Shown piece by piece: positions 1 to 50,488 of a DNA stretch of 50,488 nt. The notes under the pieces were generated by a model. It was not told the origin of the DNA and did no database searches. It was given only the letters and a program-made list of their open reading frames with translations. The number at the start of each line of letters is the position of its first letter. Position 1 is the stretch's first letter. Source of the DNA: Acidobacteriaceae bacterium (GTDB taxonomy: Bacteria > Acidobacteriota > Terriglobia > Terriglobales > Acidobacteriaceae); NCBI GenBank assembly GCA_003139795.1, contig PLGM01000212.1, positions 13,292-63,779 of the forward strand. The letters run 5' to 3'. A program made the position numbers and the translations under genes.

Positions 1-114
1 ACGCTGCGGCAGATACGTAATCGCGTGCAGCTCTTCCTCAGCCTGCCGCTGGAGACGCTGGACCGGATGGCGATCGAGAACCGGATGAAGGCAATCGGGC
101 GGGAGCCGCTGTAA
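1..114 (+). CDS. C-terminal fragment of a probable arsenate reductase (low-molecular-weight phosphatase type)
   Basis: An open frame enters at base 1 and stops at TAA 112-114, giving 37 residues rich in Arg and Leu (for example RNRVQLFLSLPLETLDR). I read this as the C-terminal helix of an ArsC of the low-molecular-weight tyrosine phosphatase type, mainly because an ACR3 arsenite exporter starts 31 bp downstream on the same strand. The catalytic part lies outside the window, so the call rests on the tail and the neighbour. Another small phosphatase-like protein cannot be excluded. Confidence 0.45.
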   Translation, partial: TLRQIRNRVQLFLSLPLETLDRMAIENRMKAIGREPL

Positions 115-144
115 CTGCGCGCCCTGGCGCAGAGGAGAGATTGA

Positions 145-1260
145 ATGCAGACAGACCCGCAGCTTTGCTGCCCGGTTGCAGTGCCCGGACGCCCCAGGCT
201 TTCGTTCATTGACCGTTTTCTGACGCTCTGGATCTTTCTTGCCATGGCGGCCGGCGTCGCCCTGGGGCGCTTTGTGCCTGCCGTGCCCGCGCTGTTGCAG
301 CGCTTTCAGGCAGGCACGACGAACATCCCCATCGCCGTGGGCCTGATCCTGATGATGTATCCGCCGCTGGCCAAGGTGCAGTATGAGCGCCTGGGCGATG
401 TCTTTCGCAATCGCAAGGTGCTGGGGCTCTCGCTGGTGCAGAACTGGGTGATCGGGCCGGTGCTGATGTTTGCGCTGGCGGTGATCTTTCTGCGCGGGTA
501 CCCGGAGTACAGGACCGGGCTGATCCTGATCGGGCTGGCCCGCTGCATTGCGATGGTGATTGTGTGGAATGAACTGGCGCGCGGAGATACCGATTACGCC
601 GCGGGGCTCGTGGCCTTCAACAGCGTCTTCCAGGTGCTTTTCTACAGCGTCTATGCATGGTTCTTTCTGGCCGTGCTGCCGCCTCTGGTTGGATTGAAGA
701 GCGTGGTGGTGGACATCCGCATGAGCCAGATCGCCGAGGGCGTCTTTGTTTACCTGGGGATTCCGTTCCTGGCCGGGATGCTGACGCGCTTAGCGCTGGT
801 GCGGGCCAAGGGCCGCGCCTGGTACCAGACGCGCTTTGTGCCCGCCATCGGCCCGCTGACGCTGGCAGCCCTGCTGTTTACCATCGTGGTGATGTTCAGC
901 CTGAAAGGCAACCTGATTGTCCAGCTTCCGCTGGACGTGCTGCGCATTGCCGTGCCGCTGCTCATCTACTTTGTGGCGATGTTCTTTGTAAGTTTCTGGA
1001 TGGGGCGCAAGGTGGGAGCCGATTACTCGAAGACGGCTACGCTCTCGTTCACAGCGGCGAGCAATAACTTCGAGCTGGCCATCGCGGTCGCGGTTGCCGT
1101 CTTCGGCCTCAATTCCGGCGCGGCTTTTGCGGCGGTGATTGGCCCGCTGGTCGAGGTGCCGGCGCTGATCCTGCTGGTGCAGGTTTCACTGTGGCTGAAG
1201 AGGAACTGGTTTGACGAGAATCTCCGCGCGCAAGAATCGGCGACAGCGCGCTTGCCGTGA
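145..1260 (+). CDS. arsB: ACR3-family arsenite efflux transporter
   Basis: Inner-membrane exporter of arsenite (and possibly antimonite) of the ACR3/BASS fold, 371 residues, about ten membrane segments from residue 24 to 355. The family's conserved cysteine is present at about 134 in the [19 protein letters not shown] region, and the C-terminal half has the typical [17 protein letters not shown] stretch with a membrane-embedded Glu. The ATG follows an AGAGGAGA ribosome site at 131-138. It probably forms an operon with the upstream arsC-like gene, in which reduced arsenite is handed to the pump. The symbol acr3 is equally used for this family. No ArsR operator is visible because the operon start is outside the window. 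Confidence 0.93.
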
Positions 1261-1325
1261 GATGTGTTCCGACTTTTGATCACGGGACGATTGATGCGGT
1301 GGCGCCAACTATACAGCCATAAACA

Positions 1326-1357
1326 GTTGAGGCCAGCCGGTTGCGGCTGGCCCTCAC
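1326..1357. terminator. Hairpin between convergent arsB and glk
   Basis: The stem GGCCAGCCG (1331-1339) pairs perfectly with CGGCTGGCC (1344-1352) around a GTTG loop, and can be lengthened by TGA/TCA outside. It lies in the 120-bp space between two convergent genes. There is no U-run on either strand, so it may be a bidirectional, factor-assisted terminator. Confidence 0.5.
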
Positions 1358-1380
1358 TGATTCGAACGGGATCGAACGCG

Positions 1381-2400
1381 CTAGGCTTTGATGGATGCGG
1401 CGCGGGCGGAGACGCCACTGAGCTCGGCGGCGCGGGCTTCAGCGTAGGCGGCGGCGCCCAGCAGGGCGGCGCGGCTCTCCAGGATGACGCGCACCGGCAT
1501 ATTGATGAGCAACTGGCTCAGCCGGCCCTTGTCGATGAAGGACTTCATGAACGTGCCGTCCTTGAGCTTTTCGAGGATGCGGGGCGCGATGCCGCCGCCG
1601 ACGTAAACGCCGCCCACGGAAAGTACCTTGAGGGCCAGGTTGCCGGCTTCGGCGCCATAGGCGGAGACGAACATGTCCATGGCCTTCTCGCAGATTTCGC
1701 TTTTGGCCGACAGAGCCAGTTCGGTGATGACGGCGTTGGGGTCCTCGCTGGCGATGCGCTTGGCCAGCCAGGCCGGCTCGTCGATGCCGCGCACCTCGAG
1801 CAGGAACTCGTAGATGTTGGTGAGGCCCATGCCGCTGACCACGCGCTCGAAGCTGATACGGCCGTTGTACTTCTGGGTGAGGAAACGGAGCAGGTCAATC
1901 TCGTCCTCGTTGCGGGGGGCGTAGTCCACGTGGCCTCCCTCGGAAGGGTAGGGGATGTGGGTGTGGCCATTCCAGATCAGGTAGCCTTCGCCCAGGCCGG
2001 TGCCGGCGGCGATCAGGGCGCGGTTGCCGATATGGCTGGCATCGCCCGCGCTGAGAGTGTAGATCTGGTCGGCGGTCAGCTCGGCCACGCCGTAACCGTT
2101 GGCCTCGAGGTCGTTGATGAGGAAGACGTGGTTGATCCCAAGGCCGACCGACAGCTCATGGCTGTCCAGCGTCCAGGGCAGGTTGGTGAGGCGCAGACGG
2201 CCGTCGCGCACCGGACCCGGCACTCCAAAACAGGCAGCGGTCACCTTGTCCGCGCCCAGAAACTCTTGAACGATCTCTTCCAGGCCGGAGTAGTCCCTGG
2301 CCGGAAACTGCAAATCGCGGGAATGTTCAAGCTTGCCGTTTATAAAGTCATACAGCGCCAGGTGAACCTTGGTGCCGCCTACATCGCCCGCCAGAATCAT
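1381..2400 (-). CDS. glk: Glucokinase
   Basis: Phosphorylates glucose with ATP in the cytoplasm (Glk family, 339 residues). The phosphate-binding motif GDVGGTK is at residues 5-11 and the catalytic Asp is at about 97 in FLINDLEANGYG. AAGTGLGEG and EGGHVDYAPRN follow in the usual order. I start at ATG 2400, preceded by GGAG, rather than eight codons earlier, because the family starts at this point and the ATG overlaps the stop of the upstream gene as ATGA. Translational coupling to 6-phosphogluconolactonase suggests joint control of glucose entry into glycolysis and the oxidative pentose phosphate route. Confidence 0.93.
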   Translation of the reverse strand: MILAGDVGGTKVHLALYDFINGKLEHSRDLQFPARDYSGLEEIVQEFLGADKVTAACFGVPGPVRDGRLRLTNLPWTLDSHELSVGLGINHVFLINDLEANGYGVAELTADQIYTLSAGDASHIGNRALIAAGTGLGEGYLIWNGHTHIPYPSEGGHVDYAPRNEDEIDLLRFLTQKYNGRISFERVVSGMGLTNIYEFLLEVRGIDEPAWLAKRIASEDPNAVITELALSAKSEICEKAMDMFVSAYGAEAGNLALKVLSVGGVYVGGGIAPRILEKLKDGTFMKSFIDKGRLSQLLINMPVRVILESRAALLGAAAYAEARAAELSGVSARAASIKA

Positions 2401-3200
2401 CTTTCTTTCTCCAAAAACCCGCACCCTTCCCCATCTGTCGCGGGTAAAAGCGCAGCTGCAGCCCTATCCAGAATAAGTGTAAGTATACCGCTCGCGGGCC
2501 ATATAAGTTGACTGGGCAGCCGGTCCACGTCGCACGGGCCGGTTAAAACTTCCTTTAAAATAGCGGCTTTATCGGCGCCGGCGATGAGGAAGAAGATAGA
2601 ACTGGCGTGGTTGATGACCGGCCAGGTGAGCGTGATGCGCCAGGCATCTATCCGCGGCACATGATTGGCTGTGACCAGCCTGTTGAGTTCGTGGATGGCC
2701 TCAGTGTGCGGGAAGAGCGATGCGGTGTGGCCGTCATCGCCCATGCCGAGGGCAATGAGGTCGAAGCGCGGGCTCTCGGCGCCCTCCAGGCAGAAGCTGT
2801 TGCGGAGCTCCGACTCGTAGCGGTTGGCGGCAACCTCCGGCTCCAACTCACCCTCCATGCGGTGAATCTGCCCGGGCTTGAGCGGCACTTGGTCCAGCAG
2901 CGCTTCGCGGGTCATGCGATAGTTGCTCTCGGCGTTGTCAGGAGGAACGCAGCGCTCGTCCACCCAGTAGAGGTCCAGATTTTCCCAGGGCATGCGCCAG
3001 CGCCACGGCTGATTGGGGTCGGCCAGCACCTGGAAGGCAGCCCTGGGGGTCGAGCCGCCGCTGATGGCGATGCGCACCCGCCCGTGGTAATCCAACGCTT
3101 CCCCGGCCATCTCCACAAGATACTGCGCCGCACGGCGGGCCAGGGCAGCAGGGTCAGGCTCCACGTAGTATTTGATCTGCAACTGTCTGCCCGCGCGCAT
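2397..3200 (-). CDS. pgl: 6-phosphogluconolactonase
   Basis: Hydrolyses 6-phosphogluconolactone in the oxidative pentose phosphate pathway; 267 residues, cytosolic. Seen in the sequence: the sugar-phosphate isomerase-like motif AISGGSTPRAAF near residue 46, the WVDERCVPPDNAESNYRM block near 78, and LGMGDDGHTASLFP near 151 with the family's conserved Asp and His. The stop overlaps the glucokinase start by 4 bp. The zwf gene that would supply the substrate is not in the window. The last roughly 15 residues (ATDGEGCGFLEKER) form a short extension beyond the usual end. Confidence 0.93.
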   Translation of the reverse strand: MRAGRQLQIKYYVEPDPAALARRAAQYLVEMAGEALDYHGRVRIAISGGSTPRAAFQVLADPNQPWRWRMPWENLDLYWVDERCVPPDNAESNYRMTREALLDQVPLKPGQIHRMEGELEPEVAANRYESELRNSFCLEGAESPRFDLIALGMGDDGHTASLFPHTEAIHELNRLVTANHVPRIDAWRITLTWPVINHASSIFFLIAGADKAAILKEVLTGPCDVDRLPSQLIWPASGILTLILDRAAAALLPATDGEGCGFLEKER

Positions 3201-3295
3201 GGATGCCTCTACTCTCTACGTTACGCTCAAAGGAACAGGGGCGACGTGCGGAGCGGCTCACCGGATGGGCTGGTAAGCCATCACCGGCCATACGC

Positions 3296-4792
3296 CTATC
3301 GCCCCAGATAGACGCGATACTGTTGTTCGATGACCCCGGCGGCGCGGGCCAGGGCGAGCTTGGAGAGGTTGTACTGGAAGAGGCTCTCGACGAGGTTGCT
3401 TTGGGCGGCGGCTAGCGTTGCCTGGGCGGTGACCAGGGGAAGGTTGTCGTCGACGCCGGCGTTGACGCGGTCGGTTTCGTCGCTGAGGGCGCGGGTGGCA
3501 AGGTCGACGTTGGAACGGGCGACTTCGACCAGTTGGGCCGTGGCGCCGACGTCCAGCAGCGCGGCGCGCACCTGCTGATCGATGTGGCCGCGCAGGTCAG
3601 CCAGTTGGGCGTCTACGGCGGACAACTGGGCCTGGGCGGACTCCACATCGCCGCGCAGTTTGGCCTCGCGGAAGAGCGGCACGCTGAGCGTGCCCTGGGC
3701 GACGAAGTTTCCGTGGGAGCCGACGCCGGTTACCTCGCTGACGCCGTAGTAGCCGCCGAAGCTGAGGCTGGGCAACCGCTGGCTGCGATAGGCAGAGTGG
3801 ATGGCCTTGTATTCGACGGCCTGATTTTCGAGATTCTGGTAGTCCTGGCGGTTCTTGTAGGCGATCTCTCGAACCTCGTCCGGGGTCTGCGCGGCCAGAT
3901 CGCTGTAGGGGGCGGCGTCAGTGAGGGCGATCTTCTGGCCGGGGTCGATGCCGATCTCGCGCTTGAGCAGGATCAGGTCCTTCTCCAAGGCGTTTTCGGC
4001 GGCGATGAGGGTCTGTTGCTGGGCCTGAAGCTGAACCCGCGCCCGCAATTCGTCCAGATTGGCGGCGGTTCCGGCTTCGTGGGCGGCGTGGGCGTGGCTG
4101 AGCAGCAACTGGTCTTCCGACTCGAGGGCTTTGGCGTTGTCCACCTCGCTGGCGGCGGCAATGGCGTGGAGATAGGCCGTGGCGACCTGCTGGACGACCT
4201 CGCCGCGGGCCGACATTTTGGCGAAATAGGCCGCTCTCTCCGCCGCGCCGGCGGCCTTCCAGGCGGCAATTACCGGGCCGGAGAAGAGCATCTGGCTAAA
4301 TTCGATCTTCCCCTCGGTGAGGGTGTCGCGCGTGATTTCGGAGAGGCCTGGGGGCACCACGCCGCCGGGAAACAGCGGCGCAAAGTCCTTGATGACGCCG
4401 GGGCCGAAGCCCAGCGCGGCAAGGTTTTGCTGGTGGGCGCCGGTGTCGCCGACGAGGGCGATGGTGGGCAGGAACTCCTGGAGCGCTACGTTCTTTTCTC
4501 CGTGCAGGGCCTTTTCGCCGTTCTCCGCTTCCTTCAGGCCAAGATTGTTTTCAAGGCCGCGCCGCACCGCCTCGTCCAGAGAGAGCTTGAGGGTCTCATC
4601 GCTGACGGGATGAGCGGTGACGCTGCCGAAAAAGGGGTTGGCTGCGGAGGTGGGATTGGGGGCCTGGGCATGAATGGACGCTCCCGCGCCGGAGCAAAGA
4701 ACGATCACGGCCAGCGCCGCGCCCAGGGTGGAAAGAAAGGCCGGCGCTCCCGGCTGCCGGGGAACAAAATGTTGCGCTCGATTCACTGCCAT
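3296..4792 (-). CDS. TolC-family outer-membrane channel protein
   Basis: 498 residues with an N-terminal signal segment (hydrophobic stretch about 18-40, then ASIHAQAPNP) followed by two long alpha-helical, Ala/Gln-rich repeats typical of the outer membrane efflux protein family. These form the trimeric periplasmic tunnel and outer-membrane barrel for tripartite pumps or type I secretion. Features include LSLDEAVRRGLENNLGLKEAE near residue 68 and NRQDYQNLENQAVEYKAIHSAYRSQRLPSLSFGG-type text in the second half. No inner-membrane pump or adaptor gene is adjacent, so the partner and substrate are unknown. The ATG at 4792 is the first in frame. Confidence 0.85.
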   Translation of the reverse strand: MAVNRAQHFVPRQPGAPAFLSTLGAALAVIVLCSGAGASIHAQAPNPTSAANPFFGSVTAHPVSDETLKLSLDEAVRRGLENNLGLKEAENGEKALHGEKNVALQEFLPTIALVGDTGAHQQNLAALGFGPGVIKDFAPLFPGGVVPPGLSEITRDTLTEGKIEFSQMLFSGPVIAAWKAAGAAERAAYFAKMSARGEVVQQVATAYLHAIAAASEVDNAKALESEDQLLLSHAHAAHEAGTAANLDELRARVQLQAQQQTLIAAENALEKDLILLKREIGIDPGQKIALTDAAPYSDLAAQTPDEVREIAYKNRQDYQNLENQAVEYKAIHSAYRSQRLPSLSFGGYYGVSEVTGVGSHGNFVAQGTLSVPLFREAKLRGDVESAQAQLSAVDAQLADLRGHIDQQVRAALLDVGATAQLVEVARSNVDLATRALSDETDRVNAGVDDNLPLVTAQATLAAAQSNLVESLFQYNLSKLALARAAGVIEQQYRVYLGR

Positions 4793-4871
4793 TATTGTCT
4801 CAGATGAGGTTTGGGGGTGGGGAGATTCGGGGATGGGGGAAAAGGTATGGGGAAATGGTAAGACCAGCAGG

Positions 4872-5300
4872 CTAGGCTTTGAGAGGCAGGAACCCGAGTT
4901 GCCCGGCGGCTTCGAGGAGCTGCGTGTCGCCGGAGATGAAGGCTCGGCTGCGAGGACGGCCAGAGGTCCAGGCCAGCCCGGCGGCGAGTTGCAGGGCGTC
5001 GGCGGCCTTCAACGGGAACCGATCGATCAGGCGCTCGGCTTGGCTGCGCAGTTCGTCGGTGGGGAGCAACTCCTGCCAGTTGCTTCGCAACTCATCCAGA
5101 GCAACCTGAGCCTGGACTTGGCCGGTGGACGTTAGTTGTCCTATCCTGAGCAGGCGGGCGAAGGCGCCACGGATCTCAACGGGTGCGGCCCACCAAACGA
5201 ACATTCCGTACTGTTTGGAGAGTGCCTTCGCGCTGAGGGTCGACGGTTGCCAGATGCAAAGGGGAACCAACGAGCTTGAATCCCAGAAGGCAGGTTCCAT
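4872..5300 (-). CDS. PIN-domain ribonuclease toxin (VapC-like)
   Basis: 142 residues forming one PIN domain, a metal-dependent ribonuclease. The acidic cluster is visible: Asp7 in FWDSSSLV, Glu42, Asp101 in AADALQLAA and Asp125 in FISGDTQLL. The ATG follows the stop of the upstream Phd-like gene with no gap, the standard antitoxin-toxin arrangement. Known members cleave tRNA or rRNA, but the target here cannot be read from sequence. All four acidic positions are intact, so it is probably active. Confidence 0.87.
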   Translation of the reverse strand: MEPAFWDSSSLVPLCIWQPSTLSAKALSKQYGMFVWWAAPVEIRGAFARLLRIGQLTSTGQVQAQVALDELRSNWQELLPTDELRSQAERLIDRFPLKAADALQLAAGLAWTSGRPRSRAFISGDTQLLEAAGQLGFLPLKA

Positions 5301-5597
5301 TTATCGATCGCCTTTGGCCCAGTCGATGGCTTCCTTGACGGCTTCATCGGAAACATTGGGGCGGGGGAGTGCCCAAAACGCATCCCAGTCCATGGGCCTG
5401 GGGTCTTTGGGCGGGTTGAGGATTCCCGCAGCAATGAGCCGCGCCTCCTCAGCGTTGTAATCGTCGGGCGGTTCAAGGGGCAGGATGCGGGCAATGGGGA
5501 CATTGCGGTCGCAGACGATGACCTCTTCGCCGTTGCGGACGAATTTCAGGTAGGCGCTGAGCCGGTTTTTGAGGACGCCGATGTTCGCGGTGCGCAT
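5301..5597 (-). CDS. Phd/YefM-type antitoxin
   Basis: 98 residues. The N-terminal half (IGVLKNRLSAYLKFVRNGEEVIV, then NVPIARILPL) is the Phd/YefM DNA-binding fold. The acidic C-terminal half with WDAFWALPRPNVSD should wrap the PIN toxin encoded directly downstream. It neutralises the toxin and represses its own promoter. No Shine-Dalgarno sequence precedes ATG 5597, but a TAGAGT -10-like hexamer ends six bases before it, so the mRNA may be leaderless. The pair sits 49 bp after DUF58 and before tolC, apparently as an insert between unrelated genes. Confidence 0.87.
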   Translation of the reverse strand: MRTANIGVLKNRLSAYLKFVRNGEEVIVCDRNVPIARILPLEPPDDYNAEEARLIAAGILNPPKDPRPMDWDAFWALPRPNVSDEAVKEAIDWAKGDR

Positions 5598-5601
5598 GGG
5601 A

Positions 5602-5638
5602 ATACTCTAGCACAACTTGGCTAAGTTAGCTAAGTTTG
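5602..5638 (-). promoter_or_regulatory. Probable promoter/operator of the Phd-PIN pair
   Basis: Read on the minus strand, TGCTAGAGT (extended -10 form) ends six bases before the antitoxin ATG. Upstream are an inverted repeat AACTT-N4-AAGTT (5614-5627) and a direct repeat GCTAAGTT at 5620-5627 and 5629-5636, plausible binding sites for the Phd-like protein. No good -35 is visible, which fits an extended -10 promoter. Confidence 0.4.
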
Positions 5639-5646
5639 ACCTTCCA

Positions 5647-7077
5647 CTACACCATCGCCCGTTCCTTGACCGCCAGGTACTGATTCAGCACGGAGGAGGT
5701 GAGGGCTTCGGGGTTGAGGTCGAGGGTGAGGGCGCCCTGCTCGTGGAGGCGGGCGAGGAGGAGTTCGCGGCGGCCGGCCATCTCCTGGGCGGCGGCGGCG
5801 CGGAACATCTGCTCCAGATTTTTGGGGCGGGCCTGGGCGATGGATTCGACCTCCGGCTGGGCCATGGCGACGAACAGGAGGACGTGGCGGCGGAGCAGTT
5901 GCATTGCGCCGTCGATGACCTCGGGACGCATGGCGGTCTCGGCCAGGTCGGTGACCCATAGAATCAAGGAGCGGCGGGGCTGGAGGCGGTTGAGCGTGGC
6001 GGTGGCGCGCAGGTGGTCGGCCTCGCCGGATTCGGCGTGAACCTGGGCGAGGGACTCGATCAACTGGCGCAGGTGGGCCGCGCCGCGGCCGGGCAGCAGG
6101 CGCTGCTGGATGGTCTGCCCATAGGCGAGCAAGCCGACCCGGTCGCCGGAGAAGAGCGCCAGTTGGGCTAAAGCGACGGCGGTGGTGCAGGCGTGGTCGA
6201 GCTTGGAGTGGACGCGGGCGCCTGTTTGGGAAACCGGCAAGGCAGCCTTGCCGGGGGGAGCTGCCAGGGCCACCCGCGAGCGCATCAGGCGCCCGCAATC
6301 GAGGACGATCCAGACCGCCTGGCTGCGCTCGGTCTGGTACTGGCGGGTGATGAGGCCGCCGCGGCGGGCCGTGGCTGTCCAACAGATGTCGCGGAGGTCG
6401 TCGCCCTCGCGGTACTCGCGCAGGCTCTCGAAATCGCGGCCCAGGCCGCGCAGACGCGCCTGGCGCAGTTGCAGATCGATCTGGCGGCTGCGGGCGAGAA
6501 AGATCTGCTGCTCCTCGCCGGTGCGCAGGGCCGGATAAACCCGGACCGTCTGCGTAAGAGGCGCACGGGCCCAGCGCTCGGCCAGGCCAAGAGGCGAGCG
6601 GTAGCGCACGTAGAGCCAGCCGGTCTCACAGTCGCCGCGCTCCTGGGGCTCGACGCAATAGCGGAGAGTGGCCGGCACGCGAGGGAACGCGGTAAGGCGG
6701 TGCGTGGCCGGCTGGGCAACCAGCGCCGGCGGCAGATCGTCCACCAAGCGGCAGTCGACGATCGTCTGGCCATGGTTTTCGATGGTCAACTCGATCTCGG
6801 TCTCCGAGTCGAGGGCCGGAGCATTGGACCAGGAGCGGGCGGCGGTAAGTTGGGCGGCGGGGGGCAGACGCAGGCCGTCGAGCAGGGCGAAGAGCAGCAC
6901 GAGCGCTTCCCAGGCCGGCATGGCGTAGGCCAGGCGGCCGTCCCAGAAGCCCGGAATGAGCAGTAGGAAGCCCACCGTGAGCAGGCCAATGCTGCGCGGC
7001 GTGAGGCCGAAGGCCCAGCGGCGGCGGCGCTCGCATACGGCGCGGACCGGACCGGGATGGAGGGAGGGAGAGATCAT
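5647..7077 (-). CDS. DUF58 domain protein
   Basis: 476 residues. Two membrane segments (about 29-47 and 54-69) are followed by a periplasm- or cytosol-facing beta domain and then the DUF58 signature around 210-250 (GRDFESLREYREGDDLRDICW, then RRGGLITRQYQTE). A vWA-like fold follows, starting at VWIVLDCGRLM, where the metal-binding DxSxS is degenerate. DUF58 proteins work with MoxR ATPases, which are encoded upstream, and are thought to help assemble or remodel membrane or metal-containing complexes. The start is 6 bp after the MazF stop, and no strong ribosome site is seen, so expression may depend on coupling to the inserted toxin-antitoxin pair. Confidence 0.87.
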   Translation of the reverse strand: MISPSLHPGPVRAVCERRRRWAFGLTPRSIGLLTVGFLLLIPGFWDGRLAYAMPAWEALVLLFALLDGLRLPPAAQLTAARSWSNAPALDSETEIELTIENHGQTIVDCRLVDDLPPALVAQPATHRLTAFPRVPATLRYCVEPQERGDCETGWLYVRYRSPLGLAERWARAPLTQTVRVYPALRTGEEQQIFLARSRQIDLQLRQARLRGLGRDFESLREYREGDDLRDICWTATARRGGLITRQYQTERSQAVWIVLDCGRLMRSRVALAAPPGKAALPVSQTGARVHSKLDHACTTAVALAQLALFSGDRVGLLAYGQTIQQRLLPGRGAAHLRQLIESLAQVHAESGEADHLRATATLNRLQPRRSLILWVTDLAETAMRPEVIDGAMQLLRRHVLLFVAMAQPEVESIAQARPKNLEQMFRAAAAQEMAGRRELLLARLHEQGALTLDLNPEALTSSVLNQYLAVKERAMV

Positions 7078-7083
7078 GATCGT

Positions 7084-7410
7084 TCAGAATCGCAATTCGA
7101 GGGCGATGGAGAGTGCGTGATCGACTTCCGCGAGCTTCGCCGGTGACAGCGAGCCGACATACTGCCTCAGATCGGATTTGGGAACGCTGGCGAGATTGTC
7201 GCACAGGATCCAGCTATCATGCTTCAGCCCTTCGTCGGTTCCAACTCTTACCTGAGTCGAGAGGCCGCTCCCGCGCGTATAGACAGGCGCGCAGATCAGC
7301 ATCGGAGATCGCCCGTCAATCATCGTCTGCCGGCTGACAATGACAAATATGCGGTGCCGCCTGGGGTCCCCCGGTGGATTGTGAACGCGATATAGTTCGC
7401 CTCGGTGCAT
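7084..7410 (-). CDS. MazF/PemK-family mRNA endonuclease toxin
   Basis: 108 residues from ATG 7410. The start MHRGELYRVHNPPGDPRRHRIFVIVSRQ-like region matches the MazF/PemK fold (RGxxYxV and the R..VIVS strand), followed by ICAPVYTRG and WILCDNLASVPKSDL. Members cleave single-stranded mRNA at short motifs. An upstream in-frame extension to 7611 overlaps the antitoxin gene and does not look like protein, so I reject it. The toxin starts 7 bp after the antitoxin stop. It lies inside an otherwise tightly packed MoxR-DUF58 operon. Confidence 0.87.
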   Translation of the reverse strand: MHRGELYRVHNPPGDPRRHRIFVIVSRQTMIDGRSPMLICAPVYTRGSGLSTQVRVGTDEGLKHDSWILCDNLASVPKSDLRQYVGSLSPAKLAEVDHALSIALELRF

Positions 7411-7417
7411 GAATGCC

Positions 7418-7669
7418 TCAATCGTCTTCCGTTGTCCATTCGATCGGCGCCTGGTACCGCAGCACGTCTTCCATTTCGCGATTGAAGTAGTCGGCGTTGG
7501 CGTTGAGGATTTGAAGGTCGTGTTCGTGGATCGCTTGACGGACCTTCCCTTTGAAGTACTCGCGGAGGACTCCTTCGATAAATGCGGAACGAGACCTTGC
7601 TGAGCCCGCATTTCTGTCCACTTCTACGAGAAGGTCGGATGAGAGTGTGATTGATGTCTTCTCTTTCAT
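7418..7669 (-). CDS. Ribbon-helix-helix antitoxin of the MazF pair
   Basis: 83 residues. The N-terminal MKEKTSITLSSDLLVEVDRNAG followed by SRSAFIEGVLREYF is a typical MetJ/Arc/CopG ribbon-helix-helix: one beta strand and two helices that dimerise and bind DNA. The rest (ILNANADYFNREMEDVLRYQ) is a toxin-binding helix. No Shine-Dalgarno precedes the ATG. Instead the ATG lies where transcription should begin, judging from a TATAAA six bases upstream, and it overlaps an operator-like repeat. It is therefore probably translated from a leaderless mRNA. Confidence 0.83.
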   Translation of the reverse strand: MKEKTSITLSSDLLVEVDRNAGSARSRSAFIEGVLREYFKGKVRQAIHEHDLQILNANADYFNREMEDVLRYQAPIEWTTEDD

Positions 7670-7704
7670 ACTACTTTTATACTACTTCGGTGACTGCCAT
7701 TCAA
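7667..7704 (-). promoter_or_regulatory. Promoter and operator of the RHH/MazF pair
   Basis: On the minus strand TTGAAT (7704-7699), a 17-bp spacer and TATAAA (7681-7676) form a good sigma-70-type promoter, with predicted start at or next to the antitoxin ATG (7669). Two copies of AAGTAGTAT, at 7687-7679 and 7676-7668, are 11 bp apart (one helical turn) and flank the -10 and start codon. This is the layout expected of a ribbon-helix-helix operator for autorepression. Confidence 0.65.
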
Positions 7705-7736
7705 GATCAGGCGCTCAATCAATTGCCTCTGGACCC

Positions 7737-8744
7737 TCATTTGCGCGGCACCGGCACGGCGGCAATCACGTCGGCGAGCACGCGGTCGGCGTCAAAGCCC
7801 TCCAGTTCGGCCTCGGGCTTGAGCATGACGCGATGGCGCAGCACCGGCTGCACGGCGCGCTTGACGTCGTCGGGAACCAGGTAGTCGCGGCCATCGAACG
7901 CAGCCGCTGCCTGGGCCACCAGCATGATGCTCAGCGCCGCGCGGGGGCTGGCGCCCAACAGCAGCGTGGGCCACTCGCGCGTGCGGCGGGCCAGCGCCAG
8001 GATGTAGGTGTAGAGCTCCGGCTCGATGCGGATGGAGCGCACCTCGGCGCGGGCCGAGGCCAGCAACCCACCGGGGATGGGCGCGATCTGAGCGTCTTCC
8101 AGCAGGCCGGCGCCCGATCCGGCGTGATGCATCTCCAGAATCTGCAACTCCTCCTTTTCGCTGGGGTAAGCTACGCGAATCTTGAGCAGAAAGCGGTCCA
8201 ACTGCGCCTCAGGCAAGGGATAGGTGCCCTCAAAATCCACTGGATTCTGGGTGGCGAAGACCGTAAACCAGCCCGGCAGCGGACGGCGCACACCGTCGCT
8301 GGTGACCTGGCGCTCCTCCATGCACTCCAGAAGCGCCGCCTGGGTGCGCGGCGGCATGCGGTTGATCTCGTCGACAAGAAGCAGATCGGTGAAGACGGGG
8401 CCGGGGTGGAAGCTGAAGGTTTCAGAGCCCGGCCGCAGGATGGTGGTGCCGAGAATGTCGGCCGGCATGAGGTCGGGCGTGGCCTGCACGCGCTGGAAGC
8501 CGAGGCCCAGCAGCCGGCCGAGAGCTTTGACGATCAGCGTCTTGGCAATGCCCGGCACACCTTCAAGCAGCGCGTGGCCCTGGCACAGAACGGCGATCAG
8601 AACCTCTTCGATCGCCCCTCCCTGGCCCGCGATCACCCGCCCCAGCTCTCCGCGGCCGTGGGCAATCAATTGACTGGTTGCGCGCAGCGACTGCGGCTCT
8701 TGGGTCGCGTCCTGATTCACGTTTTGACTCGTTTCCTCGCTCAT
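7737..8744 (-). CDS. MoxR-family AAA+ ATPase
   Basis: 335 residues. The Walker A variant GVPGIAKT is at about 62-69, Walker B LLLVDEINR at about 121-129, sensor-1 FATQNPVDFEGTYPLPEAQLDRF near 165, and ASPRAALS in the lid domain. MoxR ATPases are cytosolic chaperone-like enzymes that work with DUF58/vWA partners. I start at ATG 8744, preceded by AGGAAAGG and overlapping the upstream stop as ATGA. A start 49 codons earlier would duplicate most of the upstream gene. The partner DUF58 gene is separated from moxR by the inserted MazF pair. Confidence 0.92.
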   Translation of the reverse strand: MSEETSQNVNQDATQEPQSLRATSQLIAHGRGELGRVIAGQGGAIEEVLIAVLCQGHALLEGVPGIAKTLIVKALGRLLGLGFQRVQATPDLMPADILGTTILRPGSETFSFHPGPVFTDLLLVDEINRMPPRTQAALLECMEERQVTSDGVRRPLPGWFTVFATQNPVDFEGTYPLPEAQLDRFLLKIRVAYPSEKEELQILEMHHAGSGAGLLEDAQIAPIPGGLLASARAEVRSIRIEPELYTYILALARRTREWPTLLLGASPRAALSIMLVAQAAAAFDGRDYLVPDDVKRAVQPVLRHRVMLKPEAELEGFDADRVLADVIAAVPVPRK

Positions 8745-9982
8745 GAAGCCCTTTCCTGCTTTTTGGAATGAATGTCTTCGGATTTCGGGGTCAGGCCGCG
8801 CGGTTTTGCGGCGGCGATCAGCATTTCCTCGTGCCCGTGGAGCTTCTGGATCAGCTTGAGCGCTTCCCGCGGGTGCACTGTTTCGCCCCACGCGGTATCT
8901 TCGCAGGCGGCCAGATCGGCTTCCAGGGTATCGCCGGCCGCGGGGACACGGCGACGGATCGCCGCTGCCAGGTCTGAGGCGCCCATCGGAGTCCCACGCA
9001 GCCCATTCGCCCCGACGGACCGCAACGCATGCCGCCTGAACCGCTCCCAGGCAATGGCCACCGTGGTGGAGGCCGCGCCCGCGCTGCGATAAAGCGACCC
9101 CAGGGCCTCAAGAAACTCGATGGGCGTGGCCCGCGCCGGAGCGGGGAGATCGCGCACCGGGCCGCTGCGGCGGCTGAAGCTGAACACCACCAGAAGGCCC
9201 AGCAGCGGCAGGCCGATTTGAAGCAGGGTGAGCGCCGGCCCGGCGGCATAGCTCCAGGTGGAGCGGATTTCGCCGTGCAGCGACTCGTCCCAGTAGAAGC
9301 GGTGGCCCTGGCGCGGCCCCAGCGAGTTCAGCAGCAGGTCAAGATCATTTGCGCGGGCCAGGGAGCCGTTTTCAAGCGGCGTGGAACCGGCCCACCAGAC
9401 CACGCGGCCCTTGCCCCAGTCGTACTCGACCACCGCGGGCTGGCCGGCGCAACTGTAGTCGTCGCGGTGCGCGGGGTTGCCCACGTCCCAGGTGGCTTCG
9501 GGAACCATCCACACCTGGCCCGATCCGGCGAGCGGATCGAGCCCCTCGGGCGCGAGTTCGCAGGCCGCAAAGTCGAACTCCTGCGGCGTGTCGCTGGCCT
9601 CGCCGGGCAGGATGTATCCGCCCCAGAAACCGGTGGAGAGCACGCGGCCGCCGCGCTCCACAATCTGCCGTACCGCCTTGATGTCGCTCTCCTCGCGGGT
9701 GAACGGCTCGGCAAAGATCACCACCGTTTCCGGACCCGCCGTGGCGGCCAACTCAGCGAGCGGGCGCTCCCAGCGTTCAATCGGATAATTGGAGCGGAGC
9801 AGCGTTTCATAGGCCGCGCGGGCGCCGTGCTGGCCGGAAAGATAGGTCGAGGGCAGCGGATTGCTGTTGCTGTTCCCGTTGGGCAGCAGAAAGCCGGTCA
9901 GCACCGCCAATGCCAGTCCAATGCCCAGGCACCAGAGCAGCAGGCGGCGATCCCCGGCGTCGAGCGAGGAGAAAAACCTCAT
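8741..9982 (-). CDS. DUF4350 domain membrane protein
   Basis: 413 residues. A membrane segment at about 12-33 is followed by an extracytoplasmic DUF4350 domain (glutamine-amidotransferase-like Rossmann text: GARAAYETLLRSNYPIERWERP, VVIFAEPF, then GRVVWWAGSTPLENG). A second membrane segment lies at about 250-270, before a cytosolic Arg-rich tail. DUF4350 is regularly encoded with MoxR, DUF58 and DUF4129; no biochemical role is established. Its ends overlap both neighbours by 4 bp, so these genes are translated together. Confidence 0.87.
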   Translation of the reverse strand: MRFFSSLDAGDRRLLLWCLGIGLALAVLTGFLLPNGNSNSNPLPSTYLSGQHGARAAYETLLRSNYPIERWERPLAELAATAGPETVVIFAEPFTREESDIKAVRQIVERGGRVLSTGFWGGYILPGEASDTPQEFDFAACELAPEGLDPLAGSGQVWMVPEATWDVGNPAHRDDYSCAGQPAVVEYDWGKGRVVWWAGSTPLENGSLARANDLDLLLNSLGPRQGHRFYWDESLHGEIRSTWSYAAGPALTLLQIGLPLLGLLVVFSFSRRSGPVRDLPAPARATPIEFLEALGSLYRSAGAASTTVAIAWERFRRHALRSVGANGLRGTPMGASDLAAAIRRRVPAAGDTLEADLAACEDTAWGETVHPREALKLIQKLHGHEEMLIAAAKPRGLTPKSEDIHSKKQERAS

Positions 9983-11100
9983 TGCGCACCGCCTGCTGAA
10001 GCGCCGGTCCCTGTGATGAGCGCCGCGGCAATAGCCTCGGCGCGCCGGTAGTCGGTCTCCGCGGCTGGCCGGCCGCCGTACCAGATGCGCTCAAAGCTGC
10101 CGGTCAGCGTGGCCAGTCCGGCCTTGCGCGGGTCTTCAGGTGCCACCAGCGCCAGGTATTCGCGGGGGGTGCGGGCGCGATCGGCCGGCCATAGACGTTT
10201 GGATTCCAGCCGTGAAATGGCGGCCCAGTAAAGGAAGTGAATCGCCTCGCGCCAATTTCCGGCAGCGGCGGCCCGGCGCGCGTCCTCAAGCCACAGTTGC
10301 CAGTCGCGGGCGGAAGCGGCAGCGGCGGCCGGCCCTGTGTCCTCGGGCGCCAGCCGGATGCGGCCCCTGCGCTCCAGTTGTATCAACCCCCACACCAGCC
10401 CCACGCAGACGGCGAGGATAAATCCCCACACGATGAGGCGACCCAACCAGGCGGAGTGGGCGGTAAGTTTTGCGGCGCTTTCAAAGAGGCGGTTGAGCCA
10501 GTTGCCGACCTTTTCGAGGACCGTATCATTCGCCGCCGGGTCCTCGAGTTTGCTGAACTCGCGCCCGGCCAGTACCTGCCTCATCACCTCGCGTTCCCGA
10601 TCGTGGGCAGGCGTGGCTGCGGTTGCGGCGTCGATCTGAGCCAGGTCGCGGGCCAGCCGGGTTTCAGCGTCCTTGAGGAGTTCTGTCGTGGTGGGTTTGG
10701 GCGGCCGTGCGTTCTGCTCGGACGGGGAATCTTTGGCCGCAATTGTGGGCTTGGCCTCGGGCTTGGCGGTGTCTTTTTCCTGGGCTTTGGAAAGCAATAC
10801 GCGCAGCCATCCGTAGCGCACCAGGCGGCGCTCGGCATTGGCAGCCTGGGTGAGCGGAACATGATCGTCGGGTCCCACCAGCGATGGGTCGCAGGTTTTG
10901 CTGTCGCGCGCCTTGGCGCAGGCCTCGACGAGCGTCGCCAGCGCTTGCAGGTGAGTGCGGTACTCGTCGAGCGAAGCTTCATGGGGCTGGCCCGCGGGCG
11001 GAGGTGCGGGGGCGGCGGACAACTGCGCGTTGGCGCGAGCCGCCGGCAGGGACAGAAGCGCGGCCAGTGCAGCGGCGGCGAAGAGAGACCGGGCCGTCAA
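9979..11100 (-). CDS. DUF4129 domain membrane protein, TTG start
   Basis: 373 residues with a signal peptide (about 1-26), an Ala/Lys-rich extracytoplasmic helical part, a membrane segment near 217-240 (IVWGFILAVCVGLVWGLI), and a C-terminal DUF4129 domain. That domain contains WREAIHFLYWAAISRLE and GSFERIWYGGRPAAETDYRRAE. The start codon is TTG at 11100 and overlaps the preceding stop as TTGA. This keeps the coupled-operon geometry even though the preceding reading frame is only a gene remnant. The function is unknown beyond association with MoxR/DUF58 systems. Confidence 0.82.
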   Translation of the reverse strand: MTARSLFAAAALAALLSLPAARANAQLSAAPAPPPAGQPHEASLDEYRTHLQALATLVEACAKARDSKTCDPSLVGPDDHVPLTQAANAERRLVRYGWLRVLLSKAQEKDTAKPEAKPTIAAKDSPSEQNARPPKPTTTELLKDAETRLARDLAQIDAATAATPAHDREREVMRQVLAGREFSKLEDPAANDTVLEKVGNWLNRLFESAAKLTAHSAWLGRLIVWGFILAVCVGLVWGLIQLERRGRIRLAPEDTGPAAAAASARDWQLWLEDARRAAAAGNWREAIHFLYWAAISRLESKRLWPADRARTPREYLALVAPEDPRKAGLATLTGSFERIWYGGRPAAETDYRRAEAIAAALITGTGASAGGAQ

Positions 11101-11273
11101 GGCCGAATCTCCTCGGTACCGGCCTGCGCCATCGGCCCTTTGCTGCCGGGCAGAGTTCCAGTCGAATTCAGTCCAGCGGCGTCCATCATTCTCTCGATGT
11201 CAAAGCCCTTGCGGCGTATGCGCCGATGATAGTAGACGAGGGCTGTGGCGACTGGGTAAAGGGTTGGGATCAC
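11097..11273 (-). pseudogene. Remnant C-terminus of a third GPDPase-membrane-domain paralogue
   Basis: A 58-codon frame beginning around GTG 11273, exactly where the upstream gene stops, reads VIPTLYPVATALVYYHRR, then IRRKGFDIERMMDAAGL. This closely matches the last membrane turn and tail of the paralogue at 12271-13410 (YYDQRIRKEGYDIEWMMEAAGL). The rest of that paralogue is missing. The remnant's TGA still overlaps the DUF4129 TTG start. It could still be translated by reinitiation at the GTG that overlaps the upstream TGA, preserving coupling, or it may simply be a deletion scar. Confidence 0.6.
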
Positions 11274-12274
11274 ACGGGCTGTCCGGCTTGCGGCGGCGCG
11301 GGCAACGGGCTGTCCTTGCGCAGGCGCTGGTCGTGGTAGAGCACCGCCAGAGAAGTGGTCAAAGCGGCCCATGTGAGCGCGGTAAATAGAAAGATTGCAC
11401 CGAAACCGCAAATCCCCAAACCGCCCAACCCGATATAGCTCCATGGCGCCACCGGATGAAGGTGCGCCGCTATTGCGACCAACATGCCAATCGCTGCGAG
11501 AAACATCGCCACGAGTTCGGCAACCAGAAGCACGGCATAAAGGATGGCGTAGACGACGAGCACCACTATAAAGATGCGGCCCTTGGCGCCGCGGGTGAGT
11601 TGGAAGCTCCGCTTGATTGCGGCGCCGGCACTGAGCCCCTCTTCAACGCACGCCGGGAACGCCAGCGAGAGACACAGCGCCATGATTATCCCGTAAACAG
11701 CGGCCCCAATGAGCGCCAGGAACGCCACGGGAGCGAGCAAAAACACTGCCGGGCCGGCGTTTAATGCACCTCGGGAAAGCATGCCTGCTCCTAGCAGAAA
11801 CATCGTCTCGATCAGGAGGGCTGGAAGAGCGGCGTACACGTAGCAAAGCACCATCAGCCACAGGTACTTTCCGGCGCGACGCCAAGCCGGCTCATAGGCT
11901 TCGCGAAAGGTGACTTTGACGCCAAGGTCCAATCTGGTTGCCGCGTAACTTGCGGCCGCCATATAGAGCGAGAAGACTGCGATGCTCAGCACCGTGAGCA
12001 CGATGAACGCCGGGATGAAGATCGCCGGCTTCATGTAGCGAAGGAGGACCTCAGGCGGGAGCGGTTTGGGGAACTGGCGGATCATCGGAATCCAAATGAC
12101 CGCCTCCATCGACATGATGATGAGGATGAGCGCCACGGACGGAACCGCCGCAATGCCCACCAACAGTTTGAGGTGACTGCGCATCAGCCGGTAAGTGCGG
12201 TCAAGAATCTGGCCGAAGGTCATGGGGGCGAAGGGCGTTGGTGCATAGGGCGCGGAATAAGGGGATTGGTTCAT
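11270..12274 (-). CDS. Multi-TM protein, glycerophosphoryl-diester-phosphodiesterase membrane-domain type
   Basis: 334 residues, six or so membrane segments. The N-terminal APMTFGQILDRTYRLMRSHLKLL box is typical of this membrane family, which is named for the domain attached to some GDPD enzymes; no phosphodiesterase domain is present here. ATG 12274 has a GAGGAG ribosome site and overlaps the upstream stop as ATGA, which settles the start; an upstream in-frame extension would run through the neighbour. It ends with LYHDQRLRKDS. It is a paralogue of the next gene upstream. Proteins like this commonly accompany DUF4129/DUF4350/MoxR/DUF58. Their role is unknown. Confidence 0.82.
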   Translation of the reverse strand: MNQSPYSAPYAPTPFAPMTFGQILDRTYRLMRSHLKLLVGIAAVPSVALILIIMSMEAVIWIPMIRQFPKPLPPEVLLRYMKPAIFIPAFIVLTVLSIAVFSLYMAAASYAATRLDLGVKVTFREAYEPAWRRAGKYLWLMVLCYVYAALPALLIETMFLLGAGMLSRGALNAGPAVFLLAPVAFLALIGAAVYGIIMALCLSLAFPACVEEGLSAGAAIKRSFQLTRGAKGRIFIVVLVVYAILYAVLLVAELVAMFLAAIGMLVAIAAHLHPVAPWSYIGLGGLGICGFGAIFLFTALTWAALTTSLAVLYHDQRLRKDSPLPAPPQAGQPV

Positions 12275-13410
12275 AAAGACTCCTCGGATGCTGCATGGGT
12301 TAGATCTGTGGAATGGCGAGGCTCTTCGGCCCGCGGCGATTCCGGCTCGGAGTGCGCAGCCGGCGCGAAGTCCGCAGCGGGCTCTGAGTGGGCTTCCGGC
12401 GGCGGGCCGGGCGGTGCGGCAAATGGCGCCGCTTCGGCCGGTGTCGCGGCCGGAGCAGGGCCGGCAGCAAGGGCGGGCACCGTCAGCCCGGCAGCCTCCA
12501 TCATCCACTCGATGTCGTAGCCTTCCTTGCGGATGCGCTGGTCATAGTAGAAAAGGGTCAGGCCGGTGGCATACATGGGACCGATGAAGCTGTTGGTCAG
12601 AAACCCTATTATCTGCTGCAGCACCTGCGCCCACGCCGGCAACAGACCGTGCTGCTTGATCGCTGCCAGGATAAAGAATATCTGGGTCACGACCACCAGC
12701 CCGGTTTGAATGACGGCGATCAGCAAGCCCAGAACGAAGATGCGCCCTCGCGATCCCTTGCTGAGCTCGATGCTGCGGCGGAGAGCCTTGCGGGCTTTCA
12801 GGTCCTCAACCACGGAGGCCGGAACGGCCAGCGAATAACGCAAAGCCATCAGGATGGCATAGACGCTGGCCAGCAGAGCCAGCCCGAGAAAGGCAAAAGT
12901 GACCAATGCGATGACGATTGCTGCCTGAGGGTCGGACTTCGCGGCTGCGTGGGCCATTCCGCTGGAGCGCGCGTAGCCCAACAGGAACACAGAATAGGCG
13001 GTGAAGATCAGGACAAACGGGAGGTAGATGACGAAGGCGGCGATGGTCATCAGCCACAGATAGCGTCCCAGACGGGGCAGAGTGCTGGCATACGCGCTAC
13101 GAATGGTGGCCGGTTGGCCGAGGTTGACCCAGGCCACGGCGCGGTTGTTGGCGGCCACGGCCGCTCCCGCAAAGATGAACATCAGGGGCAGGATCAGGGC
13201 AACGAAGCCGAGGGTGAGCCATTGCAGTTGTTGGGTCATGTGCAGCACGCGGAACAGTTCCCCCAGTCCGATCTGCAGCAGGTTCAGCACCAGGAGGACG
13301 CCGGCATAAACGGCGGAGATTCCCGCAAACAGGACAAAGTTTGTGCGGTAAAGCTGGGCGGTGCGGTCGAGGATCTCGCCAAGAGTGAGTGGGCGGAGGT
13401 TGCATTCCAT
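12271..13410 (-). CDS. Multi-TM protein, glycerophosphoryl-diester-phosphodiesterase membrane-domain type
   Basis: 379 residues, first gene of the MoxR/DUF58 operon. It opens with LRPLTLGEILDRTAQLYRTNF, has about six membrane segments up to residue 300, then YYDQRIRKEGYDIEWMMEAAGL and a Pro/Ala/Glu-rich cytosolic tail of about 65 residues. No catalytic phosphodiesterase residues are seen. A promoter should lie in the 140-bp space shared with the divergent sigma factor gene. The tail composition differs from that of its downstream paralogue, which lacks it. Confidence 0.82.
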   Translation of the reverse strand: MECNLRPLTLGEILDRTAQLYRTNFVLFAGISAVYAGVLLVLNLLQIGLGELFRVLHMTQQLQWLTLGFVALILPLMFIFAGAAVAANNRAVAWVNLGQPATIRSAYASTLPRLGRYLWLMTIAAFVIYLPFVLIFTAYSVFLLGYARSSGMAHAAAKSDPQAAIVIALVTFAFLGLALLASVYAILMALRYSLAVPASVVEDLKARKALRRSIELSKGSRGRIFVLGLLIAVIQTGLVVVTQIFFILAAIKQHGLLPAWAQVLQQIIGFLTNSFIGPMYATGLTLFYYDQRIRKEGYDIEWMMEAAGLTVPALAAGPAPAATPAEAAPFAAPPGPPPEAHSEPAADFAPAAHSEPESPRAEEPRHSTDLTHAASEESL

Positions 13411-13550
13411 TCTGGATTCCTCTGAAATGACTGGTAAGCGCTTGCGGGGATACTAGCACAGGCTCAAAGCCCACCGCCGCCCGCGGGTTACCGGAAAGTT
13501 CATTCTCATTTACAAACAGATAACTATCGCCGCAGCCGTGCGGTAAACTG

Positions 13551-14216
13551 GTGTCCCGCACGATGAACGGAATTCGCACTTCGGTGAACGATCTGGCCAA
13601 ATCCTGCGCCCACTCCGCCGATGCCGCGGAGTGGGAGGAGTTTGTGTGCCGTTGCACGCCCCTGGCCTCGGTGGTGGCGATGCGCGTCTCGCGGATGTGG
13701 GTCAGCAACCCATCCCCGGCAACGGTGGACGATATCGTGCAGGAGGTGTTCCTGAAACTGTGCGAGCAGGAGCGGCGCATCCTGAGGGATTTCGAGCCGC
13801 GCGGAGAAGATTCCTTCCTGGGCCTGCTGCGCATGGTTTCCGTTTCGGTGGCCAACGACTATTTCCGGCGTCTGCGCTCGGCGAAGAGGGGCGGCAACGT
13901 GGTAACCACGCCGCTGCTCGAAGAGGAAGCGCAGTTGCCTGGCGACGGCGCGCAGCCGGCGGCGCGGATGCAGCGATCCGTCCTTCTTGCCGAACTGGAC
14001 CGGAAACTCCGCTCGGCGCCGGAAGTGGTGACCGAACGCGACCGCGCCTTGTTCTGGCTTTATTACCGCCAGGGCTTCACGGCGGAGGAGATTGGCCGCC
14101 TGACCGCCATCGGACTGACGGCCAAGGGCGTGGAGAGCGCGCTGCGGCGCGTGACGACCTGGCTGCGCGGGGAGATCGAACGCCGGAAATCGGAGGGACC
14201 CCGCGAATCCGGTTAG
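13551..14216 (+). CDS. ECF-type sigma-70 family RNA polymerase sigma factor
   Basis: 221 residues from GTG 13551; an in-frame ATG at 13563 is an alternative. Region 2 is visible at about 55-110 (ATVDDIVQEVFLKLCEQE, then DSFLGLLRMVSVSVANDYFRRLRS). Region 4 lies near 165-205, where TAEEIGRLTAIGLTAKGVESALRR is the helix-turn-helix for the -35 element. No ribosome site is evident. A TAAACT at 13544-13549 could be a -10 for a nearly leaderless transcript. The next gene encodes a zinc anti-sigma domain protein, so this is probably a sigma/anti-sigma pair controlling a small regulon that may include itself. Confidence 0.88.
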   Translation: MSRTMNGIRTSVNDLAKSCAHSADAAEWEEFVCRCTPLASVVAMRVSRMWVSNPSPATVDDIVQEVFLKLCEQERRILRDFEPRGEDSFLGLLRMVSVSVANDYFRRLRSAKRGGNVVTTPLLEEEAQLPGDGAQPAARMQRSVLLAELDRKLRSAPEVVTERDRALFWLYYRQGFTAEEIGRLTAIGLTAKGVESALRRVTTWLRGEIERRKSEGPRESG

Positions 14217-14276
14217 ATTCGGAAATACGTTCGTGAAAGGAATGTGGTCTGAAAACCCGTTAAACAGAGTGCAGAG

Positions 14277-15794
14277 ATGAATGACGATTTGAACACGGGC
14301 CCCGCTTCAGAAAGCTCTTCAGTCACCTCGGGAGACGCGTTATCGCGTGCATTCGAAGAGCTGATTGAAGGGCGACGGTCGCGCGCCGGCGCTCCGGTCA
14401 CGGACCAGGGGAGCGTCCCTTGGGCAGGACCTTGTCCTGAGCCGGGCGAGTGGGCCCTGCTGCTCGGTGGAGAAGCACGCCCGGCGGAATGGGCGAAAGT
14501 GGATGCATTGCTGGCGCACGGAGCCGTTTGCCACACCTGCGCGGAGCGCCTGCGCATTCTGTCCGCGGATCCCTCGCCGGAAGAGACGGCTGAGCTTGGC
14601 AAGCTGGCTTGCGCATCCCGCGAGGGGCAACGCGGCCTGGCTTCACAGCTTGCACACACCCCCCATCGCGCTCTCCATGATCCGGTGCGCAACCGGCTGC
14701 CACGGCTCTACCTGTGGGCAGGCGCGGGACTTGCCGCATCGCTGCTCATCGTTGCCGTGATGTCGGTCTGGTGGCACCGCGCCAATACCCCCGAGCGCCT
14801 GCTTGCCGAGGCCTATACCCGGGCCCGCATCTTTGATTTGCGCATGCCCGGCGCCGGCTTCGCTGAAGTGACGCCGGGAACCCATCTTCGCGGCTCCGCA
14901 ACCGGCCGCGAATCGGCCAAGCTGCTGGAGGCCCGCGCCCGCATTGAAGACCACCTGGAGGCCGCGCCGGGGGACCCGCACTGGCTCGAGCTTGAAGCTC
15001 GCGCCGATGTTCTCGAAGAAAAATTCGACCCCGCCATTGAGATTCTCGACCGCCTGCTGGCCGCTGGTCCGGCCACCCCCAGCCTGCTGGTAGACGATGC
15101 GGCCGCCTACTTCCAGCGCGGCGCCGCCACCGGCAGCGAAAACGATCGCGCCACGGCCCTTGAATACCTTCGCCACGCCGACGAGCTGGCCCCCGGCGAT
15201 CCCGTCGTGCTCTTCAACGAAGCCGTGGTCATGGAGGATCGTGGCCAGGTGATGAACGCCGTAGAAACCTGGAATCGCTACCTGCGCTTCGAGCGGGACC
15301 CTGGCTGGCTGGCCGAAGGCCGCCGCCGCCTGCAGGCCCTGGAGCAGAAGTTCAACCAGTTGAAGTCCCATCAGAGCCGCATGGAGCGGTACCTGGCCAC
15401 GCCGCAGGCCATGCGCGCCCTGGCGGCCGATCCCGCCACGTTGGCCGCAATCGACGAGGAGCTGTCCAGCACGCTGCTCCCCCGCCTGCTCGACGGGGAA
15501 AAGGAAGAAAGCTGGAATCACGGCATGGGCGACATAGTGGACACGCTGGCCGCGCTCGGCGTCCCCGATGTAGTCGCCACCCGCTGGCAGATCGACTCGG
15601 CGTCCGCCGTTCCCATGATGGACGGCTTCTATGGCGGGCTGGCAAAAGGACTCACGGTTCCCCAGGCGCTCACGGCGGCCCGCCAGACCCTGATTCGGGA
15701 TCCCCGCTACCGTCACCCCTATTACTGGGCGGCCTGGTACGCTTCCGGCGGGGGAAGGTCCGATCTGGGCGCTCTTTTCCATGCCGCAAAGTAG
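14277..15794 (+). CDS. Zinc anti-sigma domain/TPR membrane protein with truncated C-terminal CHAT domain
   Basis: 505 residues. Order of parts: N-terminal PEPGEWALLLGGE and the zinc anti-sigma motif HxxxCxxC (His81, Cys85, Cys88); one membrane segment at about 143-166; TPR-like helical pairs from about 172 to 350; and a final segment (about 421-492) matching the end of CHAT protease domains (LGVPDVVATRWQIDS, then GLTVPQALTAARQTLIRDPRYRHPYYWAA). A complete CHAT domain is several times longer and carries a His-Cys dyad. Both are missing, so the protease function should be lost. I infer an in-frame deletion around residues 360-420. Confidence 0.75.
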   Translation: MNDDLNTGPASESSSVTSGDALSRAFEELIEGRRSRAGAPVTDQGSVPWAGPCPEPGEWALLLGGEARPAEWAKVDALLAHGAVCHTCAERLRILSADPSPEETAELGKLACASREGQRGLASQLAHTPHRALHDPVRNRLPRLYLWAGAGLAASLLIVAVMSVWWHRANTPERLLAEAYTRARIFDLRMPGAGFAEVTPGTHLRGSATGRESAKLLEARARIEDHLEAAPGDPHWLELEARADVLEEKFDPAIEILDRLLAAGPATPSLLVDDAAAYFQRGAATGSENDRATALEYLRHADELAPGDPVVLFNEAVVMEDRGQVMNAVETWNRYLRFERDPGWLAEGRRRLQALEQKFNQLKSHQSRMERYLATPQAMRALAADPATLAAIDEELSSTLLPRLLDGEKEESWNHGMGDIVDTLAALGVPDVVATRWQIDSASAVPMMDGFYGGLAKGLTVPQALTAARQTLIRDPRYRHPYYWAAWYASGGGRSDLGALFHAAK

Positions 15795-15881
15795 TCGTGG
15801 CGGCGGCTTGCCGCACCCTGCCGCGATTTTATGACCCCCGAGGCCGGGTCCCTTGCTCGGCTGTGCCGGTGGGTGTTGCTC

Positions 15882-17153
15882 TCAGGCGAACTGGTCCAGG
15901 CTGAATCCGAGTTGGTAGGTTTCGCCATGGGCGAGCAGATCTTCCCAGGTTACTTCGCGGTGCTGCAGGCCGGCCATGCGGCCCAGCATGCAGCTGAGAG
16001 CGGTTTCGACGCCGGCGGCGATCTGGTTGTGACTGTTGCCGGAGGTGATGCTGTCGATAAACGTGCGCTCCTTGTCGCGGTCGGCAAAGGCCAGATTGTC
16101 ACTGAAGGCGCCGTTGGCCGCGAACTTGCCGGAGCCGGGAGCGGTGGAGGCCGAATCCTGCCACGCCCACGCCTGCGCGCCCGTAATCTGCACCGGGCCG
16201 GAGTAGGGAACGTTGGCGAAGCCTGAGGCGCCAAAGAGGCGCAGACCGGCATCGAAAACGCCATAGTCGCCAAACTGGGTGGAAGAGAAGGATAGGTGAA
16301 TGTCGCCGGGATAGGTGAAGTCGACCTGGTAATTGTCCCAGCAATCGCCGAAGTGGGTGAGGATGTTGCGGCCTCCGGTGACGATCGCCTTGAGCGGACG
16401 GGCGCCAAGAAGCCAGTTGCTGAGATCGATGATGTGAATATTCTGCTCGACCAGGATGTCGCCCGAGAGGGCGCGGTCCCAGAGCCAGTTGCGCAGGCGA
16501 TACTCGTCGGCGGAGGCGCCGGGGTGCGTCTTTTCCGTCGAGGCCGGCGCGTAATAGATGCCCGCCACCAGGGCGATCTTGCCCAGCGCGCCGGCCTTGA
16601 TCCTTTCCGCGATGGCGGCGATGGGCGGCGCGTTGCGGCATTGGAATCCGACGTCGACGCTTTGCGCGGGCTTGACGCGTTTGGCGATTTCGAGAGCCTG
16701 GCGCGCCTGGCGCACGTCGATTCCCACCGGCTTCTCGCAGTAGACGTGCTTGCCCGAAGCGACCGCGGCTTCAAGATGCTGGACGTGGAAGAAAGGCGGC
16801 GTGGAGATCTGAATCAGATCGACGTCGGGAGACGCGGCCAGTTGCTCGAAGGCGTGGGGGCCGTGAAAGAGAAGCTTCGTGTCGATGGGGGGGCGGCCAA
16901 GGCTCGCGTTGAGCTGGTCGAAGTGGCTGTGGCCGGCGGCGAGCTGGTCGGGGAAAAGATCGGCCAGCGCCACGACCTGCGCGGAGGTGTTCTGGGAGAA
17001 TGAGTTGGCCACCGCGGTGCCGCGGTTGCCGCAGCCCAGCAGGCCATGCCGCACGGCGGAGTTGGCTGCGTAGCCGAATGCCGTGAGGGGTTTGAGCAGA
17101 ATCATGCCGGAAGCGGCTGCCGCTCCGGTCTGAACAAAATGGCGACGGTTCAT
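15882..17153 (-). CDS. Tat-exported Gfo/Idh/MocA-family oxidoreductase
   Basis: 423 residues. The N-terminus NRRHFVQTGAAAASGMILL is a twin-arginine signal, so the protein is exported folded with its cofactor. The Rossmann domain follows (LLGCGNRGTAVANSF) and the family's EKPVGIDV motif carries the active-site Lys near 142. The C-terminal domain includes the GDILVEQNIHIIDLSNWLLG region. The likely role is NAD(P)-dependent oxidation or rearrangement of a sugar or cyclitol in the periplasm; the substrate cannot be told. A second Tat-exported sugar-type enzyme lies about 740 bp upstream on the same strand, separated by a toxin-antitoxin-like pair. Confidence 0.88.
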   Translation of the reverse strand: MNRRHFVQTGAAAASGMILLKPLTAFGYAANSAVRHGLLGCGNRGTAVANSFSQNTSAQVVALADLFPDQLAAGHSHFDQLNASLGRPPIDTKLLFHGPHAFEQLAASPDVDLIQISTPPFFHVQHLEAAVASGKHVYCEKPVGIDVRQARQALEIAKRVKPAQSVDVGFQCRNAPPIAAIAERIKAGALGKIALVAGIYYAPASTEKTHPGASADEYRLRNWLWDRALSGDILVEQNIHIIDLSNWLLGARPLKAIVTGGRNILTHFGDCWDNYQVDFTYPGDIHLSFSSTQFGDYGVFDAGLRLFGASGFANVPYSGPVQITGAQAWAWQDSASTAPGSGKFAANGAFSDNLAFADRDKERTFIDSITSGNSHNQIAAGVETALSCMLGRMAGLQHREVTWEDLLAHGETYQLGFSLDQFA

Positions 17154-17245
17154 ATGTCCTCATTTCATTGTGAATGCCTGGATTGCCTTGCCAGCACGCA
17201 AGGAGTGCGGGGCGAAACTTGCTCCTTGTGGAACGGAATCGATCT

Positions 17246-17575
17246 TTACTTGAACGGTATGTCCACCTCTGCATAACTTCCGGGTGTGGCTGCGTTCACT
17301 GCGGCAGCGATGCGTTCAAGGTGAAGTCTGACACGCGCCCATTTCGTGGTGCCGGTCAAAACGACGAGGGCGATTTTGCGTCCGGCGAGGTTCTGCTGGT
17401 AGCGAATTCTCCGGTCGGTCGTGAGCAAGAGATCGAGCGCCGCTTCCTCCGCGGCATTCAGCAACGCGCCGTTGTTGAGCCTGTCCCAACCTCGGGATTG
17501 GGCCGTGATGACCTTGTGGCCGGGAAGGGCGCGGATGAGGCCCTTGGGCGTTCCGTGGTCAAAGAGAATGAGCAT
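17246..17575 (-). CDS. DUF5615 PIN-like toxin candidate
   Basis: 109 residues. MLILFDHGTPKGLIRALPGH and LLLTTDRRIRYQQNL are the conserved acidic motifs of the PIN-like DUF5615/Mut7-C group: an Asp near residue 6, and TTD near 54. It overlaps the DUF433 gene by 17 bp, the usual pairing for this toxin-antitoxin-like family. Such proteins are predicted ribonucleases. The catalytic acids look intact, but activity of this subfamily is little studied. Confidence 0.77.
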   Translation of the reverse strand: MLILFDHGTPKGLIRALPGHKVITAQSRGWDRLNNGALLNAAEEAALDLLLTTDRRIRYQQNLAGRKIALVVLTGTTKWARVRLHLERIAAAVNAATPGSYAEVDIPFK

Positions 17576-17819
17576 CGACGGGCACGGGGGGTTGCTCTGG
17601 CGCTGAGGCGTTGAGGCTCTGGGCTACAAAATTAAGTACTGCCGCGATCTGCTCCCGCGTCACGTCGAATTGCTCCATCACTTCCTCAACGCTTAGATCC
17701 TCAAGGTTCTCGATGACGGTCGCGACGGGCAAGCGGGTATCCCGAAACACCCAGGCGCCGCTGACCTTGCCGGGGATGCTTTCGACGGCGGGACATTGGG
17801 ACCAATCAAGAGCTGCCAT
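17559..17819 (-). CDS. DUF433 antitoxin candidate
   Basis: 86 residues. The DUF433 pattern is clear: GKVSGAWVFRDTRLPVATVIENL followed by SVEEVMEQFDVTREQIAAVLNF, a strand-helix and helix-turn-helix arrangement. ATG 17819 has a strong AAAGGAGG ribosome site eight bases upstream, unlike the other two antitoxins in the window. The 3' end overlaps the DUF5615 gene by 17 bp in another frame, so the two are co-expressed. The last 15 residues (APEQPPVPVDAHSL) are a loose tail. Confidence 0.77.
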   Translation of the reverse strand: MAALDWSQCPAVESIPGKVSGAWVFRDTRLPVATVIENLEDLSVEEVMEQFDVTREQIAAVLNFVAQSLNASAPEQPPVPVDAHSL

Positions 17820-17891
17820 GTTCTTACCCTCCTTTTCATCGTAATCCCTTTTCGCATGGCTGAAGAACAGCGTGACGAAGGGGAACCCCCC

Positions 17892-18827
17892 TTACGCCAG
17901 GACTTCGCGGAGGATCTTTTCCAGATAGATCTTCTCCTGGCGCACATCCTCGATCTGCTGCGGGCCTGAGGTTTCGCGCTCGATGGTGATGGCGCCGGTG
18001 TAGCCGAGGCGATGCAGCTTGGTGAAGACCTGTTTGAAGTCGACCAGCCCTTTGCCGATCAGCACCTCTTCGCCGAGTTCGCTGGGGTTGGTGGGCCAGC
18101 GGCCGTCCTTGGCATGGACGCTGCGCACATGGGGCCCGATGATATCGACAGCGTCGACGGGATTGGCTTTGCCGTAGAGGATGAGGTTGGCCGTGTCGAG
18201 GCCGACGGCAAGGTTGGGCAGCGCCACGTCGCGGATCATGCGCGACATGGTGGTCGGGGTCTCCTGGCCGGTTTCCATCAGGAAGTATTGTCCATTGCCC
18301 TGGCAATACTCGGCGACGGTGCGGATGGCTTCGACGGTTCCAGCGTAGAGAGGATCGGCGGGATCTTCGGGGATAAAGCCGCAATGCGACTGGACCTGGG
18401 GTATGGCGAGCAGTTTGGCAAAGTCGGAAGCCTGGCGGAGGGCGTCGATGCGGGCAGCGCGGGTTTTGGGAGGGACCAGGCCGATGGTGGAAGGGCCGCG
18501 CGCAAAGTTCCATTCGAGCGGCGGGGGACCGACCACTTCGACCGTGGTGGCAATCAGAGAGTACTTCGCGAGCAGATCCCCAAACTGGGCCGCGAGCTGC
18601 GGCGTGAAGCCGTTGATGTATTCGTCGAGCGAGAGGAAGCAGTTGGAAAAGCCGATCTCGTGTACGCGGCGGAAGGTTGCCTCAGGAGCGCCGAAGGGGC
18701 TGATGATCAGGCCCAGATCCATCGGCTTGACCGGGGCCGGGGCGCCGGCAGCGAGGGTTGCAGTGGGGCTAAGCGCGTCCGTGAGGAGGGCGGCGGATGC
18801 AGCGGCGAGAAACGTTCTCCGGTTCAT
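17892..18827 (-). CDS. Tat-exported sugar phosphate isomerase/epimerase-type TIM barrel
   Basis: 311 residues from ATG 18827, which follows AAAGGA; a start 17 codons earlier lacks this. MNRRTFLAAASAALLTDALSP is a twin-arginine type signal. The rest is an AP-endonuclease-2-like TIM barrel with metal-ligand candidates in HCGFIPEDP, FLMETGQETPTT, GLDTANLILYG and SVHAKDGRW. These enzymes isomerise or epimerise sugars or inositols. The nearby Tat-exported Gfo/Idh/MocA oxidoreductase suggests a shared sugar or cyclitol pathway, which I infer only from position. Confidence 0.82.
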   Translation of the reverse strand: MNRRTFLAAASAALLTDALSPTATLAAGAPAPVKPMDLGLIISPFGAPEATFRRVHEIGFSNCFLSLDEYINGFTPQLAAQFGDLLAKYSLIATTVEVVGPPPLEWNFARGPSTIGLVPPKTRAARIDALRQASDFAKLLAIPQVQSHCGFIPEDPADPLYAGTVEAIRTVAEYCQGNGQYFLMETGQETPTTMSRMIRDVALPNLAVGLDTANLILYGKANPVDAVDIIGPHVRSVHAKDGRWPTNPSELGEEVLIGKGLVDFKQVFTKLHRLGYTGAITIERETSGPQQIEDVRQEKIYLEKILREVLA

Positions 18828-18925
18828 GGAGTGTCCTTTCTTGACGGAACAATGAGCAGGAACCTCCCTTTTTAGCACAGAAGGCGGGGTGGTTGCTGGC
18901 GCATAGCGGTCCGGGCCGGAATCCT

Positions 18926-19813
18926 CTATTCCAGGTTCTGCACCTTGGCGCCATCGGCCGGCTTCACCAAAAACTGGTCGTCGGCAAGCGGTTGATTCTC
19001 ATGCACATCGTCTACGGTGAGGACAATCTGGATTTCGTCGATGGGACGCTTGATGATGACCAGGGAAGGGTATTGGCTGCCTTCAAAGTCCTGGTAGGCC
19101 GAATAGGTGACATGGGTCTCGAGGTGGCCTTCGCTGTCGTATATATCTTGTTGATATGGCAGGAGATTGTCGCGCCTGAAGGTGACAACGCGCACCGGTA
19201 TCAACTCCTGAGTGGCCGGTTTGCGGCGGCTGATGCTGAGTATGTATTCCGGAACGGTGAACAAGTGCTTCCGGGCCGCATCTTCCAGCGTTTCCGAGTC
19301 AATCACCACGGAGTACCAATCGTCCGGGTCCAGCCCCCGCACCAGCAAGGCATCGACGAAGAAACCCGGACGCAGGTTCTCCCACGTGTTGAGCGATTTC
19401 TTCTTCAGCGAGTTGGAGCCTCTGATGAATTTGTTTTTGGTAGGGACGGACAAGCTAAAGTTCTTTCCATCGCTGCTCATGTCAAAGGCCAGCACACCGA
19501 AATACCGCCCCAGCACGCGCAAATCGGAGGGCTTGCGCAGCAGAATGTGCCCCTCGATGCTGGGGTAGTCCGTGGCCACGCCTTCCTTGCTCTTGGCCAC
19601 GCTGGCCTGAAACTCGACCTTGGCCGTGAGGGTACTGATTGCAGCCCAGCGTTCATTCAGCCGGGCAACCAGTTGCTCCGGCGTGGCCGTTTGGGTAATC
19701 ACGGGCGCCTTGGGCACCGGCAGTTTTCGAGTGGTTGGGAACAGGGAACAACCCGAGAGCAGGAGGGGAAGGAACAGGGCTGCGGCGGAGGCCAGACGGT
19801 AGTTTGCCCTCAT
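18926..19813 (-). CDS. Lipoprotein of LolA/DUF4292-like fold
   Basis: 295 residues. A signal peptide ends in a lipobox LLLSGC, with lipidation expected at Cys22. The body is beta-rich, with alternating strands (VEFQASVAKSKEGVATDYPSIEGHILLRKPSDLRVLGR), similar to the LolA/LolB-like half-barrel that binds lipid. The assignment to that fold is by pattern only. The start overlaps the MltG stop by 4 bp, so the lipoprotein is co-translated with a peptidoglycan enzyme. A role in envelope maintenance is plausible. Confidence 0.65.
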   Translation of the reverse strand: MRANYRLASAAALFLPLLLSGCSLFPTTRKLPVPKAPVITQTATPEQLVARLNERWAAISTLTAKVEFQASVAKSKEGVATDYPSIEGHILLRKPSDLRVLGRYFGVLAFDMSSDGKNFSLSVPTKNKFIRGSNSLKKKSLNTWENLRPGFFVDALLVRGLDPDDWYSVVIDSETLEDAARKHLFTVPEYILSISRRKPATQELIPVRVVTFRRDNLLPYQQDIYDSEGHLETHVTYSAYQDFEGSQYPSLVIIKRPIDEIQIVLTVDDVHENQPLADDQFLVKPADGAKVQNLE

Positions 19814-20850
19814 CGGCCACCTTCCTGTTTCACGGCATGGCGGTATCCGGCCACGTTGTGGCTTTGCTCTTCCAGGGTATGGGAGAACAGCGACCGTCCC
19901 TGGGGATTGGCCCCGGCCGCGACAAAATACAAATAGTCCGTCCTGGCCGGCTCCATGGCCGCTCGCAACGACTTGGCGCCCGGGTTCGCTATCGGGCCCG
20001 GCGGCAGGCCAGTGTGCAGATACGTGTTATAGGCGGTATCGCGGCTCAAATCGCTCTGGTAGATGCCACCCCGCCATCGGCCCTGAAGCTCCAGGCCGTA
20101 GATCACGGCGGGGTCGGTCATGAGCGGCATCTTTTTGGCCAGCCGGTTCAAGAAGACGCTGGCCACCAGCGGACGCTCCGCATCCACTGCTGTCTCCCGT
20201 TCGACCAGCGAAGCCATGGTCACCACTGCATGCACGTCACCCTTCAGTCCCAGTTGGCCGGCCACCGCCCTGAAGCGCCGGACCATTGCGGCACAAATCT
20301 GTGCCGGACTTTCCTTGCGTTCAAAATGATACGTGTCTGGAAACAGGTAACCCTCCAGGCTCTTTGCTCCGGGGTCCAGATCGGCCACCAGGCCGGCCTG
20401 TTTTACCGCCGCGTCCAGAAAATCCTGGCGCGCGCCAAGCCCTGCCTGTTCCAGCCGTGCAGCGATCTCAAAGATGTTTGCGCCCTCCGGAACAGTCACC
20501 GCCCTGGTAAAAACATCGCCGCGCTCAATGCGCGCATAGACCTCCGTTACCGCGACCGGGTGATCGAACCGGTACTCGCCTGCCTGGAGCGTTCCCCGCT
20601 TCCACCAGCGCACCAGGTCGAAGGCAAACCGGCTGCGCACCACGCCCGCCGACTCCAGTTGCTGGCCGATCCGCTCCGAAGAAAAGCCCGGCGTCAGCTC
20701 GACAAACGTCTCCGCGTTCGGCCCGAACGGCGCCAAGACCAGCCAGGCGGCCGCCCCGGCCGCAAGAAGCGCCAGGAGAAAAGCTGCCAGCAGGATTCCC
20801 GCCGCGCCAGAAATCTTGTTCGTTCTTGTCTTCCGTCTGCGGCCTACCAT
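19810..20850 (-). CDS. mltG: Endolytic murein transglycosylase MltG
   Basis: 346 residues. One N-terminal membrane anchor (about 17-39), a LysM-like part near 45-115, then the YceG catalytic domain. LEGYLFPDTY is at 165-174 and MASLVERET carries the catalytic Glu at about 217, as in E. coli ASIVEKE. MTDPAVIYGL and TYLHTGLPPGPIANPG follow in the usual order. It cuts nascent glycan strands outside the inner membrane and so sets glycan length. The gene is followed by a co-translated lipoprotein and is divergent from ruvX, its frequent neighbour in other genomes. Confidence 0.93.
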   Translation of the reverse strand: MVGRRRKTRTNKISGAAGILLAAFLLALLAAGAAAWLVLAPFGPNAETFVELTPGFSSERIGQQLESAGVVRSRFAFDLVRWWKRGTLQAGEYRFDHPVAVTEVYARIERGDVFTRAVTVPEGANIFEIAARLEQAGLGARQDFLDAAVKQAGLVADLDPGAKSLEGYLFPDTYHFERKESPAQICAAMVRRFRAVAGQLGLKGDVHAVVTMASLVERETAVDAERPLVASVFLNRLAKKMPLMTDPAVIYGLELQGRWRGGIYQSDLSRDTAYNTYLHTGLPPGPIANPGAKSLRAAMEPARTDYLYFVAAGANPQGRSLFSHTLEEQSHNVAGYRHAVKQEGGR

Positions 20851-20963
20851 TCAGATGTTCTTGACCCTTCGCTTGTTAAAGACGCGAGAATTCCCCGTGA
20901 GGATTCTCTACCTTCGATTGTACCGGGCGGGAAGCCCGGAACAGGGCATTTCTTCCAGGGGCT

Positions 20964-21455
20964 GTGGGCTTTAAGCTGGAAGCGAGGAGCCAAGAGCTGG
21001 AGACTCACGCCCGATATCTCGGTCTCGACGTCGGCAATCGCCGCATCGGGGTGGCTGTGTCGGACGAGCTGGGGCTGACGGCGCAGCCGGTGCTGACGCT
21101 GGAGCGGCGCCGTAGCCTGCGAGAGGACTTGCGCTCGCTGGCCAGGCTGGCGCGGCGGTTTGCCGTGGCGGGCATCGTGGTGGGCAATCCGGTTCACCTC
21201 TCCGGCGAACTGAGCCCGCAGGCGGCCAGGACGCGGGCTTTTGCCGCCGAACTGGGCGGGCTGACTGGCCTGCCGATCCACCTGTGGGATGAGCGGCTGA
21301 CCACGCGCGAGGCCCATCAAATTCTGTATGAGGCCGGCCACGCCCGCCAGGAGCACCGCCGGGTGGTGGATCAGGTGGCGGCTACGCTGATTCTGCAGTC
21401 GTTTTTGGATCAGGGAACAGAGACTAGGGATCAGGGAATAGGGAACAGGGAATGA
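20964..21455 (+). CDS. ruvX: Putative pre-16S rRNA nuclease / RuvX (YqgF)
   Basis: 163 residues from GTG 20964. The RNase H-like fold is clear: RYLGLDVGNRRIGVAVSDELG with the first catalytic Asp, IVVGNPVHLSGE in the middle, and LWDERLTTREAHQIL with the Glu/Arg motif. It ends with RRVVDQVAATLILQSFLD. YqgF trims pre-16S rRNA and has been proposed as a Holliday junction nuclease. The first 16 or so residues are extra to the usual start. The last 14 residues (DQGTETRDQGIGNRE) are translated from a 7-nt tandem repeat array, whose only interruption supplies the stop codon. Confidence 0.88.
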   Translation: MGFKLEARSQELETHARYLGLDVGNRRIGVAVSDELGLTAQPVLTLERRRSLREDLRSLARLARRFAVAGIVVGNPVHLSGELSPQAARTRAFAAELGGLTGLPIHLWDERLTTREAHQILYEAGHARQEHRRVVDQVAATLILQSFLDQGTETRDQGIGNRE

Positions 21456-21469
21456 ATAGGGAATAGGGA
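21410..21469 (+). repeat. Heptanucleotide tandem repeat array (consensus WCAGGGA/ATAGGGA)
   Basis: Units run TCAGGGA, ACAGAGA, CTAGGGA, TCAGGGA, ATAGGGA, ACAGGGA, a 4-nt break ATGA (which holds the ruvX stop), then ATAGGGA twice. Three units of the reverse complement (TCCCTAT, TCCCTGT, TCCCTGC) lie at 21557-21577, so the two arrays could pair across about 90 bp upstream of greA. Confidence 0.8.
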
Positions 21470-21591
21470 ACAGAACAGCAGCGGGTCGGCAAGTCAGCGG
21501 AGCGCTGAGAACGGATCGGTCCATTTTTGGAGCCGTGACGACCGGCTGTTCCTTAATCCCTATTCCCTGTTCCCTGCCTTCTCCCCCCGCG

Positions 21592-21597
21592 TATAAT
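21592..21597 (+). promoter_or_regulatory. Candidate -10 element of greA
   Basis: A perfect TATAAT lies 64 bp before the greA ATG, at the end of a pyrimidine-rich stretch. The expected -35 position (about 21569-21574, GTTCCC) is poor and falls in the inverted heptamer repeats. It is the only good -10 between ruvX and greA. Confidence 0.45.
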
Positions 21598-21660
21598 CAG
21601 AAGTCGAGTTCATTTACCTCTCGCGGATGGAGCAACCCCGCTCCCCGCCACGGACCATGG

Positions 21661-22179
21661 ATGCCCGAGCACATTAAAAAGCAGCTTCTCGCAGAGATCA
21701 AAATTCTTGAGCACGAGCTCTCGCACGAGCTTCCCGCGGAAATCAAGAAGGCCGTGGCCATGGGAGATCTGTCGGAGAACGCCGAGTACCACATGGCGAG
21801 GCAGCGGCAGGATTTCGTCAATGCGCGGCTGGGCCAACTGAAGAGGCGCATGGCCGAGCTCTCCCTGGTGAACCTGACCAATATTCCCAGGGACAAGGCC
21901 GGCTTCGGCTCCACGGTGGTGGTGTACGACTCGACCAAGGACGAGGAGATTGTCTACCGCCTCGTGACCAGCGAGGAGTCCGACGTTTCCAAGGGGCTGA
22001 TCTCGACGACCTCGCCGATTGGGCGCGGCCTGGTGGGCAAGCGGGTGGGCGACATTGCGACCATCGTCACGCCCAACGGCAAGCGCAACCTTGAAGTTCT
22101 GAAACTGACCACCATTCACGATGAAGCGGGCGAAGGCGACCAGGAAAACGGAACCGCCGTCGCCGGCACAGAGCGGTAG
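21661..22179 (+). CDS. greA: Transcription elongation factor GreA
   Basis: 172 residues from ATG 21661. The N-terminal coiled coil carries the acidic tip GDLSENAEYHMARQRQ (about 35-50), whose Asp and Glu position the metal for RNA cleavage in the RNA polymerase secondary channel. The C-terminal FKBP-like domain includes VYDSTKDEEIVYRLV, and ISTTSPIGRGLVGKRVGD is the family's end motif. An upstream in-frame extension crosses repeats and is rejected. A 14-residue tail after the usual end (GEGDQENGTAVAGTER) is extra. No clear ribosome site is seen. Confidence 0.92.
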   Translation: MPEHIKKQLLAEIKILEHELSHELPAEIKKAVAMGDLSENAEYHMARQRQDFVNARLGQLKRRMAELSLVNLTNIPRDKAGFGSTVVVYDSTKDEEIVYRLVTSEESDVSKGLISTTSPIGRGLVGKRVGDIATIVTPNGKRNLEVLKLTTIHDEAGEGDQENGTAVAGTER

Positions 22180-22193
22180 CAAGGAAGATTGGA

Positions 22194-22820
22194 ATGACCT
22201 GGACCAGCGCTTTCGGCCGCGGCTGCGGCTGGCTTCTCGACCACATTGTGCATGGCCTGGCGCTTACCCGTATCTCTCCGAACGTGCTCACCCTCGTTGG
22301 TCTGGTCATCAATATTGTGGCTGCGTTTCTGTTTGGCCACGCCAACGCCAGCAACTCCGGGCGCATGTTTTTCTATGCAGGGATGGTGATATTCGGGGCC
22401 GGCATCTTCGACATGGTGGACGGGCGCGTGGCCCGGCGCAACAACCAGGTCACCGTATTCGGCTCCTTCTTCGACTCGGTGATCGATCGCTACTCCGACG
22501 TGGTGCTGTTCTTCGGTCTGCTGGTCTATTACGGCCGCATCAACCGCTTCTATTATGTGTCGCTGGTGGCTTTCGTCATGATCACTTCACTGATGGTCAG
22601 CTACACGCGCGCCCGCGCCGAGGCGCTGATCGGGCAGTGCAAGGTGGGTTTCATGGAGCGGCCGGAACGAATCGTGCTGGTAATCCTGGGCGCGCTGTTC
22701 AACCATTGGGGCGTGATGGCCCCGGTGCTGTGGGTGCTGGCCGTCCTCTCCACCATCACCGTCGCCCACCGCATCATCTACACCTACTCGAAGACGAAGC
22801 ACCTGGCGCCGATCAGCTGA
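22194..22820 (+). CDS. CDP-alcohol phosphatidyltransferase
   Basis: 208 residues with about six membrane segments. The catalytic signature D-x2-DG-x2-AR-x8-G-x3-D-x3-D is complete at residues 73-98 (DMVDGRVARR through FFDSVIDRYSD). Members transfer a phosphatidyl group from CDP-diacylglycerol to an alcohol such as inositol phosphate, glycerol phosphate or archaetidyl acceptors. The acceptor cannot be fixed here; the short PgsA/PIP-synthase-like form suggests a phosphorylated acceptor. It starts 14 bp after greA, so the two are probably co-transcribed. Confidence 0.88.
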   Translation: MTWTSAFGRGCGWLLDHIVHGLALTRISPNVLTLVGLVINIVAAFLFGHANASNSGRMFFYAGMVIFGAGIFDMVDGRVARRNNQVTVFGSFFDSVIDRYSDVVLFFGLLVYYGRINRFYYVSLVAFVMITSLMVSYTRARAEALIGQCKVGFMERPERIVLVILGALFNHWGVMAPVLWVLAVLSTITVAHRIIYTYSKTKHLAPIS

Positions 22821-22959
22821 GGGGTTTGCTCGTCAAAGGCCGCGCAGAGGGCTGTTGCTGTTTCGGGCACTGTGCCCTGGCCGGGAACTCCTGTTTTCCC
22901 ATGCGGTTGAGGTAAAGTGATACCGTACTGGCATATTCAATAAAGGAGGAGGTGCAGCC

Positions 22960-24171
22960 ATGGCGCAACATCCGTTTTTGAAGTCCATCCGCCCGATCAA
23001 CCTGCTCTCCTTCGGGCCGAATACCGAGGATATCGAGCTTAGGCCGCTAAACATTTTGATCGGGCCGAATGGCGGCGGGAAGTCGAATCTGATTGAGATT
23101 CTTGGACTGCTCAGTAAGCTGCCTGATAAGGACCCTTGGAAATTTGTCACGCAGGCTGGTGGCGTGGACGAGTGGATTTGGAAAGGAGTTCTCAAGCCGA
23201 ATACGGCTACCGCCGTGCCTCCCTCAATCCAGATAGCGTACCAGCCAGCCGATACCACCGCGCCGCACAATTACAAGATTGAGTTTACAAAGAACCAGTC
23301 CACGTATTCATTCGATGTGCGCTCCGAAAATATCTGGGTGGATGTTCCCCAGGATCATCGCCGAGTTGCATATGTTAATAGGCCCTCAGACTCTCCCGAT
23401 TCGGCCTTCATTTATGTCGGCACGAGTGAGATGTCCAAAGCCAAAGCACTTAACATCAAGCTGTCCCTTCTTGCCCAACTCGTAGATCCGTTCAATTATC
23501 AGGAGCTTTTTTACTTGGGACAGAAGCTGGCCAAGACAGTACTCTATTGTGATTGGGTTTTTGGGAGAGGCTCGGAAATTCGTGAACCACAACCTGTGGG
23601 ATTCGATAGTTACAGGCTTGCGGGAGATTCGATCAATTTAGCGCAGGTTCTCAAAGCGTGGCGCGATCGGGGCGACCAAGCGGTTTTTGATCGGTTGATT
23701 GAACTGATGCGCACATTCTATGAACCTGTAAAAGATGTGGATACTGAGTTGCTCGGAACTCATCTGCGCCTCATGGTCAAAGAAGACGGACTGAGTTCCC
23801 GCACTCCGGCCACTCGTCTTTCGGATGGCACCTTGCGCTGGCTCATGTTGCTTATCATCTTGCTCGATCCAGCGCCGCCGCCGGTTATCTGCATCGACGA
23901 GCCCGAACTTGGCCTCCACCCCGACATTCTTCCCACGCTGGCCGATCTGCTGCGCGACGCATCCACGCGGACACAGTTGATCCTGACCACGCATTCCCGG
24001 ACACTGGTGGAGTGTTTCTCCGATGACCCTGAAAGCGTATGCGTCTGCGAAAAATTCGATGGCGCAACAGAGATCAAGCGGCTTGAAGCTGACCGCATGA
24101 AGGTCTGGCTCGATAAGTATTCGCTGGGACAGCTCTGGTCCAGTGGGGAAATCGGAGGAAACCGCTGGTGA
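22960..24171 (+). CDS. AAA ATPase of the AAA15/AAA21 (OLD-like) type
   Basis: 403 residues. Walker A GPNGGGKS is at about 35-42, an ABC-like signature TRLSDGTLRW near 287-295, Walker B ICIDEPELGLHP near 311-322 and the H-loop TTHS near 345. No nuclease domain is attached. The gene is visibly more AT-rich than its neighbours and has a strong AAGGAGGAGG ribosome site, which suggests acquisition. Its stop overlaps the start of a DUF4276 gene by 4 bp. The architecture is like a split OLD or PARIS-type defence system, where the ATPase senses and the partner acts. That role is inferred. Confidence 0.87.
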   Translation: MAQHPFLKSIRPINLLSFGPNTEDIELRPLNILIGPNGGGKSNLIEILGLLSKLPDKDPWKFVTQAGGVDEWIWKGVLKPNTATAVPPSIQIAYQPADTTAPHNYKIEFTKNQSTYSFDVRSENIWVDVPQDHRRVAYVNRPSDSPDSAFIYVGTSEMSKAKALNIKLSLLAQLVDPFNYQELFYLGQKLAKTVLYCDWVFGRGSEIREPQPVGFDSYRLAGDSINLAQVLKAWRDRGDQAVFDRLIELMRTFYEPVKDVDTELLGTHLRLMVKEDGLSSRTPATRLSDGTLRWLMLLIILLDPAPPPVICIDEPELGLHPDILPTLADLLRDASTRTQLILTTHSRTLVECFSDDPESVCVCEKFDGATEIKRLEADRMKVWLDKYSLGQLWSSGEIGGNRW

Positions 24172-24767
24172 GCGCCACGATCTTCTTCGAGGGCGGAGGG
24201 AACATCGAAGCCACGCAGTCGAAATGCAGGGAGGGTCTTTCTCAATACTGCGCAAAACTCAAGCCAAAGGGGAGCCGCTTGAGAATCGTCGCGGCCGGCG
24301 GCCGTGAGCAGACCTTTGACAAGTTCAAGAGAGCCGCCGGGAATAGCCGCGCTGACGAGAAAGTGGCCCTCCTGGTTGATTCCGAGGGACCGGTTACCTC
24401 ACGCACTTCAATCCAACATCTCCATGAACAGGACGGATGGGACTTTGCTGGGCTGCCGAATTGTGAAGCTTTCCTGATGGTTCAAACCATGGAGGCGTGG
24501 TTCCTGGCCGACCGCAAAGCACTTGCGGGATTTTACGATGGCGGTTTTTTGCCGAAAGCGCTTCCAGGTAGTGCCACGAATGTCGAGATCATTCGTAAGG
24601 CGGATGTTGAGCCGGCACTGAAGAAGGCGACAAAAGGAACCAATACCAAAGGCGAATACCACAAGATAGACCATGGCTCTGCCCTGTTGGCTCTAATCGA
24701 CCCGACCAAAGTCGGTGACGGCTCGCCCCACGCAGCCAAGTTTCATCAATTCCTTCGATCCCTCTGA
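24168..24767 (+). CDS. DUF4276 protein, TOPRIM-like partner of the AAA ATPase
   Basis: 199 residues. The start IFFEGGGN with Glu8 and the strand KVALLVDSEGPV with Asp71 and Glu73 resemble the Glu and DxD motifs of TOPRIM nuclease domains. LMVQTMEAWFLAD near 103-115 is a DUF4276 hallmark. KATKGTNTKGEYHKIDHG follows. It overlaps the ATPase gene by 4 bp. By analogy with OLD-family and PARIS systems, it would be the effector nuclease or toxin released or controlled by the ATPase. The similarity to TOPRIM is by motif only. Confidence 0.77.
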   Translation: MSATIFFEGGGNIEATQSKCREGLSQYCAKLKPKGSRLRIVAAGGREQTFDKFKRAAGNSRADEKVALLVDSEGPVTSRTSIQHLHEQDGWDFAGLPNCEAFLMVQTMEAWFLADRKALAGFYDGGFLPKALPGSATNVEIIRKADVEPALKKATKGTNTKGEYHKIDHGSALLALIDPTKVGDGSPHAAKFHQFLRSL

Positions 24768-24782
24768 ACAACCGCGGTCAGC

Positions 24783-25298
24783 CTAGCAGTTCACCACCAC
24801 GGCCGAGCAGCCCTCTTTGACGGGCTTCCATTGCACCAGGAAGCTGGTCAGGGCCGAGGACTCCAGATTGCGCATGGCTTCGAACTCGCCGCCCTTCTGG
24901 CTGTAGAGCAGCGTTCCTCTTTCGCTGAGGACGGCCAGCGCAGGCACGCCCCGGCGGAGAGGAATCTTGTATTTTTCGGCGATGTCGAGATTGGCGTCCA
25001 TGTACCCGATGTTCACGTGAACCAGGACGAAGTTGGCCTCGAGGATGGGCCAGTTCCTGGCGTCATGGAAGTAGAGGTCCAGCACCTGGCAGTCGCCGCA
25101 CCAGTTGCCGCCAAAATCGAGCAGGATGCGCTTGTGGGTTGCGGCGGCTGTCTTGAGGGCGGCGGCCAAATCGGCCTTGGCCTGCGACGGATCGGGATAG
25201 ATGTCGCGGCCGGCGGAGCGGGCGGCGCCGGGGGCAAGGGCCAGGATAGCGGCAAGGGCGAGGAGCTTGACTGTCTTCAACGGCGCAACCCTCCACAT
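24783..25298 (-). CDS. Secreted thioredoxin-like protein
   Basis: 171 residues. A signal peptide (about 8-30, ending GAARSAG) is followed by a thioredoxin fold with the redox pair Cys67-x-x-Cys70 in GGNWCGDCQVLD. The cis-Pro is near RRGVPALAVL. It resembles periplasmic thioredoxin-7/DsbD-gamma-like proteins that reduce or fold envelope proteins. The last residues (EGCSAVVVNC) contain two more cysteines, unusual for the family, which could form an extra disulfide. It ends 16 bp from the convergent DUF4276 gene. Confidence 0.82.
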   Translation of the reverse strand: MWRVAPLKTVKLLALAAILALAPGAARSAGRDIYPDPSQAKADLAAALKTAAATHKRILLDFGGNWCGDCQVLDLYFHDARNWPILEANFVLVHVNIGYMDANLDIAEKYKIPLRRGVPALAVLSERGTLLYSQKGGEFEAMRNLESSALTSFLVQWKPVKEGCSAVVVNC

Positions 25299-25383
25299 CT
25301 GCTTTCAGTCTGCCACAAAGATGCGGCGCGGTTCCATTTTCGTGCCACGATGCGGGCGCCCGAGGATTTACTCTGGAGATCGG

Positions 25384-25830
25384 ATGTCAAGCCACAGCGA
25401 ACTGCGCAAACGTCTGGAGTCGGCGGCCTACCCCGACCTGGGAGCGATGATGGAGGGCTATGCGCAAGCGGCGGCTGAGTTGGGAAAGCGCGAGTTCCGG
25501 CAGAAACTGGACTTTACCCCTGAATCGATCGACGGGCTGGACGAAATCCTGGTGCTGGTGGGGGAGAGCCCGGAGCTGGATGTGGACTTCGAGGTGCGGC
25601 TTTGGGGCAGCTACCTGGGCGAGATGCTGCGGCGGCGGTACGCGGGGAGCTGGGAGATGACGCAGTATCCCGGCGGGGTGGCGGCGGTTCCGGCTGTGGA
25701 GGTGCGGGGCTCGCGTCTGTTTCCGCTGATGAAGGTCTACCGCAGGCTGACCGCGGGCGAAGAGGAAGACCTGCGCGGATTTTTCACCATGGTGACGGAG
25801 CGGCTGGGCAGGCCGGCGCAGGTGAACTAA
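25384..25830 (+). CDS. Conserved hypothetical protein, DUF3806-like
   Basis: 148 residues from ATG 25384. No signal or membrane segment. The central RLWGSYLGEMLRRRYAGSWEM and the later RGSRLFPLMKVYRRLTAGEEEDLRGFF resemble small cytosolic proteins in which a conserved Gly-x-Tyr-x-Gly-Glu helix precedes beta strands. I cannot assign a function. The longer in-frame extension to 25201 overlaps the divergent thioredoxin gene and is rejected. Confidence 0.62.
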   Translation: MSSHSELRKRLESAAYPDLGAMMEGYAQAAAELGKREFRQKLDFTPESIDGLDEILVLVGESPELDVDFEVRLWGSYLGEMLRRRYAGSWEMTQYPGGVAAVPAVEVRGSRLFPLMKVYRRLTAGEEEDLRGFFTMVTERLGRPAQVN

Positions 25831-26068
25831 GGCCTTCCGCGCACCAGGGGCTGGCCAGTGGTTCGTGGTTTCCAGCCTGGGGCGCGATGAAGCCGCTCCC
25901 CAGCCAGCAAGGAAGACTTGTCGCTGGGGACCGCGGTTCCGCGCCGAAGGTGGGGCACGGGGCCTGCCGGAGCGTAAGCAGATTGCCGGCCCTGCGCGGG
26001 GATACGGCTTTGTGCGACAATAGCCACTGAGAATGCGTGCCGGTTCAGCGCGGTGCGAGGAGGATGAG

Positions 26069-26293
26069 ATGGGCGAATTACTTCAGCCATGGCACCTGGT
26101 GGTGTTGGGCGTGGTTGCATTCCTGCTGTTCGGCGCCAAGCGGCTGCCGGAGTTGGGTAAGGGTCTGGGCGAGGGCTTGAAGGGCTTCAGGGAAGGCATC
26201 AAGGGCGTGACCGATCCTCCTGCTCCCGCGCCGACCGTGCAGCAGAATGTGGCTCCGGCGCCGCCGAGTTCGGCGCCGATCGAACCCAAGTAA
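26069..26293 (+). CDS. tatA: Sec-independent translocase subunit TatA
   Basis: 74 residues from ATG 26069 with a CGAGGAGG ribosome site. A short membrane helix (about 8-22) is followed by FGAKRLPELGKGLGEGLKGF, the amphipathic helix of TatA/E. A Pro/Ala-rich tail completes the protein. TatA polymerises to pass folded proteins, and at least two Tat substrates are encoded in this window. tatC is not nearby. A terminator follows at 26384. The first 12 residues are almost the same as those of the small membrane protein at 26612. Confidence 0.92.
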   Translation: MGELLQPWHLVVLGVVAFLLFGAKRLPELGKGLGEGLKGFREGIKGVTDPPAPAPTVQQNVAPAPPSSAPIEPK

Positions 26294-26383
26294 GGCGCTG
26301 CGGCTCGAAAGACTCCGGGGCGGGAATTCGAGCCCGGCCGGTTGCTCTTGCCGGAGCCGTGCAATTTGATCGATGAGAACCCG

Positions 26384-26412
26384 ACGGCCTGTGCGGATGC
26401 ACAGGCCGTTTT
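26384..26412 (+). terminator. Intrinsic terminator after tatA
   Basis: ACGGCCTGTGC (26384-26394) and GCACAGGCCGT (26399-26409) form a perfect 11-bp stem with a GGAT loop, followed by TTT. Together with the promoter-like sequence at 26503 this accounts for the 318-bp space between tatA and the next gene; I see no gene in it. Confidence 0.83.
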
Positions 26413-26502
26413 GCGTCCTGGAGGCGGCGATTGGCGTCCGCCCGGCCTCTTCGGGGGAAACGCGGAAAAGCGTCCGGCTGCCCGAGCGGGCCAAGCAGTG
26501 TG

Positions 26503-26508
26503 TATAAT
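26503..26508 (+). promoter_or_regulatory. Candidate -10 element for the 26612 gene
   Basis: A perfect TATAAT lies about 100 bp upstream of the next gene and about 90 bp after the tatA terminator. The -35 region (GCCCGA at 17-bp spacing) is poor. Confidence 0.4.
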
Positions 26509-26611
26509 CCCCGCCATCGGAAATTCTCATTGAAAGTCCCGATCGGAATAGCCGGGTTGCGTCCCGATTCAGGCGCATGCGGACAGTTTGAAATCTGAAG
26601 GAGATTCGATT

Positions 26612-26854
26612 ATGGGAGATTTTCTCCAACCGTGGCACCTCGTCGTCTTGGGGATAGTGTTCATTCCTTGTTTGCTGATCGTGGTCCTTCCGTTCTGGCA
26701 GATATTCAAGAAGGCCGGATTTCCCCCGGCCTTGAGCCTGCTGATGGTGGTGCCGTTCGTGAGCCTGATTGTGATCTTCGTTGTGGCCTTTTCCGAATGG
26801 CCCGCACTGAAGAAGTCGGCGCAAGGGCCTGGCTGGATTCCACCTGCATCCTGA
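26612..26854 (+). CDS. Small two-TM membrane protein with TatA-like N-terminus
   Basis: 80 residues from ATG 26612, preceded by AAGGAG. The start MGDFLQPWHLVVLGIV nearly repeats TatA's MGELLQPWHLVVLGVV. Then come a longer hydrophobic helix, FWQIFKKAGFPPALSLL, and a second membrane helix (FVSLIVIFVVAFSEWP). The KKAGFPP...FSEWP part is common in small acidobacterial membrane proteins of unknown role. It could sit near the Tat machinery, or the shared start may just be a membrane-insertion module. Confidence 0.77.
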   Translation: MGDFLQPWHLVVLGIVFIPCLLIVVLPFWQIFKKAGFPPALSLLMVVPFVSLIVIFVVAFSEWPALKKSAQGPGWIPPAS

Positions 26855-26860
26855 GCCGCT

Positions 26861-27721
26861 CTAAACGCTGAGAAGCGCCACGGCGCCCAGCGCCAGGACG
26901 ATGCCTGCCCATTGGCTGCGGGTGGGCCATTCGCGCAGCACCAGCGCGGCCAGCAGGATGGTGCCGGCCGGGTAGAGCGAACAGACCAGCGCGGCCACGT
27001 CGAGGCGGCCAAAGCGGGTGGCCTGGAGATAAAAGAGGTTGCCGACGGTGTCCAGCGCTCCGGCCAGGATGCCGAAGAGCCAGAAGCCGCGCCATGGCGC
27101 TTTGGGCGGCATCGCCAGGAGAACCAGCAGCAGAGCCACGACGCCCGCGGCCCGGGCCGAGGTCATGACCCACATCATGCCGCCTCCACTGGCCATTTTG
27201 AAGAGAATCAACTGCGTGCCAAACCCGAGACCGGCAAGCGCGCCCAGCAGGAGCGCGGCCGGGGGAGTGGGTATTTCCTTGGCCCCGGGGGCCCTGGCGG
27301 CGGGTCCGTGCGTAATGAGCCAGATGGCGGCGAGGCCTATGGCCAATCCTGCGGCGGTAAGGGGGGTGGGCAGGCCGTCGTGAAAGAGCGAAAACAGGAC
27401 GGGGACCAGGGCGGTGAGCAGGCCGGTGAGGGCCGCGGTCAATCCCATGGCGCCCATGGCCAGGGCGCGATAAAAGACGGCCAGGGCCAGTGAGCCCTCA
27501 AAGCCGCCCAGCGCGGCATAGAGGAGAAAATGCGGGCCAGGGACGGCAAGCCGGATTCCGAGGCAGATTGCCAGCAGAACGAGCAGGGAGAAGATGTGGC
27601 CGGAAGCCACCAACAGCAGGGCGGGAGCGCGGCGCGCGCCCAGGCCGCCCACAAAGTCCGAGCCGCCCCAGGTGGCGGCCGACATCAGTCCCAGGCCAGC
27701 CGCGGCTCCTGAGGAATTCAT
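26861..27721 (-). CDS. EamA/DMT-family transporter
   Basis: 286 residues, ten predicted membrane helices in two repeats of five, the EamA arrangement of the drug/metabolite transporter superfamily. Repeat 1 begins SAATWGGSDFVGG, and repeat 2 begins LLLGALAGLGFGTQLILF. Each repeat ends with the typical LxxGLxxALxPxLxxL-like segment. Members export or import amino acids, nucleosides or other metabolites. The substrate is not recognisable. It ends 6 bp from the convergent small membrane protein gene and starts 3 bp after the VWA gene, so it is probably in that operon. Confidence 0.87.
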   Translation of the reverse strand: MNSSGAAAGLGLMSAATWGGSDFVGGLGARRAPALLLVASGHIFSLLVLLAICLGIRLAVPGPHFLLYAALGGFEGSLALAVFYRALAMGAMGLTAALTGLLTALVPVLFSLFHDGLPTPLTAAGLAIGLAAIWLITHGPAARAPGAKEIPTPPAALLLGALAGLGFGTQLILFKMASGGGMMWVMTSARAAGVVALLLVLLAMPPKAPWRGFWLFGILAGALDTVGNLFYLQATRFGRLDVAALVCSLYPAGTILLAALVLREWPTRSQWAGIVLALGAVALLSV

Positions 27722-27724
27722 GGG

Positions 27725-29047
27725 CTACCGGGACATCTGCGCCGAGGGGTAATAGCCGGGCTTGGCGATCACTTCCAGACCGGGCCGGTCGACGCGCACG
27801 TCGATCTTGCGGTACCTGCCGTCGTAGATCGACTCGTGGCTGGCGTAGACCAGCGTGTACTGGTTACGCGCCTCCTCGGCAATCCTGGCGTAGCTTTTCT
27901 CGATGCCGTTCAGCTCGCGCTCGGAGTCAAGAAAACCGCCGGTGGCCACTGTGTAGCCGTACAGCCGGTTGTCGTACATGGTGAAGGGCAGGTGAATGCG
28001 GCTCACGTAGCCCTCGCCCCAAAGGGCGGAGGTGCCCACCGCCGTGCCATAGACGGCAATTTCGTTGGTCTGGAGATAGCGCACCACCTCCTTGTAGGTG
28101 GCCTTGCTTCCGCTTTCCTTGCCGTCGGAGATGACGTAGATAATGCGGCGGCGGCCTTTGGGGCGGGTCGACAGCTCCTTGGCGGCGGCCAGAATGGCGT
28201 CGTTGAGGGTGTGAATCTCCTTGGGAATGGTGATGAACGAGGGGCTGCCGACCGAACGTCCCTGCTGGATGTTGGGGTCAACGCAGTTGCCGTTCTCGCG
28301 GATGTTGCAACCTGCCAGCGGGCCGCTGTTGACGGGCACCAGTTCCTCGGTTCCGGTGGCCTTGGTCAGGGCCAGCACGGCGGGCAGACGGCTGCTCTGG
28401 CCGCCGGTGAAGCCGGTCTTCTCCTGGGCCCCGTTGCTGTAGGCAAAGACCGCTGCCTCGTCATAAGGAGTGAGTGCGCCCTGAATCGCGTCCAGGGAGT
28501 TGTTCACCTTGGCCATCACGTCGGAGGTCAGGCTCTGGTCGATCACAAAGGCGATCGAAAGCGGGAACGGATCCACGACGAACTCCTTCACTGGTTCGCG
28601 CGTGTCGTTCTCGAAGACCTTGAAATCGCGCCAGGTGAGGCCGGGGACCAGCTTCCCCTTGGGATCCTTGACGGTGACTGGAACCTCGACGTAGGTGACG
28701 TTCAGCCGGATCAAGGTGTCGGTCCTTTCCACGCCCTCCCCGGTTGCGGGCAACTCAGGAGGGGTGGTTTGAAAGTTGTCCTTGCCCTGAGTGGAGGGCG
28801 CCTGGCTGCTGGGCGCCTGCTGGTTAGGAGCAGCCGAGGACGAATTGGGCGCAACCGGCTCATTCCCCACGCCCTTGCCGGGCGTGATGGCGGAGCCGTC
28901 CATGCCCGTCAACGGCGGGGGCGCCTGGGGCGCGGGGGCATCGGGAACGGCGGCCTGCTGCTGCTGTTGGGCCACAGCCGCCGGGCTCCAATGGGGGTTG
29001 AAACTCAGAAGCGCCGCCAGCGCCATTGCCGTCAAACGAAGCTTCAA
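27725..29047 (-). CDS. VWFA-related acidobacterial domain protein
   Basis: 440 residues. A signal peptide (about 1-26), then a low-complexity Gln/Pro/Ser region to about 110, then the acidobacterial VWA domain. LIRLNVTYVEVPVTVKDPKGKLVPGLTWRDF-type text precedes the vWA fold, whose metal site is slightly changed (AFVIDQSLTSD, Thr at the last MIDAS position). VISDGKESGSKATY and ATGGFLDSE follow, with NQYTLVYAS near the end. These secreted proteins are abundant in Acidobacteria and have no established role; ligand binding at the cell surface is the usual guess. It is divergent from a second VWA gene. Confidence 0.87.
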   Translation of the reverse strand: MKLRLTAMALAALLSFNPHWSPAAVAQQQQQAAVPDAPAPQAPPPLTGMDGSAITPGKGVGNEPVAPNSSSAAPNQQAPSSQAPSTQGKDNFQTTPPELPATGEGVERTDTLIRLNVTYVEVPVTVKDPKGKLVPGLTWRDFKVFENDTREPVKEFVVDPFPLSIAFVIDQSLTSDVMAKVNNSLDAIQGALTPYDEAAVFAYSNGAQEKTGFTGGQSSRLPAVLALTKATGTEELVPVNSGPLAGCNIRENGNCVDPNIQQGRSVGSPSFITIPKEIHTLNDAILAAAKELSTRPKGRRRIIYVISDGKESGSKATYKEVVRYLQTNEIAVYGTAVGTSALWGEGYVSRIHLPFTMYDNRLYGYTVATGGFLDSERELNGIEKSYARIAEEARNQYTLVYASHESIYDGRYRKIDVRVDRPGLEVIAKPGYYPSAQMSR

Positions 29048-29062
29048 AGGTATTCTCCATGG

Positions 29063-29090
29063 GTCAGTTGTCAGTTTTCAGCGGTCGGTT
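29063..29090 (+). repeat. Heptanucleotide repeats in the VWA divergent region
   Basis: Four units GTCAGTT, GTCAGTT, TTCAGCG, GTCGGTT, followed to about 29200 by looser related text (GGTCGGT, GGTCAGC, GACAGCG, GACAACT). The array fills much of the 278-bp space between the two divergent VWA genes. Confidence 0.6.
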
Positions 29091-29325
29091 AAAACCATCC
29101 CCGATCACTCGTGAATCCGCCGCTTCCAGTGGTCGGTTGCGGGCGGTCAGCGGCTACCAACAACTGAGAATTGACAGCGGAGGGCTGACAACTGGCGAAA
29201 AACCAGCCAGCAAGGCTGCCTTCGTCAGAGTATCAGACGCGCCGGCAGCGCGCAGGTTGCGCGCCAGCCGGGAAAGAGTTCAGGTATGCTTTCTTCGTAG
29301 TCCAGGTTTCGTCTAAAGGACCAGA

Positions 29326-30375
29326 ATGCGCATGCGATGGAGAGTTGCCGCTTTGTTGCTCGCCCTGCCGGGGGTGGTTCCGGCGGCGTGGGGCCAGCTT
29401 GCCCCTTCGCCGGACGCGCCGCCGGTGAGCACCGCGCCGGCACCGGGGCCCGAGGAAGAGTCGGTGGCTACCTTCAAGCTAAATGTCAACCTGGTGGACG
29501 TGTTCTTCACGGTGAAGGACAAGGGCGGGAATCTGGTTCCCCACCTGACCAAGGACGACTGCACCATTACTGAAGACAAGGCGCCGCAGAAGCTCAAGAG
29601 CTTTGTGGCTGAAACCCAACAGCCGATTACGCTGGGCATTCTGCTGGACACTTCAGGGAGCCAATACCGCGTGCTGCCCCTGGAGCAGGAGGTGGGAAGC
29701 CAGTTTCTGGAACGCGTGCTGAGGCAAAAGGACGAAGCGTTTCTGCTCTCCTTTGACGTGAACGTGGACCTGCTGCAGGACTACACCAACAGCGCCCGGC
29801 TGCTTTCGCGGGCCATGAGCAAGGCGGAGATCAACACCGCGGGCGGCAATGGAGCGGCGGGGATTCCGGGAGCAGGCGGGGGAACCATTCCCACCATCGG
29901 AACACCCAAGGGGACGCTGCTTTACGATGCGGTCCTCCTGGCCTCGAACGAAAAGATGAACCAGGAGACGGGACGCAAGGCGATGATCCTGCTGACCGAC
30001 GGCGAGGACGAAGGAAGCGTCCACAAGATCGGCGAGGCGATTGCCGCAGCGCAAAAGTCCAACGTCCTGGTCTACACGATTCTGATCGCCGACCGGGGCT
30101 TCTACGGAGGCTTTGGTTACAGCGGCTTCTCGGCCATGAAGAAGATGACCGAGGAGACCGGAGGCCGGCTGATCGATGTGGGCAACAACGGCAAGAAGCT
30201 GGAGGCCGCCTTCCAGCAGATCGAAGACGAATTGCGTACCCAGTATGTGGCCAGCTATACGCCCAGCAACCTCAAGCTGGACGGCACGTTCCGGCATCTC
30301 GGGGTGGAATGCCGAGGGGATGGGATGAAGGTGCAGGTGCGCAAGGGCTATTACGCAACGGCGCCACAAGACTAG
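29326..30375 (+). CDS. VWFA-related acidobacterial domain protein
   Basis: 349 residues. A signal peptide (about 1-24, ending AAWGQ) is followed by LNVNLVDVFFTVKDKGGNLVPHL and a vWA domain with a canonical MIDAS start LLDTSGSQ near 110. A Gly-rich insert (about 165-187) is followed by MILLTDGEDEGSVHK with the second metal-site Asp, and EETGGRLID. The terminal LRTQYVASYTPSN block is shared with the divergent paralogue. Unlike that protein it has a short linker and an intact metal site. Confidence 0.87.
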   Translation: MRMRWRVAALLLALPGVVPAAWGQLAPSPDAPPVSTAPAPGPEEESVATFKLNVNLVDVFFTVKDKGGNLVPHLTKDDCTITEDKAPQKLKSFVAETQQPITLGILLDTSGSQYRVLPLEQEVGSQFLERVLRQKDEAFLLSFDVNVDLLQDYTNSARLLSRAMSKAEINTAGGNGAAGIPGAGGGTIPTIGTPKGTLLYDAVLLASNEKMNQETGRKAMILLTDGEDEGSVHKIGEAIAAAQKSNVLVYTILIADRGFYGGFGYSGFSAMKKMTEETGGRLIDVGNNGKKLEAAFQQIEDELRTQYVASYTPSNLKLDGTFRHLGVECRGDGMKVQVRKGYYATAPQD

Positions 30376-30717
30376 GTCTCTGACCGCTCGATTTCGCACA
30401 TCGGGGTTCACGGTTTCCCACCCCGTCACCGGAAAAAAAGGCGAAAGGATGGGGCACGGAGCTGGTACAAAAACAAGCGGTCGGAGACCTGGCGGAAATG
30501 TCGGTTTCAGGTTTGGGTAGGCCGCATAAGTTGTGCAAAAAGTCTAGAGAAAGGCCCGGGTTGTCCTGTTTTCAGACAGTTTGTTACGTTCGACTCATTC
30601 GACGGTAATCTGGCGCGTGGAGTTAGTCTTCTCTAATATCGGTACAGGCGGGAAAAACTTGAGGCTGCCCATGAAAGAATTTTCAGCCTCGACAATCCCA
30701 GCTCTCAGGAGCCTGCC
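30376..30717. other. Non-coding gap after the second VWA gene
   Basis: No convincing gene. A 17-codon frame at 30671-30721 ends over the next ATG (CCATGA) but has no other support. A stretch around 30445 (GGATGGGGCACGG) resembles one near 25950 (AGGTGGGGCACGG), possibly a dispersed repeat. Confidence 0.4.
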
Positions 30718-30969
30718 ATGATTACCAATTGCGCCGCCAATGAAGGCTTTGAGATCAGCCCACGGTTTCGCCGGACCATTGAAGAGCGGATCGCCCGGCT
30801 GGAGAGGGATGCCGAGTCCGACGAGGCGAAAGTGGCCGCACTCGTAGACGGCGACCACATCCGCAGGCAGATGCGGCTGGTGGCCCTCGAGCGGTCAGAG
30901 GCTCTGCGCATGAGGCTGTTCCTGGATCGCTCCAGCACGCGCCTTCCCCGGCCACTGATCGCGCTGTGA
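30718..30969 (+). CDS. Small helical protein of unknown function
   Basis: 83 residues from ATG 30718, preceded by CAGGAG. It is largely charged helix: FRRTIEERIARLERDAESDEAKVAAL, then HIRRQMRLVALERSEALRMRLF. No signal or membrane segment. I do not recognise the family. The length, ribosome site and amphipathic pattern favour a real gene. It ends directly at a heptanucleotide array, and the next feature is tRNA-Cys on the other strand. Confidence 0.5.
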   Translation: MITNCAANEGFEISPRFRRTIEERIARLERDAESDEAKVAALVDGDHIRRQMRLVALERSEALRMRLFLDRSSTRLPRPLIAL

Positions 30970-30973
30970 AAAA

Positions 30974-31050
30974 ACAGGGAACAGGGAACAGAAAACAGAA
31001 AACAGAAAACAGGGAACAGAAAACAGGGAATAGGGAATAGGGAACAGAAA
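30974..31050 (+). repeat. Heptanucleotide tandem array, 11 perfect-length units
   Basis: Units alternate ACAGGGA, ACAGAAA and ATAGGGA without any break in the 7-nt period. The array lies between the end of the 30718 gene and the 3' side of the minus-strand tRNA-Cys gene. Confidence 0.9.
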
Positions 31051-31123
31051 AAGAAGCCCGGTTCTGAAACTCCGCTCCCGGCTCCCATGAAATACAATAA
31101 CGACGCCTTCTGTCCAAAGAACT

Positions 31124-31199
31124 TGGAGCACCGGGCGGGAATTGAACCCGCGAATACAGGTTTTGCAGACCTGCGCGTTAGCCGCTTCGCCACCGGTGC
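31124..31199 (-). tRNA. tRNA-Cys (anticodon GCA)
   Basis: Full cloverleaf on the minus strand: acceptor GCACCGG (31199-31193) pairs with CCGGTGC, followed by U73 and an encoded CCA ending at 31124. The anticodon arm is CAGGT-CTGCAAA-ACCTG (GCA), and the T arm is GCGGG-TTCAATT-CCCGC. U73 and GCA are the main cysteinyl-tRNA synthetase identity elements. No clear promoter is visible between the gene and the Cys-rich ORF terminator about 200 bp upstream; that space is mostly heptanucleotide repeats. Confidence 0.95.
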
Positions 31200-31213
31200 T
31201 CGTGAAACAGGGG

Positions 31214-31248
31214 TCAGAGATCAGGGATCAGCCGTCAGCCCTCAGGCC
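31214..31248 (+). repeat. Heptanucleotide array (TCAGNNN), 5 units
   Basis: TCAGAGA, TCAGGGA, TCAGCCG, TCAGCCC, TCAGGCC in strict 7-nt period, starting 15 bp from the tRNA-Cys 5' end. Confidence 0.75.
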
Positions 31249-31298
31249 TGTGAGGCCCATAATCTCCGGCTCAACCCGTGTTGCCGTTCCCCGTTTCC

Positions 31299-31389
31299 TG
31301 ACAACTGACAACTGACAACTGACTGCTGACAACTGACTGCTGACAACTGACTGCTGACAACTGACAACTGACTGCTGACAACTGACCTC
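31299..31389 (+). repeat. Heptanucleotide array (TGACAAC/TGACTGC), 13 units
   Basis: Thirteen contiguous 7-mers, mainly TGACAAC alternating with TGACTGC, ending TGACCTC. It lies between the minus-strand terminator at 31397-31428 and tRNA-Cys. Confidence 0.9.
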
Positions 31390-31396
31390 TGAAACT

Positions 31397-31428
31397 AAAA
31401 AACCCACCGCGCCTTGTGGCGGGTGGGT
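31397..31428 (-). terminator. Intrinsic terminator of the Cys-rich mini-ORF transcript
   Basis: On the minus strand ACCCACCCGCC (31428-31418), loop ACAA, then GGCGCGGTGGGT with one bulged base, followed by TTTTTT counting the last stem base. An 11-bp GC-rich stem and U-run make this a strong factor-independent terminator. It acts on transcription coming from above 31430, where the only candidate is the short Cys-rich frame. Confidence 0.82.
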
Positions 31429-31455
31429 CGTCTGGAGATCCTTTGTTTTCGGAAT

Positions 31456-31536
31456 CTAGCCCAGAGAACACGCCCGCGTGGCGCAGCCCTGACAGCAGCA
31501 GCACAGACAGATTGCGGGAGTGGAGAAACTGGTCAT
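31456..31536 (-). CDS. Short Cys-rich reading frame (candidate leader peptide)
   Basis: 26 codons, ATG 31536 to TAG 31456, with AAAGGA five bases before the ATG. Seven codons are Cys, including four in a row (ICLCCCCQGC). It lies between a promoter-like TTGACA at 31626-31631 and an intrinsic terminator at 31397-31428; tRNA-Cys follows on the same strand. This is the layout of a cysteine-sensing attenuator: scarce Cys-tRNA would stall the ribosome in the Cys run. Against this, I see no strong antiterminator pairing, and the CAGCAGCA stretch on the other strand gives Cys codons easily. It could also be a stand-alone small RNA. Confidence 0.45.
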   Translation of the reverse strand: MTSFSTPAICLCCCCQGCATRACSLG

Positions 31537-31602
31537 CGAAATCCTTTGCCTGCCGAGTGCTCTCACAGAATTGCACAGAACCGCACAGGGCAGCATAGCT
31601 GT

Positions 31603-31631
31603 AGGCTATAGCGTGAGCGGAGGCGTGTCAA
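31603..31631 (-). promoter_or_regulatory. Candidate promoter of the Cys-rich mini-ORF
   Basis: Minus-strand TTGACA (31631-31626) is a consensus -35. A 17-bp spacer leads to TAGCCT, and a 15-bp spacer to TATAGC. The inverted repeat ATAGC-CTACA-GCTAT (31609-31595) overlaps the -10 and could be an operator. The predicted start is about 60 bp before the ATG. Confidence 0.45.
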
Positions 31632-31649
31632 GCGATGCCTGGGCAGGGA

Positions 31650-31948
31650 CAGGGCCGACGCATCTTAATTTTTCAACAAACTCCCGGCAGAAAAAGCGAA
31701 TGCCTCTGCCGTTGTTTGTCCCGTCGGAGGGAGCAGGGGCATTCATGCCCCTGAAATCATGCTCGAAGCGATAGGGCTTTAGCCCCGGGCCTTTTATTTC
31801 CGGCCAAGGGATGCCCGGGCCTGAAGGCCAATCCATCAGGCGCTCTCTTCAGGGGCATAAATGCCCCTGCTCCCTCCGAAAGCAATCGCCCGCGTGAGAA
31901 TCGCGGCACAAACTGCCAGCGCAGCGAAGTTTAGATGCGTCGGCCCTG
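31650..31948. repeat. Nested palindromic element of about 300 bp upstream of phzF
   Basis: Outer arms CAGGGCCGACGCATC (from 31650) and its complement ending at 31948 enclose inner 30-nt arms at 31725-31754 and 31849-31878. The inner arms match at 29 of 30 positions and are themselves palindromic (GGGGCAT-ATGCCCC). Between them lie smaller palindromes GGGCTTTAGCCCC (31774) and GGCCTGAAGGCC (31818). No transposase. It resembles a MITE- or REP-type mobile repeat; its right arm ends 11 bp before the phzF ATG. Confidence 0.72.
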
Positions 31949-31959
31949 AAGAGGGATCG

Positions 31960-32841
31960 ATGGAGCTGGATTATTTCGTGGTGGATGTTTTCACCGAAAC
32001 GCCGCTGGCCGGCAACCCGCTGGCCGTGGTGATGAACTGCGTGGGTCTGACGCCGGAGCGGATGCAGGCCATTGCGCGCGAATTCAATCTGTCGGAGACC
32101 ACGTTTGTGGAGCGGAGAGCGGCTGCGGTGGAACAGGCTGAGGGCGTGCGGGTGCGCATCTTCACTACCGGGGAGGAGCTGAACTTTGCCGGCCATCCTA
32201 CGCTGGGAACAGCCAGCGTGCTGAAGCTCGACGCGCCCGATACCCTCAAGGGCGGCACGGTAACGCTGAAGCTCAACGTGGGCGCGGTTCCGGTGCGCTT
32301 TGCCGGGGAGAGCCTTTTCGGGGAGATGACGCAGCGGGACCCGGAGTTTGGCGCGGAGCTGGATCGCGGCGAGGTGGCGCGGCTGACCGGGCTTGCCGAA
32401 GAGGATCTGGACCCCGGGCTGCCGCCGCAGATTGTCTCCACGGGCACGGCATTCGCCATTGTGGTCTTGCGGTCGCATGAAGCATTGGCGGGACTCAGGG
32501 TGAGCCGTCAGGAGGCCGCGGCGTGGCTGCTGGCGCGCGGGGCGCGGTGGTTCTATGTGCTGGGGCCAACCGGCGGAGACGCTCCCGCGTGGCGCGCCCG
32601 CATGCAGTTTTATGGCGGTGAGGATCCGGCCACGGGATCTGCGGCCGGATGCGCCATCGCCTACCTGGTGCAGCGTGGCGCCGTGGCGGCAGGCCAACGC
32701 ATTGCTCTGGGCCAGGGGGTGGAGATCGGCCGGCCGAGCGATCTGTATCTTTTTGCTCAGGTGAAATCGGCGAAGGTCAGCGATGTGCGCGTGGCAGGCA
32801 GCACTGTTCTCGTGGCAAAAGGACGGCTTTTCCTGCCGTGA
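31960..32841 (+). CDS. PhzF-family isomerase
   Basis: 293 residues from ATG 31960, preceded by GAGGGA. The PhzF/diaminopimelate-epimerase-like fold is clear: YFVVDVFTETPLAGNPLAVV, the catalytic Glu46 in NLSETTFVE, RIFTTGEELNFAGHPTLGTA, and FYGGEDPATGSAAGCAIAYL. Members catalyse proton shifts in small cyclic or amino acid substrates; no phenazine genes are nearby, so the substrate is unknown. The in-frame extension to 31861 runs through the palindromic element and is rejected. The element covers any native promoter, so expression is probably influenced by it. Confidence 0.9.
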   Translation: MELDYFVVDVFTETPLAGNPLAVVMNCVGLTPERMQAIAREFNLSETTFVERRAAAVEQAEGVRVRIFTTGEELNFAGHPTLGTASVLKLDAPDTLKGGTVTLKLNVGAVPVRFAGESLFGEMTQRDPEFGAELDRGEVARLTGLAEEDLDPGLPPQIVSTGTAFAIVVLRSHEALAGLRVSRQEAAAWLLARGARWFYVLGPTGGDAPAWRARMQFYGGEDPATGSAAGCAIAYLVQRGAVAAGQRIALGQGVEIGRPSDLYLFAQVKSAKVSDVRVAGSTVLVAKGRLFLP

Positions 32842-33318
32842 TGCACATTCTTTCAACAGGTATTCATCGTTGCAAGTGACTATAAGTGTTCATCCTAGCC
32901 ATTTTTCCCTTGTTTCATGGGGATTTTCAGAGTGGAATTCGCTTGCCGTTCCCTCTTCCCACGGACCTCGAAGGCTCGTACTGTTGGCTTTCATTGAAGC
33001 AATTTAACCGGCGCCAAAGTCGGTCTTGCCCTCAGGCATCCTGCCCAAACTGATTGCGAGCGAAGGCTAGTCTCCTGGATATCGAATGCCAGAAGCAGCC
33101 TTGCGGGAAAGTCGCGCCCAACTGGGCCGCCGACACAATCCGCAGGGCCACTCGGGCTGCAAGATCAACCAGGATAGGGCTGCCTCGTCTCCGATCGGCG
33201 GACCCCGGTAATCCATCACGCCAGCCAGCCGGAAGAGCGGGCAAGGACGGAGTGTTGCCGAGCGGACGGACAAGCAAACTGAACCATGGAAATTGAACCA
33301 AGGAGCTTACCCCAAATC
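32842..33318. other. Intergenic region, nothing recognised
   Basis: 477 bp between phzF and the receiver gene. The first 160 bp are relatively AT-rich. Several short frames occur on both strands, but none shows a family pattern or ribosome site. AAGGAG at 33299-33304 serves the next gene. Confidence 0.4.
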
Positions 33319-33741
33319 ATGCGACCCAAGAAAGTTATTCTCTGCGTGGACGACAATGAACAGGAGCTTTCCGTGCTCAAGTTCATGCTGGCAACTAACG
33401 GATATCGAGTGCTTTCGGCCTCCGCCGGGCAAGAGGCGATCGGCATATTTGCCGGGACGCAAGTGGACCTGGTTCTGACGGATTACGGCATGCCGCAGAT
33501 GAATGGGAGCCAACTGGTGGACAGGCTGAAACAGATCGCGCCGCATATTCCCATGATTCTGCTGGGCGACCCGCAGAGGATGGGCGGCGATATCCACGCG
33601 GCCGATGCGCTGCTGGCGAAGAAGAGTTGCTCTGCACAGGAACTGCTGGAACGGATCAAGGTGATGAGCGCGCGCAAGCGCGGACCGCGCAAGGGCGCGG
33701 TGCGGCTGGCGGCGATGGCGGAATTGGCGGTGGCTTCGTAA
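33319..33741 (+). CDS. Stand-alone response regulator receiver protein
   Basis: 140 residues from ATG 33319, 14 bp after AAGGAG; an in-frame ATG at 33286 is possible. CheY-like fold: ILCVDDNEQELS with the acidic pair, the phosphorylation Asp in LVLTDYGMPQMNG, and LLAKKS with the conserved Lys. The Thr/Ser that normally follows strand 4 is replaced by Gly (PMILLGDP), which may slow or alter the phospho-switch. The basic tail ARKRGPRKGAVR is typical of acidobacterial single-domain regulators. No kinase is adjacent and no output domain is attached. Confidence 0.85.
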   Translation: MRPKKVILCVDDNEQELSVLKFMLATNGYRVLSASAGQEAIGIFAGTQVDLVLTDYGMPQMNGSQLVDRLKQIAPHIPMILLGDPQRMGGDIHAADALLAKKSCSAQELLERIKVMSARKRGPRKGAVRLAAMAELAVAS

Positions 33742-33744
33742 GCA

Positions 33745-33800
33745 GTTGTCAGTAATGAGTTGTCAGTAATCGGTTGTCGGTAGCCGGCTGTCAGTGGTCG
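33745..33800 (+). repeat. Heptanucleotide array (GTTGTCA/GTAATGA type), 8 units
   Basis: GTTGTCA, GTAATGA, GTTGTCA, GTAATCG, GTTGTCG, GTAGCCG, GCTGTCA, GTGGTCG: a 14-nt unit of two 7-mers repeated four times, starting 4 bp after the receiver gene stop. Confidence 0.8.
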
Positions 33801-34221
33801 GGGACCGCGGATTACTGAAACGTAAACATTGCCTGACAGCCGCCGATTCGGCCAACTCCCGAGTAGCCGGCAACTCTTCCGTCAGCGGATTGGAGAAGGA
33901 AGACCTGGCCATCGGTTTTCTCTCTCCATGGCGAATGGCCCCAATCGCAGCAGCCGCATTCTGAGGCGGTGCGACAGCATCCGCGAACATCCATGTGCCC
34001 TGGGCGCTATAACCCTACGTGCAAATTCGCGTTAAACCAGGACGCCCCGGCCCGGGTGTTTTCTTTGCGCCCATGCATGGCGCGTCCCCTCAAAGCTCTT
34101 CACACACTTGACTAGAAACATTGCCGTCTGAGCGGCGACTGATACACTTGGCACGCCCTGAGGTTGACGCCATTGCCTGGGCTGAATCGGCTCTGAACCA
34201 TAGCGGACAGGAGGTTGTTCA
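33801..34221. other. Intergenic region before the chitinase
   Basis: No supported gene. Looser copies of the heptamer text continue to about 33880. ACAGGAGG at 34207-34214 is the ribosome site of the chitinase gene. No clear promoter hexamers. Confidence 0.4.
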
Positions 34222-35430
34222 TTGTTGCAATCGCATGAGAGAGAGCATGGGGAGCAACGCATCGCAACCAACACGCGTGTCCTGTTCAGATCATGGCTGC
34301 TCCTTATCGGCTGCCTTTGCTCTTGTCCTGCTTCATTCGCAGGCGCATCCGCGGCGAAGGCTGTCATCGTGGCCTATGTCTTTCCGCAAAACAATGCGAT
34401 TCGCGCGGGCGAGATAGCGGCGCAGAAACTGACGCGCATCAACTATGCCTTCGCCAATATCCAGGGTGGCCGCATCGTCAATGGTTTTGCCAACGACGAT
34501 CGGAACATGGCCGCGCTGGTGGCGCTGAAGCAGGAAAACCCCTCCCTGACGGTGCTCGTCAGTGTGGGCGGATGGCTGTGGTCGGGAGCATTTTCCGATA
34601 TGGCGCTGACCAGACAGAGCCGTGGCATCTTCATCGCCAGCGTGGCCGGGTTTATGGATCGCCATCAACTCGATGGGTTGGACATCGACTGGGAATATCC
34701 GGGGCTGCCCGGCGCCGAAAGTCATTTTCGCCCCGAGGACAAGCGGAATTACACGCTGTTGCTGAAAGAACTGCGCATGCGCTTCGACCAGTTGGAAAAG
34801 AAGCTTCACCGGCGGCTCTATATCACCGTTGCTACCGGCGCTTCGTCCGAGTTTCTCGCGCATACCGAGATGGACAAGGTGCAGAAGTATGTTGATACGG
34901 TGAACCTGATGGCGTACGACTACTACGAGCCTTCCTCCGATGCAGTTACCGGGCACCATGCGCCCCTGTTCACCAGTCAATACGACCCCAAGAAGATCTC
35001 GGCCGACAATTCCGTTCAGGAGTATGAGCAGGCCGGCGTTCCAGCCGCGAAAATCGTGCTCGGCGTTCCCTTTTATGGGCATGTCTGGGGCGAGGTGCCC
35101 GACACCAACCATGGTTTGTTTCAGCCGGGGAAAGAGGTTCCGCATGGCTACGCGCAGTATGGCGATTCGCCGGAGGCGATGCTGAAAAACGGATTCATCC
35201 GCTACTGGGACCCCATCGCTTCGGTTCCTTTCCTTTACAACCCGGAGAAAAGGATCTTCGTATCCTATGAAGATCCGGAGTCGCTGGCGTTGAAATGCAA
35301 GTACGTGCTCGATCGCAAACTCCGGGGCGTCATGTTCTGGGATTATGAGGGCGATGCCACCGGGGCGCTGCTCGATGCAGTCAATGCCGGGCTCCACAGC
35401 AATCCAAACACGCAAGGCGCGAGCAAATGA
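34222..35430 (+). CDS. Secreted GH18 chitinase-like glycoside hydrolase
   Basis: 402 residues from TTG 34222, chosen because ACAGGAGG lies seven bases upstream. A signal peptide (about 22-45, ending FAGASAA) precedes a GH18 TIM barrel with the SVGGW motif near 114-118 and the full catalytic DxxDxDxE (Asp151, Asp154, Asp156, Glu158 in DGLDIDWE). LMAYDYYEP and GVMFWDYEGDATG complete the substrate cleft. It should hydrolyse chitin or GlcNAc oligomers outside the cytoplasm. The stop overlaps the start of a NagX-like membrane protein by 4 bp. Confidence 0.92.
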   Translation: MLQSHEREHGEQRIATNTRVLFRSWLLLIGCLCSCPASFAGASAAKAVIVAYVFPQNNAIRAGEIAAQKLTRINYAFANIQGGRIVNGFANDDRNMAALVALKQENPSLTVLVSVGGWLWSGAFSDMALTRQSRGIFIASVAGFMDRHQLDGLDIDWEYPGLPGAESHFRPEDKRNYTLLLKELRMRFDQLEKKLHRRLYITVATGASSEFLAHTEMDKVQKYVDTVNLMAYDYYEPSSDAVTGHHAPLFTSQYDPKKISADNSVQEYEQAGVPAAKIVLGVPFYGHVWGEVPDTNHGLFQPGKEVPHGYAQYGDSPEAMLKNGFIRYWDPIASVPFLYNPEKRIFVSYEDPESLALKCKYVLDRKLRGVMFWDYEGDATGALLDAVNAGLHSNPNTQGASK

Positions 35431-36662
35431 CCACAACTGCACAAACGCCGTCCATTGGTATCGCAGGGCAGGCGGTCACAACACGGCTGGCCTCCATCGA
35501 TATCTTCCGCGGCCTCACCATGACGGTGATGATCTTCGTCAACGAACTGGGAGAGGTCAAGGGTCTGCCCTGGTGGAATTACCACATGAAGGCCGATGTC
35601 GATGCCATGACCTATGTCGATATGGTCTTCCCTTTCTTCCTGTTCGCCGTCGGACTGTCGATGCCGCTTGCCATCCGGCAGCGGCTGAAGAAGAACCCGT
35701 CCCTGCCGGCGCTCTGGCTGCACGTCGCGCTTCGAACCGCCAGCCTCATGGTGCTCGGACTTATCCTGGCCAATGCCGAAGCAGGCGATGCGTCGCGCAT
35801 GGGCATCAGCCCCTTTGTGTGGGCGATTGTTGCCCTCACCGGCGCGGCGCTCTTCCTGAATGTGTATGGCGAATCCAGGCGCTATGCCGCGCTGCACCGC
35901 TGGCTGCGCATCATTGGCCTTCTCCTGGTCATTGCGATGTTCGCGATTTTCCGCCGCAGCGCGGAACCTGGACACGGTTCCTGGATCGATATCTCCTATC
36001 CGGAGATTCTCGGCCTGATTGGCTACACCTACCTGGCCGTGGCCATTCTCTACATTCCAACGCGCCGCTGGCTCTGGGCGCCGCTGGCGTGGTTTGTCGC
36101 AATGATGGCGCTGAATGCCCTCACGGCGGCGCAGTGGTTTACCGTTACCGAGAGCTTCCCGTACTATATCTGGCCGTTCAGTAACGGAGCCATGGCCGGA
36201 GTTACCCTGGCCGGCATCGTTACGTCCGTCATCTTTCTTGGCGATCACCGTTGGCGGACGCTTCGCCGGAAGGTACTTCTCGGGCTGGCGTTCGGCTTCT
36301 CGGCGCTCGCAGCGGGATGGCTACTCACTCCGCTCGGCATTTCCAAGATCAGAGCTACGCCCACCTGGAGCCTCTATAGCATTGGCGCGGCGGTTCTGGC
36401 GTTCACCGCGCTTTATTGGATCTGCGACGTAAGAAAACGGACCGCATGGGCCTTTTTTGCCCGTCCCGCGGGCTCCAATACATTGACAACCTATTTGCTG
36501 CCGGACTTCTGGTTTTACATCCTTGCCGCGGCGGGCATCCGGTACTTCGACACGCACCTCAATTTCTCCTGGCCGGGAGCTGTAAAGTGCGCTGTATTCA
36601 CGGCGTTCATTCTGGCCGTTGCCGCACTCCTTACTCGGTGGAGGGTCCGATTGCAGCTCTAA
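35427..36662 (+). CDS. NagX/HGSNAT-like membrane acyltransferase family protein (DUF5009)
   Basis: 411 residues with about eleven membrane segments. The start [23 protein letters not shown] and [16 protein letters not shown] are hallmarks of the heparan-alpha-glucosaminide N-acetyltransferase-like family, called NagX in chitin-using bacteria. Its exact activity in bacteria is unsettled; transport or acetyl transfer of GlcNAc or its oligomers is proposed. Coupling by a 4-bp overlap to a chitinase gene supports a role in chitin or GlcNAc use. Confidence 0.85.
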
Positions 36663-36721
36663 CAGGCAGTGGCCGGCCCGAGTACGGGGCATATGCCAAA
36701 CTTGACACGGAGGAAAATGCG

Positions 36722-37312
36722 ATGAAATCCGCAAAGCTGTTGCTGCTGGCCGGCGATTTTGTTGAGGACTACGAGATCATGGTTCCGTTTCAGGCGTTGC
36801 AAATGGTGGGCCACACCGTCCATGCGGTCTGTCCCGGCAAGAAAAAAGGCGAGCAGGTGCGCACGGCCATCCACGACTTTGAAGGCGACCAGACCTACTC
36901 TGAGAAGCGCGGCCACAACTTCACGCTGAACGCGACCTTCGACGAGATCGATCCCGCGGATTATGACGCGCTGGTGGTTCCCGGAGGCCGCGCGCCGGAA
37001 TATCTGCGGCTCAACGCCCGGGTGCTGGAGGTGGTTCGATCCTTTGACCAGGCGGACAAGCCGATTGCCGCCCTCTGCCACGGGCCTCAACTGCTGGCTG
37101 CGGCGGGCATTCTGAAAGGCCGCAAACTGAACGCCTATCCGGCTTGCGCGCCGGAGGTGGAGTTGGCCGGGGGAACCTTTGTCCCGGTGGACTTTTTCGA
37201 CGCGGTGGTGGATGGAAAGCTGGTCACCGGTCCGGCGTGGACGGCCCATCCGGCCTGGCTGGCGCGGTTCCTTCAGGTGCTGGAAGCTCATCTTGCGGCC
37301 CCGGCTGCCTGA
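36722..37312 (+). CDS. DJ-1/PfpI-family protein
   Basis: 196 residues from ATG 36722. The nucleophile elbow AALCHGPQ places Cys119-His120, with the supporting Glu in GDFVEDYE near 15-18. [13 protein letters not shown] is the other family box. Members act as cysteine hydrolases, glyoxalase/deglycase-like enzymes or stress chaperones. An insert [26 protein letters not shown] near 42-67 is typical of the larger bacterial subgroup. It starts 59 bp after the NagX-like gene and may be co-transcribed. Confidence 0.87.
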
Positions 37313-37629
37313 GAACCGCCAAGATCCCGGCGTACCGCAGGTCCCATCCGTTGAGTGTGCCGGTTGCGTTGCGGCGCGGCCAGGCGGGCTGCGGAAAAGG
37401 GCGAATTCGGTGGCGGCGTCACTCTAGCCCCCTCGCCGCTTCTGGGTCCTGAATCCTGGAATTGGCCAAGGTGTTCCATCCGCTGACGATTTCATTGTTC
37501 CCCTTTTGGAATACGGGTTCTTCGCCCCGGCAACAGTCTGCGCTTGACGATTCCACGCGAGAGTGCGCATACTCGCCACTTGGGGCCAGGCTGGAGCGTT
37601 TTCCCCGCGCCAACGGGAGTTGGCTTTTT
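37313..37629. other. Intergenic region before the PIN-TRAM gene
   Basis: 317 bp with no supported gene. An in-frame upstream extension of the next gene to 37462 has no family similarity or ribosome site. I see no clear promoter or hairpin. Confidence 0.4.
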
Positions 37630-38664
37630 ATGGATATCGTTGTGCTTCGTCTTCTTTTTGTGGCCCTTCTTGCCGGGGTCTGTTATTTCCTTCATCCCTT
37701 CGGCTTGACAGGATGGGTGAGTGCGGGCGTGGGCGCCGCGGCGGCCGGCGCGGTGATCGTCTTTGAGCTGCGGGTGCGGGCGTTAACGCTGCGGCGGCTG
37801 ATCGGCGCGGTGGCGGGCAGCGTGCTGGGCATCTTTGGGGCGGCGCTTTTCTGCCTGGTGCTGCGTTCGGCGCCATTGAGCGGGGCTAATTCGGCGGCGT
37901 TGCAGATTTTTGTGCTGCTGCTGATGACCTATGTAGGGCTGCTGGTGGGGGCCAGCAAGGGCGACCTGCTGAACCCGGCGGCGCTGGGCACGGTGTTCAG
38001 CGCCGAACGGCCTTCGCGCAAGAGCGCCAAGGTGCTTGACACCAGCGTGATCATCGACGGACGGATCGCCGACATCGCCGAGGCGGGATTCATCGACGGC
38101 ATGATGGTGGTGCCGGAGTTCGTGCTGCGAGAGCTGCAGATTGTGGCCGACTCGACCGATGGATCCAAGCGGCAGCGGGGACGGCGCGGGCTGGATATGC
38201 TGCAGCGGATGCAGTCGAGCACCAACATCCAGGTGCAGATCGTCCCCGACGACTTCCCGTCGATCCGCGAGGTGGACCTGAAGCTGCTCGAGCTGGCCAA
38301 GAAGTGGGAGGCCAAGGTGGTGACCAACGACTTCAACCTGAACAAGGTGGCCCACCTACACCACGTGGAAGTGCTGAACATCAACGACCTGGCCAACGCG
38401 CTGAAGCCGGTGGTGCTGCCCGGCGAAAAGATGAATGTGCTCATCCTGAAGGAAGGCAAGGAGTACAACCAGGGGGTGGGCTACCTGGACGACGGGACCA
38501 TGGTGGTGGTAGATCACGCGCGCAAGCTGATCGGCAAGTCGGTGGACATTTCAGTAACCAGCGTGCTCCAGACGGCGAGCGGGAAGATGATCTTCGGCAA
38601 GCTGGACGAGAACGGGAGGAGCGGGGAGGCGCCGCGGCCGGGACCGGTGGAGGTTGCGCATTGA
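37630..38664 (+). CDS. PIN-TRAM domain membrane protein (YacL-like)
   Basis: 344 residues from ATG 37630. Three or four N-terminal membrane helices (to about 125) are followed by a PIN domain. VLDTSVIIDGRIADIAEAGF gives the first acids, VPEFVLRELQ and KVVTNDFNLNKVA the others. A C-terminal TRAM domain follows (LPGEKMNVLILKEGKEYNQGVGYLDDGTMVVVD). This YacL/PilT-like architecture is widespread and predicted to be a membrane-bound RNase; no antitoxin gene accompanies it, so it is not a VapC-type toxin. Confidence 0.9.
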   Translation: MDIVVLRLLFVALLAGVCYFLHPFGLTGWVSAGVGAAAAGAVIVFELRVRALTLRRLIGAVAGSVLGIFGAALFCLVLRSAPLSGANSAALQIFVLLLMTYVGLLVGASKGDLLNPAALGTVFSAERPSRKSAKVLDTSVIIDGRIADIAEAGFIDGMMVVPEFVLRELQIVADSTDGSKRQRGRRGLDMLQRMQSSTNIQVQIVPDDFPSIREVDLKLLELAKKWEAKVVTNDFNLNKVAHLHHVEVLNINDLANALKPVVLPGEKMNVLILKEGKEYNQGVGYLDDGTMVVVDHARKLIGKSVDISVTSVLQTASGKMIFGKLDENGRSGEAPRPGPVEVAH

Positions 38665-38901
38665 GGTTCTTGTTTCCCACCGCGAAGAACGCGTCAAGGA
38701 GCGGGCGCCCGGATTTGTGGGCGGGGAAGCGGCGGGAAAAGCCGCGGGCTTTCAAAAGGGAATCATATCGCTGACTTGCTGACGCCGACCCCATTTGAAG
38801 GCCAGGGTCATCCCTCGACAACCGGCTTTGCCCGGTAATCGGGCGGATGCTGGTGTGATCGCCGGATGTGGTCTGTAAACTCGGTCCAGACGGTAACGAT
38901 A

Positions 38902-39369
38902 ATGCCCCTCTACGCCAGTGGGCTGAGGAAAATACGCCGCAACCTGCTGCGGGTGCAATCCGGTCAGAAGCCGTGGGTCGAAAAGGTCGGCTTCTTTACC
39001 CCCGAACAGATTGCCCAGATAAACGCAGCACGTATCGCCATGGGGTTCCCCGCTTTGCGTCCCGAGATACTGTTCCATGGTCGCCATCTCTATAACAGCA
39101 GATGCGTAGCGGATGCCTATACGATCGATCAGGTTTTGGAGCAGATTGTGAGCGCGCTCTCGGATGCATCGGTGGTTGATCCCTCGCCTCCTTCGGTGGT
39201 CATCCGCAATCCCAACAAGAGACTGGACCATAGGGGAAAGCTGGTGAACGACGAGGCGGTGTTCGAATGCAGTGGCAGGGAGCCGTATGCAGACCTATAT
39301 TCCGTAGTCCCCGATGGCGATGGACTGAAGCAGAAGCCTAAAAAGACGATAGGGTCACTCGGAGAGTGA
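38902..39369 (+). CDS. Orphan protein of unknown function
   Basis: 155 residues from ATG 38902; an in-frame ATG at 38866 is the alternative, neither with a good ribosome site. Basic N-terminus (GLRKIRRNLLRVQ), then FFTPEQIAQINAARIAMGFPALR and DAYTIDQVLEQIVSALSD. I do not recognise a family. Base composition is less GC-rich than the flanking genes, and the 3' end lies in a perfect 13-bp hairpin, both hints of recent arrival. No signal peptide or membrane segment. Confidence 0.5.
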   Translation: MPLYASGLRKIRRNLLRVQSGQKPWVEKVGFFTPEQIAQINAARIAMGFPALRPEILFHGRHLYNSRCVADAYTIDQVLEQIVSALSDASVVDPSPPSVVIRNPNKRLDHRGKLVNDEAVFECSGREPYADLYSVVPDGDGLKQKPKKTIGSLGE

Positions 39370-39376
39370 CCCTATC
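39348..39376. terminator. Perfect 13-bp hairpin over the end of the orphan gene
   Basis: GATAGGGTCACTC (39348-39360), loop GGA, GAGTGACCCTATC (39364-39376). The stop codon of the 38902 gene is inside the stem. On the minus strand the stem is followed by GTCTTTTTAG, so it may terminate leftward transcription from the 39699 operon. Confidence 0.6.
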
Positions 39377-39504
39377 AATAACCGAAGGATGTTTATGCCA
39401 GGGTAGCGTCTTCGTTCCTGACCTCAACCCTTCGACATTCATAACTCTGCGCTTTTCCCACCACGATGTCAAGCAGAAAACAGCCTGCTCCCCGGTGACA
39501 GCAA

Positions 39505-39586
39505 ATCCTGGTAGGCCATAAACCCAACCAGCCGTTGAGCTTCCCGATCTCCGCAGATCCTGGTATACCAGGAACCCAACCAGCCG
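39505..39586. repeat. Direct repeat, 30-nt copies spaced 52 nt
   Basis: ATCCTGGTA...AACCCAACCAGCCG occurs at 39505-39534 and 39557-39586 with 26 of 30 positions alike. The 52-nt period is not a multiple of three, so any minus-strand coding sequence is shifted between copies. The 322-bp gap between the hairpin and the SDR gene holds nothing else I can name. Confidence 0.6.
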
Positions 39587-39698
39587 CTGCAGCTCGCGGT
39601 CCCACACGGTGCAGCGATGATCAGGCAGGTAGTCAACGATATGATTCCCATTCAAAACAGTTTGATGGCGGGATTTCACGGACTTGTGCGGCGATTCC

Positions 39699-40481
39699 CT
39701 AGACGGTTGCCTTGGTGGCCCCGGTGGATATGCCTCCGTCTACCAAAAGTGTTTGCCCGGTGATGTAGCGGCTTGACTCCGAGGCGAGAAAAACAATGGC
39801 CCCGTCGAGATCGTCGGGCAGGCCCGGCCGCTTGACGGGAATGCGGTCGCAGATGTATTCGACCCAGGCCGCATTTTCATACAGCACCCGATTCTGCTGC
39901 GTCCTGAACCAACCCGGCGCAAGACAATTCACGGTGATTCCAGCGCTGCCCCAATCATCGGCAAGGCTCATGGTGAGTTGCCGTATGCCGCCCCGGCTGG
40001 CGCCGTAGGGTCCCAGTCCCGCGTATCCAGCGACGCTGGTAACCGACCCAATATTGATGATTCGGCCGTAGCCGCGGCGGATCATGCCTCGGGCCGCCGC
40101 CTGGGCCACAAAGAATGAACCGCGCAGGTTGGTTTCCAGAATTGTGTTCCAGTCGTCCCAGGTGACGTCGAGCGCGGGTTTGCGAATGTTGCAGCCGGCG
40201 TTGTTGACCAGGATATCGATCTTGCCGAAGTGGTCTTCTATGGCTGCGACGGCGTCTTGGATGCTGGAGTAGTCGCGCACATCCAGCTCCGCGGAGAAGC
40301 ATTGGCGGCCCAGGGCCTGAATCTCACCGGCGAAAGCGGAGAGCGTGTTCTTGTCCCGGCTGGTGATGGCAATGTCAGCGCCGGCGCGGGCCAGTGCGCG
40401 AGCAAAATATTGCCCCAGTCCCCGGCTGGCGCCGGTAACCAGCGCGACCTTTCCGGATAAGTCAAACAACGAGTCGGTCAT
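39699..40481 (-). CDS. Short-chain dehydrogenase/reductase, YxxxR variant
   Basis: 260 residues from ATG 40481. The Rossmann motif is VTGASRGLGQYF (15-26), with NNAG at 93-96, catalytic Ser146 and Tyr159. The usual YxxxK is YGASR, with Arg163 replacing the Lys. The C-terminal SSRYITGQTLLVDGGIS is canonical. It resembles gluconate-5-dehydrogenase-like SDRs. It is the last gene of an operon with an MFS transporter and a zinc dehydrogenase, so a sugar or sugar-acid substrate is likely. Arg can replace Lys in some SDRs, so I expect it to be active. Confidence 0.88.
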   Translation of the reverse strand: MTDSLFDLSGKVALVTGASRGLGQYFARALARAGADIAITSRDKNTLSAFAGEIQALGRQCFSAELDVRDYSSIQDAVAAIEDHFGKIDILVNNAGCNIRKPALDVTWDDWNTILETNLRGSFFVAQAAARGMIRRGYGRIINIGSVTSVAGYAGLGPYGASRGGIRQLTMSLADDWGSAGITVNCLAPGWFRTQQNRVLYENAAWVEYICDRIPVKRPGLPDDLDGAIVFLASESSRYITGQTLLVDGGISTGATKATV

Positions 40482-40506
40482 CGGCTTTGTCCCCTGGATT
40501 GTGTCC

Positions 40507-41538
40507 TCATGGCTGAAGGACAACTTTGAGAAGGCCGGGTTCGCGCTCGTATAACCGGCGAAACCATGAGGCGCCATCCTCGAGCGGAGCCACGGCGGAA
40601 AGGAGCGGCTCCACGCGAATGGCGCCGCGGGAGATCAACGAGATACAGGCAGGATACTCTCCCGACGAGGCACAGGAACCTTGCAGGCGAATCTGGCGTG
40701 TGACTGCCGATTGCAGGCCTAGCTCGACCGTCGGTGCAACGTTGCCAACCAGAGTCACGGCGCCGCCTTTTCTGACGCTGTCAAGAGCCAGCTTGACGGG
40801 AATGGTAGAGCCGACGCACTCCAGCGCCACGTCCGCGCCGCGTCCCATGGTTTGTTCGAGGATGTGAGGAATCACGTCGGCATTGCGGGAGTTGAATGTC
40901 TGTGTGGCGCCTAAACTGCGCGCGAGCGCCAGCCTGGTGTCATCCAAATCGACCACAAAGACACGGCCCGCGCCCGCCTGGCGCACGGCCTGCAAGACCA
41001 GCAGGCCAATCATGCCGGCGCCGACGACGACGGCCGTATCGTCCAAAGCAATGGGAGTGAGCGACACGGCATGAACGGCCACTGAGACAGCTTCAATGAG
41101 CGCGGCGTGGGAGTAGGTCATGTTATCGGGCAAAGGATAGGCGGTGCGCGCAGGCACGGCGACAAACTCGGCAAATGCGCCCATGCGCCGGAAGGCAGGC
41201 GTAGAAACTCCAATCACCTCGCGGTTATCGCAGAGATTGATCTGGCCCCTCAGGCAGAAGAAGCATTTGCCGCAGTAGACCGTCGAATCGAAGGTGACGC
41301 GGTCGCCGGCACGATAGTTCTCGACTGCGCTGCCCACCGCTTCAACAATCCCGGCCGCCTCGTGCCCCATGACGACAGGAGGCAGCCGCCGGCCCGTGCC
41401 GCCATCGTATCCGTGGACGTCGCTTCCGCAAATGCCACAAGCCTTGATGCGTATCAGCAACTCGTCTGCAGCGGGCCGCGGCGCAGGCATGTCCACTAAG
41501 TCGAGCTGCTTATATGCGGAAAGCAAGAGCGCTTTCAT
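40507..41538 (-). CDS. Zinc-dependent alcohol/polyol dehydrogenase (MDR family)
   Basis: 343 residues from ATG 41538 with an AAGGAGG ribosome site. Catalytic zinc ligands Cys37 (CGICGSD) and His59-Glu60 (GHEAAG) are present, structural zinc ligands Cys89, 92, 95 and 103 (CGKCFFCLRGQINLC), and the NAD(P) motif GAGMIGLL near 172. Members oxidise sorbitol, threonine, galactitol phosphate or hexonates; the adjoining hexuronate-type transporter favours a sugar acid or polyol. It lies 25 bp before the SDR gene and 103 bp after the transporter. Confidence 0.9.
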   Translation of the reverse strand: MKALLLSAYKQLDLVDMPAPRPAADELLIRIKACGICGSDVHGYDGGTGRRLPPVVMGHEAAGIVEAVGSAVENYRAGDRVTFDSTVYCGKCFFCLRGQINLCDNREVIGVSTPAFRRMGAFAEFVAVPARTAYPLPDNMTYSHAALIEAVSVAVHAVSLTPIALDDTAVVVGAGMIGLLVLQAVRQAGAGRVFVVDLDDTRLALARSLGATQTFNSRNADVIPHILEQTMGRGADVALECVGSTIPVKLALDSVRKGGAVTLVGNVAPTVELGLQSAVTRQIRLQGSCASSGEYPACISLISRGAIRVEPLLSAVAPLEDGASWFRRLYEREPGLLKVVLQP

Positions 41539-41641
41539 CCGACCTCCTTGTCCCTGGGAAGGATATGCGTTCGGCCAGGGCCGAATGGCCGCAACCTTCA
41601 TTTTCATTGCACGCGGCAGAACGGCCGCAGCGCGCGACAGA

Positions 41642-42964
41642 TCATGATATCGCTTCAGAGAGCCCCCGATGGGCAGGCATGGGCTCAATCCTGCCGAGCA
41701 GGAATATGTATGCGGCGATCCCAACGGCAAGATAGATCGCCGGCACGCCGAAGGCCCACGCGTAGGATTGCCGGGCGGTGACCAGATATCCCGTAACGAT
41801 GGGCGCTGCGATGCCCGACAGCTGATTGGAAAAATTGACAATGCCGCCCACCTTGCCGACATTGTTTCTGGTCGCAATGAGCGACGGAATCGACCAGCCC
41901 ACCGGCGATGCCGCGGAAAGGCCGCCGATGGATATGCTGATCCAGCTGAGAGCCTGCAACGAACTATGCGCGTTGGCCGCGCCCAAAATTCCAAGCCCGC
42001 AAGCGGTGCCCCCAATGAGTATGAATCGGCGCACCCGGCTTGCATCCCAACCGCGCCGAATCAGCGAATCCACCAGCCAGCCGCCCACCAGAATGTCGGT
42101 GAGGGTGGCAAAAAGCCATGGGAAACTGGTGTAAAGAAACGAATGGAGAAGGTCGATATGGAGCGCAAAGGAGAGATAACTCGGCAGCCAGGTCAGCAAT
42201 AGATAAAACACATAGTTATATGAACCCATGCCGATAGCCAGCCCGATCACCTTGCGCCGCGCCAGGAGATAGCCGAGCGAGGCCGGCTCCGCGAGCATGT
42301 TTTCCCGCGCGCCGGGAGCGATGGCATCTTCTCTTATGTACTCCCGCTCCCCATGGCTCAATTGTGCGTCCTCTTCCGGATCGCGATAAATCCGCCAGAA
42401 GAGCAGGAAGTAAAAAAAGCTGACCACGCCGGTGAGGGCGAAGCTCCACCGCCAGCCGATCTGGAGTAGAACAATGCCGATAAGCGGAACGCCGATGGCG
42501 GAAGCGAATTTGGCCGCGGCGTCGAAGATGGATGTCGGGAGGCTGCGTTCCTTTTGAGGAAACCAGTAGCCGATTGCCTTGGCATTGGCAGGAAAAGTGG
42601 GCGCTTCGCCGACGCCCAAAACAAATCTGGCCGCAAACAACCCGCCCAGACTCGATGAAACTGCCGCGCCGAAGGACGCGATGCTCCAAATAAAAGTGCT
42701 GATTCGTCCAATGCGCCGCACGCCGAATTTATCGAGCAGCACGCCGATCGGCAATTGGCACAACATGTATGTCCAGTTGTAGGCGCCGGACAGATAGCCA
42801 AAGGCAATGTTTGAAATCCCGAATGCGGCGTAGAGCGATGCGTGCGAAACGGAGAGGTTTACCCGGTCGAAGTAGTTGACCAGGACGCCGAGGCCCAGCA
42901 ACCATGCGATTCGCCAGCGGCGCCCAGGCGGCCTGGTCCGATTGCGGAGTTTCGAGTTTGTCAA
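41642..42964 (-). CDS. MFS transporter, anion:cation symporter (hexuronate/hexonate) type
   Basis: 440 residues, twelve membrane helices. VNYFDRVNLSVSHASL in helix 1 and RFVLGVGEAPTFPANAKAIGYWFPQKERS are signatures of the ACS family that imports hexuronates, glucarate or galactonate with protons. The start is TTG 42964 with AAAGG a few bases upstream; no good ATG lies near the expected N-terminus. As the first gene before the zinc dehydrogenase and the SDR, it probably imports the substrate these enzymes oxidise. Confidence 0.87.
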   Translation of the reverse strand: MTNSKLRNRTRPPGRRWRIAWLLGLGVLVNYFDRVNLSVSHASLYAAFGISNIAFGYLSGAYNWTYMLCQLPIGVLLDKFGVRRIGRISTFIWSIASFGAAVSSSLGGLFAARFVLGVGEAPTFPANAKAIGYWFPQKERSLPTSIFDAAAKFASAIGVPLIGIVLLQIGWRWSFALTGVVSFFYFLLFWRIYRDPEEDAQLSHGEREYIREDAIAPGARENMLAEPASLGYLLARRKVIGLAIGMGSYNYVFYLLLTWLPSYLSFALHIDLLHSFLYTSFPWLFATLTDILVGGWLVDSLIRRGWDASRVRRFILIGGTACGLGILGAANAHSSLQALSWISISIGGLSAASPVGWSIPSLIATRNNVGKVGGIVNFSNQLSGIAAPIVTGYLVTARQSYAWAFGVPAIYLAVGIAAYIFLLGRIEPMPAHRGLSEAIS

Positions 42965-43039
42965 CCATTGCCTTTCTGCGGGGGTTCTTCTCTGCTCGGA
43001 ATCCGCCCGGCAATCTTCAAGCGTTTGCTGACCGATTCC

Positions 43040-43151
43040 TCAGTATTTTTGCACCCTGGGGTCGATTTCGTCGCTCCAGGCGAGGATGCCGCCGGCGAGG
43101 TTGACGACTTTGGGGTAGCCGGCCCGCTTGAGGAACTCGGCGATGCGCTGC
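43040..43151 (-). repeat. Second copy of the 3' end of the MoeZ-like gene
   Basis: This 112-bp stretch matches the last 112 bp of the MoeZ-like gene (44153-44264) with seven differences, without gaps. It keeps the reading frame: QRIAEFLKRAGYPKVVNLAG, then a stop after VQKY. It lies just after the end of the broken XRE gene, so the two copies flank the Uma2-XRE segment as direct repeats about 1.1 kb apart. Confidence 0.9.
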
Positions 43152-43170
43152 CGAAACGATGGTTGCGGAA

Positions 43171-43503
43171 TCAGGCGGCTTTGACGGCGATGCGGGCGGA
43201 ACGGGAACCGGGCCTGGGTTTGACGAGGATTTCCACGTCCTGTCCGAGTGCCACGAGAAAGTGCATGAGGCGCTCGACGGAGAAGCCCTCCAGCTTTTAA
43301 TTCGGGAGCGCAGAGACCTTCGGCTGGTTGATGCCAAGCGCGGCGGCGACCTCGGCCTGGGTGAGCCGTTGCCGTTCGACAATCCGATTGAGGGCGGCAC
43401 AAAGCCGGGCCTTGGTGTGGAGTTCGGGCGCATCGGGCAGGCCCAGATCGGCAAACACGTTGCCGCTGCTGCGGATCACCTGATCTGTTGCGCTCTTAGC
43501 CGT
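43171..43503 (-). pseudogene. Broken XRE-family helix-turn-helix (antitoxin-like) gene
   Basis: The frame reads DLGLPDAPELHTKARLCAAL, then RLTQAEVAAALGINQPKVSAL, an XRE helix-turn-helix. A TAA at 43297-43299 stands where an aromatic residue would be expected (N-stop-KLEGFSVERLMHFL). After it the same frame continues to a normal end, VKAA, at 43171. The upstream GAGGAG is followed by ACG at 43503 rather than ATG, so the start may also be damaged. Upstream frames continue only into the Uma2 gene. Confidence 0.72.
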
Positions 43504-43523
43504 TTTTTCTCCTCGCAGGTCAA

Positions 43524-44129
43524 CTACTCGTAGCAGCGCCAAACCTCTTCGAGATCGAGGACGAATCCCTTGACCGGGCCGGAGCCGGCTGCGCGGCTTC
43601 CTGTCTCGATGCGTGGCGCGGCGTCCGGCTCGTAGATGTGAACCACTTTTGCGTAAGGGTCTACCAGCCAGCCGAGTTCGACGCCGTTGGCAATCCACGC
43701 TTCCATCTTTTTCGCCGCCTCCACGGGGCTGTCGCTGAGCGACAAGAGCTCAATCACAAAGGCCGGCGCGAGGCGCAGAAAATGGGCCAGATCGTCGCGC
43801 TTGAGTCCTGTCAATTGCTCGGCGGTCACATACGCGGCATCCGGGTTGAGACTTGAGCCGTCGGGCAGAAAGAAGCCCGCGCAGGAGTCGTAGACGCGGC
43901 CGCGCCGATGCTGAATCCACCAATTGCGCAACTGGCGGTTGATCTCACTATTGCCGTCGCTGGTCATGCCTCCCGCGGGGGCGTTCACGATGATCGTTCC
44001 TTCCTTGGTCCGTTCGACAGAACCAAACTCGCAGCTCTCGCACAGGCGCTCAAACTCCTCATCGCTCAGAGGAGGATGCAGGACGATGCTGCGCGGGGGC
44101 AGTGCCGGGATTTCGAGGAATGCGCTCAT
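43524..44129 (-). CDS. Uma2-family (DUF820) PD-(D/E)xK nuclease-like protein
   Basis: 201 residues from ATG 44129. The Uma2 core has Asp97 in NPDAAYVT, Glu127 in FVIELLS and Lys140/141 in AAKKMEAWIANGV, the D...ExL...K pattern of restriction-endonuclease-like folds; LGWLVDPYAKVVHIY follows. Uma2 proteins are very common in Acidobacteria, cyanobacteria and Chloroflexi, and their function is unknown. The gene starts 23 bp after the MoeZ-like stop and is followed by the XRE pseudogene. The pair may be a mobile cassette. Confidence 0.87.
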   Translation of the reverse strand: MSAFLEIPALPPRSIVLHPPLSDEEFERLCESCEFGSVERTKEGTIIVNAPAGGMTSDGNSEINRQLRNWWIQHRRGRVYDSCAGFFLPDGSSLNPDAAYVTAEQLTGLKRDDLAHFLRLAPAFVIELLSLSDSPVEAAKKMEAWIANGVELGWLVDPYAKVVHIYEPDAAPRIETGSRAAGSGPVKGFVLDLEEVWRCYE

Positions 44130-44152
44130 GCCGCTGGCGGCTCCGGTCCGTG

Positions 44153-45343
44153 TCAGTATTTTTGCACAGATGGATCGATTTCGTCGCTCCAGGCCAGGAT
44201 GCCGCCGGCGAGGTTGACGACTTTGGGGTAGCCGGCCTGCTTGAGGAACTCGGCGATGCGCTGCGAGCGGGCGCCCGAGCGGCACTGGACGATGATTTCG
44301 CGGTTGCGGTCGATTTCGGCCAGGCGCTTGGGGACGTCGTTCTGGGGGATCAGCTTTCCGCCTATCTGGGCGATCTGGTACTCGTAGGGTTCGCGAACGT
44401 CGAGGATGTAAACATCTTCGCCGGAGTCGATGCGGCGCTTGAGTTCTTTCACGGTCAGCTGGGGGATCCCGTTTTTCACGATCATTCCTTCACTGGTTTC
44501 CGGGGTGGGTTCGGGCAGGATGCCGCAGAACTGCTGGTAGTCGATGAGCTGCGTGACGGTGGGGTGGAGGCCGCAGACCGGACACTCGGGGTTCTTGCGC
44601 AGCTTGAGTTCGCGGAAACGCATGTTGAGGGCATCGACCAGAAGCAGGCGGCCGATGAGGGATTCGCCCTTGCCGAGGATGAGCTTGATGGCTTCAGTGG
44701 CCTGGATGACGCCGACCAGGCCGGGAAGAATGCCGAGGACTCCGCCTTCGGCGCAACTGGGGACCAAACCGGGCGGCGGCGGCTCGGGATAGAGGCAGCG
44801 GTAACACGGGCCCTGCTCGGTGGCGAAGACGCTGGCCTGGCCTTCAAAACGGAAGATGGAGCCGTAGACATTGGGCTTGCCGAGGAGGACGCAGGCGTCG
44901 TTGACCAGGTAGCGGGTGGGGAAGTTGTCGGTGCCGTCGGCGACGATGTCGTAGTCCTTGAGGATGTCGAAGGCGTTGGCGCTGGTGAGCATGGTTTCGT
45001 GCTTGACGATGTGGATCGAGGGGTTGAGGGCGGTGAGCTTTTCCTCGGCGGAGTCGAGCTTCTTGCGGCCGATGTCTTTGGTGGAGTGGATGATCTGGCG
45101 CTGGAGGTTGCTCGAGTCGACGACGTCGAAGTCGACCAGGCCGAGGGTGCCGATGCCGGCCGCGGTGAGATAAAAGGCCAGGGGCGAGCCCAGCCCGCCG
45201 GTGCCGACACAGAGGACGCGGGAGGCCTTGAGGCGGCGCTGGCCCTCCATGCCCACTTCGGGGAGGATGAGGTGGCGCGAGTAGCGCGAGAGGTCGTCGG
45301 TCGAGAGTTCGGGAAGCTCGGCAGGGGAAGCGATGGTTGGCAT
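44153..45343 (-). CDS. moeZ: MoeZ-like protein: MoeB/ThiF adenylyltransferase with C-terminal rhodanese domain
   Basis: 396 residues. The adenylation domain has GTGGLG (47-52), the Asp in DGTDN (136-140) and zinc ligands CYRC (180-183) and CPVC (254-257). The rhodanese domain (about 295-392) has the persulfide Cys354 in CRSGARS. It would adenylate the C-terminal Gly-Gly of the sulfur carrier encoded just upstream and then sulfurate it to a thiocarboxylate, as MoeZ does for CysO in mycobacteria. It is the last working gene of the cysM-mec-cysO-moeZ cluster; its 3' end occurs a second time at 43040. Confidence 0.92.
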   Translation of the reverse strand: MPTIASPAELPELSTDDLSRYSRHLILPEVGMEGQRRLKASRVLCVGTGGLGSPLAFYLTAAGIGTLGLVDFDVVDSSNLQRQIIHSTKDIGRKKLDSAEEKLTALNPSIHIVKHETMLTSANAFDILKDYDIVADGTDNFPTRYLVNDACVLLGKPNVYGSIFRFEGQASVFATEQGPCYRCLYPEPPPPGLVPSCAEGGVLGILPGLVGVIQATEAIKLILGKGESLIGRLLLVDALNMRFRELKLRKNPECPVCGLHPTVTQLIDYQQFCGILPEPTPETSEGMIVKNGIPQLTVKELKRRIDSGEDVYILDVREPYEYQIAQIGGKLIPQNDVPKRLAEIDRNREIIVQCRSGARSQRIAEFLKQAGYPKVVNLAGGILAWSDEIDPSVQKY

Positions 45344-45451
45344 GGGTTCCAGGTTCTCCGGGTTAACGTTTCGGGTTGATGCAGTTCCGGTTGCTGAAGA
45401 GGCTGAGCACCGAAGCAGTTTGCCGCGGCGGAGCCGGATGGGCGGTCACGG

Positions 45452-45727
45452 CTAGTTCCCTCCGGCGATGAAGGGGATGATGGAAAGCGTGTCGGCTGAT
45501 GTGACGGCCGTGGCCTCCTTGGCTGGGAGGTATCGCACATCCTCGTCGTTCAAGTACAGGTTAACAAAAGCGCGCAGTTTGCCTTCGGCAGTGAAGAGGT
45601 GTTTGCGGAGATCGGGATGGGCCTGGGTGAGGGCTTCGAGGGCGTCGGCGACGGTGGGCGCGTCGAGTTCTACGGCATCCTGGCCGCCGGCGTAAAGGCG
45701 CAAGGGAGTGGGGATGAAGATGGTCAT
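45452..45727 (-). CDS. CysO/MoaD-like sulfur carrier protein ending in Gly-Gly-Asn
   Basis: 91 residues, ubiquitin-like beta-grasp fold of the MoaD/ThiS family: IFIPTPLRLYAGGQDAVEL, then FVNLYLNDEDVRYL and SIIPFIAGGN. The carrier must end in Gly-Gly to be adenylated; here one extra Asn follows (GGA GGG AAC TAG). The JAMM protease encoded upstream could remove it, or it could be left after another cleavage. The cluster with CysM, JAMM and a MoeZ-like enzyme points to cysteine synthesis from a protein thiocarboxylate rather than molybdopterin synthesis. Confidence 0.87.
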   Translation of the reverse strand: MTIFIPTPLRLYAGGQDAVELDAPTVADALEALTQAHPDLRKHLFTAEGKLRAFVNLYLNDEDVRYLPAKEATAVTSADTLSIIPFIAGGN

Positions 45728-45800
45728 GCGCAGGGCTCCTCTCCCATGAGTAGATTCGGTTGGGGCGGGATTCGATGCGGTAAGAGCAAAATGCAAGAAC

Positions 45801-45870
45801 AACCGCAGGCCCCCTTCGGCTTCGCTCAGGGCAGGCTTTCGACTTGGCTGCGCTGCGCTCAGGATGACAG
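45801..45870. repeat. REP-like dispersed repeat
   Basis: GGCCCCCTTCGGCTTCGCTC, then GCCTGCCCT-type and CTGCGCTGCGCTCAGGATGACA text. I recognise this GAGCGCAGCGAAG/CATCCTGAGC motif as common between genes of Terriglobia-like genomes. It fills most of the 179-bp space between the JAMM and carrier genes and can fold into imperfect hairpins. Confidence 0.55.
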
Positions 45871-45906
45871 CTTTGTGGTGGTCCAACCCGTTTGAATAAG
45901 GGGTGT

Positions 45907-46410
45907 TCAGGTTGGATCGGGTGTGCCGGGTTGGTCTTCGACGAGGATGGTTTCCTGGTCGAAGCGCTTGTCTTCCTCGGTGGCGCCGGCCAGCAGGAAG
46001 GAGTTGGTGACGGTGGCTTTGCCCTGTGCGACGGCGGTGATGACGTAGGAGCAGCCCAGCCAGTGGGCCTCGGCAAAGTCGGTGGCGGACCACTGGGCGG
46101 GGTGGTCAGGATGGGAGTGGTAGAAGCCGGCGATGTCGAGGCCCTGGCGGCGTGCGTCGCGCTCGATTTTGACCAGCTCTACGGGGGCGATCTGGTAGCG
46201 GTTGTGGGCGGAGTCGGTGCGGGTGTTTCCGGCGCGGACGGCGGCCTGGACCTGCCATCCGCCGAGTTCCTTGCCGGCTGCATCGGTGGTGGAGGCGTTT
46301 GCGGGGGAAAACCGGCCGAGGAGGACGCCGCAGCACTCGTGGGGCCAGGTTTCCTCGCCGTGGGCGCGGATGGCGTCGTAAACAGCGCGATTCAAATGGA
46401 GTATGCCCAT
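45907..46410 (-). CDS. JAMM/MPN-domain metalloprotease (Mec-like)
   Basis: 167 residues from ATG 46410, which overlaps the CysM stop region by 19 bp. The JAMM site is complete: Glu25 in HECCGVLLG and H-x-H-x7-S-x2-D at His98, His100, Ser108, Asp111 (HSHPDHPAQWSATD). In mycobacteria Mec releases cysteine from the CysO-cysteine adduct made by CysM. Here it may also trim the extra Asn from the carrier's C-terminus. An alternative long frame reading through cysM is rejected. Confidence 0.9.
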   Translation of the reverse strand: MGILHLNRAVYDAIRAHGEETWPHECCGVLLGRFSPANASTTDAAGKELGGWQVQAAVRAGNTRTDSAHNRYQIAPVELVKIERDARRQGLDIAGFYHSHPDHPAQWSATDFAEAHWLGCSYVITAVAQGKATVTNSFLLAGATEEDKRFDQETILVEDQPGTPDPT

Positions 46411-47357
46411 CCATCCTCCTCTCCCTCCCAAAAACGCTCGGACAGGTACTTGTCGGCCGCGTCGGGCAGGACGGTGACGATGACGGCGGGGCGGCCGGCG
46501 GAGGCTTCTTCCCGCGCTATTTTGAGGCTGGCCACCACGGCGGCGGCGGCGGAGATGCCAACCAGCAGACCCTCCTCGCGGGCGAGGCGCCGGGCCATGT
46601 CGTAGGCGGCTTCGGTGTCCACTTCCAGGGCGCGGTCGGACAGGTGGGGGTTGTAGATGGCGGGAACGATGGAGGTTCCCATGTGTTTGAGCCCTTCGAG
46701 CCCGTGGAAGGGCGAGTCGGGCTGGAAGCTGATGGCCTGGATGGCGGGGTTGAACTCCTTGAGGCGGCGGGTTGTTCCCATGAAGGTTCCGCTGGTTCCG
46801 AGGCCGGCGACGAAGTGGGTGACCTGGCCGGCTGTCTGCTCCCAGATCTCGAGGCCGGTGGTGCGGTAGTGGGCCAGCCAGTTGGCGTCGTTGGAGTACT
46901 GGTCCATGTAGCAATAGCGATCGGGGTCGTTGCCGGCCATCTCGCGTGCGCGGCGAATGGCGCCATCGGAGCCGAGGTCCGGGCTGGTCCAGTCCACTTC
47001 AGCCCCGTAGGCATGCAGGATCCGCTTGCGCTCGGGCGAGACGTTGGAGGGCATCGCAAGCTGGACGGGAAAGCCGAGCGCGGCGCCGAGCATGGCGAAA
47101 GCGATGCCGGTGTTGCCGCTGGTGGCGTCGAGGAGGGTTTTTCCGGGAACGAGCAGGCCGCGGGCACGGGCATCGGAGACCATGGAGGCGGCGGCGCGGT
47201 CCTTCACGCTGCCGCCGGGGTTGGCCCACTCGGCCTTGGCGAGGAGGGTGATGCCCTGGAGATCCCGGACCGACTGGGCAAGACGGACGAGCGGCGTGGA
47301 GCCGATGCGTTCAGGCAAGGAGGAGCCGTGTTGCGTGTGTGTTCGGTTGATTTCCAT
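46392..47357 (-). CDS. cysM: Cysteine synthase CysM (CysO-thiocarboxylate type)
   Basis: 321 residues, fold-type II PLP enzyme. The PLP Lys is at about 52 (PGGSVKDRAA), the phosphate/substrate loop TSGNTG at about 79-84, and GLGTSGTFMG near 195. The C-terminus YLSERFWEGEEDGWAYSI is longer than in CysK and resembles the active-site plug of mycobacterial CysM, which uses O-phosphoserine and CysO thiocarboxylate. It is first in the cluster; the 112-bp space before the divergent 47470 gene should hold the promoter. Confidence 0.92.
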   Translation of the reverse strand: MEINRTHTQHGSSLPERIGSTPLVRLAQSVRDLQGITLLAKAEWANPGGSVKDRAAASMVSDARARGLLVPGKTLLDATSGNTGIAFAMLGAALGFPVQLAMPSNVSPERKRILHAYGAEVDWTSPDLGSDGAIRRAREMAGNDPDRYCYMDQYSNDANWLAHYRTTGLEIWEQTAGQVTHFVAGLGTSGTFMGTTRRLKEFNPAIQAISFQPDSPFHGLEGLKHMGTSIVPAIYNPHLSDRALEVDTEAAYDMARRLAREEGLLVGISAAAAVVASLKIAREEASAGRPAVIVTVLPDAADKYLSERFWEGEEDGWAYSI

Positions 47358-47469
47358 GGAAAATTGCGGCAGGCGCTCCGGTTATGCGAGATTTGGGTGA
47401 GCGAGGTTGGAGCGGGGGGAAGATTCCGCCGATTCCTATTTCAACATCCTCGCGGACTGGAAAGCGACC

Positions 47470-47934
47470 ATGAGCCGAAAATCCCGCAATCCGAACTTCG
47501 ATCAGACGCTCGAGATCCTGCGCGCGCATTCGTTTGATGTTCGACCCCTCGCCGGAGTCGCAGGAGCTGTTTTGGTGGGCAAGCATGGGGCAGGGGCGGT
47601 GCTGGTTCCGGTCCCAGGGAGCGATGCGGCGGGTGTGCCGGCGGCGTTTGCGGAGCGACCGGGAGCACTGTTTGGCGGGGAAGTGTCGCGTTTGCTGGAC
47701 CGAGGGTACCAGAAATTCATTAAGACTTCACAATTTGAGCTGCCTGCGTCGGCCAGTCAATTGCAAGCGATTCATCTATTCAGCGAGGAGCTGAAGCAAC
47801 TGATTGGGGCGATCAGCCTGTACAACGAGGGGCTGGGCACGACGAGCGACGTGTATGAATACGATCGGTTGCAGGGCCGAGAGGCCGAGGAACCTGCGCC
47901 CGCGGTTCCCTGGGAGCCGGCCGGTGGGCACTGA
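47470..47934 (+). CDS. Conserved protein of unknown function
   Basis: 154 residues from ATG 47470 (GGAAAG nearby); the upstream extension to 47407 is less likely. RNPNFDQTLEILRAHSFDV, then GGEVSRLLDRGYQKFIKTSQ and ALQAIHLFSEEL-like helices. The tail has DVYEYDRLQGRE. I recall similar proteins in other acidobacterial genomes but no assigned function. It lies 29 bp before a double PilZ gene and divergent from cysM. Confidence 0.7.
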   Translation: MSRKSRNPNFDQTLEILRAHSFDVRPLAGVAGAVLVGKHGAGAVLVPVPGSDAAGVPAAFAERPGALFGGEVSRLLDRGYQKFIKTSQFELPASASQLQAIHLFSEELKQLIGAISLYNEGLGTTSDVYEYDRLQGREAEEPAPAVPWEPAGGH

Positions 47935-47963
47935 CCGATCTTTAAAATCCGGCGGAGCGGGGC

Positions 47964-48917
47964 ATGGAAGAGGAAGCAAAGGTGGAAGGGATGGCCGCGC
48001 CGGAGCCGGAACGTGGGTCGACGCCCCGTTGTGTGGTGGACGAGGAAGCCATGCTGCTGCTGGCGGATCAAGGCTCCTGCGTGGGTTGCCGCATCGTTGA
48101 ACTGAGCATGGATGGGTGCCGGCTGAGCACCAGGGGACGGTTGCCGGTCGGCAAGCAGGTGCGCGTAGAGGTTACTTTCCAAGTGCGGGGAGTGGCCTTC
48201 TGGTTCAGCGGGGTGACGGAATGGACCGATGGCGCAGGTTTGTTCGGCGTTCGCTTTGTGGACCTTCTGGACCGCCGCCGGGACGAGTTGCTGGAGGTGC
48301 TCTGCGAACTGGAAATGGACCTTGCCGCCAAGGACGCAAATCAGGCTGAAGAGAAACCCGCCGCGGAATGGTCAGGGCAAGAGAGATGGGGGCGGGCACA
48401 GGGCGCAGAGAGGCTTGCTGAAGGGAGACAGGCTGCCGAGGAACGAGCCGCGGGGCAACCTGCCGGGGAACAGGCCGAGGGGCAGGCCGGGATCGATGCA
48501 GTGGCGGAACGGCCCCAGCCCGCAGCCGGCGGAGGGCCTGTACGGCCAGCCAGGCTTGAACGGCGGGCGCAGGCGCGGCTCGAGGTGGATACCTCAGCCA
48601 TCATTTATCTCGTCAACGTGGGGTCCAGGCTGAGCGGGCGGATTCTCGATCTGAGCCTGGGCGGCTGCCGCATCCGCGCCGACGAGCGCTTTCAGGTGGG
48701 CATCTATACGCGGGTGGAGACGGAGTTTCGCCTGGGAGGGCTACTGTTCCGGCTGGGCGGCGTGATCCAGGCCATCCACGACCGGCGCCTTGTGGGTATC
48801 CGCTTCCTGGATGTGAGCGCGCGCAAGCGAGAGCAGTTGGAGCAACTGATCGGGGAGATCGGGGAGATCGGGGAGATCGGGCAGGCGCAGACGGAGGAGC
48901 GCGGCGCGGAGCCGTGA
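47964..48917 (+). CDS. Protein with two PilZ domains
   Basis: 317 residues. PilZ 1 (about 20-118) has ELSMDGCRLS but lacks a clear RxxxR, so c-di-GMP binding may be lost. A Glu/Ala/Gln-rich linker spans about 122-200. PilZ 2 (about 200-300) has RRAQAR, then DLSLGGCRI, the full RxxxR...DxSxxG c-di-GMP motif. The tail contains three GEI repeats encoded by a 9-bp tandem repeat (48855-48884). It is probably a c-di-GMP receptor acting on a surface or motility process; the partner is unknown. Confidence 0.85.
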   Translation: MEEEAKVEGMAAPEPERGSTPRCVVDEEAMLLLADQGSCVGCRIVELSMDGCRLSTRGRLPVGKQVRVEVTFQVRGVAFWFSGVTEWTDGAGLFGVRFVDLLDRRRDELLEVLCELEMDLAAKDANQAEEKPAAEWSGQERWGRAQGAERLAEGRQAAEERAAGQPAGEQAEGQAGIDAVAERPQPAAGGGPVRPARLERRAQARLEVDTSAIIYLVNVGSRLSGRILDLSLGGCRIRADERFQVGIYTRVETEFRLGGLLFRLGGVIQAIHDRRLVGIRFLDVSARKREQLEQLIGEIGEIGEIGQAQTEERGAEP

Positions 48918-48946
48918 GGTTCAGGCGAAAATGCGGTTGAGGGCCA

Positions 48947-48971
48947 GGGCCTGAGAACGCCGCTCAGGCCC
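48947..48971. terminator. Hairpin between convergent PilZ and lmo0937-type genes
   Basis: GGGCCTGAG (48947-48955), loop AACGCCG, CTCAGGCCC (48963-48971): perfect 9-bp GC-rich stem. No long U-run on either side, though GATGTTT follows rightward. Confidence 0.55.
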
Positions 48972-48979
48972 CGGATGTT

Positions 48980-49126
48980 TCACAAGCCGCGGCGTCCGCT
49001 TATCAGGTTGAAGATCAGGACAACGACGGCAATCACGATCAGGATGTGGATCAAGCCGCCTCCGATATGGAGGGTGAAGCCGAGCAGCCAGAGAACCACA
49101 AGAATTACAAAAATTGTCCAGAGCAT
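48980..49126 (-). CDS. Tiny lmo0937/DUF5670-family membrane protein
   Basis: 48 residues, ATG 49126 with GGAGG upstream, TGA at 48980. LWTIFVILVVLWLLGFTLHIGGGLIHILIVIAVVVLIFNLI gives two membrane helices joined by a Gly-rich turn, ending SGRRGL. This is the lmo0937 pattern found in many bacteria and often linked to stress; its function is unknown. It lies near two SYLF genes on the same strand. Confidence 0.87.
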   Translation of the reverse strand: MLWTIFVILVVLWLLGFTLHIGGGLIHILIVIAVVVLIFNLISGRRGL

Positions 49127-49203
49127 TAGGAACTCCTCCGCGTAGTGGCCGCCCGGAATTGAAGGGTCATTTCCGGGCGGCCACGGCAGTCTACAACTGA
49201 CAG

Positions 49204-49893
49204 CTAATTGGAAGCAACCGCCTGGGCCTTAGCGTCCCTGACTGCGTCGAGGAACGAGTGTGCGCAGGCCGGGACCGCCTCTTCGCCGTGCAGGATGTGG
49301 CGAGTGGAGACGTCGTGCCCGTAGATGGCTTCAGTGGAATCGTCGTCGCGGCGAATGGCAGCGCCGGTCAGCGTGAGTCCGGCAAAGGCGCCCCTGGCGC
49401 GCGAGTAGGTGAGGACCTCGGTTTCCAGCTTCCAATCGGTATCGGCGGAAGCGTGGCGGCCAACTGGTCCGGCTGCAGCGGAGGCATCCCCGCCCAGCTC
49501 AAAGTTGCTGTTGATCAAATGCTGCATTCCGGTGTCGTTCTGAATGATCATGACCAGATCAACGCCTTCGATGCCGATCTGCAATCCCCAGCTTCCGCCG
49601 GTAATGGTAAAGAACGCAGGCGCGCTCCAACCGTTTGCGGTGCGGCAGGTGGCAACGCCTCTGCCATTCTCCGCGCCAAAGACAAAGCCGCCCTTGAGCA
49701 GGTGGGGTACAACGGCGATGCACTTTGCATGTTCCAGAACTTCTTCCGGTATGCCTCTATCCGGCGCGGACATGATCTCATGGAGTACTGCTCCCGCATG
49801 ATCCAAGCGGTTTTCTGTTTGTTCGCGATTACTTCCCGCCCAGCCGATGCTCGTCAAACTGAGTACTGCCACGAATGTCATAAGTTTCTTCAT
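49204..49893 (-). CDS. SYLF-domain (YSC84/Bsu-type) lipid-binding protein
   Basis: 229 residues. A signal peptide (about 1-20) precedes the SYLF domain: AVVPHLLKGGFVFGAENGRGVATCR, GGSWGLQIGIEGVDLVMIIQND, and GRHASADTDWKLETEVLTYSRARGAFAGLTLTG. SYLF domains bind phosphoinositides or other lipids in eukaryotes. In bacteria these secreted proteins have no firm role. A second, very similar gene lies about 230 bp upstream, so they arose by tandem duplication. Confidence 0.9.
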   Translation of the reverse strand: MKKLMTFVAVLSLTSIGWAGSNREQTENRLDHAGAVLHEIMSAPDRGIPEEVLEHAKCIAVVPHLLKGGFVFGAENGRGVATCRTANGWSAPAFFTITGGSWGLQIGIEGVDLVMIIQNDTGMQHLINSNFELGGDASAAAGPVGRHASADTDWKLETEVLTYSRARGAFAGLTLTGAAIRRDDDSTEAIYGHDVSTRHILHGEEAVPACAHSFLDAVRDAKAQAVASN

Positions 49894-50123
49894 TCATTTC
49901 ACCTTTTTTTTCTACCTATGCGTGGCGTCTGTTGTTTTACGCGTATTCGGGGCACACAAGGTACTTCTCACCTTAGCCGGGTTGTCCGGCGGGGTCTGAG
50001 CAATAGGGCTCTCTCTGGCATCCAGCCGGGTTGCCGGAAGCGGCATTTGCCGGGTTGACCATTTCCCCTGGGGCTCAACAGGGCATGGAAAAGTGAGCAA
50101 CGGCAGAGGGATTTTTCAAAGAG

Positions 50124-50488
50124 CTAATTCGCAGCATGGGCCTGCACTTTTGCCCCTCTGACTGCGTCAAGGAACGGTCGTGCCGAGGCAGGTGCAGGGA
50201 CTTCGCCCATCAGAACGCTGTGTGTAGTGACGTCCTTTCCGTAGAAGGCATCCATGGAGTCATCGTCGCGGCGAACATCGGCCCCTGTCAGAGTGAGTCC
50301 GGCAAAGGCGCCTTTGGCCCGCGAGTAGGTGAGGATCTCGGTATTCAGCTTCCAGTCAGTATCGGCAGTGGCATGGCGTCCAACCGGTCCGGCTGCCGCG
50401 GAGGCGTCCGCTCCCAGCTGGAACTTGGCGGCGATCAACCGCTGCATTCCTCTATCGCCCTGGAAAATCATGACCAGATCCACGCCTT
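50124..50488 (-). CDS. SYLF-domain protein, partial at the window edge
   Basis: The last 121 codons of a gene whose start lies beyond 50488. VDLVMIFQGDRGMQRLI, then GRHATADTDWKLNTEILTYSRAKGAF, match the neighbour at 49204-49893 closely in the core, while the ends differ more. The 230-bp spacer between the two holds no gene I can support. Confidence 0.87.
   Translation of the reverse strand, partial: GVDLVMIFQGDRGMQRLIAAKFQLGADASAAAGPVGRHATADTDWKLNTEILTYSRAKGAFAGLTLTGADVRRDDDSMDAFYGKDVTTHSVLMGEVPAPASARPFLDAVRGAKVQAHAAN

Follow-up and report, generated by a model that had tools for sequence, protein, structure and literature searches.

Ribosome-mediated attenuators of the trp and his type control amino-acid biosynthesis operons by means of a promoter, a run of cognate codons, the RNA pairings 1:2, 2:3 and 3:4, and a terminator, and amino-acid attenuators in general have known targets among biosynthesis, transport and synthetase genes. 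T-box leaders also couple tRNA charging to termination; they bind uncharged tRNA directly and involve no peptide. Leaders of this kind are mentioned in PMC2965389. For cysteine, the passages of PMC8632094 that deal with uORFC-8-2 describe an upstream open reading frame (uORF) with tandem Cys codons ahead of cysS in Rhodobacterales. The leader described below resembles this element in its Cys-codon uORF, in a U-run that fits an intrinsic terminator, and in the proposed readthrough at low Cys-tRNA. In contrast, uORFC-8-2 targets a cysteinyl-tRNA synthetase gene, occurs in alphaproteobacteria, carries two tandem Cys codons near positions 14–15, and is described in those passages without a tRNA gene as target; the leaders found here stand ahead of tRNA-Cys, peroxiredoxin and other genes in Acidobacteriaceae. 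A further precedent is provided by the mycobacterial polycysteine uORFs (Canestrari et al. 2020, as cited in PMC13236596), which are cysteine-responsive attenuators of cysteine genes. They too are short ORFs with Cys runs, but they are leaderless, act by translation attenuation according to PMC13236596, and are cited there without reference to a tRNA gene. In open-licence PMC full text, a collection that leaves most subscription papers outside, we came across no paper on an attenuated tRNA-Cys gene. What we propose here is a known mechanism acting on a new class of target.

The window analyzed is a 50,488-nt stretch of DNA from a bacterium of the Acidobacteriaceae, a soil family (source genome G000: 6.34 Mb in 412 contigs). 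A preliminary description had listed a TTGACA hexamer, an AAAGGA ribosome site, a 26-codon ORF with seven Cys codons, a terminator with a U-run, and a tRNA-Cys gene on its minus strand, and all of these parts are present. The -35 hexamer of the leader promoter (TTGACA, 31626..31631) is followed after a 17-nt spacer by the -10-like hexamer TAGCCT (31603..31608), a weak match that agrees with TATAAT at three of six positions. The ribosome site (AAAGGA, 31542..31547) was assigned from sequence and conservation. Behind it, the leader ORF MTSFSTPAICLCCCCQGCATRACSLG (26 codons plus stop, 31456..31536, ATG at 31536) devotes seven of its 26 codons to Cys, four of them consecutive, and the run C-L-C-C-C-C (31492..31509) is the proposed stalling site. 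The intrinsic terminator (31401..31429; region 3, 31429–31418; region 4, 31413–31401) consists of the arms GACCCACCCGCC and GGCGCGGTGGGTT with a folding energy of −22.7 kcal/mol, followed by a U-run (31397..31402). This Cys-enriched short ORF is putatively translated, with a conserved ribosome site and Cys run, and lies between promoter and terminator; the terminator precedes by 197 nt the gene proposed to be regulated, a tRNA-Cys(GCA) (31124..31199, like all parts on the minus strand) that is the only tRNA detected in the window. A simple scan of positions 30600–32400 reported neither the leader promoter nor the leader terminator. When the window was shuffled 100 times with its dinucleotide content preserved, no ORF of 15–45 amino acids with at least seven Cys and CCCC arose; composition alone does not account for the leader ORF. 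Between terminator and tRNA lies a 7-bp tandem repeat (31298..31386, minus strand) to which we assign no part in the mechanism; arrays of 7-bp units flank the tRNA-Cys gene on both sides (31298–31386 and 30971–31055).

On the basis of this anatomy and the comparative evidence below we propose, with a probability of about 0.8, that this tRNA-Cys gene is made inducible by a trp-type transcription attenuator that is specific for cysteine and depends on the ribosome. Transcription would begin at the TTGACA promoter. When Cys-tRNA is scarce, the ribosome would stall in the Cys run and cover region 1, upon which region 2 would pair with region 3, block the terminator, and let polymerase read into the tRNA-Cys gene. 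When Cys-tRNA is plentiful, the ribosome would cover region 2 from the stop codon, or leave and allow 1:2 to form, so that 3:4 would form in either case and transcription would end. The proposed pairings 1:2, 2:3 and 3:4, the codon run, the promoter and the terminator are shared with attenuators of the trp and his type; what differs is the output, which would be a tRNA gene, and the position of the stall codons, which fall in the stretch separating region 1 from region 2. The preliminary description had suggested, as one possibility, cysteine-sensing attenuation of tRNA-Cys, and this reading is now supported by the conservation of ORF, promoter and terminator together with tRNA-Cys, by covariation of the 1:2 pairing, and by targets with a role in cysteine supply.

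The 244-nt leader, used as a DNA query, matched 15 loci in 14 of 60 genomes; the 14 belong to one genus and include the own genome. At 12 of these loci ARAGORN found tRNA-Cys. TTGAC is common to all 16 loci compared, 60–104 nt ahead of the leader start, and TANNNT can be read by eye at about promoter spacing in the same 16. The leader ORF is conserved, and its Cys run varies in length, in frame, across relatives. A covariance model built from 16 leaders identified 45 leader loci across 40 of 80 genomes of the genus (E <= 0.01). Across the class (E <= 0.001) it produced matches in 18 of 299 genomes and 9 of 106 genera, with the own genome and two others of its genus among the 18 and one match outside the family. 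The named carriers of the motif (15 records) are Acidobacteriaceae or Acidobacteriales MAGs, with one Terracidiphilus sp. Terminator hairpins range from −11.5 to −25.1 kcal/mol across the 58 loci analyzed, and the terminator core is largely invariant in leader alignment A1. In a search of the window and seven loci, Rfam reported no family at gathering score for the leader, the tRNA being the only match in the window; there was no T-box match either, which together with the putative leader peptide sets this element apart from T-box leaders.

Region 1 (CACUCCCGC, 31514..31522) pairs with region 2 (GCGGGCGUG), with the Cys run between the two. Since region 1 resembles the 5′ arm of the terminator, region 2 (GCGGGCGUGU, 31468..31477) is able to pair with either region 1 or region 3. 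The preliminary description had seen no strong antiterminator pairing; this has to be revised, as an antiterminator can be drawn in which region 2 joins the 5′ arm of the terminator, with region 1 as the alternative partner of region 2. RNAalifold recovered the terminator and the 1:2 pairing, with region 1 around Thr-Pro-Ala codons, and showed neither 2:3 nor a small hairpin (GAUUCC...GGAUC, 31437..31456, minus strand) that folding and sequence inspection place within the antiterminator, beginning at the stop codon. Variants of this hairpin in relatives were judged by eye only. Folded without region 4, the window leader adopts the 2:3 pairing; folded alone, it is not unusually stable (z 0.37); the evidence is comparative.

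Pair counts came from alignments that were fitted to a model containing 1:2 and are biased towards it: across all 45 genus leaders (A4) 90.2% of the 1:2 cells are paired and five of eight pairs show compensatory change, and the corresponding values for 36 of the 45 (A2, L095–L103 left out) are 92.3% and four of eight. In controls on the 45 leaders, 6 of 500 shuffles reached five compensatory pairs and none of 500 reached the covariation score. An alignment that included eight chance-level matches (A3) was left unused. The 2:3 pairing is nearly invariant, with 86.2% of cells paired in the 45 leaders, and its column covariation is not significant (25 of 500 shuffles pair as well; 81 of 500 for the 36 leaders). 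At L094, one pair has by eye changed jointly in regions 1, 2 and 3.

The support for 2:3 comes from duplex permutation and from folding with a ribosome mask, both done on 58 of 60 gathered leaders (45 from the genus, 15 others; the truncated L095 and L098 at a contig end were omitted). Matched regions form stabler duplexes than permuted ones (0 of 20000 permutations for 1:2 and for 2:3), both within the genus (43 leaders: 2 of 10000 for 1:2, 0 of 10000 for 2:3) and in 14 of the 15 leaders of other genera, L085 with its match outside the family being left out (390 and 189 of 10000), although shared ancestry inflates these tests. Individually, many leaders are unremarkable: for the median leader, 9% of shuffles of its own region 2 do as well in 2:3 and 10% in 1:2. 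When a ribosome-sized mask covers the Cys run, the probability that 2:3 forms ahead of region 4 synthesis exceeds 0.5 in 44 of the 58 leaders, and 14 do not form it in the model; when the stretch from the run to region 3 was shuffled, 20 sets gave a mean of 10.8 and a maximum of 17 leaders. Without a ribosome 2:3 exceeds 0.5 in 25 of 58 leaders, and masking the stop codon instead brings it near 0, a result enforced by the mask itself. In full-length equilibrium folding the terminator is favored in all states (mean probability 0.86 stalled, 0.98 at the stop codon, 0.93 free). Since the terminator wins even when the ribosome is stalled, the switch would have to be kinetic.

The tRNA-Cys of the preliminary description is a second, paralogous copy: the idea that it might be the only one of its genome was overturned by a tRNA search of that genome, which found a housekeeping tRNA-Cys beside tRNA-Gly on contig C347 and the window gene on C244 (32 matches listed, so that other tRNAs were possibly missed). 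The housekeeping gene is present at full length in 62 of 80 genus genomes, 100% identical in 53; as a query it finds some match in 66, a few of them the accessory gene. The window-type gene occurs at 56 loci in 45 of the 80 genomes with 87–100% identity. In all 20 relatives whose housekeeping locus was examined, the 900 nt upstream contain no Cys ORF with terminator, and no contig with a full-length housekeeping tRNA-Cys carries any of the 45 model leaders. At the loci examined, the leader thus never accompanies the housekeeping copy, and the gene under putative attenuation is an optional, faster-evolving paralogue. A Cys ORF 350 nt ahead of the housekeeping gene was rejected: inspected by eye, it falls within an ABC-ATPase-like gene in another frame, and 20 relatives show no Cys ORF with terminator at that place. 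Among 30 tRNA loci scanned, an ORF with a run of cognate codons and a terminator was seen only for tRNA-Cys, the rejected ORF included.

The window-type tRNA-Cys follows 29 of the 45 genus leaders on the same strand, at distances of 6–1098 nt counted from the end of the model match, which lies ~3 nt beyond the U-run. The distance is below 300 nt in 25 of the 29 and only 6–37 nt in seven. The shortest gaps have hardly any room for a separate sigma-70 promoter that would not overlap the conserved terminator, and we infer that the tRNA gene there most likely depends on readthrough. These loci, with a tRNA as close as 6 nt past the leader match, give the stronger argument for an earlier claim that tRNA-Cys lacks a promoter of its own. 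For the window itself the claim is plausible: the best promoter match in the gap scores 8 of 12 and has no TATAAT-like hexamer, compared to 9 of 12 for the leader promoter. Behind the remaining 16 leaders comes a TIM-barrel gene (7), a peroxiredoxin gene (5, two of them with a cysteine synthase-like (PALP) gene next), an outer-membrane receptor-like gene (2), a solute-binding protein gene followed by a permease-like ORF (1), or a contig end (1). Target identities rest on Pfam for one example of each kind and were otherwise assigned by eye. The output of the conserved cysteine attenuator in this genus is, as far as gene order can tell, most often the second tRNA-Cys gene. Conversely, the model detects no leader at 27 of the 56 accessory loci; those looked at comprise three with a second leader type, 11 with no leader in the available upstream sequence, and two with too little upstream DNA.

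The second leader type (MCCC...HSGVRKWLG/S) has another terminator, ACCCACCGCCAG, and stands ahead of the accessory tRNA-Cys at L024, L030 and L106. In genome G010 it is followed by rhodanese and tRNA-Cys, in G006 directly by tRNA-Cys; a rhodanese gene lies between leader and tRNA at L024, and a gene also intervenes at L106. The terminator region of the L024 leader gave a sub-threshold match to nse_sRNA (33.8 of 75 bits).

Leaders of this kind can also be found independently of the covariance model by starting from peroxiredoxin, which is present at E <= 1e-60 in 65 of 120 family genomes (the own genome has none at this threshold). Among the 64 loci with at least 250 nt upstream, 33 have an upstream ORF with at least four Cys including CCC, 30 of them with hairpin and U-run, and no such ORF was found in ten shuffled sets or on the reverse complement. 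A looser rule (at least three Cys, CC) gave 44 ORFs, 36 with a terminator; the respective counts for shuffled sets were 1–9 and 0–3, and the reverse complement gave 4 and 1. A tRNA-Cys lies within 700 nt downstream of peroxiredoxin at 18 of the 65 loci. Because many leaders precede peroxiredoxin, we considered PBC-28-3, a motif upstream of AhpC. It does not fit: the passages on it in PMC8632094 describe a long stem with the start codon adjoining the motif, and speak of neither a leader peptide nor a terminator.

Other genera have the leader first, then 1-Cys peroxiredoxin, then tRNA-Cys, and under the loose rule Cys ORF and tRNA-Cys occur together at 17 of the 65 peroxiredoxin loci. This raises the possibility that peroxiredoxin or a sulfur gene is the regulated gene, that tRNA-Cys is a passenger, and that the window locus is what was left when the protein gene was lost. 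We consider this unlikely, since the 25 of 29 gaps below 300 nt show the leader kept with the tRNA alone, and since the second leader type stands directly ahead of tRNA-Cys at one locus. As an account of its history, such an origin is compatible with attenuation of the tRNA gene.

The 197-nt gap in the window, the 16 of 45 leaders without an accessory tRNA-Cys behind them, and the 27 of 56 accessory loci without a model-detected leader, many of which must use other promoters, would also fit a terminated small-RNA or small-peptide gene whose proximity to an independently transcribed tRNA-Cys is incidental or only ancestral. Against this stand the 6–37 nt gaps at seven loci, the mutually exclusive 1:2, 2:3 and 3:4 pairings that can be drawn, and the like leaders that precede peroxiredoxin, peroxiredoxin–cysteine synthase and transporter-type genes, all in the same orientation as the leader; we judge this explanation quite improbable.

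The leader peptides themselves vary. Within the genus, the ORF and the Cys run are kept; the Cys codons show too little synonymous variation to prove codon selection, and with mostly one codon in each Cys column, selection on codons and on RNA are not separable there. In a codon table of 35 of the 45 genus leaders (the frame-shifted L073 and L095–L103 left out), column 24 changes between A, T, M, V, S and K and column 6 between Pro, Leu, Ser and Phe, yet the third base stays G in column 24 and C in column 6, each in at least 34 of 35 leaders. Changing residues with a fixed third base in C-terminal codons point to constraint at the RNA level. Some leaders have few Cys codons (three at L092, four at L065), another has 11 (L136), and between genera neither Cys number nor Cys spacing nor the remaining peptide is conserved. 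The earlier worry that the Cys run is a mere CAGCAGCA stretch is weakened by the in-frame changes in run length and by the Cys-run leaders found independently in other genera. NCBIfam returned nothing for five leader peptides beyond one chance-level match. That the nascent peptide senses metal or redox state rather than Cys-tRNA supply, as its richness in Cys (11 at L136) and the frequent 1-Cys peroxiredoxin target could suggest, is very improbable given this variability, the C-terminal constraint on RNA letters, and the cysteine synthase-like genes and tRNA-Cys among the targets.

If a cysteine attenuator does control the tRNA gene, tRNA supply itself would be the output of codon reading. We regard it as reasonably probable that, of the two tRNA-Cys genes, one is constitutive and the other is expressed only upon ribosome stalling at Cys codons. 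The leader would then sense the supply of the very tRNA it controls in a homeostatic loop, within an Acidobacteriaceae-wide cysteine attenuator regulon of accessory tRNA-Cys, 1-Cys peroxiredoxin, cysteine synthase, transporter and possibly tRNA-Sec operons. This raises the question as to what distinguishes a starvation-inducible tRNA-Cys from the housekeeping copy: better charging at low cysteine, different modification, or a role outside translation?

Several minor observations accompany these results. In seven of the 65 peroxiredoxin loci (L149, L150, L155, L163, L167, L179 and L190) a tRNA-Sec lies 79–511 nt past peroxiredoxin, six of the seven being seen as ARAGORN structures, and L155, L163 and L179 have a CCC-type leader ORF upstream. 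The TIM-barrel protein behind the leader at L061, L067, L068, L070, L091, L093 and L097 (Pfam on L061 only) has a TAT-like signal, with an oxidoreductase-like gene next at some of these loci; as a target of a cysteine switch it may, at a guess, belong to a sulfur-sugar pathway. At L068, a decayed tRNA-Cys (27 nt at 89% identity, the rest by eye) lies ~39–117 nt past the leader and ahead of the TIM-barrel gene; it may connect the tRNA and TIM-barrel types of target. In the window, inverted-repeat-like ends (ACGCATCT and AGATGCGT, by eye only) enclose a ~300-nt stretch (31640–31960) between a divergent gene, named phzF-like by eye, and the leader promoter; this stretch is possibly a small mobile element. 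Finally, contig C305 of the source genome encodes, at L217 (~2970–3154), a 71-nt tRNA with an 8/4-type arm and a GCA anticodon next to a second odd tRNA of 99 nt with a long variable arm and a UGG (Pro) anticodon. Allo-tRNAs are reviewed in PMC7609411. The pair at L217 recalls the allo-tRNAs of Acidobacteria (Mukai et al. 2017).
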